A stretch of 64,000 nucleotides of DNA, taken from NCBI GenBank assembly GCA_003999685.1, contig CP021231.1, positions 620,001-684,000 on the forward strand, in the 5' to 3' direction. This stretch comes from Taiwanofungus camphoratus (taxonomy: Eukaryota; Basidiomycota; Agaricomycetes; Polyporales; Taiwanofungaceae). The notes under the pieces were generated by a model that saw nothing but the letters and a program-made list of their open reading frames with translations, did not search any database and was not told where the DNA came from. Made by a program: the position numbers and the translations under genes. Shown piece by piece: positions 1 through 64,000 of the stretch. How positions within the stretch are numbered: position 1 is the first letter of the stretch; each line of letters starts with the position of its first letter.

Positions 1-67
1 GCCTGTACCGTAAGCAGCGATGAATCAAGATGCTGCGCAAAGAAGCTGGGCCTACCCGAGGCCCGTC

Positions 68-484
68 CTAGAAGCGAAAGGTCATGGGACCGATCCGAGG
101 TCCGACCGATAAGATATGCGATGAAAGAAATTGTATCAATGATGGCATGAAACAACAGACAGTAATTATTATACAGGAATGATGTTCAACATGCTGCCAC
201 TGGCAGTGGATGAGCTCAGCCGTGAAGATTGGGATTGACCACCTGAAATGGTCTGAAATTGTGACCTGCCAACCCACTGTCAACGCCTGGCTCTCTGCAT
301 CATTCAACGCAGAATAGTCTTTGGGATTGTTCTGGAAAATTTCAGTAAAGAACCTAAATAATGGTGTGTCAGTTGAATGCCATCGAAGCAGAGACTGGAC
401 GTACATTTTGAGATAATCTTCCTCCCATGTTACTCCATGAGCGTGATCATCCTTGTGAACTGCGTTGAGTAGTAAGTAAGTCAA
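68..484 (-). CDS. Unrecognised ORF fragment, possibly part of a spliced gene
   Basis: An open frame of 138 codons runs leftward at the window edge. I do not recognise the product. The first half looks protein-like, with mixed charged and hydrophobic residues such as WEEDYLKMYVQSLLRW. The middle contains a possible short intron (donor GTGGGT, acceptor TTTCAG, near 230-265), after which the frame looks poorer. It could be the 5' part of a gene that continues left of the window, or a relic. Nothing in the neighbourhood suggests a function. Confidence 0.2.
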   Translation of the reverse strand: MTYLLLNAVHKDDHAHGVTWEEDYLKMYVQSLLRWHSTDTPLFRFFTEIFQNNPKDYSALNDAESQALTVGWQVTISDHFRWSIPIFTAELIHCQWQHVEHHSCIIITVCCFMPSLIQFLSSHILSVGPRIGPMTFRF

Positions 485-1559
485 AACACTAGTACTGGAT
501 GAAGCTTCAAAGGATGTTCAATAGAGATTAGAAGGAATGGATGGCACCAACCTGCCAGAGGTCAGAGCAAGAGATTATGCTTGGGATGTATGGACTGAAT
601 TGCGACAGAATTCCAGACATCGCTGTTGCGCTGCTGTCACGGTGAACTTGAATCGAACAAGTGCTTGTATTTGTGCATGTTTGTTTTAGTGGCTGCTCAC
701 CAGTAACGGAAAGACTGAAGTTCACGACAAGGCTTTTGATTTTATTACTACTGTACAAATTGGAAAATAAATTCATGCCATGGAGATCACATTTGTTTCT
801 GCTCACTCTGACTTCCCCACTGGCAAATGGCCTGTACTATCAACAAATATAACAAAAGCCGTTACTGCCTACTTTATTATGAGATTATTACAATTTATGT
901 TGTGCCACGGTGCGACGAATGGTGCTAGCTTTTCTGTTACAATGAGCTGCAGATCTCATGATGTAACCCCCGGGCTGAAGCGGGCAGCAGTGAGGGCTGA
1001 TTGAGGGCCATACAAGCACTGCTTCAGTATTGCACGCTCAGCATGTGATGAATGCCGTGGCTGCAGCAGCCATGCCAGGCTGAAGTATCTGGGCGCATTC
1101 GCCTTCTCACGGCCTGGAATCGACCCGTTCAACACCCCGAAACCACACTGGAGATACGGGGCCGTTCCGATGACTCTGACCTGGCCTGATACCAGAGCGT
1201 GTCCAAATTACAGACACGGGACTTATGTGGGCCCGATTCACGCCACCATTTTGACCGTTCCCACCCTTTTCGTCCTATGATTTTCCGGTACCAGCCCATT
1301 TTGGCCGTGTAGTAGTAGATTAGTGTGTAATGTCAACCTTGATTATTTAGGACTAAAATAGTGATAATTAGTGGTCCATTAGTAAATTTAGTAGCATTAG
1401 TGTGGTGTAAGAAAAAATTAGCGGAGGAAAAAAAGTGATAGTACAGTAACTGCTTATTTAGTACTAATTATAAAGAGCAGTTCTTCCTGATGATTCGAGG
1501 CAAAATCAGGAGAACGCATCAGTATCGGTAAGCGGATTAGTTGCTAGGTTTTGGTATCA
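485..1559. other. Non-coding stretch, nothing recognised
   Basis: Short overlapping frames only, none protein-like. The part from about 1300 to 1480 is AT-rich and repetitive in feel (many TTAGT and TAGTA words), unlike the flanking GC-rich DNA. I see no RNA gene or clear repeat. Confidence 0.4.
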
Positions 1560-2567
1560 AAATAACCCTTGCGTTGCAGTGGGACGTACGGGTAGTGGGA
1601 AGGTAGCAGTATGATCTACCTTGGAACAATGACTGACACTGTCTTAGAGTTCGTTGACATTGTCTCTGTTACGGTGCATCATTACCAAAGGCAAGATTTA
1701 CTTTGATGGACTTCCTACCAACACAATCAATCTGGATGTGCTCCGGTCAAAAGTCACTATCATCCTTCAAGTGGTACGTAGATCGCGTTAGGCTCCGTGT
1801 ACGCAGATTCATACCTTGTATGCAAGCCTGAACTTCTAAGCGGGACTTTGCACGAGAACTTGGACCCGTTTCAACAGTATGATGATGCCATTCTGAATGA
1901 CGCCTTACGCGCCGCCGGACTCTTCTCTTTGCAGAGTGAGATGGATGAAAGCTGCATCACCTTGGATAGTCAAATATTGGGTGGAGGGGGAATTTGTCCG
2001 TTGGTCAGCGGCAAATCTTGGCGCTGGCTAGAGCCATCATCCGACAGAGTAAACTGCTGATATTAGACGAAGGTTAGAGATGCAGTACTGAGATTTGAAA
2101 AGTCATTAACGCCTTTGATTAGCGACATCTGCCATCGGTGAGTCCCAGCATAGTCAACTGGAAATAATGGATTGACTGCAAACCAAGATTACGCAACGGA
2201 TGCCATCATTCAAGGAACACTACGTAGAGAGCTGAACAAAGACGTGACGCTTTTGACTATTGCACATTGTTTGCAGACGATCATGGACGCCGACAAGATC
2301 GTAAGTGAGACTCATCCTATCATGATGTACATAGGCTTATAGTGCATGTACTTCACTGCTTTGTATGTAGTTGGTCCTTGATGCAGGGCGGAACGTATGT
2401 TTAGTCGGATTTGAGTGCTTTGCATAATGGCTGACGTGAATGCAGGTGGAATTCGGTACACCGCGCGAACTGTTGAAGGATGAAAATTGCAGGCTCAGGG
2501 CACTCGTAGACGAGAGTGGAGATAAGGAAGTATTATATGCTATGGCTCAAGGGGCAACCGTGTCTTA
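1560..2567 (+). pseudogene. Remnant of an ABC-C (MRP/YBT1-like) transporter, second nucleotide-binding domain
   Basis: This is the C-terminal nucleotide-binding domain of a multidrug-resistance-protein-type ABC exporter. A Walker A motif (GRTGSGK) lies near 1585-1605. It is followed by the GKIYFDG stretch, PELLSGTLHENLDPF (about 1830-1870), the signature region read as LSVGQRQ (about 1995-2015), a Walker B LILDE (about 2055) and a C-terminal EFGTPRELL segment ending at a stop near 2567. Introns are evident, for example just before PELLSG and at GTAAGT near 2302. It looks dead: one base seems to be missing just before the signature, so the frame shifts there; the H-loop His-Arg has become His-Cys; and no membrane domains or first NBD lie upstream. 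A small sequencing error at the shift is possible, but the missing front half argues for a relic. Confidence 0.8.
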
Positions 2568-2999
2568 AAGTCATGTATTCACCCTTGTTTCAAGTGGGGC
2601 TGGCCATCGTCGATCCAGATAAAATGACAATTTGATTGTGGTTCATTGCGAGGCATTTACTTCTGGCTCACGGCTATCTCCTTGTATACTAAACAAATAT
2701 CTTGTTAAATCGGGAGGACTAGTAGAGTTGTGTCTTGAACGCGAATCCAACCGCAGATGCAGAAGTCCGAGACGTGAGTCAACATCTAGTCTCGTTATCT
2801 AACTAGAGTCAAGGATCGCCCAAATATTAGATGGGTAGATGCCAAGAGTCAGAAGTTTCCAGAACCAAATGCGACAGCATTTCCCGAGAAGCATAGTGGG
2901 GCGTTGTGGAACATTTCGTCGCTACGAACAAATGTTACCACCTCAGGCACTAAACCAATACCTACTACACCGTTCATTGGAATTGGACGAACGTTATCC
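2568..2999. other. Intergenic, nothing seen
   Basis: No protein-like frame, repeat or RNA gene is visible between the ABC remnant and the end of the carboxylesterase gene. The two converge, so this stretch holds the 3' ends of both. Confidence 0.4.
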
Positions 3000-5378
3000 C
3001 TATTGCTCTCCGAAAATCAAGCCTAGCTGCGATTGTATGAAGTCACATTGAGCAACTCGGTATGGCTGAATAGACTCCGTGAAGTTAAGGATAACCTCGT
3101 TATTGCCGGTGTAAGGTGGCCATTCCACAAGTGCGCCCTCGTAATTTGGATTGCCTGTCCAGGCTAACGATGTCCATCGACTGATGACTTCGCGAGTCAT
3201 CGCGACCTGGCTTGCCGTCAAAGGCTGATATAGGTTGTCCGTCTCTGCCGTGGCGAAGACCCAATACAGCTCATCGGCGTGACAGACTTGACCAGGACAA
3301 GTAGCGGGGTTGGCGGTCATCGGCGAGCCGAGTCCCACGCCAAATTCGACCTTATAGGCATTTCCGGGATTCGTGGTGTTGGTCTCGAGAGAAGAAAGAT
3401 ACAGCATTGGACAGTGCACGTAGTAATCAGTCATGAGCTGGGCCAAGGTGAGGACGGCGCCGGAGATGCCATCCTCTGAAGGAGCAGTCTGGTACGGATA
3501 GAGTGTCGTTTGGTTGAGAATCCTTTCAGCCTCAGTGTCATTGAACCACAGCAAGAGACTGTTGGGGAATACGGATGCCGAAGAGTTCGGAGCAATACTG
3601 GTGGGAAGAAAATAGCAATACTCGCATTGGTTACTGGCCCATATCGTTGGCACTCGGGCATAGACACCGTCCTTGATGCTCGAAGCAATGTCGGTGAGGA
3701 CATAATCACCATCAACTGCAATGTCCCATGATAGGCCGAGTTTATAAGATGTCATTGCAAGGTCAAGGGCGGGAAGATCCCTGACACAGTCAGCCACTGT
3801 TTCATCGAACGTTGTGGACGAGTTGGGGGCGCAACCAAGCGCCTTGGCAAGCGTGAGGGATGTGTTCAGAGCTAGTGCGGGTGAGAAAAAGGGATCACTG
3901 GTGCCAAAGTCAGACTCCAATACTGCAGCACCTGTTTAGATAATGAGGTGAGTGACATGAACATAGCGAAGGTGAACAAACGCTCTGATACTTACTGAAG
4001 AGTCCATCCGTATATGCAGGATTTGTTCCGAGTAGATATCTGGTCATGGTACCCCCTGCTGATTCACCGAAGATAAGGACCCTTGTTGGCTATGGATCAA
4101 TAGTGAGATCACCAAAGTTCGCCTCACAATATTTTTTTGCACTTACATCACCACCGAAAGCTTCGATGTTGTCCTGGACCCAATGCAAAGCAAGTAATAC
4201 ATCCTTCAAAGCGGCATTGGAGGCATTGAACCAGCCAAGAGCATTTAAACGATAATTTGGTGTGACCAAGACAACACCCCCATAAGAGACGAGGTTGGTG
4301 CCATCATAAACATTTGAAAGAGAATTGCCGACGAAGCCGTCAGTGGTCATGTTGTAGGGAAATGGCCCGCTATCGCCGGTATTGAGAGCTCCTCCATGGA
4401 CTATAGCAGGTGATTAAGATACCGGACTCACAGTTGAGATATGGATAGACCTACTGAAGAACATGACTGGAAGCTTCTGTGCGTTGTCATTTGACCCTTT
4501 CCCTGCATTTACAACAGGAGAATACACGTTCAATTGGAGGCAATCCTCCGCCGAGTATGACAGATGACCATTGTCCGCATCTGGAGGCTTTTCCCGTACA
4601 CGAATTAGGTTTTGTTCGCGAGGGCGACGGAAATTCTAACCTGCGCACATACAGGGCCATACGCGAGAGCAGACCTGACGGTATCAGGAGACACTTGCAA
4701 TGGAACTGGTGGCTGGAATCTGGCACTTCCTGCAGGAGATTCTGCGTACTTAATCCCAAGAAATCTGAAGCTGAATTTGTCACGGAAGCCAGATAGTATG
4801 CCTGCCGAATTTGTTGATAGTTGGATCTGGCGGGATGTGTCATATGAAGTGACATTGGATCGGGTGAGAGGCGCCGAGTTGGTGCAAAGGACCGGTAAGC
4901 GTTCATTCAAATCGATTGAACTGGAATCGAACGAAGAGTACGTGGAACCTGGAGTGAAGACGGAGCAGGCGGCGGCTCCTAGTGAAAATAAAGTGGTTTG
5001 TTCGGGGGCAACAACCGGTCATCCCATGTACTCACCTTCACCAGCGACCCATACCTGTTGTGTAAAATCAAGCCCGACACCATGCCTTTCAGACATGAGG
5101 GCCACAGACAAGTTAGCTGCAGTGAATCCAGTTCCATTTGGAGGCGAAAGCAAGGACTCTTCGAGCTGAGCGCAAGCCACATATGCTTGTGAGCAAGTGA
5201 AAGTATTCTTCAAATACAGCGCACTAGCACGGTTCGGATTCGATGGATTTAGATCATTGTTAGAGACAATAACGACGCCCGTATCCGAATATGCCCGCGA
5301 CACATTAGCAATCTGCGAAGCAATAACAGAACGGCCTAGCAGGGCGAATACTTGAACCAGTGAAACTATGTTGACCAT
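3000..5378 (-). CDS. Secreted type-B carboxylesterase (alpha/beta hydrolase), six exons
   Basis: A COesterase-family hydrolase of about 697 residues that would cleave ester bonds of lipids or other esters outside the cell. Exons read as 5378-5036, 4978-4641, 4587-4455, 4400-4147, 4089-3996 and 3931-3000; phases agree at every junction. The start has a hydrophobic signal peptide (MVNIVSLVQVFALL). Family marks in order are FRFLGIKYAESPAG, the SAEDCLQLNVYSP segment, the oxyanion HGG, the nucleophile elbow GESAGG (near 4040), and a C-terminal CHADELYWVF with the likely catalytic His. Several N-glycosylation sites (NTS, NSS, NQT) fit secretion. The roughly 115 residues before the catalytic core are longer than in many relatives. 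Substrate is unknown. Family assignment is firm; exact exon borders are by eye. Confidence 0.9.
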
Positions 5379-5421
5379 GCTGAAAAGATGTGCTCAACTT
5401 TGATCCAAGTCACCATTGCTC

Positions 5422-5431
5422 ATATATATAA
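5422..5431 (-). promoter_or_regulatory. TATA-like box of the carboxylesterase gene
   Basis: The sequence TATATATATG on the minus strand sits about 45-53 bases upstream of the carboxylesterase start codon. This is a plausible core promoter position for a fungal gene with a short leader. It is a simple sequence and could be chance. Confidence 0.3.
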
Positions 5432-6268
5432 CTCAAGACACACGTACATGTCTCCGTCCCGTCTGGCACCTGATGTTAATGTTATATATCGGTAAAAGAA
5501 CGTACTGCCTTCTATTGCATTAATGCCTCCTGCGTTCATCTCTTTATGAGCACGGTGAATCACCTGCCTAGCTACAAGGGGGGATCGTGTAGTCGGTCCG
5601 CTCTTGAGTCTATAGGTATGATCGTCACGCCACCACTTCAGCATCCCGGTTTGAGAAATATGCTGTCGACCTCTGGTCATTTGACACATGCGCTATACTT
5701 GGGAGCACACTCTTGATTATTCTGGTCCTTTGTGGAAGTAATAAAATCTCTTCCCGCCCGTGTTGTAATGTGCAATTCACCTGCATAACTCCGGATGGCT
5801 GTGATCATGTCATCTATCGACCACGGCTCGCCGTGCACCCGAAGCCTTGTCGCCTCAGCGATTGAGCCTTTGTGCTCGTAGAGCGTTTAGAACTTTGATG
5901 AGGTGCATTCAGACCTCTTATACAATGCAGGAGTGGGGTAGATTGGCTGTAGACTCGAGAATGATTCAAAAGATCTTCATTGTTCTCGTTCAACGTTCAA
6001 TCATGCGACATCGAGATGACAGGTCGGCGACTGCCGCAAAGTTCGGAGAGCATGTTCACATTGCCTGTTCACCTGTTCCAATCGATTTGACCTGCTACGT
6101 GTCACTGAGGCTACTTATATATCAAGCAAATGAGGTATGCACACAGTCGATTACATTTCCTTTCTGCAAATTGTAATAGCAATGCTTAGAAGGAAAAACT
6201 GACATTCAGCGAACGACCAGGTACGCCCGTCGGTCCTGTTCAACTAATAAGAATCATAAGTGGTACAA
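5432..6268. other. Intergenic, nothing recognised
   Basis: About 840 bases upstream of the carboxylesterase and downstream of the CHAT gene. The frames present are short and not protein-like. No repeat or RNA gene was seen. Confidence 0.4.
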
Positions 6269-9099
6269 TTATACTCCTGTATGTATATATGTCGCCCAAC
6301 GGCTGGACGGAACACCACGAATACGGAGTTCGTTAACAGCCTTGTCCAATGCATAGGGGATATCGTCCTCATTGACGGCTTGATCGAGGCCATCCCTGCC
6401 AGTGAACAAAGTCTCATATATAGTCTTGGTTATCTCGGGGCCGTCTTTATCATTCATTGACCTACATTTGATGACATTTTTGGAGAAATAGAGCAGGATC
6501 GAACCAAGTCACATACCACAACGTTCCGACCACACTTCTGAACCCAACATACAGCATTGTTGCCGCAAGGTGTATTTCTTGGTCGGGTAAGTTCTTGTCG
6601 CCCATGGCTGACTCGCACGCGCTGAGGATCGCCAAAAATCCTTTGGACACGCGCATTCCCAACATGCTAGCAACGGTCAATTCTCCGTCAGAACACACAA
6701 AGGCGCTGCTCAATGGATTTTCCGGGTGCTGTTTACCATGGCAAGCAAAGTGGACGACAGAGGCATCGACAATATTCTGGAGAACCTGGATGACTGTGAC
6801 ATTAACATTGGCTGCAGCAATCGGCGCCAGCCCTCTTTGCTCTACTGAACGATTTCCGTGCCTCCCAATGTGAAGCAGGATAGAAGGTGGTATCAAGCGC
6901 TCTGCAATTTCCAACTCTCGTAATGCGTGAGGCAGGGTAACATATCCAGGAACATTTGGTTGCGCAACAAGGAGGACACGGAGTTCACGCTTCTTGAGGC
7001 GAGGATTAAGAGTCTTACGCGCATTCAGCAATGCAGTAAGCGTCGGTGTGTATGACGAGACAAAATATTGCGAGAGGAACTCGTCCTGTGAATGAAATCC
7101 GGCTGCATGAATGGGAAGGAATCCAAATATTCCTGTTGCACACCACCACAAGCGAGGGCGTTCATAACCAGTTGCTTTCTGTTGGGGAAGGACAACTCAA
7201 GAGGAGGATATCAAGACACGGAGACATCCCACTTTCCTGAGACCCCAGTGCTGTAACAACAGGACTGACAATATCCTTCCATAATCTTGCTAGTAAGTCA
7301 TCGTACGTAACTTTGCGCGATGAGAATTGTATGTGCCTATCTGTATCCTCAAACTCAGTGTCTTCAGTGAAGTCATGAGACTCGCTACCTCTTCCACGGA
7401 ATCTGGTGAATAAACCTATCAGCGTCCGCAACCCACCGATACTGACTCTTGGTAGTAAAACGTGCATCGGCGAGGATGAAGGTGCTTTTATGACAATTGC
7501 AGAACATCCGATCCTGGAAGCCAGGAGAACGACAACAGGGCCTCTCTCGGCGACATGCATGAGCTCACTTGCGGATGTCTCGAGGAAAATGTGTCGGAAT
7601 CCAGGAACTTCATTGCAGACTTGAACGAGATCCTCCTCGAACTGTGCGTGAAGTCTGCGACATCTGCTTGCCGCTGCTCTCAACTGCATCTCTGACAGTG
7701 GGAAGACCTGATCGAGCTGTGCTCCTACATTTGCCCCGCTGATCAAATCCGCTGTCTTAATGAGACGAGTGGAGCGTTGAAACATAGGCAAACCCTCGAA
7801 TGGTGAACCGATACGGGAGCCATATCCCCACATAAGCCCACGAGCGTACTCCAGAATCTCCAAGGCACGAGCAGGCCCTTCTTCTTGCAATGCATAGGCT
7901 GCCGCGTCACAGGCTAGATCTGTTATGCCATCTCTCCTCATACCCTGGAGGAAAATGTTCAGATGAGGGGAGAAAAAGTACAATCGTTTAATGAGGTGAT
8001 ATGTAGACGTGTACGCCAGGGTCTTCATTTCTTGTAAGTCATATGTGGTGGACAACATGATCCAGTGTGAAGCGGCAGATATCCTATCAACCGGGCGCGC
8101 TGTCGGATCATCAATAATGCGCTCGAAAAGTTCGGCTGCCTTGTCAAGATCGTCGCTGTTGTGGTTAAGTCCATATCTACGAGCGCATAGCAAGGCGAGG
8201 TCCAAACTGACATTGCTGAGAACTCGAGAACTTCTACTTTGTACAGCGTTATTCAGGAATGCAATCGCCTCATCCAGATCGTTGACACGCTCCTCTCCCG
8301 AGTGCTGAATACGAGCAAGCAAGGACCGTCCAAGACTGGCAAAGAGTGGTCCTCTGGACACGTCGTCCGGCGAACACAAGCTGAGCGCTTTTCTAGAGAG
8401 TGTTTCCGACTCCGCAAGGGCGCAGACACCCCCAAGTTGCTTGTAGTGGCTTGCTAGAACATCTGCGAGTCGTTGGAGAGAAATGATATGCACAGAAGGT
8501 ATGCTCAGCAGCCCTCGGAGGATTGCAACCGCCTCTATCAGGGACTGCAGGCAGCTTGCTGATTCGTGCTTCTGGACCAGAGCGAGAGCCAAAAGTAACC
8601 GACAGGTGACTTTGGTATGTGTTTCAAGATCAAGTCCTAATTTTAGTACTTCACGGTACCACGCAATAGCTCTGTCGATAGAAGTACGCCTTTTTTCGAG
8701 GAGAAAGTGAGCATGATGCGCTCTAGCAAGGTTGAGGAAGGCCTGCGGTTGCCTGTCATCGCCATTGGGCAAAAGGCCAATTCCCTCCGAGAATGATTCC
8801 ATAGCATAATCGATGTCGTCCTGCCCGCCTAACCGTCCTCGGGTAGATTGCATGATATACAGGGTCCCCAAGTTTTCCAATACAAGATAACGACCTGAAT
8901 GGCCAGATACAAGGCCATCAAGTACTTGGCGATGCAGAGAAATTGCGTTCTCCAGAACATCTTCGAGATCATCACCAAAGGAACTATATGCCTGATTCGC
9001 TGACTCGAAGATCGCTTCTATATCTGAAGACGATGGATATTAGCATTTGGTCTGCCAGTGAACGTTGGATCGAGAGAGCAAACCTTTGATTTCATTCAT
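6269..9099 (-). CDS. TPR-repeat protein with C-terminal CHAT (caspase-like) domain
   Basis: A predicted protein of about 885 residues. Exons read as 9099-9084, 9023-7233, 7174-6517 and 6461-6269; the total is divisible by three. The N-terminal two thirds is helical TPR-like sequence, with repeated units such as AIAFLNNAVQSR and AAELFERIIDDP. The C-terminal part is a CHAT domain with the His of HFACHG (near 6735) and the Cys of SACES (near 6625), the expected protease dyad, ending in RGVPSSRWATYIHTG. CHAT proteins are related to caspases and separase. Prokaryotic members serve in defence and cell-death pathways; fungal TPR-CHAT proteins are numerous and mostly uncharacterised. The third exon is joined by a short intron using GTGGGA and AAAG; without it the frame breaks. 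The start depends on a 16-nt first exon and is the least certain part. Confidence 0.85.
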
Positions 9100-9482
9100 T
9101 TTTTTCCTGCTGCCAGAATAGGTCTTCCAGTTGCGTGACAACGACAATGGTAAGTGGTGCCAGTGAAGGTGGTATCATTCTTATCATGAGCATTTGCCAG
9201 AAGGATCATCTGCGCGTCTATCCACCGACGTATCGGGTAGGACCAACTCAGAAGAGCGCTCACCGAAACATTTACATCGGCTGCTCCTCAGCCCGAGTGC
9301 TTGAACGGCGCTCGGGACCCTATGCAAGTTAGGCTAACGAATTGATCTCGGAAACGAGTTCGTTGAGCGATGTGCGGCGATGTGATCTTTCTAAGGCAGC
9401 AAAACGTGTGCATGAAAGCACTCATGCATGGCACTACACCTTTACAATACATTTGTTTGCATAATATCTGCACTTCAGCTCA
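9100..9482. other. Intergenic, nothing seen
   Basis: This stretch lies between the start of the CHAT gene and the stop of the eIF2D gene. It presumably holds the CHAT promoter. No protein-like frame was found. Confidence 0.4.
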
Positions 9483-11923
9483 TTACTTTTTCTTCTTTTC
9501 CGCCGACAAGTCAGCGCTCTCGATCCACTTCTTTGGTACTCCTTTCGCGACGAGGTGATCGGTGACGGCCTTGATCTGCTTGCCCTGCACCATCACCTCC
9601 ATATCCGACGTCTTTCCCGGTATCGGAGACACTATCCGTATCACGTATATCAGCACGCCGGTCGCTAAACGGGCACAAAACGAGAGGCAGCTGACCCGAC
9701 GTGGAACTCGCACATATCCTCCGGAGCTCCTCCGCGAGATCGTCTGCGCCCAGGAAGAACGGCTCGAATCCCGTGACGAGGGTGGATGCCTTGCGGCCCT
9801 GGCGGATCTTGACCATGACTTGAACGGGCTTGAGCTGGCCTTTCCTGCATGGCAAATCAGAGAAACGTGAAGAGTCAATGCAGACCCAAAGGCCCGGTAT
9901 GTATGGGGGCACCCACTTCCTGACAACATCGCGCCCTTCGGCCCGTATCTCGTACCAGCTCTGCATGTGGCCCTGCAGGCGGCCAAGCACCTCCTCGCGC
10001 TTCAGGAACTCCACGCCGTCCTCGTGTTTGTTTGTGATGGCGGCGAGGAGCGTGGCGTCCTCGCCTACGTTGATGTACTGCTGCTCCTGGGCGTTGACGA
10101 GGTTCTTGGAGGAAATGTAAGCGTTGAGCAGCATCTTGAGATCGGGCAGCGTATACAGCTCTGATGTGCTGCAGAGATGTCAGGCAGGCTCGTTCATAGT
10201 GCCGGCACGGTCAGAGTGGATAAACACCCACTCTTTCTCCACCGCGACAAACCAGCCGACAGTGCTGCCGAGTGGCTTCCAAAGCTCGGTTACTTGTATC
10301 TCGCCCCTTTTCTTTTCCTCGGCTTCCTTCTCCTTCCGTTCCCTATCCCCGGCCTTCTGGAGTCTTGTTTCGACATCCTTAACGGTGCGGTATGGTCGAT
10401 GTTCAGCCACGGCAGTGTGGGCCGGGAAAACAGCTACTTTTCGCTTAATATTCAGAATAGAAAGAAGGAAGAATATAGCACAAACCAGCAACCACGACAT
10501 CGCCGCCTTTCGCGTCCTTGAGTTTGATCAGCCCCTCTTTCGCGCAGGCCTTTAGAAACGCCTTGACAGACTTGTGCGTCGAGTGTTTCGCGTCGAGTGT
10601 GCTTGCGTCTGGATGCGCAGGTCGTGCAGGAAGGATATAAGAGCTCCAGAATGTCGAGGCGGAGATGGGGAAGGCAGAGGGTGGAAGGGAGGCGAGCGTG
10701 GTAGACAGCGCTTGCAGGAGCGCCTCGTGCAGGTGATGAGACATTTCTACAGATATACGGTGAGTCCAGATGATTTTCGCAACGTAGGCAGACAGATCAT
10801 CGTATCGATTCCAGGGCAGACGTGTAATCTACATGTCCGAGAGCGCGTGAATGCAGACGACGTACCTTCAGGTGTTATTGCCGGATCCCGTTCGACCGCT
10901 GCAGATGTGCCACCCTCTGTGCCTTGGGCAACACCGTCAAGTACCGAGGATGCCCCATTCGCAGCGGTCCGTGCGTGTTCGCCGTTCGCCGCAGGGATGC
11001 TCGACCCGGCACCGCCCTGCTCTTGCACATCCTCTTCGCCAGAGCTTTGGTCTACATGACCGACATCGCGCTCGTCACCGGCAGCACCCCAGGCCCGCGG
11101 CGCGGGCACGTCCGCCCGCCTGCTGGCGCCCATCTCCCACAGCGCGTCCTTCCAAGTGTGCAGCACGTACACCGCCTTGCCTTTCACGTCGCGCTCCGCC
11201 GCCGTCGCCGCCTGCACGAGCGTGGCGCCCGGCACGGCCATGCGGCCCACCGCGAGCGGGTAGCCGCGCGCGCCGCTGTGGTACTGCGTGATCGCGACGG
11301 GCTCGCCGGGCGCGAGGGCGGGCGAGTGCTGCACGACTTGCGTGGGGGAGAGGGGGGGCAGGTGAGCGCGCGGCGGGCGTGCGGGGAGGGGGGCGCACTG
11401 ACCTCCGGGGATCATGAGATCGGCGCCGTTGACGAGCTTGGGCACGACGGCCGCGGGCGTGGAGAGGAAGGGGAGCAGATCGGGCCGCTTCCAGAGGGTG
11501 TATACTGTCGATACGGGTCAGTGCGGGCGCGCGGTGGCGGATCTCACATGGCTGACCGGTCGGGATGAGATCGTCTGAGCCCTTCCCCACTGAGAACCAG
11601 AGAGGATCGCCTTCCGGCGAGAAGTAGGCTACCTAGAATATGGCTGTATCCAGCGATCACTTCAGCCCCTAAGACTTATGTATCTTACTCCTGGTTCGTC
11701 CAAGTGGGTGCTAAATTTCTGCGAAAGCAATCCATCAGGTACGAGCAGGTCTCCCTCGTCCGCCTGCAGTGCAGGGAATGTCTGGAGCACACGCTGCTTG
11801 AGCTTCCGTCGGTCGGAGCTCCTGAGTGGTGCTGTGTTCGATGTCAGATCTACATGAAGGTGCTTCAGAATACACTGAGAATACACCTGATGTCTTGAGC
11901 TCAGCTAATGGTTTTTTAAACAT
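9483..11923 (-). CDS. eIF2D: Translation initiation factor eIF2D (ligatin / Tma64)
   Basis: eIF2D can deliver initiator tRNA without GTP and helps recycle 40S subunits after termination. The gene starts MFKKPLAELKTS at 11923 and is cut by several short introns. Domains in order are an N-terminal DUF1947-like part (APLRSSDRRKLKQRVL), a PUA domain (about 11370-11130; AITQYHSGARGYPLAVG), an acidic linker, a winged-helix segment (about 10745-10480; FWSSYILPARP), an SWIB/MDM2-like region (about 10170-10000; LKMLLNAYI) and a C-terminal SUI1 domain (about 9850-9500; VQVMVKIRQGRKASTLVTG), ending in a lysine tail. All domains usual for the family are present, so it should be functional. Intron borders were not all fixed. 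Confidence 0.92.
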
Positions 11924-12089
11924 GACGGACGTAGGTGAAGAGGCTATCTAATATATCGACTAAAAAGGCAGTTGCAGTACTTACCACTTCGATCACGTGC
12001 GCTGGTAACGTCTGTCGATTAGATTTTCCTTCGAAATCTGGAACTCATGGTACATCGAGACTACTCACAAAAATGCCAAAGCCCTTCAT

Positions 12090-12257
12090 TTAATCCTTCA
12101 GGTTCAAATTGTACTTGGAAAGGCGGAAGCGGGCAAGAAGAAGACAAACAACGACAAGCACCAAGACTATGATTATGTGACAGTATGTCACAACACCTTC
12201 AGTTCCCTGTTTACGTATGTGCTCAGTCACGAGTTGGAATGAGTCCACGGGCATCAT
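12090..12257 (-). CDS. Possible small single-pass membrane protein, unrecognised
   Basis: A frame of about 55 codons from a double ATG (12257) has a polar N-terminus and one strong membrane helix (HIIIVLVLVVVCLLL) followed by a basic, short C-terminus (RFRLSKYNLNLKD). An in-frame upstream ATG at 12293 would add 12 residues. It lies between two co-oriented genes, in a gap of about 600 bases. Such peptides can be subunits of membrane complexes, but I cannot name a family, and a chance frame is possible. Confidence 0.3.
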   Translation of the reverse strand: MMPVDSFQLVTEHIRKQGTEGVVTYCHIIIVLVLVVVCLLLARFRLSKYNLNLKD

Positions 12258-12522
12258 TTTATCGCTATAGATGAGTATACATGGAGTATACATAGATTAC
12301 AAGAAGCTTCCAGTAATACACTGTCCTGACCCTCATCCACCCTGTATCGCGAGCATCCGTGAAAGCCGAACAAGATACAATCTGCAAGTGTTGCCGTCAA
12401 TTTTTGTCGCAGTCCCAAGAGCACGGTGTCGCTGAGCGAGTGCAACGCGAGAAACGCTCCGCGGAGCGCGCGGGGCCTACCGTAGGCGCAGCCGACGGGC
12501 CCGGCGGCCGGACAAAACACGC

Positions 12523-13765
12523 TTATGGACATCGCTCCTGCCGGTGGGCCAGCCGCGTCGGGGACGGGGTGGCGTAGATCGCGGCGAGCGACCGCGTCTC
12601 CTCGCCGTCGAACTTCCATATGCTCCCGCCCTCCAGCCCGAACGCGGACGTGCCCGGGCTGTACACCTGCGCGGCACCGCACACGCCACGAGGCACCGCA
12701 GCCGCGTCGTGGTACTCCTCCAGCGAGAGCTCCGCGGACGACGCGGACGTCGTCGGGGACAGCGACGGCGGCTGCACGATGTCCTGCAGGAACGACGGGA
12801 GGAGCGTCGCGGTCGGCGTCGGGGCCGGGGTGGCAGGAGGAGCCTGCACGAAGGACGAGGGAGCGAAGGGCACGCGTGCCGGACTCTCATAAATAGGGCT
12901 CGTCGCGCTGTCCGCGCGGGGGCTGGAATGGCCGGCATTCAGCCAGGGAAGCGTGGTGTCGAGCGCGGGCCGCACGAGGGGGCGGGCGGGGGCGAGGGGC
13001 TGGAACGCGGCCGGCGCGACGGACTGGAACGCATCGGGTGCGCGGGGCAGCCCGTCCGCCTGCGCTGCGAGCACGTTCGCGAGGAGCGCGATGCGCTCCG
13101 CCTGCACCGCGGCGGAGATCGAGTCGCCGTTGCCCTCTGCGTCTGCGTGCGGGGACACCGTCAGTCTGCGTACGCCGCGGGGAAGAGCAAGGAGGACGGG
13201 GCTGACATGGGTAGCAGGTCTGGCAGACCTTCCTCCGCCGCCAGTTCAGGTAGTGGCATTTCTCGCACACCCAGTCCCCCGGCTGCTTCTCTGCCGCGCC
13301 CTTGTTGCCCGTGTTGACGATCGGTGGGTACTGCCCACGCCCGTCAGTGGCCCGAGCACACAATGGGAGCAACGTCCATCCACTCACAGATAGAACGGCG
13401 CAGCCCAGCGGCCGGATCTGGCCCTGCTCCGGCAGCCCCTCGTTGTCCGGCCAGTACATCATGCACGGCGCCATGGCGTCCTGTGAGATATTTTGCACCC
13501 GCCCGCCGACGCTCAGCGCACGCCCGGACGGTGTCAGCAGCGGATACGACGCGCGAGGCCCCTTGGAGCCCGCGACCGGCGTCTGCGTCTGTGTCTGTGT
13601 CTGTGGTAGCGGTGAAATCCGTGGAAGTGAACACACAGGAGCGCTGTAGGCCCGTGAGCTAAGCAAACCCGGCACCCCGCTCTCCGCGCCCTGTCCTCGG
13701 CCCAGTCTATCAGCCGAGAACCGCGGAGATACCGTCTTCACCTGTGGACCGTCCAGTGCCGCCAT
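12523..13765 (-). CDS. RanBP2-type zinc-finger protein
   Basis: A protein with a single RanBP2-type zinc finger, PGDWVCEKCHYLNWRRRKVCQTC (near 13280-13205), where W-x-C-x2-C, the Asn and the closing C-x2-C are all present. These fingers bind single-stranded RNA or ubiquitin. Start ATG at 13765. An intron lies inside the first half (donor GTGAGT near 13390, acceptor GGCAG near 13330), and another follows the finger (near 13205-13145). The region before the finger includes a Gln-Thr run encoded by a TGTCTG repeat (13585-13610). The C-terminal 200 residues are Pro/Ala/Ser-rich and probably disordered. Homologous scraps of the 5' end of this gene recur at each border of the tandem array that starts next to it. 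Confidence 0.75.
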
Positions 13766-14573
13766 CTCCAGACTGAAACAAGACCGGCCGCCTTCCGAGC
13801 GCGGTTGGCCACATCGAATACACGTAGCGTTGCGTCTGAGTGCTCCATGTCAACGTTCCATTCTGAGACGCAAACACACAATCTCCCTCACCCGAAATTG
13901 TGTGCCGCGCAGTTTGGTACCGTGCAGCTAGAAAAAATCAGCGTTTGACATTCAGCCAGAAACCCCGCGACGCTCACATCCAGTCTCCTATCCTGAAACT
14001 CGTCTTCGCGTTCGGTGGGTTGCTCGATATCGTATACGCTCCACCGGCCCCGTCAAACACACCCGCCGCCCCATCCAATCCGTGCATCGCTATTTCAAAC
14101 CGCTGCCGACCAGAGTGCTGACCTTTCCACTGCCAATCTGCACCCGAACATGCAAATCCCCCGTCCTACCAATCCCAGGTCAAATTCCCCGTCCGGGGAC
14201 GACCGCCAATCCCACTCACCGCTTCGTCCAATCTGAATGGGCGTGCCTTCTCCGGCGCCTGGAAATCGCTAGCGACACAAAAAGAGGGGCAGGAAAGAGC
14301 GAGTCCCGCACACGCCTGCGGGCAATTACGGTCAACGGTGCAATAGTCCAGGTCGCAGTCAACGGCCCAACAGAGCACGTCGAAATCAAAAAGTCGAAAG
14401 TCAATGTGAAAAAAAAAAACAGCAGTCGATAACAACAGCGAATGGGGCACGCCCACCGTGACCAGCCGGATCTCACGTCGCCCCGAAGCCCCTACGCTGC
14501 CCGTGCTCACAGCCACGCCGACCCCTGTCCGCTCTTTTACGCCCTGACCGCTGTGCCTGAATGTTCACCACTC

Positions 14574-14604
14574 CCCGATATGGGAATGACGTCACCATAT
14601 CGGG
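14574..14604. promoter_or_regulatory. CRE-centred 31-bp palindrome (unit A)
   Basis: Ten-base perfect inverted arms (CCCGATATGG and CCATATCGGG) flank an 11-base centre holding TGACGTCA, the canonical bZIP CRE/ATF site. A good match to a known binding site framed by long perfect arms suggests a regulatory element; which gene it serves is not clear. Confidence 0.5.
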
Positions 14605-14711
14605 CAGTCCGTTTCTCTACTGTATTTGCTCGGGGCGGAGACAACGTACCTCTTCGTGCAGCGCCCACAGGCCGTCGTCGCCGCGCTCTGCACGCTCGCT
14701 GTCGCTGCCCC

Positions 14712-15371
14712 TCATCGCGACTGGCTGCTGCCCAAGCATGAGAACACATGACGAGAGGGGTGGGATCCACGTACGTGTTCGGCCGATGCATGCCTGCATG
14801 TGCTCGACGGCGCGGCGGGCTGTAGGTCGGAGAAGTAGAAAGTCAGATGCCTTCTGCCACGCCCGCGACAGCCTGAGCGACGAACCCGTGTGAGCAGTTC
14901 GCCATTATGAGCCTCGACGCGTGAGTTTGTACGCTTCGGACTCGTAGCCGTACCGTCGAGCTGCCATTTAGAAGCAAGTTCAAACGGGGATGCAAGGGAA
15001 GGGCTATTGAGAAAGTGAGAAGTGAGGCTCAACCGTGGAACGAGAGCGACTGGCGCCGCGAGCGACGAAACGGCGTCTGACAACTGTTGGTAGCCGTGAA
15101 ACAGAGGCAGACCGTAGTCTACGTAGAGAGGCTCCTGTGCAGATGGCATCGCAAGGAAAGGATAGCGCTGCAGCAGCACCAGGACTGATGCAAACAGGAG
15201 GCAGCTGACGGGGGCTGGCGGGCGATCTCGACTGGAGATAAGCAGCGCCGGCGTTGAAAAGCACTCACGGCCCGCGCGACGGAGTGGGATCCTCGACGGT
15301 GCGACGAAGGGCGGTGAATGATGCGTGATCGTCGATGCAGCCACCCAGACGCCCTCGGCGGTTGCGTGCAC
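14712..15371 (-). CDS. Unrecognised ORF in unit A, shortened relative to unit C
   Basis: An open frame of 219 codons, longest of many overlapping frames here. Its centre (QEPLYVDYGLPLFHGYQQLSDAVSSLAAPV) looks protein-like, and a possible intron (donor GTGAGT near 15268) would join it to other frames. In unit C the same frame opens further upstream (to 35236) because AGC there replaces a TGA found in units A and B (15489-15491). No family is recognised. It may be one exon of a gene or a chance frame in GC-rich DNA. Confidence 0.25.
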   Translation of the reverse strand: MHATAEGVWVAASTITHHSPPFVAPSRIPLRRAGRECFSTPALLISSRDRPPAPVSCLLFASVLVLLQRYPFLAMPSAQEPLYVDYGLPLFHGYQQLSDAVSSLAAPVALVPRLSLTSHFLNSPSLASPFELASKWQLDGTATSPKRTNSRVEAHNGELLTRVRRSGCRGRGRRHLTFYFSDLQPAAPSSTCRHASAEHVRGSHPSRHVFSCLGSSQSR

Positions 15372-16140
15372 GCACAGAAAGGCAACCGCGCTGTCTGTTA
15401 TGCGCCCAAGCGTGTCAAAGCGGACACTCGCCGTGCGCAGAGCCGACAGAGAAGCGGGCAGAACACCGCGAGCGTGCAGCGCACGGACTCAACGCCTCGA
15501 GGCTGCCACGGCGCATCCTGAGCGCGATCGTCGACGTCAACGGTGACGACAGGCGGGCATAGGCTGTAGACGGACGCACGTTGACGCACCAGGAGATGTC
15601 ATCTCTGCACTCCGACTGCAATAAATCAAACAGACCCCATCAGAGGTTCCATGGAGAAGGACGCGGCGGGCGGCCGCCATTGGTGCCCTGCTGGCGTTTG
15701 TGACAACCAGCTGCCATGGCCAGCGAGTCGTGCAGGGCTGCTTATGGATGCTCGTGTGCGGTTTGGAGCACCAGCCAAAGTGCCGTCGAGGCAGTGCGTC
15801 ATTCGCTGTGAGACGCCAGCAGCTGTTCTTGCCGTGGTCAGGCATCGATCGCCGCCCGAGACACGCGGGAAGCACGCTCCCCCGCCGCGCGCAGAATGAG
15901 CAGAGATGCATTCGAGAAATCGGCACAATCGCAGCAAAGCTCACACTGAACGGGCGTGTGCGACGGCCTTCTCTCCGCCGCGCTTCTCGGCAGCTTTCAG
16001 TTTCAACTACCTCAAGCAGCACTGACGCTGTTTCTTGACTACCTGAGATATTCTACGCCTCGCGTCTGGTCACCCTCTTTGGCCATCATCCTCTCCCCCC
16101 GTCGACTAGAAAGAGAGACCACAGTGGTCACGTTCAATAG

Positions 16141-16428
16141 CCCGTCTGGATCTGCTCTAAACATCCCCCCAAGCGCTCCCACTCCTTTCACGCGCCCCCT
16201 ATCGAGCCGCAACTGTATTCTCTGGACATCCCAAGTACACCATATGGTGCCCCGCAATGGGACCACATCTCTTTCCCCACATTCCCCACACCCCGACCAG
16301 CCTGCACCCGGCCTGTCGCGCACGCCGTCCTTCCTCGAATTCGCCCCCAAGCGAACCTCGTCGCACTCGCAAACTATGAGGAGCGCCTCCGTGAGGCCCG
16401 CAACATCGTCTGGCGTGACAGAGGCTAG
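16141..16428 (+). CDS. Candidate exon in unit A, product unrecognised
   Basis: After a likely acceptor (CAATAG) a 95-codon frame runs to TAG. It reads as ordinary protein: PQLYSLDIPSTPYGAPQWDH, then LVALANYEERLREARNIVWR, a charged amphipathic helix. That is better than the competing frames, which are rich in Arg, Ser and Pro as GC-rich noise tends to be. I do not know the family. It may belong with the second candidate exon at 16861. Confidence 0.3.
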   Translation, partial: PVWICSKHPPKRSHSFHAPPIEPQLYSLDIPSTPYGAPQWDHISFPTFPTPRPACTRPVAHAVLPRIRPQANLVALANYEERLREARNIVWRDRG

Positions 16429-16860
16429 AGGCCTGTCGAGCTGCAGGATCCGTGGGATTGTCTCGGGTAGGGGCGGCCTCGGTATGTCTGAGCCTTTGGC
16501 AACGTCGCGAATATTAAATGCCTTTGACCTGCCGAATGCCAGGGGCGGGTGGCTTGGCGTTCGCCATCCGCTCGCTCGGGTGTCAATTTGATCCTGCTGA
16601 CGACCAGGTGCCGAGGTGAGTGTTCCCGAAGCATCGAGTATCTGCACACAGCGATACCGGACTGTACGGATTTGCCGTCGGCTGAAGCAAGCGTCGTTTT
16701 CCTCGCTTTCCTCCCCGCGCCAAGCAGAGTGAGCGACTTCACAGCCGTCGAGCCGTTCTTACAGGAACGATTCACACACTGCTCTTTCACGGCTTCTTTC
16801 GTTTCTCCGTGCATGTACTGACCGAGACGTGCAACGAATTACCACCCTGCACTCCTACAG

Positions 16861-16953
16861 CACGCGGCATTCGGGCCCGACTTGGCCAGATTCGTAGCCA
16901 TGCTCGGTGCGCCTCGATTTATCACCCGTGGTGCCTCGTCATCCCACCCCTAA
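16861..16953 (+). CDS. Second candidate exon in unit A
   Basis: A likely acceptor (CCTACAG) is followed by 30 codons reading HAAFGPDLARFVAMLGAPRF and a short Ser-rich end, then TAA. It reads like real protein but is short. It may be the last exon of the gene that includes 16141-16428. Confidence 0.25.
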   Translation, partial: HAAFGPDLARFVAMLGAPRFITRGASSSHP

Positions 16954-16999
16954 TCTCAGGCTCGTTCGTCCTCAACGCGCTCCCCATCCCCCGCGAGCC

Positions 17000-19900
17000 C
17001 AGTCCGCGGCGCGCCAACTCCACCCGCTCTCGCTCGCTCCTCCATTCCGCGCCTCTCCCTTCCTCGACGACGGCGACGACACTGAGAGCACGCGCTTCTC
17101 GATGGGTGCGCAGGCGCACCAGGTGTGGCTGTGCAAGCACACGCGGCGGTGCTCGCGGGCGAGCGATTGTCTTGGAGAAGCGTGGGCAGCGCGCTGAGAT
17201 CGGGCAGCAGATGTTTAGGGTCAGGTAGTGCTCTCCGCCCACGGTCCACGATCGATCCGTGCGACACGATACCGCCCATGGCCCATCTGCATCCAGCCGT
17301 CCGCAGCTCGCGACTCGCAATCGCCTCAAACCCAGCACGTCCGTAAACGGCACACGGCCTCGCGCAGCGTATCCGCGTGCTACTTAGCGCCAATCAGCAC
17401 CCGGTGACGCACGGCATTCGAGGTGAATGCCCAGCCTGACACGGCCGTGGGTTGGATGTGCCGCCGCTAGGTATGTCATGTCAGCCTTGTTTTTCCCTCA
17501 GTTCTCTGCTTCCGGCTCGTCGAGCCCTGCTCCTAGCGTCTGACGTCCGCCGTCCGCGAGGCGCTCGTTCTGGCGGAACCAATGCTGCTCGGAGCTGGTC
17601 TCCGCTCGCCATTTCGCCATTTCGCCATTTCAGTTGCCTGGCAGCGGCCATTCTGCCGCTGGCGAGCAGCGTAGAGTCGAGCTTGTTGCTGTTTCCCACA
17701 CGGCCATGGCGAAGCTGCATAGCCGACGCTGCGCCCTGTACGAGCTGCGAGTGCCTCGGTGCGCTCGACGAATGGGGGATGGACGGGATCACTATGCCCG
17801 TCTTCCCTCCCCCGGCTGGCCGAGAACGAACGCGGCGTGCGTGCCGCAACGCACCATCCGGCGTACGTGAGCACCACCGAGAATGTAACTACTGTACGGT
17901 AATCTAATCTCTTTTTAAACAAATACTGCCACCACCTTGTCCTTCCACGCTTTTGTGCCCGTCCTGCCAACGGAGCTGCTCGCGCAACGAGCGCGAGGTC
18001 TGATACCTTTGGAACGGCAGTGTGTACTCAGCGGCGGGCCGACTGAAACGAGCCGGTACGTACCGGGTAGTCTCGACACTGCGTGATGCGCGAAGCAGAG
18101 ACGTGAAGCGGTGGAAAGCGAGGCGCGGTCGACGGTGCTGGCATCCTCGCCACCGCGAAGATCGCGCGACGAACGTGTGCAGGCGCTCACGAACGGCAAG
18201 CGCAGTCAAGCGACTCGACCGCATCGCGAACGGGGGGCGTGCTGGAGCAATGCAGGTAGGCAGGCAGCGGGCATGTCAGTACATACATTGACGGAAATAC
18301 AGGCATGTTCTCTACCTCATTGACGGACGGTGAACAGCGCGCGGGGAAAGTGCACGCGGGGAAAGTGCATCGTGGTGGAAGGCATGGTAAGTGTTGGCAT
18401 CGTTGAGGTAAGTCTGGGGGAAAGAAGAGAGGGGGAAACCATGAGGGGCTGAAAGTGGAAGGGGAGGAAGAGGCAGAACACCAAGAACACCCGCGGTTTT
18501 ATATCCCAATCCTCCTGCTCCCCAGTCTGCCGACCTCGCGCGGCAACCAGGCGAAACGAATACCCACCGAGGCTACGTGCGAACGGAGGCGAGAGACGAG
18601 AAACGCCGCCCGTCTCGCGTTCCTGCATAGCTCTCGTCATTTCGCTAGAGGCTACGCGGGGTGGTGCCCTAGCAACGGTGAGCTATCCGCGCTCGGGTCC
18701 TCGCTTGCAGGAATGATGGGCGGAAGTGACCACTGCATTCCAGAGCGTCAGCGTCGGAAGGGGCAACGGAGAATGGGGTGCGGAAGGATGGATGTACGGG
18801 AGACGGGAAAAAGGATGGATGTATGGAGACAGGAAATCGCATGTACGTACTCGATCGGACCAAGTTCAACCGCTAGCGCAGCTTCGCTACAAGCGAAACA
18901 AGCGGAAGATGACACCTCCCGCTCGAATCAGTCCAGTTACGGAGGAGCACCGTACCGGAAGAAGATGAACGGCGGATGCCCACCGCTGTGAGCAAGAGAA
19001 CCACTGCAAGATAAGAGACCACACACCCAGAAGGAGAGATGAGTACATCCTTGCTCGCACACTTGAAACCCATCTGTATAGTGTTGACAGCATTCCGCTG
19101 GTAGACGTGCAGGGTCGTAGAAAATGGATGAAAGTAGAACAGTTCGGTAAGCAGGACACATCGTACATCGCAACCATGATCATAACGTACCTCTATCCGC
19201 GTAACGTGCACCTAGCCGCTAGAATTCATGCACGAACACCCAAATGCTCGGAATTCAGAATTCTGCTGCCAGACAGAGGGATACCTTGGTAGGGACAGTT
19301 TGATGATGAGGAATGAGTGCAGAAGTGAAATGATTCCTGGATAGGAGAGACCACCAGGAAGCTTCATCCAGGTCTGCAATTGCAAACCTTCTGTTGCAGT
19401 ACAGAGAACTGTAGTGCACCAACGGGTGTTCCAGCGGTGGATTCTATCAAAGTGTAAGAATAGATGAGACGCTCCGGCAAAAGTGCATCGCGAGAAAGTA
19501 ATGTACCGTTGCGTGCACGAATCTTCGCGTATCTCAGCAGCGGCAACTAGACATGAAATTCATATTTCAAAAATACAAAAATGTGGCTGGGTAAATCTTC
19601 CTGCAGCGGCAATGATAGGTACATGGAGACAATGAGCGCGTGAAGGAACAACCTGACGACAATGGGTGTCATGCCAGGAATATTGACAGTTAGTGGGCAC
19701 AATATTTCATCTCAATTCACGGTAATGGGCAGGGAGCTCCCTATTATAGCCAGGGTGCAACAGGGAGGCCGTAATACCCAGTGTTGTTGTAAGTAAAGGA
19801 GCACAGCTCCGCGGATACTAAGGGCAACAGACAAAACTGAACGGAATAGCATCGAGTTTGAAACAGCTGAGAAGCGTGCGCACTTACCTCAATTGCGCAG

Positions 19901-20880
19901 AGACTTGAATATCTGTAAACAATGAAAAATTCTCACCCTAGGATATGGGCTTGAAGTCACATCGGAAACCAATCAGAGACTCCTGAATGTGACTCGTGTG
20001 GCTGCTGATTAGATTGCGCGAATGAAGTCAAGATCAAATTGCGAGTCCTGTACCGACATTTTGTGAATCCGTGCTCAAAATTAGACTAAAGATGTGCATG
20101 CAGCTCCGAGTCAGTCAGTAATTTGTAGCACACTGTGGATGGGGGCACATGTAATCTAATAGACAATTCAATTTGCATTGCAATTAGTATACAAAACTTT
20201 GAGACCCGCTTCATGCAACAACAAGGCTCAATTGGAGTCCGATATTGCGCATCACTCTCTATGATTACTGACCGACAAAAAGCCTATCCTTAGTCGTCTG
20301 AATCAAACTTGAATGCGCATTCTCGTCATAAGTCACTAACAATTGCTCACAACCAGCTTCGACAGATAGGATAGTGCAAGTGGGTTAGAAGGTGGGCCAA
20401 TCAACCTTCTGTGTTCACAGACAATGGCTACATTCCATCTTCTTAAATTTGACATCAGGTTGGTTGTGGGCTGACACTGTGGACTAGCATATTCTCAAGG
20501 AGCCATTTACACTCTCCTCAGACCCTAATTATTGTCTGCAGTTTCGAAATGAGACTGCTCGCAGATAAGATAACAGCCTTCAGATTGGTATAACCAAATT
20601 CACACAAGAGCCGGTGGTAAAAATGTTCATGTTTCATGTGTGAATGATTTGATCGGATGTAGAGTGAGCCGAAGTAAAGAACAATTTGCAATGGCTACAG
20701 ATTATGTACATTACGCAAAATATGATGGAACATTCTGCCAAGTTGCTCGTATCAACCGTTGTGCAACGGCGTAATTATGAAAGTATAAGAAGGTGCCATA
20801 GTCTGATGTTTTCCCGTCTCCGCTATGCCTTCGTAACGCCATTTTGCAATACCATGGTCTGTGTATTCTCAGAATGATCA
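17000..20880. other. Unit A interior without recognisable genes
   Basis: The GC-rich part to about 18.3 kb has many overlapping frames on both strands that are Arg/Ser/Pro-rich and unconvincing. From about 18.9 kb composition turns AT-rich and frames become short and stop-ridden, as in decayed transposon DNA, but I could not name an element. The same holds for 26863-30743 in unit B. Confidence 0.4.
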
Positions 20881-22920
20881 CTGCGGTGAAAGTCTTTGCT
20901 GGTAAGTCAATGTTGCCACACAGCCTGGATCGACACATGTCTCGACTCAATGAAACTGACCTGTATTTTGTGTGGCAGTTGTGTGACAGCATGCACATGG
21001 ACGTGCCCACAGCTTTGGCATCCAGGTCGACTAAGCGACACTCGCAGCTGATCAAGGTGATGTGCAGTAACTTTTTTATGATGTCATGAACAGAGAGCGG
21101 GCTGCTCAGGAGGGTCATGATTACAATGTGAATGTATATCGGGCAGGGGCAGAAGACTATCTTCATTCGACCCATGTCCATGACATGGGTGAAAAGGAAG
21201 GCCCTCTATGGCAATATCTACATATATCGACATCCCGCGAGCGAGGGGCAGGAGGTTAGCATTTCAAAGATCAGAAGGGTGTGTCCATCCCCAGGTAAGT
21301 TGCATCTGCAAGTGCGAATGAGCTTCAAGTTTTAATCATTCACACAGTTGCCGAGCGTGCAAGGACGGCCGCTATTACATTGTCTATCTACGTTGATGTC
21401 CCGTGAGCAGGGGCAGAAGGCTATTATGAAGATTGAAAGGGCATCTTGATCGCTAGGGGATCTTTGAGCTCAAGGTGTGGATTTCAGGCAAAGCATGAGC
21501 AGCTCCAGGGTTTTCTGAGCCTTTTGAAAGTGATCTCTCCATACTCGAAGACCCTGGAGTACATCGGGTCCAGTGGACATCACCAGCCAGCTCAAGCCAC
21601 TATACTCTGGTCGACCTTTGCAAATCGTCTGTGCTCTCTTACTTTCACACTATCCCTTCACACGACGATCACCACGTCCTGAAATACGGTGCTCCTGCTT
21701 TGTGCCCAGCCACTTACAAGGTAGATGCGAAGATTGTGTCGTTGTGACAGGGCCAGGCATAGAGGATGTCATTCCCACGGAAGTGCACAGAGTTTTTGAT
21801 GGTGCGCTCGTTGGGCTGATGCGCTGCCCGCGTGACATGCTGAACGCCGACGAGGGCATCGCCCACCTAGACTCATCTCGTACAAGCAAGACATGTCTGT
21901 GGGCGAAAAGTGAGGCCGGTATCGCAATATCTGTATATATCGACGTCCCGCGAGCAAGGGCCAGAAGGTTAGTGTTTTGAAGATAAGAAGAGCATCTACA
22001 TCCTCAGGTAAGTGCACCTGCGAGCACGGCAAGCCTCGAGTTCTCGTCATTAACACAATTGCGCAGTGCACACCGGGATCCAAATTGCAATATCTATATA
22101 TATCGACGTCCCGCGAGCAAGGGCCAGGAGGTTAGTGTTTTGAAGATAAGAAGAGCATCTACATCCTCAGGTAAGTGCACCTGCGAGCACGGCAAGCCTC
22201 GAGTTCTCGTCGTTAACACAATTGTGCAGTGCACACCGGGATCCAAATTGCAATATCTATATATATCGACGTCCCGCGAGCAAGGGCCAGAAGGTTAGTG
22301 TTTCGAAGATAAGAAGAGCATCTACATCCTCAGGTAAGTGCACCTGCGAGCACGGCAAGCCTCGAGTTCTCGTCGTTAACACAATTGTGCAGTGCACGCC
22401 GGGATCCAAATTGCAATATCTATACATATCGACGTCCCGCGAGCAGGGGGGCAGGAAGCTAGCATTTTGAAGAGGAGAAGGGCATCTCCGTCGCTGGGGA
22501 GCGCAGCTCTCGTCCTCCACAAAGTTGCCGAGTGTGCACCAGCGTCGGATCCATGTCTGCATGAAAAGCAAGGCCGACATGCTGCTCGCTCGCAGGAGCA
22601 GGAGATTATGTTGAGGATTGAAAGGTATGCCCTGATCGTTGCTGCATCGTCAGTGACTATAGCTGATGGGGTGGGTACGTTGGTGTCACGCAGGTCGCGT
22701 TTCGGTGGTGAAATGGTTCTCAGTTGCCCACAGGAGGGTAAGTGTGGCGAATAAAATATATTGTTGGTTTACCTTTATCTAATGTACATCCAGATGTGCA
22801 CGGTGTGCTTTCCATGCGCACGCACAGCTGCAGGAACTGACCTGCTTTGTGAGGTAAGTCATTTTGATCAGGATGTTCGCACGTGCCAAATGTGCTAACG
22901 ATGATGCGAGCCAGGATGTT
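20880..22920 (+). other. Chain of short exon-like segments with strong splice sites (unit A)
   Basis: At least seven strong GTAAGT donors with matching CAG acceptors follow one another on the plus strand: near 20902, 21295, 22006, 22169, 22332, 22740 and 22856. They bound segments mostly about 100 bases long. The segments share a core (CAATATCTA...TCGAC.TCCCGCGAGC) that reads, in one frame, as a repeated peptide with RRPASKGQEVS. Segment lengths are not multiples of three (104 in the repeat), so one frame cannot run through all. It may be a spliced non-coding transcript or a decayed repeat-protein gene. Confidence 0.45.
21922..22484 (+). repeat. 163-bp exon-plus-intron minisatellite (unit A)
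   Basis: Three near-identical copies and a diverged fourth follow at a 163-base period (core starting near 21926, 22089, 22252 and 22415). Each period holds a 104-base exon-like part and a 59-base intron-like part, GTAAGTGCACC to AATTGTGCAG, with a branch-like GTTAACAC before the acceptor. The intron has been duplicated along with its exon. Confidence 0.85.
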
Positions 22921-23590
22921 TACGTTCGGGGACGTCCAGACGGCGATTCCTTGCAGAGAACGCTAACCCCAGGCTGGGTTACCGACAGCATTCCAACCGG
23001 CGGGGGCAACAGGCACGGATTGTGAAGCTCGTCCTGGACCGCACCACAAATGGCATGTTGTTGTCAGCTATCATCCTAACGGGAGGGTGAGTGAGTTGGA
23101 TCTCGATCATCGTGCGCGGTGTGGTAACGGTAATTCAAAGCAGCAGTTCCTCGACCCGGGGGGCAACATGCACTATCGCGGTGGAGTATCAGCTATCGTT
23201 TCAACGGGTGTACCGACTTGAACCACCTACCGAGTGATTCCGATCTGGATCGTTGTGGAAAGCGTGCTTCCTGAGTGCGCACTAACCCTAATCTAGGGTT
23301 TGGGCCATGAAGTGAATGTGGATCACCGCCCCTTCGAGATGGGGACGTTGGCTCTTTGTATGCCGGAGCTGATAAACGCCCCAAGTCAGTGAAGAGACCT
23401 GAACTCACCGGAGGGGGCACACCTATTGTGCCGCTGACTTGACAAAAACGGAGTGTCCCCGCGGGGAGGGGAAGCCATGCAAGTCCACCAAGCCAAAAAC
23501 CGTCGTGGACTTACCTGTTTTTACACCTAACCCCCGAGCACACCAATCATCTCTCAAAAACGTAACCTTCTCACCCTTCCATCCGGGTAC

Positions 23591-23694
23591 GACACCCGAG
23601 GCCCCTTGGAGTCCGCGACCGCCCTCGGCGTCTGCGTCTGCGGTAGCAACAAGACCGGCCGCCTTCCGACCGTGGTTGCCCACATCGAATACAC
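23591..23694 (-). pseudogene. Remnant of the RanBP2-type gene 5' end, unit A/B border
   Basis: This stretch matches 13549-13612 and then 13777-13831 next to the intact RanBP2-type gene, with the intervening 164 bases (including its start codon) missing. The minus-strand translation still shows GRGLQGAS, shared with the intact gene. Single-base differences and a shorter TGTCTG-type repeat show it is an older copy, not part of the recent duplication. Confidence 0.7.
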
Positions 23695-24436
23695 GCGTCT
23701 GAGTGCTCCATGTCAACGTTCCATTCTGAGACGCAAACACACAATCTCCCTCACCCGAAATTGTGTGCCGCGCAGTTTGGTACCGTGCAGCTAGAAAAAA
23801 TCAGCGTTTGACATTCAGCCAGAAACCCCGCGACGCTCACATCCAGTCTCCTATCCTGAAACTCGTCTTCGCCTTCGGTGGGTTGCTCGATATCGTATAC
23901 GCTCCACCGGCCCCGTCAAACACACCCGCCGCCCCATCCAATCCGTGCATCGCTATTTCAAACCGCTGCCGACCAGAGTGCTGACCTTTCCACTGCCAAT
24001 CTGCACCCGAACATGCAAATCCCCCGTCCTACCAATCCCAGGTCAAATTCCCCGTCCGGGGACGACCGCCAATCCCACTCACCGCTTCGTCCAATCTGAA
24101 TGGGCGTGCCTTCTCCGGCGCCTGGAAATCGCTAGCGACACAAAAAGAGGGGCAGGAAAGAGCGAGTCCCGCACACGCCTGCGGGCAATTACGGTCAACG
24201 GTGCAATAGTCCAGGTCGCAGTCAACGGCCCAACAGAGCACGTCGAAATCAAAAAGTCGAAAGTCAATGTGAAAAAAAAAAACAGCAGTCGATAACAACA
24301 GCGAATGGGGCACGCCCACCGTGACCAGCCGGATCTCACGTCGCCCCGAAGCCCCTACGCTGCCCGTGCTCACAGCCACGCCGACCCCTGTCCGCTCTTT
24401 TACGCCCTGACCGCTGTGCCTGAATGTTCACCACTC

Positions 24437-24467
24437 CCCGATATGGGAATGACGTCACCATATCGGG
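24437..24467. promoter_or_regulatory. CRE-centred 31-bp palindrome (unit B)
   Basis: Identical to the palindrome in unit A, at the matching place in unit B. Confidence 0.5.
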
Positions 24468-24574
24468 CAGTCCGTTTCTCTACTGTATTTGCTCGGGGCG
24501 GAGACAACGTACCTCTTCGTGCAGCGCCCACAGGCCGTCGTCGCCGCGCTCTGCACGCTCGCTGTCGCTGCCCC

Positions 24575-25234
24575 TCATCGCGACTGGCTGCTGCCCAAGC
24601 ATGAGAACACATGACGAGAGGGGTGGGATCCACGTACGTGTTCGGCCGATGCATGCCTGCATGTGCTCGACGGCGCGGCGGGCTGTAGGTCGGAGAAGTA
24701 GAAAGTCAGATGCCTTCTGCCACGCCCGCGACAGCCTGAGCGACGAACCCGTGTGAGCAGTTCGCCATTATGAGCCTCGACGCGTGAGTTTGTACGCTTC
24801 GGACTCGTAGCCGTACCGTCGAGCTGCCATTTAGAAGCAAGTTCAAACGGGGATGCAAGGGAAGGGCTATTGAGAAAGTGAGAAGTGAGGCTCAACCGTG
24901 GAACGAGAGCGACTGGCGCCGCGAGCGACGAAACGGCGTCTGACAACTGTTGGTAGCCGTGAAACAGAGGCAGACCGTAGTCTACGTAGAGAGGCTCCTG
25001 TGCAGATGGCATCGCAAGGAAAGGATAGCGCTGCAGCAGCACCAGGACTGATGCAAACAGGAGGCAGCTGACGGGGGCTGGCGGGCGATCTCGACTGGAG
25101 ATAAGCAGCGCCGGCGTTGAAAAGCACTCACGGCCCGCGCGACGGAGTGGGATCCTCGACGGTGCGACGAAGGGCGGTGAATGATGCGTGATCGTCGATG
25201 CAGCCACCCAGACGCCCTCGGCGGTTGCGTGCAC
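24575..25234 (-). CDS. Unrecognised ORF, unit B copy
   Basis: Identical in translation to the 219-codon frame of unit A, including the upstream TGA that shortens it relative to unit C. Confidence 0.25.
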   Translation of the reverse strand: MHATAEGVWVAASTITHHSPPFVAPSRIPLRRAGRECFSTPALLISSRDRPPAPVSCLLFASVLVLLQRYPFLAMPSAQEPLYVDYGLPLFHGYQQLSDAVSSLAAPVALVPRLSLTSHFLNSPSLASPFELASKWQLDGTATSPKRTNSRVEAHNGELLTRVRRSGCRGRGRRHLTFYFSDLQPAAPSSTCRHASAEHVRGSHPSRHVFSCLGSSQSR

Positions 25235-26003
25235 GCACAGAAAGGCAACCGCGCTGTCTGTTATGCGCCCAAGCGTGTCAAAGCGGACACTCGCCGTGCG
25301 CAGAGCCGACAGAGAAGCGGGCAGAACACCGCGAGCGTGCAGCGCACGGACTCAACGCCTCGAGGCTGCCACGGCGCATCCTGAGCGCGATCGTCGACGT
25401 CAACGGTGACGACAGGCGGGCATAGGCTGTAGACGGACGCACGTTGACGCACCAGGAGATGTCATCTCTGCACTCCGACTGCAATAAATCAAACAGACCC
25501 CATCAGAGGTTCCATGGAGAAGGACGCGGCGGGCGGCCGCCATTGGTGCCCTGCTGGCGTTTGTGACAACCAGCTGCCATGGCCAGCGAGTCGTGCAGGG
25601 CTGCTTATGGATGCTCGTGTGCGGTTTGGAGCACCAGCCAAAGTGCCGTCGAGGCAGTGCGTCATTCGCTGTGAGACGCCAGCAGCTGTTCTTGCCGTGG
25701 TCAGGCATCGATCGCCGCCCGAGACACGCGGGAAGCACGCTCCCCCGCCGCGCGCAGAATGAGCAGAGATGCATTCGAGAAATCGGCACAATCGCAGCAA
25801 AGCTCACACTGAACGGGCGTGTGCGACGGCCTTCTCTCCGCCGCGCTTCTCGGCAGCTTTCAGTTTCAACTACCTCAAGCAGCACTGACGCTGTTTCTTG
25901 ACTACCTGAGATATTCTACGCCTCGCGTCTGGTCACCCTCTTTGGCCATCATCCTCTCCCCCCGTCGACTAGAAAGAGAGACCACAGTGGTCACGTTCAA
26001 TAG

Positions 26004-26291
26004 CCCGTCTGGATCTGCTCTAAACATCCCCCCAAGCGCTCCCACTCCTTTCACGCGCCCCCTATCGAGCCGCAACTGTATTCTCTGGACATCCCAAGTA
26101 CACCATATGGTGCCCCGCAATGGGACCACATCTCTTTCCCCACATTCCCCACACCCCGACCAGCCTGCACCCGGCCTGTCGCGCACGCCGTCCTTCCTCG
26201 AATTCGCCCCCAAGCGAACCTCGTCGCACTCGCAAACTATGAGGAGCGCCTCCGTGAGGCCCGCAACATCGTCTGGCGTGACAGAGGCTAG
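26004..26291 (+). CDS. Candidate exon, unit B copy
   Basis: Identical to the 95-codon candidate exon of unit A, with the same acceptor. Unit C ends before this point, so there are only two copies. Confidence 0.3.
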   Translation, partial: PVWICSKHPPKRSHSFHAPPIEPQLYSLDIPSTPYGAPQWDHISFPTFPTPRPACTRPVAHAVLPRIRPQANLVALANYEERLREARNIVWRDRG

Positions 26292-26723
26292 AGGCCTGTC
26301 GAGCTGCAGGATCCGTGGGATTGTCTCGGGTAGGGGCGGCCTCGGTATGTCTGAGCCTTTGGCAACGTCGCGAATATTAAATGCCTTTGACCTGCCGAAT
26401 GCCAGGGGCGGGTGGCTTGGCGTTCGCCATCCGCTCGCTCGGGTGTCAATTTGATCCTGCTGACGACCAGGTGCCGAGGTGAGTGTTCCCGAAGCATCGA
26501 GTATCTGCACACAGCGATACCGGACTGTACGGATTTGCCGTCGGCTGAAGCAAGCGTCGTTTTCCTCGCTTTCCTCCCCGCGCCAAGCAGAGTGAGCGAC
26601 TTCACAGCCGTCGAGCCGTTCTTACAGGAACGATTCACACACTGCTCTTTCACGGCTTCTTTCGTTTCTCCGTGCATGTACTGACCGAGACGTGCAACGA
26701 ATTACCACCCTGCACTCCTACAG

Positions 26724-26816
26724 CACGCGGCATTCGGGCCCGACTTGGCCAGATTCGTAGCCATGCTCGGTGCGCCTCGATTTATCACCCGTGGTGCCTC
26801 GTCATCCCACCCCTAA
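26724..26816 (+). CDS. Second candidate exon, unit B copy
   Basis: The unit B match of the 30-codon candidate exon at 16861-16953. Confidence 0.25.
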   Translation, partial: HAAFGPDLARFVAMLGAPRFITRGASSSHP

Positions 26817-29800
26817 TCTCAGGCTCGTTCGTCCTCAACGCGCTCCCCATCCCCCGCGAGCCCAGTCCGCGGCGCGCCAACTCCACCCGCTCTCGCTCGC
26901 TCCTCCATTCCGCGCCTCTCCCTTCCTCGACGACGGCGACGACACTGAGAGCACGCGCTTCTCGATGGGTGCGCAGGCGCACCAGGTGTGGCTGTGCAAG
27001 CACACGCGGCGGTGCTCGCGGGCGAGCGATTGTCTTGGAGAAGCGTGGGCAGCGCGCTGAGATCGGGCAGCAGATGTTTAGGGTCAGGTAGTGCTCTCCG
27101 CCCACGGTCCACGATCGATCCGTGCGACACGATACCGCCCATGGCCCATCTGCATCCAGCCGTCCGCAGCTCGCGACTCGCAATCGCCTCAAACCCAGCA
27201 CGTCCGTAAACGGCACACGGCCTCGCGCAGCGTATCCGCGTGCTACTTAGCGCCAATCAGCACCCGGTGACGCACGGCATTCGAGGTGAATGCCCAGCCT
27301 GACACGGCCGTGGGTTGGATGTGCCGCCGCTAGGTATGTCATGTCAGCCTTGTTTTTCCCTCAGTTCTCTGCTTCCGGCTCGTCGAGCCCTGCTCCTAGC
27401 GTCTGACGTCCGCCGTCCGCGAGGCGCTCGTTCTGGCGGAACCAATGCTGCTCGGAGCTGGTCTCCGCTCGCCATTTCGCCATTTCGCCATTTCAGTTGC
27501 CTGGCAGCGGCCATTCTGCCGCTGGCGAGCAGCGTAGAGTCGAGCTTGTTGCTGTTTCCCACACGGCCATGGCGAAGCTGCATAGCCGACGCTGCGCCCT
27601 GTACGAGCTGCGAGTGCCTCGGTGCGCTCGACGAATGGGGGATGGACGGGATCACTATGCCCGTCTTCCCTCCCCCGGCTGGCCGAGAACGAACGCGGCG
27701 TGCGTGCCGCAACGCACCATCCGGCGTACGTGAGCACCACCGAGAATGTAACTACTGTACGGTAATCTAATCTCTTTTTAAACAAATACTGCCACCACCT
27801 TGTCCTTCCACGCTTTTGTGCCCGTCCTGCCAACGGAGCTGCTCGCGCAACGAGCGCGAGGTCTGATACCTTTGGAACGGCAGTGTGTACTCAGCGGCGG
27901 GCCGACTGAAACGAGCCGGTACGTACCGGGTAGTCTCGACACTGCGTGATGCGCGAAGCAGAGACGTGAAGCGGTGGAAAGCGAGGCGCGGTCGACGGTG
28001 CTGGCATCCTCGCCACCGCGAAGATCGCGCGACGAACGTGTGCAGGCGCTCACGAACGGCAAGCGCAGTCAAGCGACTCGACCGCATCGCGAACGGGGGG
28101 CGTGCTGGAGCAATGCAGGTAGGCAGGCAGCGGGCATGTCAGTACATACATTGACGGAAATACAGGCATGTTCTCTACCTCATTGACGGACGGTGAACAG
28201 CGCGCGGGGAAAGTGCACGCGGGGAAAGTGCATCGTGGTGGAAGGCATGGTAAGTGTTGGCATCGTTGAGGTAAGTCTGGGGGAAAGAAGAGAGGGGGAA
28301 ACCATGAGGGGCTGAAAGTGGAAGGGGAGGAAGAGGCAGAACACCAAGAACACCCGCGGTTTTATATCCCAATCCTCCTGCTCCCCAGTCTGCCGACCTC
28401 GCGCGGCAACCAGGCGAAACGAATACCCACCGAGGCTACGTGCGAACGGAGGCGAGAGACGAGAAACGCCGCCCGTCTCGCGTTCCTGCATAGCTCTCGT
28501 CATTTCGCTAGAGGCTACGCGGGGTGGTGCCCTAGCAACGGTGAGCTATCCGCGCTCGGGTCCTCGCTTGCAGGAATGATGGGCGGAAGTGACCACTGCA
28601 TTCCAGAGCGTCAGCGTCGGAAGGGGCAACGGAGAATGGGGTGCGGAAGGATGGATGTACGGGAGACGGGAAAAAGGATGGATGTATGGAGACAGGAAAT
28701 CGCATGTACGTACTCGATCGGACCAAGTTCAACCGCTAGCGCAGCTTCGCTACAAGCGAAACAAGCGGAAGATGACACCTCCCGCTCGAATCAGTCCAGT
28801 TACGGAGGAGCACCGTACCGGAAGAAGATGAACGGCGGATGCCCACCGCTGTGAGCAAGAGAACCACTGCAAGATAAGAGACCACACACCCAGAAGGAGA
28901 GATGAGTACATCCTTGCTCGCACACTTGAAACCCATCTGTATAGTGTTGACAGCATTCCGCTGGTAGACGTGCAGGGTCGTAGAAAATGGATGAAAGTAG
29001 AACAGTTCGGTAAGCAGGACACATCGTACATCGCAACCATGATCATAACGTACCTCTATCCGCGTAACGTGCACCTAGCCGCTAGAATTCATGCACGAAC
29101 ACCCAAATGCTCGGAATTCAGAATTCTGCTGCCAGACAGAGGGATACCTTGGTAGGGACAGTTTGATGATGAGGAATGAGTGCAGAAGTGAAATGATTCC
29201 TGGATAGGAGAGACCACCAGGAAGCTTCATCCAGGTCTGCAATTGCAAACCTTCTGTTGCAGTACAGAGAACTGTAGTGCACCAACGGGTGTTCCAGCGG
29301 TGGATTCTATCAAAGTGTAAGAATAGATGAGACGCTCCGGCAAAAGTGCATCGCGAGAAAGTAATGTACCGTTGCGTGCACGAATCTTCGCGTATCTCAG
29401 CAGCGGCAACTAGACATGAAATTCATATTTCAAAAATACAAAAATGTGGCTGGGTAAATCTTCCTGCAGCGGCAATGATAGGTACATGGAGACAATGAGC
29501 GCGTGAAGGAACAACCTGACGACAATGGGTGTCATGCCAGGAATATTGACAGTTAGTGGGCACAATATTTCATCTCAATTCACGGTAATGGGCAGGGAGC
29601 TCCCTATTATAGCCAGGGTGCAACAGGGAGGCCGTAATACCCAGTGTTGTTGTAAGTAAAGGAGCACAGCTCCGCGGATACTAAGGGCAACAGACAAAAC
29701 TGAACGGAATAGCATCGAGTTTGAAACAGCTGAGAAGCGTGCGCACTTACCTCAATTGCGCAGAGACTTGAATATCTGTAAACAATGAAAAATTCTCACC

Positions 29801-31784
29801 CTAGGATATGGGCTTGAAGTCACATCGGAAACCAATCAGAGACTCCTGAATGTGACTCGTGTGGCTGCTGATTAGATTGCGCGAATGAAGTCAAGATCAA
29901 ATTGCGAGTCCTGTACCGACATTTTGTGAATCCGTGCTCAAAATTAGACTAAAGATGTGCATGCAGCTCCGAGTCAGTCAGTAATTTGTAGCACACTGTG
30001 GATGGGGGCACATGTAATCTAATAGACAATTCAATTTGCATTGCAATTAGTATACAAAACTTTGAGACCCGCTTCATGCAACAACAAGGCTCAATTGGAG
30101 TCCGATATTGCGCATCACTCTCTATGATTACTGACCGACAAAAAGCCTATCCTTAGTCGTCTGAATCAAACTTGAATGCGCATTCTCGTCATAAGTCACT
30201 AACAATTGCTCACAACCAGCTTCGACAGATAGGATAGTGCAAGTGGGTTAGAAGGTGGGCCAATCAACCTTCTGTGTTCACAGACAATGGCTACATTCCA
30301 TCTTCTTAAATTTGACATCAGGTTGGTTGTGGGCTGACACTGTGGACTAGCATATTCTCAAGGAGCCATTTACACTCTCCTCAGACCCTAATTATTGTCT
30401 GCAGTTTCGAAATGAGACTGCTCGCAGATAAGATAACAGCCTTCAGATTGGTATAACCAAATTCACACAAGAGCCGGTGGTAAAAATGTTCATGTTTCAT
30501 GTGTGAATGATTTGATCGGATGTAGAGTGAGCCGAAGTAAAGAACAATTTGCAATGGCTACAGATTATGTACATTACGCAAAATATGATGGAACATTCTG
30601 CCAAGTTGCTCGTATCAACCGTTGTGCAACGGCGTAATTATGAAAGTATAAGAAGGTGCCATAGTCTGATGTTTTCCCGTCTCCGCTATGCCTTCGTAAC
30701 GCCATTTTGCAATACCATGGTCTGTGTATTCTCAGAATGATCACTGCGGTGAAAGTCTTTGCTGGTAAGTCAATGTTGCCACACAGCCTGGATCGACACA
30801 TGTCTCGACTCAATGAAACTGACCTGTATTTTGTGTGGCAGTTGTGTGACAGCATGCACATGGACGTGCCCACAGCTTTGGCATCCAGGTCGACTAAGCG
30901 ACACTCGCAGCTGATCAAGGTGATGTGCAGTAACTTTTTTATGATGTCATGAACAGAGAGCGGGCTGCTCAGGAGGGTCATGATTACAATGTGAATGTAT
31001 ATCGGGCAGGGGCAGAAGACTATCTTCATTCGACCCATGTCCATGACATGGGTGAAAAGGAAGGCCCTCTATGGCAATATCTACATATATCGACATCCCG
31101 CGAGCGAGGGGCAGGAGGTTAGCATTTCAAAGATCAGAAGGGTGTGTCCATCCCCAGGTAAGTTGCATCTGCAAGTGCGAATGAGCTTCAAGTTTTAATC
31201 ATTCACACAGTTGCCGAGCGTGCAAGGACGGCCGCTATTACATTGTCTATCTACGTTGATGTCCCGTGAGCAGGGGCAGAAGGCTATTATGAAGATTGAA
31301 AGGGCATCTTGATCGCTAGGGGATCTTTGAGCTCAAGGTGTGGATTTCAGGCAAAGCATGAGCAGCTCCAGGGTTTTCTGAGCCTTTTGAAAGTGATCTC
31401 TCCATACTCGAAGACCCTGGAGTACATCGGGTCCAGTGGACATCACCAGCCAGCTCAAGCCACTATACTCTGGTCGACCTTTGCAAATCGTCTGTGCTCT
31501 CTTACTTTCACACTATCCCTTCACACGACGATCACCACGTCCTGAAATACGGTGCTCCTGCTTTGTGCCCAGCCACTTACAAGGTAGATGCGAAGATTGT
31601 GTCGTTGTGACAGGGCCAGGCATAGAGGATGTCATTCCCACGGAAGTGCACAGAGTTTTTGATGGTGCGCTCGTTGGGCTGATGCGCTGCCCGCGTGACA
31701 TGCTGAACGCCGACGAGGGCATCGCCCACCTAGACTCATCTCGTACAAGCAAGACATGTCTGTGGGCGAAAAGTGAGGCCGGTA

Positions 31785-32347
31785 TCGCAATATCTGTATA
31801 TATCGACGTCCCGCGAGCAAGGGCCAGAAGGTTAGTGTTTTGAAGATAAGAAGAGCATCTACATCCTCAGGTAAGTGCACCTGCGAGCACGGCAAGCCTC
31901 GAGTTCTCGTCATTAACACAATTGCGCAGTGCACACCGGGATCCAAATTGCAATATCTATATATATCGACGTCCCGCGAGCAAGGGCCAGGAGGTTAGTG
32001 TTTTGAAGATAAGAAGAGCATCTACATCCTCAGGTAAGTGCACCTGCGAGCACGGCAAGCCTCGAGTTCTCGTCGTTAACACAATTGTGCAGTGCACACC
32101 GGGATCCAAATTGCAATATCTATATATATCGACGTCCCGCGAGCAAGGGCCAGAAGGTTAGTGTTTCGAAGATAAGAAGAGCATCTACATCCTCAGGTAA
32201 GTGCACCTGCGAGCACGGCAAGCCTCGAGTTCTCGTCGTTAACACAATTGTGCAGTGCACGCCGGGATCCAAATTGCAATATCTATACATATCGACGTCC
32301 CGCGAGCAGGGGGGCAGGAAGCTAGCATTTTGAAGAGGAGAAGGGCA
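31785..32347 (+). repeat. 163-bp exon-plus-intron minisatellite (unit B)
   Basis: The unit B match of the minisatellite at 21922-22484, with the same copy number and order. Confidence 0.85.
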
Positions 32348-33453
32348 TCTCCGTCGCTGGGGAGCGCAGCTCTCGTCCTCCACAAAGTTGCCGAGTGTGC
32401 ACCAGCGTCGGATCCATGTCTGCATGAAAAGCAAGGCCGACATGCTGCTCGCTCGCAGGAGCAGGAGATTATGTTGAGGATTGAAAGGTATGCCCTGATC
32501 GTTGCTGCATCGTCAGTGACTATAGCTGATGGGGTGGGTACGTTGGTGTCACGCAGGTCGCGTTTCGGTGGTGAAATGGTTCTCAGTTGCCCACAGGAGG
32601 GTAAGTGTGGCGAATAAAATATATTGTTGGTTTACCTTTATCTAATGTACATCCAGATGTGCACGGTGTGCTTTCCATGCGCACGCACAGCTGCAGGAAC
32701 TGACCTGCTTTGTGAGGTAAGTCATTTTGATCAGGATGTTCGCACGTGCCAAATGTGCTAACGATGATGCGAGCCAGGATGTTTACGTTCGGGGACGTCC
32801 AGACGGCGATTCCTTGCAGAGAACGCTAACCCCAGGCTGGGTTACCGACAGCATTCCAACCGGCGGGGGCAACAGGCACGGATTGTGAAGCTCGTCCTGG
32901 ACCGCACCACAAATGGCATGTTGTTGTCAGCTATCATCCTAACGGGAGGGTGAGTGAGTTGGATCTCGATCATCGTGCGCGGTGTGGTAACGGTAATTCA
33001 AAGCAGCAGTTCCTCGACCCGGGGGGCAACATGCACTATCGCGGTGGAGTATCAGCTATCGTTTCAACGGGTGTACCGACTTGAACCACCTACCGAGTGA
33101 TTCCGATCTGGATCGTTGTGGAAAGCGTGCTTCCTGAGTGCGCACTAACCCTAATCTAGGGTTTGGGCCATGAAGTGAATGTGGATCACCGCCCCTTCGA
33201 GATGGGGACGTTGGCTCTTTGTATGCCGGAGCTGATAAACGCCCCAAGTCAGTGAAGAGACCTGAACTCACCGGAGGGGGCACACCTATTGTGCCGCTGA
33301 CTTGACAAAAACGGAGTGTCCCCGCGGGGAGGGGAAGCCATGCAAGTCCACCAAGCCAAAAACCGTCGTGGACTTACCTGTTTTTACACCTAACCCCCGA
33401 GCACACCAATCATCTCTCAAAAACGTAACCTTCTCACCCTTCCATCCGGGTAC

Positions 33454-33557
33454 GACACCCGAGGCCCCTTGGAGTCCGCGACCGCCCTCGGCGTCTGCGT
33501 CTGCGGTAGCAACAAGACCGGCCGCCTTCCGACCGTGGTTGCCCACATCGAATACAC
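33454..33557 (-). pseudogene. Remnant of the RanBP2-type gene 5' end, unit B/C border
   Basis: Identical to the remnant at the unit A/B border, as expected because it is the end of unit B. Confidence 0.7.
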
Positions 33558-34300
33558 GCGTCTGAGTGCTCCATGTCAACGTTCCATTCTGAGACGCAAA
33601 CACACAATCTCCCTCACCCGAAATTGTGTGCCGCGCAGTTTGGTACCGTGCAGCTAGAAAAAATCAGCGTTTGACATTCAGCCAGAAACCCCGCGACGCT
33701 CACATCCAGTCTCCTATCCTGAAACTCGTCTTCGCCTTCGGTGGGTTGCTCGATATCGTATACGCTCCACCGGCCCCGTCAAACACACCCGCCGCCCCAT
33801 CCAATCCGTGCATCGCTATTTCAAACCGCTGCCGACCAGAGTGCTGACCTTTCCACTGCCAATCTGCACCCGAACATGCAAATCCCCCGTCCTACCAATC
33901 CCAGGTCAAATTCCCCGTCCGGGGACGACCGCCAATCCCACTCACCGCTTCGTCCAATCTGAATGGGCGTGCCTTCTCCGGCGCCTGGAAATCGCTAGCG
34001 ACACAAAAAGAGGGGCAGGAAAGAGCGAGTCCCGCACACGCCTGCGGGCAATTACGGTCAACGGTGCAATAGTCCAGGTCGCAGTCAACGGCCCAACAGA
34101 GCACGTCGAAATCAAAAAGTCGAAAGTCAATGTGAAAAAAAAAAAACAGCAGTCGATAACAACAGCGAATGGGGCACGCCCACCGTGACCAACCGGATCT
34201 CACGTCGCCCCGAAGCCCCTACGCTGCCCGTGCTCACAGCCACGCCGACCCCTGTCCGCTCTTTTACGCCCTGACCGCTGTGCCTGAATGTTCACCACTC

Positions 34301-34331
34301 CCCGATATGGGAATGACGTCACCATATCGGG
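34301..34331. promoter_or_regulatory. CRE-centred 31-bp palindrome (unit C)
   Basis: Identical to the palindromes in units A and B. It lies in the part of unit C that is nearly identical to the others. Confidence 0.5.
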
Positions 34332-34438
34332 CAGTCCGTTTCTCTACTGTATTTGCTCGGGGCGGAGACAACGTACCTCTTCGTGCAGCGCCCACAGGCC
34401 GTCGTCGCCGCGCTCTGCACGCTCGCTGTCGCTGCCCC

Positions 34439-35236
34439 TCATCGCGACTGGCTGCTGCCCAAGCATGAGAACACATGACGAGAGGGGTGGGATCCACGTA
34501 CGTGTTCGGCCGATGCATGCCTGCATGTGCTCGACGGCGCGGCGGGCTGTAGGTCGGAGAAGTAGAAAGTCAGATGCCTTCTGCCACGCCCGCGACAGCC
34601 TGAGCGACGAACCCGTGTGAGCAGTTCGCCATTATGAGCCTCGACGCGTGAGTTTGTACGCTTCGGACTCGTAGCCGTACCGTCGAGCTGCCATTTAGAA
34701 GCAAGTTCAAACGGGGATGCAAGGGAAGGGCTATTGAGAAAGTGAGAAGTGAGGCTCAACCGTGGAACGAGAGCGACTGGCGCCGCGAGCGACGAAACGG
34801 CGTCTGACAACTGTTGGTAGCCGTGAAACAGAGGCAGACCGTAGTCTACGTAGAGAGGCTCCTGTGCAGATGGCATCGCAAGGAAAGGATAGCGCTGCAG
34901 CAGCACCAGGACTGATGCAAACAGGAGGCAGCTGACGGGGGCTGGCGGGCGATCTCGACTGGAGATAAGCAGGGCCGGCGTTGAAAAGCACTCACGGCCC
35001 GCGCGACGGAGTGGGATCCTCGACAGTGCGACGAAGGGCGGTGAATGATGCGTGATCGTCGATGCAGCCACCCAGACGCCCTCGGCGGTTGCGTGCACGC
35101 ACAGAAAGGCAACCGCGCTGTCTGTTATGCGCCCAAGCGTGTCAAAGCGGACACTCGCGGTGCGCAGAGCGGACAGAGAAGCGGGCAGAACACCGCGAGC
35201 GTGCAGCGCACGGACGCTACGCCTCGAGGCTGCCAC
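34439..35236 (-). CDS. Unrecognised ORF, longer unit C copy
   Basis: The unit C version of this frame is 265 codons. The extra 46 codons lie in the diverged tail of unit C, where the TGA of units A and B reads AGC. If the frame is real, unit C keeps the older, longer form. Confidence 0.25.
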   Translation of the reverse strand: MAASRRSVRALHARGVLPASLSALRTASVRFDTLGRITDSAVAFLCVHATAEGVWVAASTITHHSPPFVALSRIPLRRAGRECFSTPALLISSRDRPPAPVSCLLFASVLVLLQRYPFLAMPSAQEPLYVDYGLPLFHGYQQLSDAVSSLAAPVALVPRLSLTSHFLNSPSLASPFELASKWQLDGTATSPKRTNSRVEAHNGELLTRVRRSGCRGRGRRHLTFYFSDLQPAAPSSTCRHASAEHVRGSHPSRHVFSCLGSSQSR

Positions 35237-35625
35237 GGCGCATCCTGAGTGCGATCGTCGACGTCAACGGTGACGACAGGCGGGCATAGGCTATAGATGG
35301 ACCCACGTTGACGCACCAGGAGATGTCATCTCTGCACTCCGACTGCAATAAATCAAACAGACCCCATCAGAGGTTCCATGGAGAAGGACGCGGCGGGCGG
35401 CCGCCATTGGTGCCCTGCTGGCATTTGTGACAACCAGCTGCCATGGCCAGCGAGTCGTGCAGGGCTGCTTATGGATGCTCGTGTGCGGTTTGGAGGCAGA
35501 TACTGCCAGTGTGGCACAGCAACAAATGCTTGGGGTGCACGCGCCAGCGAATCCTCGGGAAAGGGGTGCTAGTGATCATGTCTGCAAGGGGCACTTTAGG
35601 ACATAATGCATCAAGAACTGAGATT

Positions 35626-35639
35626 GAAGGATTTCGGCG
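35626..35639 (+). repeat. Target-site duplication of the LINE, left copy
   Basis: GAAGGATTTCGGCG here recurs at 54656-54669 directly after the LINE poly-A tail. This fixes the LINE's left end at 35640. Confidence 0.85.
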
Positions 35640-35692
35640 GCCGCTTCTTGAACCAGTACCACCACCATCTAGATTTAGCGCCCGTGTCTGGC

Positions 35693-37268
35693 ATGTCTAA
35701 ATCCCATCGTTCCCTTCCCTATTCTCCCCATACTGGTGCCCTTATAGCCGCTGTTGGTCCTAGGACTGATAGTGCACCCACCTCGTCGAGTGCGATGTCG
35801 GTGCATGGCGGCTGCCCTGCTCATCGCACTCAAGCTGACTCGGACCATCCGAGATCTCGTCCTTTGGACACACCTTTGAACTCACCCTATCATGGGGAGA
35901 GTTCCACTTCGAGTTCCTCTCTTTCGAGAGGTCCTCTCTTTGAATTGTCGGCCATAGTGCCAAACAATTCACAAAGGATTCGTAGGCCCTCTCTCTCTGA
36001 GGGAGGGGGTAACGAATACAATGGTACTGGAGGCAGCCTTGCTGTCTCCATGCCCCTTGCCCACGCTGGAAGTGCATGGCACACCAGTTCGGGCCTAGCG
36101 CCAATAAACCCGTATGGGCTTACTGAGTCAGTGTATGAACCGGAAATTTCCGACGGTGCTTCGGCCCCACCGTTTGGAACTCCGCCGGAGTCACAACATA
36201 ATGAACGGTCCGATTCCCCCATGGAGGTGGAAGCGGACCCCTCCCGTACGCCCAGCCCAACGGCTGATGGCGACAATATGAGAGACGAACCTACCAGGCT
36301 CACACTCACATGCATAAGCGCAAATGTCCAGAAATCTGCGGAGAATACGGGCATTTTGCTTGAGAGACATAGGGACGCCGACATTGTCTGCGTCCAGGAG
36401 ATATTCTGGGGCCGTATCAAGGATGTGGCCTCAGCTAAGTCACGAGACGGGGAGGCGTATGAGAATACGTCTGCCCATGCCTCGTTTAAGTGCCTCGGGG
36501 CATCGAAAGATTCCCGGGTTGCAATCTATGTCAACAAGCGGTGGGCCGCGGCCTCCCCGCAAGTTGTCACCCACAGTGTCTCCCATAAGGACTGCCTTAT
36601 GGTAGCGCTTAAGCTTCCGTCCGGAGACTTTAATGTCCTGAACGTGTACAACGACAGCACCACCTTTGATGCTGTCCGATATTTGGAAACACGTGTACAC
36701 GCGCTTCCACCCATTGCGTGTATGTGCGGGGATTTCAATCTCCGCCACCCATTGTGGGATGCACGAGCTGCGGGATCTCGGGTGCGGCCTCCGCACTACG
36801 CTGATTCCAATCGCCTCATCGAGTTGGCCCAGGCCGAACTTGATCTGGTCTTGATGAACGCCACGGACGGTCCAGTCACGTGGCGTTCCCACAACATCGC
36901 TCTCACACCCGGAGTCATTGACTTGGTGTGGATCGACCCAGCGTACTATGAAGGCCAAGACCTTCATGTACTCATGTCACATCGCCATAACAGCGACCAC
37001 GCGGTCCTGCGGTGGGAGATGCCGATTGAGGTTGAGCCAGAACCGGTGAGGGGTATTCCTCGCACCGGTGACACGGCCCAACAATTTGTGACGGCAACGG
37101 CGAAACTGTTCGTTGATTACCCTACACATTTCAGCAGCGCCCAAGGCGTTGAACGAATGGGGGATCGCCTAGAGCGAGACCTCCAACGACTATGGATGGA
37201 GTTTTCAACAGTAAAACAACCATCCAAACGTGCAAAGTCGTGGTGGGATGCTGCATGCTCCCGCGCGG
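35693..37268 (+). CDS. LINE ORF, N-terminal part: APE-like endonuclease
   Basis: The first ATG inside the LINE is at 35693; an ATG at 35606 in the same frame lies outside the element in flanking DNA. Residues 1-200 are Ser/Pro-rich and of unknown role. Residues about 203-435 form an endonuclease/exonuclease/phosphatase domain with the ISANV segment, the metal-binding Glu of VCVQEI, the GDFN motif and a closing SDHAVL. This nicks target DNA to start reverse transcription. The frame is open up to the LTR insertion at 37265-37268 and continues in the same frame beyond it, so the protein before insertion was about 1,650 residues. The insertion separates endonuclease from reverse transcriptase and inactivates this copy. 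Confidence 0.92.
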
Positions 37269-37794
37269 TGATACGACCTAGGGGACCCTGGTACCTAGGG
37301 AGTGCTCCGCAACGTGGCTGGGGGTAGTGTGATAACTGTGAAGGTGTGAGGGTAGGAGCTACAACCTGTATGATACCGGGAAACCTGTATGTCTTGTTTT
37401 TATAAGTGGGGGAGTAAGGGGCCAAGGGTCCTGCACAACAGGATCTTGTTCCTAAGTGCTATACTAACCCTGAGGCCTTGCGAGGCCCTCCGAAGTATGC
37501 GAAGTTCTTCGAGGTTTTGCGAAGTCCTTCGAAGTTTTAGCTAAATCGCGCGAGCTGACTTCGTAGATGTTGCGAAGTCCTTCTAGCTAGAGTTAGCTAA
37601 AGGGCGTAAGGCTTAGGGGTGTGTTAGAGCGAAGTGGGCGAGGTCTGGCTAGCGTAGGAGACCTGTAGGAGAGGTCGGGGAGTTTGAGGGCGTAGGGAGC
37701 TGTACTATAGCCTGTAACTAAGGCTATGGGCGAGTCGTAGGGCTATTGGTAGGACGTAGGGATAACGCAACGTGAGCCTAAGGGTATAACTAAG

Positions 37795-37798
37795 GCGG
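37795..37798 (+). repeat. Target duplication GCGG, left of the full Gypsy element
   Basis: Matches GCGG at 49875-49878. The uninterrupted site is visible in the other LTR copies (CTAAGGCGGAGG on the reverse strand). Confidence 0.85.
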
Positions 37799-39405
37799 TG
37801 ATGAGTCCCGTAGCCTCCTGGGCCCCGAATCGCGATTTTAGGAGCTTTCTAATCCCCCAACCGACCACTCTAAGACTCTCCTACAGCCTACGACAGGAGG
37901 GATAGGTTCCTATAATATTCCTAACGCCCCCTCTTCTTCCTAAACCCTCCTAACACCCTACGAAGTCTTGCGAAGTCACACGAGGTGCTACGAGATTTCG
38001 AATGCTAGACGCGAAGTCCCTAACTCCTGCTAAGTCCACTATCGGACACTGCCGGCCCTCCCATACTGTTCCATTGGATCTAGGTCCTATCTACTACGTC
38101 ACTCATCCCGGGCTTAGCTAAGAAGTCTTAGCTAAGTCTCTCCTAGCTCTTGTGATTGCAGCTACCTCCGATAGGCTCCGAAACGGTCCGAAGTTCCGGA
38201 AGCTGGACGTAGGAAGCCTTGTGCACCCCCATGGGTCTCGATCCTATGCCATAAGGTCATCCTAGGGCGTACCCACATGACCCTCCACCCAGTTAGGACA
38301 CCTCCTGCCCCGATTAGGCCAAGTCCCGCTGCTAAGAACTTCGTGCGCTCTTAGCCCGCTAAGATAGGTGATCACGGCGCATGGCTGCTATCGGATAGTC
38401 ATCCCGCCCTCGTGAATGAAGTTGGTCACCTTTCTACCGTTCGTAGTTCCCCTGTTTCAGTTCCTAATTAGTTCCTATCCTCCTCGTGTTCACTTCGGAG
38501 TCCAGGCGTTTTAGTACACATTTCGGACTCGTAAGGATCACTTCGCGCAAGATTAGTTCACCTCACGCTCTCCTATTTAGTCAGAGGTAGTTTACTATGT
38601 ACAAGAGAGACCCCTCAGTGCACGCTTCTCTCTTTGGAATACCAGTTCCCCTGTAGCTCCGATCTCAGGAAAGCGCCGCGAGTACAACCTTAGGAACGGT
38701 CCTAAGGTCCCTAAGTCTCCACCCCAGCTTCATTTCAGTACCTTTAAACTACGTCTACGCTCGCGATATATCTACGAACCACGTCTACGCTTCCCGAACT
38801 ACGCACTACGATCTACGAAAGTCGCCGTGACTTCGCACCCTTCGGCACCTCTTATAGCACCTATCCGGTGGGCCTCCGCCTTAGTTATACCCTTAGGCTC
38901 ACGTTGCATTATCCCTACGTCCTACGAATAGCCCTACGACTCGCCCATAGCCTTAGTTACAGGCTATAGTACATCTCCCTACGCCCTCGAACTCTCCGAC
39001 CTCTCCTACAGGTCTCCTACGCTAGCCAAACCTCGCCCACTTCGCTCTAACAAACTCCAAAACCTTACGCCCTTTAGCTAACTCTAACCAGAAGGACTTC
39101 GCAGCATCTACGAAGTCAGCTCGCGCAATTTAGCTAAAACTTCGAAGGACTTCGCAAAACCTCGAAGAACTTCGCATACTTCGGAGGGCCTCGCAAGGCC
39201 TTAGGGATAGTATAGCACTTAGGAACAAGATCCTGTTGTGCAGGACCCTTGACCCCTTACTCCCCCACTTATAAAAACAAGACATACAGGTTTCCCGGTA
39301 TCATACAGGTTGTAGCTCCTACCCTCACACCTTCACAGTTATCACACTACCCCCAGCCACGTTGCGGAGCACTCCCTAGGTACCAGGGTCCCCTAGGTCG
39401 TATCA
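37799..39405 (+). repeat. 5' LTR of the Gypsy element
   Basis: 1,607 bp, TGATGAGT to CGTATCA. It is dense in CTTCG/CGAAG words, mostly near both ends. A TATA box lies near 39270. Confidence 0.96.
39270..39277 (+). promoter_or_regulatory. TATA box of the 5' LTR
   Basis: TATAAAAA lies about 130 bases before the end of the 5' LTR, at a fitting distance for transcription of the genomic RNA to start within the LTR. The 3' LTR has the same box near 49739. Confidence 0.55.
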
Positions 39406-39445
39406 TTTCTGGAGCCCACCGCGAGGGGGAGCAGTCAAGATTTCA

Positions 39446-42379
39446 TTGCCTTCAGATCATCCTACGTCTAACCAGTCCTCTCCGAGAAACAGCGATCAGT
39501 TACTATCCGAGTTCTTTCAGGTCGGCTATCGTTACTATACTCAAGCAGGCCTTCCACGAAGCACCTCTTCGCGAACACCTACGACTATCCCCTCCGATAT
39601 CATTTCTACACTCGAATCTTCCGAATTGACCCCCGACTTTGAGGCTCTTTTCGAAGGGTCTCTAGACACGCTTACCACGTCCGAAGACTCACCAATTGAG
39701 GACTTCGAACCTCAGTCCACGTCCCCTGAGCTTCCTAACACCTCCGAAGGAAGCGGTCCTTCTTCAGCGTCTGACCCTATCTTAGTCCATTTACCGGCAT
39801 CCCCTCAGCTATCCTCTACGCTCCCATCAGCTTCGCGTTCCCCTCCGATTCCTTCTATTACACTTTCCGACGCTTCTACGACCCAATCTTCTTCGGCTAG
39901 CATCAACTCAGCTTCGAACCCATCTCTGACCGCACCCATTTTAGCTAATCCCCTAAATCCTATTTCTGTGTCAACCATGAACGCACCTCCACTCATGCCG
40001 CCTCGAGGAGATCGTACATCCCCTACCTTCGATCCTGACCAGCCTAGGACCATCCGAAGGTATTTCCAGGACTTAGAGTCACTTTTTGTCCGCTGCCAGA
40101 TAGCGGATGAGGCGACGAAGAAACACTGGACTACTCGCTACCCTCCTATCGATGTTTCGGACCTATGGGAGTCCCTCCCTGAGTGTTCCGATGTCACGAA
40201 GACCTATGAAGACTTCAAGAAGGAGATTAGAAGCCTCTACCCAGGCACAGAGGACGATAGAATGTGGTCTATGTCTGACTTGGATCAGTTGATAGGAGAA
40301 CGTGCTAGAATTGGAATCAACAATGCGGCAGACTTAGGAAGCTTCTATCGTGAGTTTTATGCCATCACGAAGTATCTAATTTCGAAAAATAGGTTGTCTA
40401 CTATCGAGCAAAGCCGTGCTTTCGCGAGGGCCTTCCAGCCTTCGCTATGGGCTCGCGTGTCTACTAGGTTACAGCTAAAGTTCCCTGATCACTTACCCGA
40501 TGATCCCTACACCTTGGACCAGCTACATAGCGCGGCGAAGTTCGTACTCCTTGGTACTTCTACGACTCTTACCTCTGCTACGACTGTAACTACTTCGCCC
40601 ACTGCCGTGCCCGTGGGGGGCTCATCGCTAAAGATAGAGGATCTACAGACGTTCGCGGAGATCCTCACGAAGTCCGTAACCAGTGCGCTAGCTCCTGTTC
40701 TTGCGAACCAGCGACCCTCTCGATTGGACAGCTCGCGCGGCGAGCACACTCATGTAGAAGGCCAGTACTGTCACTATTGCGGGGACTTGGACTGCTGCAC
40801 TAGGTGTTGCAAGCACATCGAGCAAGACATCAAGGATGGCAAGTGCAAGCGCAACCCAGATGGAAAGATAGTGCTGCCAAATGGAAATTTTGTACCCAGA
40901 ACGATCCCAGGACGTACGATTCGCGATAGGCTTTACGAATATCATCGACGAAATGGCACGAATTCCTCCCCACAGCTCCTATTCGAAATCGACAATCGCC
41001 TAAATGTGCCTGCATTCTCACTATCCGCCGAGGATCGTATAGCCGCTTTAGAACACGAGATTTACCAACTTCGGAGACGTCGCGAAGTCTTCGATGGTGT
41101 GGAAGTACCCCAGCGCAGAAGGCAGGGTGCTCCTAACGCGCAGTCTGATCCTAGAAACCCACCCATAGCCAACGCACCTCCGATAGGACACGATCGGCAT
41201 CCGGTAGTGGATCCCCCTGCTAACCAAGATGCCCCAGTGGCGGAGGCGCAGAACCAGACCCCTCCTACCATTCTAAGGCGATCCAATTATCCTTCTAATT
41301 CAGCGCCTTCGCCTCTGAAGCCTGCGAATGCGTCCGATCCGCCCATGAACTCATCGGAGCATGCCTCGTCTACACCTAACGTACCAGCCCAACCAGCATC
41401 ACAGGCAGCCATTCCACCGCCCGCTCCACCAGTACATCCTTTCGCTAATGCTCGAGATGCTACTTACGCACCTCCGAATCTTCGAAATTTCGCAGCAGCT
41501 CCGAAGCCTACAGCAGATAAAGGCAAGGACGTGGCCTATAAGACGATCACACCGGTTCATCAGGAGAAACTTACAGAGGAAATATTCGCGCGATCTATGA
41601 GAACACCCGTGGTTACACTAACGCCCGAGGAGCTACTATCTATATCCCCGGATGTTCGTGCGCGATATCGCGAAGCTATCACCCCTAAACGTGTGCCTAT
41701 GGATCCTAAGGCTACTCATATGGCTCAAATTACGGAACTCTCAGACGATCTCGCTTCTAAAACGACGCTAGCAACCTCCGAACTATCGTGCCACGGTGAA
41801 CCCCTTGTCCCTGGTTCGACCATCATTCCAGACCCCTACGAAACGTACTTACGACACGTACCCGGAAAGGAAGAACCCTCCGAAATCATAGTAGCCCGCG
41901 ACTCGAATTCTATCCGTTCTATCGAAGCCCTAATCGACAACAAAGAGCGAATCGAATGCATCGTGGACCCTGGGTCACAAGTGGTTGCGATGTCAGAGCA
42001 AGTCTGTCATGCCTTAGGACTAATCTACGACCCTTCCGTGCAGCTAAATATGCAGTCTGCTAATGGCAGTATTGACCGTTCTTTAGGACTGGTTCGAAAT
42101 GTCTCGTTCCAAGTAGGCGACATCGTGTTGTACCTACAGATACACGTCATACGCAATCCCTCCTACGATATCCTTCTAGGCCGACCCTTCGATGTGGTAA
42201 CCGAGAGTGTGGTTAAGAACTTCGGAAACGAGGAGCAGACCATCACGATCGTATGCCCGAACACGAGCGAAGTCGCGACCATCCCTACGATGCCTCGAGG
42301 ACGTCAAAAGTTCTTACCAGCCCATCATCATAGTTGCCCCCACGCGAACTCTTCGAATCATTTGCGATCGGGTTTTTAG
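39446..42379 (+). CDS. gag: Gypsy gag-protease ORF
   Basis: A frame of 977 codons. The first third is Ser/Pro/Thr-rich. The middle holds a gag-like helical region (near 40020-40520, RRYFQDLESLFVRCQIADEA). A small Cys-rich cluster (near 40765-40830, CHYCGDLDCCTRCC) is a likely nucleic-acid-binding part, though it is not a standard zinc knuckle. A retropepsin-like aspartic protease segment lies near 41930-42200 (IVDPGSQVVAMS, then YDILLGRPF). The end overlaps the start of the pol ORF by 46 bases in another frame, as in relatives that make Gag-Pol by frameshifting. Confidence 0.9.
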   Translation: MPSDHPTSNQSSPRNSDQLLSEFFQVGYRYYTQAGLPRSTSSRTPTTIPSDIISTLESSELTPDFEALFEGSLDTLTTSEDSPIEDFEPQSTSPELPNTSEGSGPSSASDPILVHLPASPQLSSTLPSASRSPPIPSITLSDASTTQSSSASINSASNPSLTAPILANPLNPISVSTMNAPPLMPPRGDRTSPTFDPDQPRTIRRYFQDLESLFVRCQIADEATKKHWTTRYPPIDVSDLWESLPECSDVTKTYEDFKKEIRSLYPGTEDDRMWSMSDLDQLIGERARIGINNAADLGSFYREFYAITKYLISKNRLSTIEQSRAFARAFQPSLWARVSTRLQLKFPDHLPDDPYTLDQLHSAAKFVLLGTSTTLTSATTVTTSPTAVPVGGSSLKIEDLQTFAEILTKSVTSALAPVLANQRPSRLDSSRGEHTHVEGQYCHYCGDLDCCTRCCKHIEQDIKDGKCKRNPDGKIVLPNGNFVPRTIPGRTIRDRLYEYHRRNGTNSSPQLLFEIDNRLNVPAFSLSAEDRIAALEHEIYQLRRRREVFDGVEVPQRRRQGAPNAQSDPRNPPIANAPPIGHDRHPVVDPPANQDAPVAEAQNQTPPTILRRSNYPSNSAPSPLKPANASDPPMNSSEHASSTPNVPAQPASQAAIPPPAPPVHPFANARDATYAPPNLRNFAAAPKPTADKGKDVAYKTITPVHQEKLTEEIFARSMRTPVVTLTPEELLSISPDVRARYREAITPKRVPMDPKATHMAQITELSDDLASKTTLATSELSCHGEPLVPGSTIIPDPYETYLRHVPGKEEPSEIIVARDSNSIRSIEALIDNKERIECIVDPGSQVVAMSEQVCHALGLIYDPSVQLNMQSANGSIDRSLGLVRNVSFQVGDIVLYLQIHVIRNPSYDILLGRPFDVVTESVVKNFGNEEQTITIVCPNTSEVATIPTMPRGRQKFLPAHHHSCPHANSSNHLRSGF

Positions 42380-45300
42380 ATTTCGAGGATTTGAGAAATC
42401 AAGGAGAGGTCGCCCTGGTCGTTGAGTATGAATCCGATACCCCTAAAATCGTGTCTTTCGCTGCTGTAAATGCAGCAGATAACAATTCTGTTCCTGTGCT
42501 CTATCTATCAGTCTCTAACTCTGTGTCTAGCTATCTGCAGTCTCTCTATTTTAGCGAAACTTCGAAAGTCTCGGAAGGTCCGGCTGATCATACTAGGTGG
42601 CTATCTGGCTTTCTAGCAGCAGCAACACCGCACGAGGCTCCCTTCCTTTCACACGATAATCCGAATTCTCTCCCTATGCTTTCGCTTTCCGCCTCTAAAG
42701 ACATATCCTCTATCCCCATTCCAGGTCCCAGGAACGCTACGAAGGTCACGAAGTCAGCCCGAAGACCCTCCCTTGCTCCTAATCCGATGGTATCCCTTCC
42801 TAAGTTGTCAGATTCTTCCCCTATTCCTACATTTGCAGCATCGAAAAAGAAGTACAAGCCTGTAGCGCTGAAGACTCGCCCTATTCTGGGAGCTTTGGAC
42901 GAACGATTCCGAATCATTCGCGAAATTAAAGGCGACCCTTTAGCGACGATGCCTACCCTATCACCGACTCCACCACCTTTCGAACCTACTTCGCGATATA
43001 CGCAAGAACGGCACGATCTCACGGACAAGCTACACAGTGGAGACTTCCTACAACCAGCAGAGAGGGACCTCCTACATCACTTTATGACCCTGCATGCTGA
43101 TGCGTTCGCTTGGAATGATTCCGAAAGAGGGTGCTTCAAGCCGGAATACTTCCCTCCTATCGACTTTCCGGTAGTACCGCACACGCCATGGGTACAAAAG
43201 AACATTCCTATCCCACCCGGAATCTACAACGAAGTGTGCGCAATAATCAAAAAGAAGATCGCAGCTAGGGTCTACGAACCTTCGAATTCTTCCTATCGTT
43301 CACGATGGTTTTGTGTGGTGAAGAAAGACGGAAAGTCCCTACGCCTTGTACATAGTCTGGAACCCCTAAACGCTGTCACGATTCAACACTCAGGTGTTCC
43401 CCCGACTCCCGAACACCTCGCAGAACAGTTCGGAGGACGACCTTGTGGTGCTATGTTGGATCTATATGTAGGCTACGATGAACGCTTGATAGCGGAGACT
43501 TCGCGCGATCTTACGACATTTCAAACACCTTTCGGAGCTATGAGATTGGTCACTCTACCTATGGGATGGACCAACTCGGTCCCTATCTTCCACGATGATG
43601 TTACGCACATCCTACAGCCCGAAATTCCTCACCTAACGGTTCCCTATATCGACGATGTTCCGGTCAAAGGCCCTGAAAGTTCGTACGATCTCGTACCTAT
43701 TTCGGAGAACCCAGGCATTCGAAAGTTTGTTTGGGAACATTTTACGAACCTCAATAGGATAGTCACACGCATGCGCTACGCAGGAGGTACCTTTTCTGGA
43801 GTTAAAAGCATTCTAATTGCCCGCGAAATCACCGTTGTAGGGCATCGGTGTACTCCAGAAGGTCGCCTACCGGACGAGTCTCGTGTTGCAGCCATACGCA
43901 ACTGGGGACCTTGTGCAACCCTATCTGACGTTCGAGCCTTTTTAGGAACCATTGGAGTGGTCCGTATCTTCATCCGAAACTTCGCGCATCGTGCAGATGC
44001 CTTAGTACGCCTAACGCGAAAGGCGGTACCCTTCGAATTTGGTCCAGCGCAAATCGCAGCGCAGGAGGACCTTAAGGATGCTTTGCTGTCCTCTCCAGCT
44101 CTCCGATCCATTAACTATTCGTCAGGTGCGCCCGTCATCTTAGCGGTTGACACCTCCTATATTGCAGTTGGCTATCACCTTTGCCAATGCGATGAGGACA
44201 ACCCTAAAGTCCGATTCTACAATCGTTTCGGATCCATCACCCTAAATGATCGCGAGCGGAGGTTCTCGCAACCGAAGTTAGAGATCTACGGATTGTTTCG
44301 AGCACTTCGCGTACTACGAATCTACCTAATCGGAGTTAGGAACCTTATAGTGGAAGTGGACGCACGCTATATCAAAGGGATGTTGCAAAATCCGGACATC
44401 GCACCCAGCGCGAGTATAAATCGCTGGATCGTATCGATTCTAACATTCCATTTCACCCTAGTACATGTACCAGGTACGATGCATGGACCAGATGGACTAT
44501 CAAGACGAACCCCCCAGCCAGGAGATCAAGAAGAGAGCAGCGAAGAAGACTTCGAAGACTGGATAGACAAAATGCACTCGTTTCTACATCACATCCAAGC
44601 CCCCCCTTCCCATCCTATACCATCGATTTCTACCCTATTCCCTTACGAATTCGCCTCTAACATTCCTATCACAACCCCCACACCTCCGATAGCTCCAACC
44701 TTCGCCTCCGAGTTGGCTGAGGACAGCCAAGGTCTCAATAGGGAGGAGGAGAGCTACGATAGCGTCCCAAGATCCGAAATGGCCAAGGAAGCTGACGCAA
44801 GACTTGACTTAGTAGCAAAATTCCTACGAAGCCTCGCGAGACCTGCCAACCTATCGGATTCAGAATACGAAGGTTTCGTAAAATACTGTCTTCTATTCTT
44901 CCTCGATGAGGACATACTATGGCGCAAAGATCCACAAGGAGCTCACAAACTAGTTGTAAAGCAGGCAGATCGTCTACGAATCCTCCGAGAATGTCACGAT
45001 GCAGTCGCGCATCGAGGAATACACGCTACGAAGGTGCTGATTTCGGAGCGGTTTTGGTGGCCCTACCATCATATCGACATTGCCTGGTATGTTCGAAGCT
45101 GCCACCTATGCCAGATTCGCCAAGTGCGGCAGATCCTAATCCCTCCTACGGTCGCTACGCCCGCTCCGATCTTCGCAAAGGTTCATATAGATACCATGCA
45201 TATGCCCCCTTCTAACGGATTTAGGTACTTGGTGCAAGGCCGGTGTTCTCTAACCCAGTACCCCGAATTTCGGATGCTTCGCAAGGAGACGGCTAAAGCT

Positions 45301-46188
45301 TTGGCAGAATGGCTCTTCGAAGACTTTGTTTGTAGGTGGGGTGCGCTATCGGAGATAGTCACGGACAACGGCGCTCCCTTCGTAAAAGCCACGAACTACA
45401 TAGCGAAGAAGTACCAGCTACGACACATCCGAATTAGCGGGTACAATTCGCGTGCCAACGGACTGGTGGAGAGGCCTCACTTCGATGTTAGGCAGGCTCT
45501 ATTCAAGGCCGTGGATGGCGAAGAGTCTAAATGGTCTCAGGCAACGTACTCAGTCTTCTGGTCCGAAAGGATCACGACTCGAAAGCGCATGGGATGTTCG
45601 CCCTATTTCGCAGTCACTGGCACCCACCCTGTTATCCCTTTGGACGTCGTAGAGGCCACCTATATCCTTCCTCCTCCGTCCTCCATGCTATCCACGACCG
45701 ATCTTATCGCACGTCGAGCTATCGCATTGCAAAAGCGGGTGACTCAGGTAGCGGAACTACATTCGAAGGTCTACGAAGCGCGAAGACAAGCTGCTCTGCG
45801 ATTCGAAGAAAAGCATAAGCACACCATCCACGATTTCAACTTCGAAAAGGGCGATTTAGTACTAATTCGCAACACACAGATAGAAAAGTCCCTAAATCGA
45901 AAGATGCGACCTCGCTACCTCGGCCCGGTACTCGTGGTATCTAGAAACAAAGGTGGTGCTTATATCCTATGCGAATTGGATGGTTCGGTACTCGACAGGC
46001 CTACGGCAGCCTTCCGAGTCATCCCCTACTTAGCGCGAAAAGCCCTCGAACTTCCTACCGAACTCCTGGACGTGTCGACAGAGCGACTTCGCGAACTAGA
46101 GCTGACTACCACCCAAGGCGATGACGAAGAACTAGGATCGTATCCCTACTCTCCTAAGTCCGGCTCTAGTCCATCCGAAACTCACTAA
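42334..46188 (+). CDS. pol: Gypsy pol ORF: reverse transcriptase, RNase H, integrase
   Basis: A frame of 1,284 codons. Reverse transcriptase spans about 43270-43720 with the YIDD box near 43650. RNase H follows (about 44130-44510). Integrase has its N-terminal H-H-C-C zinc part near 45000-45120 and a catalytic core near 45180-45500. A GPY/F-like module (RPRYLGPVLVV) lies near 45905. I see no chromodomain after it. The RT-RNase H-integrase order places the element in Ty3/Gypsy. Confidence 0.95.
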   Translation: MPPRELFESFAIGFLDFEDLRNQGEVALVVEYESDTPKIVSFAAVNAADNNSVPVLYLSVSNSVSSYLQSLYFSETSKVSEGPADHTRWLSGFLAAATPHEAPFLSHDNPNSLPMLSLSASKDISSIPIPGPRNATKVTKSARRPSLAPNPMVSLPKLSDSSPIPTFAASKKKYKPVALKTRPILGALDERFRIIREIKGDPLATMPTLSPTPPPFEPTSRYTQERHDLTDKLHSGDFLQPAERDLLHHFMTLHADAFAWNDSERGCFKPEYFPPIDFPVVPHTPWVQKNIPIPPGIYNEVCAIIKKKIAARVYEPSNSSYRSRWFCVVKKDGKSLRLVHSLEPLNAVTIQHSGVPPTPEHLAEQFGGRPCGAMLDLYVGYDERLIAETSRDLTTFQTPFGAMRLVTLPMGWTNSVPIFHDDVTHILQPEIPHLTVPYIDDVPVKGPESSYDLVPISENPGIRKFVWEHFTNLNRIVTRMRYAGGTFSGVKSILIAREITVVGHRCTPEGRLPDESRVAAIRNWGPCATLSDVRAFLGTIGVVRIFIRNFAHRADALVRLTRKAVPFEFGPAQIAAQEDLKDALLSSPALRSINYSSGAPVILAVDTSYIAVGYHLCQCDEDNPKVRFYNRFGSITLNDRERRFSQPKLEIYGLFRALRVLRIYLIGVRNLIVEVDARYIKGMLQNPDIAPSASINRWIVSILTFHFTLVHVPGTMHGPDGLSRRTPQPGDQEESSEEDFEDWIDKMHSFLHHIQAPPSHPIPSISTLFPYEFASNIPITTPTPPIAPTFASELAEDSQGLNREEESYDSVPRSEMAKEADARLDLVAKFLRSLARPANLSDSEYEGFVKYCLLFFLDEDILWRKDPQGAHKLVVKQADRLRILRECHDAVAHRGIHATKVLISERFWWPYHHIDIAWYVRSCHLCQIRQVRQILIPPTVATPAPIFAKVHIDTMHMPPSNGFRYLVQGRCSLTQYPEFRMLRKETAKALAEWLFEDFVCRWGALSEIVTDNGAPFVKATNYIAKKYQLRHIRISGYNSRANGLVERPHFDVRQALFKAVDGEESKWSQATYSVFWSERITTRKRMGCSPYFAVTGTHPVIPLDVVEATYILPPPSSMLSTTDLIARRAIALQKRVTQVAELHSKVYEARRQAALRFEEKHKHTIHDFNFEKGDLVLIRNTQIEKSLNRKMRPRYLGPVLVVSRNKGGAYILCELDGSVLDRPTAAFRVIPYLARKALELPTELLDVSTERLRELELTTTQGDDEELGSYPYSPKSGSSPSETH

Positions 46189-46721
46189 AGAATCAGAGGA
46201 GCAATCGACGATACCCCGACTTTAGCTAAGATTACGCTACGTCCATTTTACTTTTCGCTTACCTTTTGGTCATGTTTTTACTTTCCCCAACAAGCCCCCA
46301 CTCAGTTTGACAGCTACGAAGTTCCGAATGTCTACGAATTTTTACTTACAACATCTCCTACTTTTTACTATAGTGATTCAACTCACGAAGTCGCGATATC
46401 GTTCTAAAAAGCTCCTAAAACGCCGAGCGGAGCGAAGATTGCGCGAGGGGCCTTAAGCCCTTCAAGGCCATGATGATTTACTGAGCCTAAATGAGCGCAT
46501 TTTATCCCCCTAAGTCTTCTAATTCTTTGCTGTGTTGTTTGGTTACTTCACACACTTAGGAACCTTTTCACAAGGACGACGTTTGCGTCCGCTTTATTCA
46601 GACTACTGTACACATATTGGAAAAGGTCCCTAGCAAAGGGACGCGCAACGAGAGAGAATACAGCACGTTGGTGCGACAGATACGGAACGAGCGAGATGAC
46701 GAACTACGAACCCCCCACCTT
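46189..46721. other. Gypsy element, stretch between pol and the antisense gene
   Basis: About 530 bases without a protein-like frame, where pol and the antisense gene end facing each other; probably 3' UTRs of both. Confidence 0.5.
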
Positions 46722-48099
46722 CTAAACCTCGGCCTCAGCATCTTCCTCATCCTGCTCGGACTCACCAGAGGGACCAGGATCGGTAGAGGAGGCGGCGACG
46801 CGACGGCGAGGAAGGGGGAGAGAGCTCAAGTCGAGCGGCGCAGGCGTACGACCGGTTAGGGCGGTTTCGGCACGATAGAGCCCCGAGATGTAGTCTTCGA
46901 GACGCATCGCGCGACTCTCGGCCATCGCGCGGTCATACCAGAGGCCTTCGACAACGGCTTGATGCGCAGGGGTGAGGCCGTCCAAGTATTCAGCGCCGTT
47001 AAGGGCCAGCGAGGCCTCGAGCGACATCGTAGGCGCAGGGGTCGACTTCGCCTTCTTGGACTCGCGGGCGCGAGGCGGGGACACCTGAGGAGGTTGGCCC
47101 GCAGCTAGGGAACGTCTTAACATCAGCAATGTCGCGATAACGAGGGCACGAGAAGCCCTACCACGCTTCGAAACGCGCACGCCGCGCTCCTTACCGTCTA
47201 CGGAGAATCCGCCCCAATAACACCCCTGCGACTCTCGCAGGCACTTACCACACTTCACGGCGCCCGCGGGGAGTTCGCACTCGAAGTCTGCGGTGTAGGT
47301 GCTGCAGCGATCGCACTAGGTAGCAATGATAAGCCGCGAACAGTCACGAAAAGGACGTGCACTCACCTTCGCATGAGTTCGCCTATGCTCCGCCGCCTTC
47401 GCCATGTTAGCCAGGGCTTCGGGCGTCGGAGGAGCCTTCGCCTTCGCAGCGTCCTTCCCCGGAGTAGGAGGGACCCCTACGAAGACACCCGAACTAGTGG
47501 ACGAGGCGAGTTCACCAACTTGGCCGCTAGAAACGGAGGCCATGATCGAGCTGGCCTGGGAAGCCGCGCGAGTAGAAGCCGCTGCCTTGGCCCGAGCTGA
47601 GGGACGACGAGTACGCGAGGAGGTACGACTAGGAGCCGGCGAAGGAGCAGAAGACGAAGCCGCAAGTTGGGCAGCACGTTCAAGCGCAGCGCGCTCGACC
47701 GCCTCCACACGAAGTCGTTCGGTCGCACGGGCGAGTTCGCGCTGTGCGTCTCGCTCTTGAAGCATAGCAGCGAACTGAGGAAAGCCGGTGCGAGCCCACG
47801 AGATCCACGACGAGTCCGCGAGAGGGAGGATCGCCGTCAAACCTTCGACGATGGCGGCCTCTAAGGTAGGATCGGCGGGAGCGTTCGAAGCCTGGGACAG
47901 GACCCGCCAGTTACCCTATAACGCAGTGAAGACGATGTATCGAGCGATCGAGGAGGGTACGTACCACACGACGTCCTAAGTTCCTCGCCCACCGCAGGTA
48001 ATCTTCGGCCTCCGCTACGCCCTCCGGACGAGAATCGAGGAGTGCCAGGACATCGCTGTGAGCCAGGCCAACACCATCAGAGTCCATATCGTCGAACAT
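46722..48099 (-). CDS. Antisense accessory gene of the Gypsy element: Cys-rich, zinc-cluster-like protein
   Basis: On the opposite strand to gag-pol, between pol and the 3' LTR, lies a spliced gene of three exons: about 48099-47965, 47915-47367 and 47315-46722. Both introns (48 and 51 nt) have GT-AG ends and join in phase. The predicted product is about 425 residues: an acidic N-terminus, a long Ala/Ser/Arg-rich coiled or disordered middle, then a cysteine cluster at the start of the last exon (CDRC, FEC, then CGKC and GCYWGG, near 47315-47220), and an acidic C-terminus. The cluster resembles fungal zinc-cluster DNA-binding motifs, but the family is inferred from spacing only. It starts 168 bases from the 3' LTR behind a CT-rich tract typical of fungal promoters. 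Confidence 0.75.
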
Positions 48100-48267
48100 G
48101 ATGGGGAAGGGAAAGGCAAAAGGGGAGAAAGGAGAAAAAGATAAGAGGCACCCACAATTAGCTTCTATCAGGATATCGCCCGCTTCGCAGATCGGACGCG
48201 ATAGGCTACAAGTTCCCACGGTCGCGCACACTGACTGAGGGCAGTCAGGATTTCAATAGGGAGGAGG

Positions 48268-49874
48268 TGATGAGTCCCGTAGCCTCCTGGGCCCCGAATC
48301 GCGATTTTAGGAGCTTTCTAATCCCCCAACCGACCACTCTAAGACTCTCCTACAGCCTACGACAGGAGGGATAGGTTCCTATAATATTCCTAACGCCCCC
48401 TCTTCTTCCTAAACCCTCCTAACACCCTACGAAGTCTTGCGAAGTCACACGAGGTGCTACGAGATTTCGAATGCTAGACGCGAAGTCCCTAACTCCTGCT
48501 AAGTCCACTATCGGACACTGCCGGCCCTCCCATACTGTTCCATTGGATCTAGGTCCTATCTACTACGTCACTCATCCCGGGCTTAGCTAAGAAGTCTTAG
48601 CTAAGTCTCTCCTAGCTCTTGTGATTGCAGCTACCTCCGATAGGCTCCGAAACGGTCCGAAGTTCCGGAAGCTGGACGTAGGAAGCCTTGTGCACCCCCA
48701 TGGGTCTCGATCCTATGCCATAAGGTCATCCTAGGGCGTACCCACATGACCCTCCACCCAGTTAGGACACCTCCTGCCCCGATTAGGCCAAGTCCCGCTG
48801 CTAAGAACTTCGTGCGCTCTTAGCCCGCTAAGATAGGTGATCACGGCGCATGGCTGCTATCGGATAGTCATCCCGCCCTCGTGAATGAAGTTGGTCACCT
48901 TTCTACCGTTCGTAGTTCCCCTGTTTCAGTTCCTAATTAGTTCCTATCCTCCTCGTGTTCACTTCGGAGTCCAGGCGTTTTAGTACACATTTCGGACTCG
49001 TAAGGATCACTTCGCGCAAGATTAGTTCACCTCACGCTCTCCTATTTAGTCAGAGGTAGTTTACTATGTACAAGAGAGACCCCTCAGTGCACGCTTCTCT
49101 CTTTGGAATACCAGTTCCCCTGTAGCTCCGATCTCAGGAAAGCGCCGCGAGTACAACCTTAGGAACGGTCCTAAGGTCCCTAAGTCTCCACCCCAGCTTC
49201 ATTTCAGTACCTTTAAACTACGTCTACGCTCGCGATATATCTACGAACCACGTCTACGCTTCCCGAACTACGCACTACGATCTACGAAAGTCGCCGTGAC
49301 TTCGCACCCTTCGGCACCTCTTATAGCACCTATCCGGTGGGCCTCCGCCTTAGTTATACCCTTAGGCTCACGTTGCATTATCCCTACGTCCTACGAATAG
49401 CCCTACGACTCGCCCATAGCCTTAGTTACAGGCTATAGTACATCTCCCTACGCCCTCGAACTCTCCGACCTCTCCTACAGGTCTCCTACGCTAGCCAAAC
49501 CTCGCCCACTTCGCTCTAACAAACTCCAAAACCTTACGCCCTTTAGCTAACTCTAACCAGAAGGACTTCGCAGCATCTACGAAGTCAGCTCGCGCAATTT
49601 AGCTAAAACTTCGAAGGACTTCGCAAAACCTCGAAGAACTTCGCATACTTCGGAGGGCCTCGCAAGGCCTTAGGGATAGTATAGCACTTAGGAACAAGAT
49701 CCTGTTGTGCAGGACCCTTGACCCCTTACTCCCCCACTTATAAAAACAAGACATACAGGTTTCCCGGTATCATACAGGTTGTAGCTCCTACCCTCACACC
49801 TTCACAGTTATCACACTACCCCCAGCCACGTTGCGGAGCACTCCCTAGGTACCAGGGTCCCCTAGGTCGTATCA
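48268..49874 (+). repeat. 3' LTR of the Gypsy element
   Basis: Same length as the 5' LTR; no difference was noticed by eye. Confidence 0.96.
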
Positions 49875-50960
49875 GCGGAGGCCCACCGGATAGGTGCTAT
49901 ATGAGGTGCCGAAGGGTGCGAAGTCACGGCGACTTTCGTAGATCGTAGTGCGTAGTTCGGGAAGTGTAGACGTGGTTCGTAGATATATCGCGAGCGTAGA
50001 CGTAGTTCAAAGGTACTGAAATGAAGCTGGGGTGGAGACTTAGGGACCTTAGGACCGTTCCTAAGGTTGTCCTCACGGCGCTTTTCCTGAGATCGGAGCT
50101 ACAGGGGAACTGGTATTCCAAAGAGAGAAGCGTGCACTGAGGGGTCTCTCTCGTACATAGTAAACTACCTCTGACTAAATAGGGGAGCGTGAGGTGAACT
50201 AATCTTGCGCGAAGTGATCCTTACGAGTCCGAAATGTGTACTAAAACGCCTGGACTCCGAAGTGAACACGAGGAGGATAGGAACTAATTAGGAACTGAAA
50301 CAGGGGAACTACGAACGGTAGAAAGGTGACCAACTTCATTCACGAGGGCGGGATGACTATCCGAGAGCAGCCATGCGCCGTGATCACCTATCTTAGCGGG
50401 CTAAGAGCGCACGAAGTTCTTAGCAGCGGGACTTGGCCTAATCGGGGCAGGAGGTGTCCTAACTGGGTGGAGGGTCATGTGGGTACGCCCTAGGATGACC
50501 TTATGGCATAGGATCGAGACCCATGGGGGTGCACAAGGCTTCCTACGTCCAGCTTCCGGAACTTCGGACCGTTTCGGAGCCTATCGGAGGTAACTGCAAT
50601 CACAAGAGCTAGGAGAGACTTAGCTAAGACTTCTTAGCTAAGCCCGGGATGAGTGACGTAGTAGATAGGACCTAGATCCAATGGAACAGTATGGGAGGGC
50701 CGGCAGTGTCCGATAGTGGACTTAGCAGGAGTTAGGGACTTCGCGTCTAGCATTCGAAATCTCGTAGCACCTCGTGTGGCTTCGCAAGACTTCGTAGGGT
50801 GTTAGGAGGGTTTAGGAAAGAGAGGGGGCGTTAGGAACTTTATAGGAACCTATCCCTCCTGTCGTAGGCTGTAGGAGAGTCTTAGAGTGGTCGGTTGGGG
50901 GATTAGAAAGCTCCTAAAATCGCGATTCGGGGGCCAGGAGGCTACGGGACTCATCAGCGG

Positions 50961-53900
50961 CCACTAAGTTGGCGAACACCCAACACCGCCTTAGCGCGGC
51001 GTCTGGGCAGTATCGTTACACACGTCATCAGTTGGGACTTGGCGCTCAGGCCACTGCAGACGCATACGACGTTGCCGCCGAACTCCGGTCCGAACGGCAT
51101 AAACAACGTGCAATACTTCGCTGTGCCACGAAGCGGGCGAAGCGAGCACACTTTGATCGGATCATGGATAAATCCAGTCCCCAATCGATCTCGGACTTTG
51201 TCGCATGGACAAAGCCGAGACGGCAAGAGGCCACTATTCAGCTGCGGCAAGCTGACGGTGCGCCAGTCCAAAGTGCGGCTGATCTCAGCCGTGCTTTCCA
51301 AGCTCAGTTCACACCAGTCAACCCAAGGCAGGTGGATCTGTCATTTGTAGACGAAATTCCTCAACGAGAGGAGTTGACTCTACCAGATATTAGTGAGAAT
51401 GAGATTCGCGAGAATCTCAAATCCACTAGCAATACGTCCGCACCCGGTCCCGATCACGTGAACTGGATGTGGATCAAATGGATGGTGGACCGGATCGAGC
51501 GCTCCGAGGAGGGCATCGAGACCGATCTAGGTATACACGTGCGGCAATGGCTGCGCGCGTACTATAACGCTTGCCTCGACTTCGAGGTTTATCCGAGCGT
51601 TTTCAAGCGGTCTGTTACGGTGGTTTTACCCAAACCGAACAAACCAGATTATACGCTAGCGAAGGCCTACAGGCCTATCTGCTTGCTGAACTGCTTCGGC
51701 AAATTGTTCGAAAAGATCATTGCCAAGCGAATGCAGTGGGATGCCCAGAAGTGGGGAATCCTACACCCATGTCAGTTCGGTGGGGCTATGCAGCATAGCA
51801 CCACTGACGCTGGCATTCAACTTGTGCACAATGTCAAAGAGGCATGGGCGCGCAACCTTATCCCATCGGTGCTATTGCTCGATGTGTCCCAATTTTACCC
51901 GTCCATCAATCATGATGCGCTGGTAGGAATCATGCGAAAGCAGGGCTTCAATAGTAAGCTCTGCAATTTCATGGCAAATTACTTGATCGGGCGAAAAACC
52001 CGATTCATGTTTAACGGCACCCTGACCGATCCATCCGATTTTGATGTCGGAGTCGGTCAGGGTTCTAGCTTATCCCCGATCTTATCTGGGGTTTACATTG
52101 CACCGGTCATACACAAGTGGGCGCCAGTCCATTTGGTACAACCGGGCCGAACCGGGACTCAGTTCTATGTGGACGATGGTCTCATCATGGCGACTTCACC
52201 GAAGGCTGTTGACGACAGCCCGCAAGCCCTTATTTTGAAGAACAACGTCATTCTGGCGGATGTCTTCCACAATCTCGTAGGCGATCTGAACCGATTAGGT
52301 TTAGGCGTCGAAGGAGACAAGCTGGAGTTGATGCACTTCTGGAAGCGCCAGAAGGGGTATTCGACTTCTCGACCCCTCGGCCCGGATCTTACCATCCGGA
52401 CCGATGGACATGACGTCACTTTGCGAGCAAAGGACACGATGCGCTATCTTGGGTTCTTTTTAGACCCCAAGCTTAGCTTCCATGCTCACGTGCAGTTCTA
52501 CGCCAACAAGGCGGCCAGCACGTGCAATGCACTCCGCATGCTCGGTAATTCGGCACGCGGATTCCATCCTATCAACAAACGACGGCTCTATATAGCGCAC
52601 GTCGTTCCGCTGATGCTATACGGCGCTCAACTGTGGTGGAACCCACAGTGGAAGGGCCTCAAATGGGCTGCAAAAGAATTGCAGACCGCTCAGTCAAGAG
52701 CAGCTCGGTGGATAACCGGCTGCTTTAAGACCACACCGATCGGGGCGATGGAGATGTTGGGTGGGTTGGTCCCCATTCGCATCCAGGTCGACCGGTACAT
52801 GGAAAAAGCTGCACTTAGAGTGCGGAGAGTTCATGAAGGACACCCAATGAGGGCCGCTCTTCCACCATATTGGGCGACCAACGTCACCAATATCACTGCG
52901 CCATGGCCGCTTAACTCGCGACGTGGCAAAAAACAGGCTGTCACCCCCATGACGTTCATAGATCGCATCGGGAGGCAGTCATCAGAAGACTTTGCACCAC
53001 TCCACCCGGAGGCGCGGCCCGGCGATCGGGTCGTGGATCGGTACATTGATCGCTTCGAGCGGATGTTCTTGGACGGAAAAGGTCCAAACAAAAGCTCTCC
53101 TGAATTCGCCGACTGGTTGGAGTACACCTGGTGGCCGGAATTCCGGCGCCAGCTGGCCCAGCCAGAGGGGCGAATGTTATTTACTGATGGGTCGTATGCA
53201 AATACGCCCACAGTAAGATCTGGTAGCGCATGGCTCGTCATTGACGGGGAAGATCATGTCGCACATGGAAGGTTCGGGGCCGGAAAAGTCCAAAGCTTCG
53301 ATGCGGAGATGCTGGCATTGGCGCGCAGGCTGCGAGAAGCGGTCCGTGACGTCCCTGCCCACATCACCACCCTCACGGTCTGTTCCGATAACCAATCGGC
53401 ACTTGACCGAATCTTTAAGCCGGAAGTCGGGCCGTCGCAAATGGCGGCGGTCATGGCTTCTCAACACATCCGAGCGTTCCTCGATGCAGATGAACGCCGA
53501 CGCATTGTCCTTTTATGGGTTCCATCCCATAAAGGCATTTTCCAGAACGAGTTCGTTGATGAACTCGCGAAGAAAGCATTGGATGATCCCCAACCGGAAT
53601 TCATCTCACAATCGATGGCCCTTGCCCGTGTAAAAGCAAGGGTCAAAAAGCGCTGGGGGACACAAGTCGATAACCCCAGTTATCACGGCCGACGGTTATG
53701 GAAAGTAACCGAGGACGCCTTACCGCTGCACGGGACTACGGCCAAGGGCACGTGGGTCTTGAAGGCAGCAGGCAAGTCCAATAAGGAGGTGGCACGCGTA
53801 TGTCGCGTGCTTACCAATCATTTCCCTGGCGGTGAATACCGTTCTCGGTTCAATATCTCTGGCCCTCACCTCTGCCTATGTGGAGCGGAGGAAACTAGGG

Positions 53901-54337
53901 AGCATGTTCTCTTCGACTGTCCGTTTTGGATCAGGACGAAGCGCCAACAGGGTCCTCGTGATCCGCTTCTGATGGGGCCCCCTGAACAAAAGGGATGGAC
54001 CCCGGATGACATCATGGAGTTCCTTCGGCTCAACCCGATGGTCTCCACTTTCGATTGGGCAGAGATCCTAGCTGAATCTCTGCTCGAAGCTGAAGCTGCG
54101 TGCACGAGAACATTCACTCGTGCCCGTCTAATGTGCCACACTGTCGGAAGACAAATGGCCTGGCAACGGTTCCATACGGACCGACATTTAGATCCCGGTA
54201 TGACCACCGCCCTGGGTGGCAAATACCGAGAGTTTTGCGAGTGGTACGACGCCGAGGCAAAGGCGTTCGAAATGTACCATAACTGGATAGACGAGGGGAT
54301 AGCGGAACCCAGTATCCGCGACGACCCTCCCGTCTAA
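50961..54337 (+). CDS. LINE ORF, C-terminal part: reverse transcriptase, RNase H, zinc knuckle
   Basis: The continuation of the LINE ORF right of the LTR insertion, open to its stop at 54335-54337. Reverse transcriptase motifs include KAYRPICLLN, the motif A Asp in LLLDVSQFYPSI, motif B GQGSSLSP and the catalytic FYVDD (near 52165). An RNase H domain follows with LFTDGS, the Glu of FDAEML, the Asp of CSDNQSAL and WVPSHKG (53175-53540). Near the C-terminus LCLCGAEETREHVLFDC forms the C-x-C-x7-H-x4-C knuckle common in such LINEs. All key catalytic residues are present, so the LINE looks young apart from the insertion. Confidence 0.93.
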
Positions 54338-54655
54338 CCGACAGACAACTGAGGCCCGAAACCTGTAGGGCTAGACTCAGTTCCTTAAGTGTTTTGTTGA
54401 CGGTACGGGTTACCGAGCCGAGCAAACACAAAGAGCGTGAAAAACGGGTCGGGGTCGGGTATGGCGTCATATGGCGACTGTATTCTTCCTGACAGGCCTT
54501 GTCGGATCACATGCCCACGCCATATAACGAGGACACCGAAAACTGTAGGTGTACCGCTCATGCGGGCGCGGATGCCCACTTACTATCATTATTACTCTAC
54601 ATGTACCTACGTCGTATGGAGTATAAACCCGAGGAATTAAAATAAAAAAAAAAAA
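54338..54655 (+). other. LINE 3' UTR and poly-A tail
   Basis: About 300 bases after the LINE stop without a frame, ending in an A-rich tail (AATAAAAAAAAAAAA) at 54640-54655. Confidence 0.85.
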
Positions 54656-54669
54656 GAAGGATTTCGGCG
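54656..54669 (+). repeat. Target-site duplication of the LINE, right copy
   Basis: The second copy of GAAGGATTTCGGCG, directly after the poly-A tail. Flanking DNA resumes at 54670. Confidence 0.85.
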
Positions 54670-56769
<2,100 letters not shown>

Positions 56770-57104
56770 GTCGTGGTCGGGAAGAGCTGGTAAGGGCTAC
56801 GTGAGCTGCGATGAGTAGATATGCAAACCGTGGAACTTGCGGAATCTGAAGGGCGCTTTTGGGAGGGGATTTATATCCTGGGAAGTCATGATGATCAGCA
56901 CGGCAACTGTTGAGGATGTGAAGTTCAAGTCGAGTCACTGCCTTGCTGAGGGCCATCCGAGTCGGAGCGCGTCCCTGACTTTTTCCGTGGACGGATTCGC
57001 TCAAGCCGAGGCGCCCTCCTCCAGTATCATTGCCTGCTTGCGCACGTTGATGACCTCAACTCTCGCCTTCACGTTCGTTTCGCAGTGAGCATCCGTAATC
57101 CAGC
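56770..57104. promoter_or_regulatory. Shared divergent promoter region of DAHP synthase and PIH1
   Basis: 335 bases separate two start codons pointing away from each other, so both promoters must lie here or overlap. No specific binding site was identified. Confidence 0.5.
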
Positions 57105-58399
57105 ATGGATACGGTCCCAGTCTCCCTGGCACCAACGCCAGGCTTCTGCATCAAGTCAGTCTCGCTGCAATCCACCGTATGCAAAGTGTCTGCGCCCCCG
57201 GCCTTACCATCGAAACTGGATGGACCCTCGGTTGTTTCAGCCACCATCACCGTTCCGAAAGGTCTCAAAGTGTTTGTAAACATTGCCTGGGATTCCAATG
57301 TTCCGCCGCCACCCGATGATTCTGAAGAGGCCATTCAGAGGGCAATGAGCGGCGAGGAGGAACCTCCGGAACAGTCTGGAGAGGGCTGGTTCGTTCCTGT
57401 GGTTGTCTCTGAGCCACGAGAAGACAAGGACAAAGGTTGGTAATGCTATGAACGCCTAGTACGTTGTGCTGGACTACCCTGATTTGTCTGATTCCAATGG
57501 CGGGAGCGATTGCCTTGCGTTGGATATCCTTACATTAGCAAATTTTCTGACGGCTCTCGCACGTTGTCTATAGCTGGGAAACCCTCTGTCGTGTTGGATT
57601 GTGTCTATAACTCATCATTGAAGTCTCGTGCACTCAAAGATCTTGAATTTAAGACCTTCCTCATCGGTATGTAGGCCCCCTCGTCTGCAGGTAACTTGAC
57701 GAGCCTAATTTGCTGATCTCCTAGAACTTGCTTTCCAGAGGATAGAAGCCCAGCATTCTCTTCTTCTCTCTCGTCAGATCGGCACGCCGAACATCCGTTG
57801 CAAGGGCGAGCTGCACCCTCGTACCGTTCGGATTCCCGCTGCCTTGTACCCGGAAGGACATCCCAACCGAAATGGCGATGCAAGCTCGAAAAATGCGGGC
57901 AAGAAACTGATCGAGGAGATAGAGGTTCCATTACAGCCAAAATCTGTACCGAATAAAGAGAGGCCAAAGGGGATACTCAAAAACAGTCCTGGTACCCCAA
58001 CAAGTCCGCCACCATATGAGCCGCCCCTTGCTCGTCCAGACTTCTCATGGTCCAAGGTTAGAGACGGTGTCCAAATCAGCATCAAGGTCCCAAAGCTTGT
58101 AAGCGTGCACTCATTTTTACCCTATTCCGTTAAAGGCAAGTCGCCTTCCGCAGACTTATGACCAACTCCCTTCTGCCACTCTGGACCTCGAGCCCCGCAG
58201 GATCATACTCAATGTCCCGCCTCTTTATGCCCTCGACCTTGACCTCGACCTCTCTGACGCACACATCCGGAACAATTTGCGGCTGTCGGGTCCCTCTGCC
58301 GAGCAAGCCCTAGCACTCAAGCGCCACCGGGATCTCAGCGTGGACACAGCGCGGGCAGAGTGGAAGGTCACCGAAGGCCTTCTCGTGGTGCATGCCTAG
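57105..58399 (+). CDS. PIH1: PIH1-domain protein (R2TP complex, Hsp90 co-chaperone adaptor)
   Basis: PIH1 (Nop17) links Hsp90 and Tah1 to the Rvb1/Rvb2 ATPases in R2TP, which assembles box C/D snoRNPs, PIKK kinases and RNA polymerase II. Start MDTVPVSLAPTPGFCIKS at 57105. The PIH1 core reads ITVPKGLKVFVNIAWDS, then FVPVVVSEPREDKDK, GKPSVVLDCVYNSSL and FLIELAFQRIE, crossing two introns (near 57434-57570 and 57665-57724). A charged and Pro-rich linker follows, then a C-terminal CS-like beta region after a third intron (near 58099-58158; RRIILNVPPLYALDLDL), ending at TAG 58397-58399. The layout matches the family. Confidence 0.88.
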
Positions 58400-58737
58400 A
58401 CGGTCATTCCTGCGTGATTGTGTGGTGCCGCCCAATCTTGATCAGATACAGATACAGATATGCACAAGATGTCTGCTATAATCAATGTCTAGATAGTCAT
58501 AAAATATCGTGGCGACCGTGACCGCTGATCATACAATAACAGTCCGCGAGTTGTAAACGAAGTATAAAACGAGCCTGGGCGTTTCGCTCGGAAAGTGATA
58601 GATATGTCAAAGGCTATTCGAAACAGATGGACAAGGGAAGTGCTACACCTGTCAGCAGGAATAAAATGACTTAAAGAGTTCGTGGAAATAAGAGTGATAG
58701 TCCGAAAGAGCTTAAACTGGAAGGCGAGGGAACTACT
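58400..58737. other. Intergenic between convergent genes
   Basis: About 340 bases holding the 3' ends of PIH1 and the LIM gene. Nothing else seen. Confidence 0.4.
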
Positions 58738-60157
58738 TTATCCACCGGCTTTGCCCAAAAGCGCGTATCCGCTACCTTGAGGGCCATACAACTGCAAAAG
58801 CGCGAACATCCAACGCCGCGGGTCAAACTCAAAAGTGACAGAGCAGAGCAGACGGAGCTTACCTTCCCGTAACACCGATTGCAGAACGGATTACCGTCCC
58901 TCTCCGTCAGCCGGGTCGAATCGAGCAGCGTGCTGCATTCAGTGCACCGCAGGCACCCCTTGTGGTACGTCTTCCCGATCGCCTTGGCCTGCTCTGCGAA
59001 ATAGACGGTCTTGCCGCACCTGGGGCAGGTCGGCGTCCCAACGCCCCACTGCCTGCCCGTCATCATGGGCGACATCGGACTCGCGCCACCGCCACCTGTC
59101 AGCGCCACGCCGTAGCGCGTCCCGGTGCTTGTCGGAAGTACAGGTGAGGCCACTTTGCCCCTGATGTCTGAACTGAGGGCCTCTGGGAAGGAAGATTTAA
59201 TAGGACTGGAGAGTGCTCCGTTGGCGCGGCTCCGAGTAGGGCTGAGTGGCACCGTTCGTGGCAAACCCCCTACACCTCGGCCGGTATGCGTGGCTGCTGA
59301 GGCGCCACTCATCGATTGAAATATGGGCTCTTCCTCGATTGTGTCCCTCTCCTCATATTCTGCAAAAGTGTCTTCGACACCTCGCACGTAGTTGGCGGAC
59401 GATCCGCGAACAGGGCTCAACGTCCGAGTTGGCTTCAGCATTGGTGGGGCTGGCGAGGACGTTGAGAAGGCAGCTTTGTCGGTCGCTCCACCTCCTGTAA
59501 CATGTCGCCGTATTGGCAGAGCCGGGGCATTGTTGGAATTCGTGCGCGCGGGCGGAGACGCAGCACGCCTGGGGGAGAAGGCATTTGCACGTGTGGGAGA
59601 TGCAGGCGGAGAAGTGGGCGATAGGAATACTTCATCACGGTTGGGCAGGTTCGCGAGCCGAAGATCGCGCGTACCGAAGAGCTTGATATGACAATTCTTG
59701 CTGAGACCATGCGTCAGCTACTGATGCTAGACCAGTCAATGCACGATAACGCACCAGTAAGGCTGGAGGACATGGCGAGATGCATGTCATGTACGTAACG
59801 CCCCAGAAGGGAAGACTCACCTCTTGGTCATGCTCGACCAGGTTATAGGAATCAAGCCGCTTTCCGCAGGACGTGCAAGTCAAACACGGCTGAACGGACG
59901 GTCAATTAAGTAAGAAAGAGCTGTTGGATCAGAAGGAAGCACCTCACTTTATGGTATAGCTTGGAAGCACGAAGGCGATCAGAGCGTGTACGAGGCACGA
60001 ATGTAGGACTCACAGTACCTTGCGTCCCGGGCCCATGATCTAATCGGGGTCAGAGAACCTAGCCGCGAAACGGAAGACGTTGAACTCTTACTTGCTCTGC
60101 GGCATAAACAGCTTTGCTGCATCTTGGACAAATGGGCGTCCCTCCGAAGGGATGCAT
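58738..60157 (-). CDS. Two-LIM-domain protein (CRP-like)
   Basis: A cytoskeleton- or transcription-associated adaptor with two LIM zinc domains. Start at 60157 (MHPFGGTPICPRC). The first LIM domain is split by several short introns: CPRCSKAVYAAEQ, then IMGPGRK, then CLTCTSCGKRLDSYNLVEHDQEV. The two domains are separated by a Ser/Pro-rich linker of about 200 residues (TRTLSPVRGSSANYV, SPMSPMMTGRQWG). The second LIM domain reads CPRCGKTVYFAEQAKAIG, HKGCLRCTECSTLLDS, NPFCNRCYGK. After the last intron a short exon gives LYGPQGSGYALLGKAGG and TAA at 58738-58740. The Gly-rich end after the second LIM domain is typical of cysteine-rich proteins. Metal ligands look complete. Confidence 0.88.
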
Positions 60158-60438
60158 GGTGAGGGTATGATAGGGACTTCGTCGTGAGGGCTGCGGCTAA
60201 GTTAGCAGCAATGAGGTAGTGCTTCCGGACCCTCCGTCCGGTCCAGTGGGAGAGAGGCCGTTACGAGGGAAAGTCGGCCGGAGATCACCCGATTCTCCCA
60301 CGAACGATTCGGAGATGGAAATTTTGATGAGGATCTTTTTTTGCACTTGCCTGTGCGGCTCTCATTACACCTTTAACCATTCCTCTCTAGACAACTCCCT
60401 CCTTCCTCCCCTCCCTACCGCCTTCCACGACCTCCATC
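60158..60438. promoter_or_regulatory. Shared divergent promoter region of the LIM gene and eIF5A
   Basis: 281 bases between divergent start codons. A pyrimidine-rich stretch (60380-60420, CTCCCTCCTTCCTCCCCTCCC) just before the eIF5A start is typical of highly expressed fungal genes. Confidence 0.5.
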
Positions 60439-61276
60439 ATGTCTGACGATGAGCAGCACAATCACAACTTCGAGCAGGTTTGCAATATTTGCTTGTCTGT
60501 GTCCCAGATCTATTGACGATCTGTTCTTTGGTTCATTCTTTATGACAGGCCAGCGCTGGGGCCTCCACGACCTTCCCCATGCAATGTTCTGCCCTTCGTA
60601 AGAACGGTCATGTCGTCATAAAAGGTATGTTACGGTTCGCGCCTCTGCTTGGACTTTCTTGATGACCGGCGTAGGCCGCCCTTGCAAGATCGTCGAAATG
60701 TCCACCTCTAAGACCGGTAAGCACGGTCATGCTAAGGTCCACTTGGTCGGCATCGATGTGCGTATCCGTGTCCAGTGTGATTCCTGATTACCCTCTAACA
60801 TTGGGACTAGATCTTTACCGGCAAAAAACTTGTAAGTTAAGACGTTACATCTACGGGGTAAACTTGCCCTTTGACCGATGACGCGACTCTCCGCTGTACA
60901 GGAGGATATCTCCCCCTCCACTCACAACATGGATGTCCCTAATGTCTTCCGTAATGAATTTCAGCTTGTAAGACCTTTTTTCGTGTTATATTCTCTTTAT
61001 TAGGTTTGACGCCGCTTGCGTAATCAGGTCAACATCGATGATGGCTTCCTTAACCTGATGACTCAGGATGGTACCGCTAAGGACGATGTTCGGGTTCCGG
61101 AGGGTGAACTTGGTGAGCAGATCTCTGCCTCTTTCGATGAGGGAAAGGATTTGCTTGTCACCATTGTCACCGCTATGGGTGAGGAGCAGGTATGTTCCCC
61201 AGGTTGAAACGTCATTGCTTCTTGCCAATTTGGATTTCAGGCTATCTCTTGGAAGGAGGCTCCCAGGGGTGCTTAG
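60439..61276 (+). CDS. eIF5A: Translation factor eIF5A
   Basis: eIF5A relieves ribosome stalling, for example at polyproline, and is the only protein carrying hypusine. Start [13 protein letters not shown] at 60439, TAG at 61274-61276, about 158 residues over several exons. The hypusine loop is intact ([14 protein letters not shown], the second Lys of KTGKHG being the modified one), followed by [21 protein letters not shown] and the C-terminal OB fold ([12 protein letters not shown] ... [21 protein letters not shown]). Length and sequence match the family closely. It is divergent from the LIM gene. Confidence 0.97.
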
Positions 61277-61813
61277 TTATTCGTGAGTTGCCGGTTTCCC
61301 CGCGACTCGGTAGCGCTAAGTCGCCAGCTCACAGGTTGTCTATACTCTTCATCTCGGTCGTATATCTGTCTTTGTCCCATCACACGCTTACTGTCTTCTA
61401 CTCTTGAAGCATCCAGTCACGTAGCAGTATCATCAGTTTGTGCATGTACCACCCAGTCCTGATCGTTCATGTACCTCACCGCCTGTGTCAGTTGTAGACA
61501 AATGGAGTTGTCGCGTGGTCGCATAGTTGCTAGATCTATCGTTGTGTGTACATCGATTTCGAAGACAGTGACGACTTCTCTTCTGTATCCTCGTCTACCC
61601 TGTTATCTCAGGTGTAGGTCTCAAGACTGCCTTCTCTCAGAACATTCCGATGCAGTAGAGTTTCTTTGAGTTCCATAGAGGAATAAGTGAAAGGAGTGAC
61701 GAGCGAATGTATCTAACTCTGCTCCACTACGTCAGACTGAACAAATAAAAGCAAAATGCTATATTGAACCAGAGCCAAAAGTCCTCGGAAAGGTGCCCGA
61801 TGAACGCGTGTCT
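61277..61813. other. 3' region of eIF5A and intergenic
   Basis: About 540 bases between the stops of two convergent genes. No credible frame. Confidence 0.4.
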
Positions 61814-62547
61814 TCACATGGTGTTGACCACAAAGATAGCACCACTGCCCAGCAGAAGTCCAGCAATCAGGGTGACAGCCGTGCCCGCTGGGCTGAGGCC
61901 GAGGCCAAAGGGGCCATCCCAGTCCGGAGGAAGTGTCAGAGTGGTCTCCGTGGTCGGGACGGTCACATTGACTGAAGCGAGACAGGCAGCTGCGTATGCT
62001 ACAATAACGGCGTTCATCGAATTGTGGCTCTCAACACCCAAAATGCCTCGTACCAGTAAGCGCCGTTGCTGAACCCGCTCGTGGATCAGGCATCTTTATG
62101 TTCCTCGCAATGAGATCGTTGAACATGCACTGTTCACACGCCGTGATAGCCGTCACCGTCGCACTGTCGCACAGGCAGGTGTCATTGGCGCATGCCTTCG
62201 CAACAGTCAGGACATAAGCAAGAAAAGGCCGAGAGATGAAGAACCTGGATTGCACTGATTCCGGGGGCACACTGTGATTGGCACTGGCGATGAACGTGTA
62301 AGCCTCCGACGATTAAAAGGAGACCAAAGCCACGCACGTCGTTCGTGAGTTCGGTGTCAGGTACAGTGAGGAACTGGGTAGCCGGCACAGTCCCCACAGA
62401 ACCACCGACCGAGATATTCAGAGCAAGTGCTGTGCTCGGGAGTCAGATAAAAATGGCCATGAAATAAGTTGAAGAGCAACAAGATGGTATACCTCGGCTC
62501 GCGAGCAGGGTGACCAGCAGGCAAATGAGGCTCAGGAAGGAACGCAT
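61814..62547 (-). CDS. Small secreted Cys-rich protein with GPI-anchor-like tail (CFEM-like)
   Basis: A predicted protein of about 160-170 residues in several exons, with a clear signal peptide (MRSFLSLICLLVTLLAS) at 62547. Cysteines cluster in the middle: CQSQC, then CANDTCLCD and CEQC, with a C-L-C step reminiscent of CFEM domains. A Thr/Pro-rich stretch follows (VPTTETTLTLPP), and a hydrophobic C-terminal tail (AVTLIAGLLLGSGAIFVV) fits a GPI-anchor signal. It would sit in the wall or plasma membrane. CFEM proteins bind heme or act at the surface; I see only cysteine spacing, so the family is tentative. Introns lie near 62492-62427, 62356-62303, 62247-62199 and 62055-61974. Confidence 0.7.
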
Positions 62548-62747
62548 TGCGAGAAAAGGCAAGAACAATCGCAAGCAAAGGCCGAAACCGAACAGCCTAC
62601 CAGAGGAGCTGAACAAGGAAAAGAACAAAATGGCAGCGGAAGGGAGAGACGGAGTGGCCCAGTTCGACCTTTTGTCCGTCTTCCCAGGCCGGCCGGAGCG
62701 TGCGCTTAGTGCCATAGTGACTATCACCCCCGGCATATCTACCTAGG

Positions 62748-62917
62748 TACCAATTCAGGATGATTACGACGTTGTTGCACGATTAGCAGACAGCAGTTCA
62801 TTTAGACAGATGAGATAATTTGCGATTGAACAACAACCAGTAACGATGACACTCGTGACGGAAGCAAACACATGCACTGAAGTCCTTGCAATCACACAAA
62901 CATCACTCCCGTGCGCC
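62748..62917. other. Intergenic, nothing seen
   Basis: Upstream of the CFEM-like gene and downstream of the proline-rich gene. Confidence 0.3.
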
Positions 62918-64000
62918 TCAACTCATCCTGCTCTCGCTCCTCCCCCTTCCAGGAGGCCCCACTGAATTCAACGCCTGCACACCGCCTATCCTTCCTCTCC
63001 GAAGCGAGAGTGGCTCGTGGAAGCGTTTCTGCTCGTAGTCCCACGTCGCCCACAGGCGAGCATCCGGAAGCGGCTTCGCAGATCCATCCCCGTCTTTGCC
63101 GTTTTGGATCCCGTTTGCGCCTCCGTCTTTGGGCTTCGATGCTGCCGGCTGAGGTACTGGTGTCGGAGGGGTGTTCGAATTCCAGGGAGCCATCACACCG
63201 TTGCCATACGTGAGCTTCTGTGTTCCACGCTGGAGAACCGGGGGATGCGTCAAGCGTGTTGTGCGGGTGTATACAGAGCCCTAATGGTACCACCGAATCC
63301 TCAGTCGTGACATTAGTACAAAAATGGGTTATGAGTGACTTACAGGAAGAACTTGACGAGCCAAATTCGGTATTCGCGAAGCTTGTTGACTGGTAAGAGG
63401 AGTGATTCGCTCGGAGGTAGCTATCGGTTTTGGTGGCACAGAGGGCAGGTTACTCTTCTTATCCTTGTCTAAATCTTGCTCTTTCCCAGCCTTGCCCTCT
63501 GTCGGTGTGGGCGGAAACTTATCCACTGGCATCGCATAAGTTGGGCCCATGGAGGCGACGCGTGGAGGGTTGGGTGCTGTGTTCGAGAAGAGTGTGGCGG
63601 CGGGTTCCCAACGAGGATGAACTTCTGACTGCGCGAGGAATGCCAATGCAACCTTGTACCGCGCAGGATTGACCGAGGTCACGTTGGGAGGGGGCGGGTG
63701 GGTAAGGACATGATGATACGCCCCAATGAGGGCTGGCTGGACAGGTGGGCCAGCTGAGCGCGGCGGGGCCCGATCGGCGGACTCAGGAGAGATTGCTGGA
63801 GCTGAAGGGAGATGCCAGGACGGAGTTGAAGCAAGCGTGGACAGTGAATACGGAGTAGGCGTAAGATAATCAGCTGAAGATGAAGATGTAGAAAGTTGAG
63901 GCGGCGGAGGGGATGGAGGGCGCTCGAGTTTTACGTGATTTATTGGTATGGACGTGTTCTGAGGTGGAAGAGATGGTGAATGCCTTGGAGAGTCAGTAGG
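62918..64000 (-). CDS. C-terminal part of a proline-rich protein, unrecognised (runs off the window)
   Basis: Reading leftward from the window edge, a continuous coding frame is Pro/Ser-rich (PPSPPPPQLSTSSSS, PAISPESADRAPPRSAG) and then more ordered (RYKVALAFLAQSEVHPRWEPAATLF). An intron starts at GTAAGT near 63343 and the last exon begins at 63229 after CTCCAG, ending RGRSESRMS at 62918. Inside that gap, GGCTCT near 63283 is flanked by AG and GT, so a 6-nt microexon cannot be excluded. The last exon has TRGTQKLTYGNG-like and RLWATWDYEQKRF segments. I know no family for it; disordered regulatory proteins often look like this. The N-terminus lies beyond 64000. Confidence 0.6.

Follow-up and report, generated by a model that had tools for sequence, protein, structure and literature searches.

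An antisense, multi-intron gene for a six-cysteine protein is under selection in a Ty3/Gypsy lineage of one fungal genome

The Ty3/Gypsy element in the 64,000-nucleotide stretch analysed here (the window, positions 620001-684000 of contig C12) carries between pol and its 3' LTR an antisense gene of four exons (48099-46722, minus strand, 406 aa), which is under protein-level selection and is not a chance ORF. Its place and its introns are conserved between element families within the one genome (33.2 Mb in 15 contigs) that was searched and from which all relatives come. Introns on the sense strand would be lost in the RNA cycle of a retroelement, and for an intron-rich gene kept by selection the other strand is thus a way round intron loss. 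These data suggest that the element encodes a regulator of its own on the opposite strand. Fungal Ty3 elements would then possess a class of regulators similar in layout to HBZ and the plant GENE23. The earlier note had described an antisense gene of spliced type with a cysteine cluster at this place, and such a gene is indeed present in the window. The element and the gene comprise the following features.

37799-39405, plus strand: 5' LTR, 1607 bp, without mismatch to the 3' LTR
39380-42379, plus strand: gag-protease ORF (Asp_protease_2, 3.6e-9)
42334-46188, plus strand: pol ORF, RT-RNaseH-integrase (RT_RNaseH 5.6e-10, Integrase_H2C2 3.7e-15)
46722-47104, minus strand: exon 4 with the stop codon, encoding an acidic C-terminal tail
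47105-47161, minus strand: intron 3, 57 nt, phase 1; 7.1% divergence over 27 copies
47162-47315, minus strand: exon 3, six-cysteine module at residues 229-260
47316-47366, minus strand: intron 2, 51 nt, phase 0, GTGAGT..CTAG; 7.5% divergence; the first cysteine codon follows directly
47367-47915, minus strand: exon 2, 183 codons; the N-terminal part is helical with a coiled coil and is followed by an Ala/Ser-rich and basic stretch
47916-47964, minus strand: intron 1, 49 nt, phase 0, GTACGT..ATAG; 5.3% divergence
47965-48099, minus strand: exon 1, 45 codons, ATG at 48099-48097; 2.55/1.15/6.83% divergence at codon positions 1/2/3
48100-48149, minus strand: pyrimidine-rich leader, 50 nt directly before the ATG, 92% C+T
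48258-48267, plus strand: polypurine tract preceding the 3' LTR (by eye)
48268-49874, plus strand: 3' LTR, 1607 bp, putative home of the antisense promoter

The assignment to Ty3/Gypsy follows from the two identical LTRs, the protease and the order of RT_RNaseH and then Integrase_H2C2 in pol; the Pfam models of the RT core and the integrase core have no match in the element at E up to 1. The element is young, its two LTRs being identical, and by eye it has a 4-bp target-site duplication, GCGG, at both ends and a purine tract before 48268.

The gene was compared with 27 other genomic copies, with the window as the reference and its own copy, L003, left out. The earlier model of three exons and two GT-AG introns stands for both introns: the GT donor and AG acceptor of intron 1 are kept in 27 of 27 copies, as are the GTGAGT and the TAG or CAG of intron 2. 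The third exon of that model does not stand, as it is interrupted by intron 3, which appears coding in the window copy because its length is a multiple of three and it contains no in-frame stop (one of the 27 copies has one). Its drift resembles that of introns 1 and 2, unlike that of codon positions 1 and 2; the acceptor TAG is kept in all 27 copies and the donor GT in 26, being lost in L040. By eye, intron 3 is found at the matching place in five of the six distant loci displayed (GTGAGT or GTAAGT..CAG; L013 is unclear) and is apparently present as GC-AG in a standalone homologue, L009. Homologues of exon 1 occur in a second clade of elements and in L009. The CT-rich tract reported before the start is also real, and in six related loci, five of them read at their ATG, the leader contains 74-80% C+T.

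The antisense orientation would explain how the introns persist, since the sense genomic RNA would read them as CT..AC, from which they are not removable, and they would thus survive retrotransposition. This proposal of the earlier note fits the presence of introns 1 and 2 in every compared copy. A spliced genomic copy would prove splicing, so we searched for the 28-nt exon 2-exon 3 junction with up to three mismatches and found no copy lacking intron 2 in the genome.

Selection was assessed in a base-level reading of 28 copies of the window family, the window included. Under the three-exon model, with codons containing gaps or stops skipped, the 27 copies give a pooled dN/dS of 0.20 against the window, the pooled counts coming from copies of common ancestry and not being independent; the shifted frames give 1.34 and 1.73. 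Per-copy values range from 0.05 to 0.35, with L002 lacking any synonymous change. The gene is free of stops in 23 of the 27 copies, stops being found in L008 (1), L046 (5), L047 (8) and L048 (8), and the ATG of L043 is absent from the alignment. When each distinct change is counted once under the four-exon model, there are 232 synonymous, 201 nonsynonymous and three stop changes (ratio 0.31, or 0.30 without L046-L048), and divergence over the 27 copies is 2.0/1.7/7.1% at codon positions 1/2/3. For exon 2 alone, the gene frame demonstrates a dN/dS of 0.18 with four stops over all copies. The sense-strand frame that has the same third positions gives 0.21 but contains 102 stops, so this mirrored frame is not coding; the remaining four frames have values of 1.38-1.85 with 83-237 stops.

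These observations bear on the possibility that the antisense RNA itself matters, pairing with the genomic RNA and feeding RNA silencing or limiting copy number, with the reading frame being incidental. Convergent overlap across the whole gene would permit dsRNA, and Vicient and Casacuberta discuss such a role for plant elements (PMC7264820), but codon-level constraint and kept introns and cysteines are not expected from RNA pairing alone, and we regard this explanation as improbable; an additional RNA role beside the protein is possible.

The window family is abundant: at an identity of at least 90%, 61 of the exon-2 matches are nearly full length. Its copies carry TGA-type decay, which may reflect methylation-linked mutation. 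A protein that protects the element from silencing by the host, whether through RNAi or methylation, would suit a family that is abundant and young and yet has copies with such decay; no Pfam match to a known suppressor was found, and this function seems unlikely, though slightly less so than an effect of the RNA itself.

Among the elements of the second clade, the gene follows the exon order of the window gene, with the cysteine exon between exon 2 and the last exon, and by eye its introns 1, 2 and 3 match as well; one further intron probably lies within exon 2 (by eye). The idea that related elements carry the gene in the same place is thus borne out in part, by related families of the same genome, with matching introns. 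We compared 14 clade-2 loci with L015, skipping stop codons. Seven loci of other subgroups (L012, L016, L018, L019, L022, L023 and L025) show dN/dS of 0.15-0.22 at dS of 1.0-1.3, where the rows of L012, L022 and L023 blend exons of two adjacent copies and, for exons 1-2, L018 and L022 represent a single place. L027 gives 0.32, and L013 is without a usable match. The close copies L014, L017, L020, L021 and L024 give 0.42, 0.55, 1.11, 0.44 and 0.59, respectively, so that constraint is weak or none among them, as in decaying copies. The window protein has 21-22% identity to clade 2, whereas the pol proteins of the window and of L012, L014, L015 and L017 demonstrate 64-71% identity over the aligned stretch; the accessory protein has thus changed more rapidly than pol.

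Searches of the genome returned 116 matches for exon 3 and 76 for exon 2. Among the 92 scored pol matches (of 369 candidates, 277 being unscored; tallied by hand), 88 have the gene downstream in antisense orientation within 3.5 kb, at a median gap of 541 bp. It accompanies 61 of the 62 matches of the near family (pol identity of at least 87%) and 27 of the 30 divergent-family matches (63-77%); at C1:276749, one of the four misses, a later search identified part of a clade-2 exon where the gene would be expected. As exceptions in strand, four exon-3 matches share the strand of a pol in that range. A further 27 of the 116 have no listed pol nearby, in part because most pol candidates are unscored. 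The lineage's pol is on the opposite strand and in the expected order in 17 of the 20 distant loci fetched, the exceptions being L009, L027 and L028. In 20 of 22 rows from related loci, among which one place is counted twice (L018 and L022), the codon for the first cysteine is immediately preceded by TAG; this is not seen in L026. The other exception, L028, was rejected as a relative, its cysteine pattern being absent, and L049 and L050, considered as host genes, proved to be transposon remnants.

As a contrast set, we took 150 scored matches to Pfam H2C2 (of 362 candidates), which probably belong mostly to other Ty3 groups because their scores exceed that of the window's own H2C2 (56 bits). 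An antisense exon-3 match lies within 5.5 kb of four of these 150, and a same-strand one also of four. By place, one of the four cases adjoins a copy of the window family that has decayed, another is inside a copy, and the remaining two are a mirrored pair adjoining clade-2 exons.

The simplest alternative is a host gene that lies beside the transposon by chance or was transduced once as a passenger, and a homologue with matching exon layout does stand alone in the genome, as a single copy. A one-off passenger is refuted, however, by the recurrence of the gene across families at a near-constant distance and by purifying selection between subgroups, which leave this alternative with hardly any credence; ancient capture of a host gene that became useful is possible.

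The standalone homologue, L009 (C3, about 1164016-1165346, minus strand; L009 6017-7347), is an intact gene outside any recognised element. It has open frames and the same exon layout, with identity to the window gene of 50% in exon 1, 29% in exon 2 and 40% in exons 3-4, and no second close copy of it was found in the genome. Across the 9.9 kb read around it, the DNA resembles neither the window element nor any of six other element loci; nothing there matches gag, pol or a LINE, and the sequence contains no internal repeat. An RNA12 gene (PF10443, 1.3e-17) adjoins it, and a frame resembling FG repeats is also nearby (by eye). In an unrooted tree, in which long branches are flagged as meeting, L009 clusters with clade 3 and the window family and is separated from clade 2; because of these branches and the lack of a root, capture from the host and domestication are inseparable. 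It is doubtful, but conceivable, that L009 is a domesticated antisense regulator used by the host against the element lineage. If so, the fungus would hold a retrotransposon in check by means of a repressor copied from that transposon's own backward strand, and the introns retained in L009 would indicate that DNA or unspliced RNA was captured. In any case, L009 offers a way to test whether the gene passed from host to transposon or the reverse.

The protein contains only six cysteines, spaced C-x2-C-x8-C-x8-C-x2-C-x6-C; the CDRC...C...C..C...C cluster recognised earlier opens exon 3. All six are kept in 27 of 27 copies, so that the cluster is conserved in related copies together with the positions of introns 1 and 2, and in the cross-family alignment (A1) five cysteines are invariant and the first is present in 14 of 15 members. 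A scan of viral and prokaryote contigs with this alignment gave 60 and 11 pattern-matching stretches, respectively, none of which was confirmed as a relative. Fungal Zn2Cys6 factors (PF00172) have the motif CX2CX6CX5-12CX2CX6-8C. In common with them, the window protein has six cysteines in two CxxC-containing halves, a coiled coil and an acidic stretch, but its spacing is x2, x8, x8, x2, x6, with a first loop of 8 instead of 6 and few basic residues there, and its coiled coil is N-terminal. The profile search of the exons proposed earlier for a zinc-cluster family went against it: 15 members have no match to Pfam Zn_clus at E up to 10. Searches of the module and the exons against Pfam and PDB returned weak, chance-like matches only.

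Structure prediction from single sequences gave a mean pLDDT of 46.6 for the exon 3 module, too low for a usable model. For exon 2, AlphaFold2 predicted, at low overall confidence, nothing but helices, at residues 2-10, 16-28, 35-44 and 46-87 (mean pLDDT 66.6; block values of 57-94 over residues 1-90), and this helical and coiled-coil N-terminal half probably dimerises. The C-terminal end is acidic in the window family, L009 and the clade-2 rows except L018, and basic stretches are also present. The putative zinc-type module probably binds nucleic acid, presumably DNA. Such a layout would be that of a regulator which dimerises and binds nucleic acid.

The same features suit a protein that serves replication outside transcription, in integration targeting, as a nucleic-acid chaperone cofactor or in nuclear import of the preintegration complex. 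The six-cysteine module and the basic stretches are appropriate for nucleic-acid binding and the gene is conserved alongside the element, but a product of the other strand is not packaged as a Gag fusion; this is the leading alternative, although we consider it rather unlikely.

The brtn gene of Boty-like elements reportedly goes back to Zhao et al. 2011. Extra antisense ORFs between pol and the 3' LTR are recognised as a class (PMC7264820, PMC11963269), which in fungi is represented by brtn of Boty, a Ty3/Gypsy element of Botrytis cinerea (PMC7264820, PMC8365987, PMC4227169), and such genes are less exceptional than the earlier view of them as rarely antisense and spliced would have it. As described, Boty resembles the window element in being a fungal Ty3/Gypsy element whose added antisense gene lies between pol and the 3' LTR. 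Its gag-pol is described as having a chromodomain (PMC4227169), whereas the window pol has none in Pfam at E up to 1. The brtn gene may have introns too. Among plant elements, the aORF-3R of Grande, RIRE2, Retand and PvRetro13 are likewise antisense and located between pol and the 3' LTR, occur in most copies of a family and are conserved between families, and their products are nuclear or DNA-binding proteins proposed as regulators (PMC7264820, PMC11963269). The TRP28 domain of Retand (PF04195) was not detected in the antisense gene when its exons were scanned apart with Pfam. The main text of PMC7264820 and PMC11963269 makes no mention of introns, and unlike these plant accounts the window gene has introns conserved in position. 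In HTLV-1, the antisense gene HBZ is described as being driven from the 3' LTR and as encoding a regulator from a spliced transcript (PMC10186651). HBZ differs in being a bZIP protein of a retrovirus, and its likeness to the window gene is one of layout, the promoter and transcript being presumptive here. PMC3248453, on LTR elements in fungi, mentions neither antisense nor intron, and titles and abstract openings in a literature with few subscription journals covered yielded no fungal Ty3/Gypsy element with an antisense gene of several introns. Thus, the class itself is known; what is new here is a multi-intron structure under selection, a protein with six cysteines and a homologue that stands alone.

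We favour the view that the gene is a functional accessory of a single Ty3/Gypsy lineage and would regulate the element's own sense transcription from the nucleus, a reading to which we give about an even chance. The gene would be transcribed in the direction opposite to gag-pol, its promoter lying in the 3' LTR or the 168-bp leader. A CT-rich leader suits a fungal promoter. Host splicing at the three introns, to which the conserved splice sites and the intron-like drift point, and translation would result in a protein of about 406 aa. In the nucleus, this protein would act on the element's own LTR or chromatin and determine how strongly or when the sense strand is transcribed, in the manner of HBZ in HTLV-1. 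On the precedent of HBZ (PMC10186651) and of GENE23 of Grande, which is described as nuclear (PMC7264820), regulation of element transcription is the most likely function, balanced about evenly against the alternatives taken together, with integration targeting second. This explanation is weakened by the off-canonical cysteine spacing and by a module without a Pfam or PDB match above chance.

Several further features of the window were observed. The region 35600-54337 is by eye a nested insertion, in which a reversed LTR of the element's own family is split by the element with its GCGG duplication; this LTR is flanked by two LINE-like ORFs, LINE being a reading of the ORFs. The gag and pol ORFs share 46 nt (42334-42379) in different frames, and given this overlap a programmed frameshift is likely needed for pol expression. 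A stretch within pol, 44711-44752, echoes the polypurine tract and its upstream flank at 48229-48267, with TCAATAGGGAGGAGG in common, and is a possible central polypurine tract; matches to this repeat also occur in the clade-3 loci L013, L049 and L050 and in none of eight clade-2 type loci tested. At 13777-35495, a unit of about 9.87 kb is repeated in tandem (an 11.9-kb self-match at 99.8%, with a partial third copy at 98.7%), which is a tandem duplication or an assembly artefact; rDNA was rejected, as an Rfam search found no RNA family there. Elsewhere in the genome, at C10:627326-659327, four copies of the antisense gene stand on one strand in even steps of 10.47 kb, a step equal to the LTR-to-LTR distance, like a tandem array with common LTRs.
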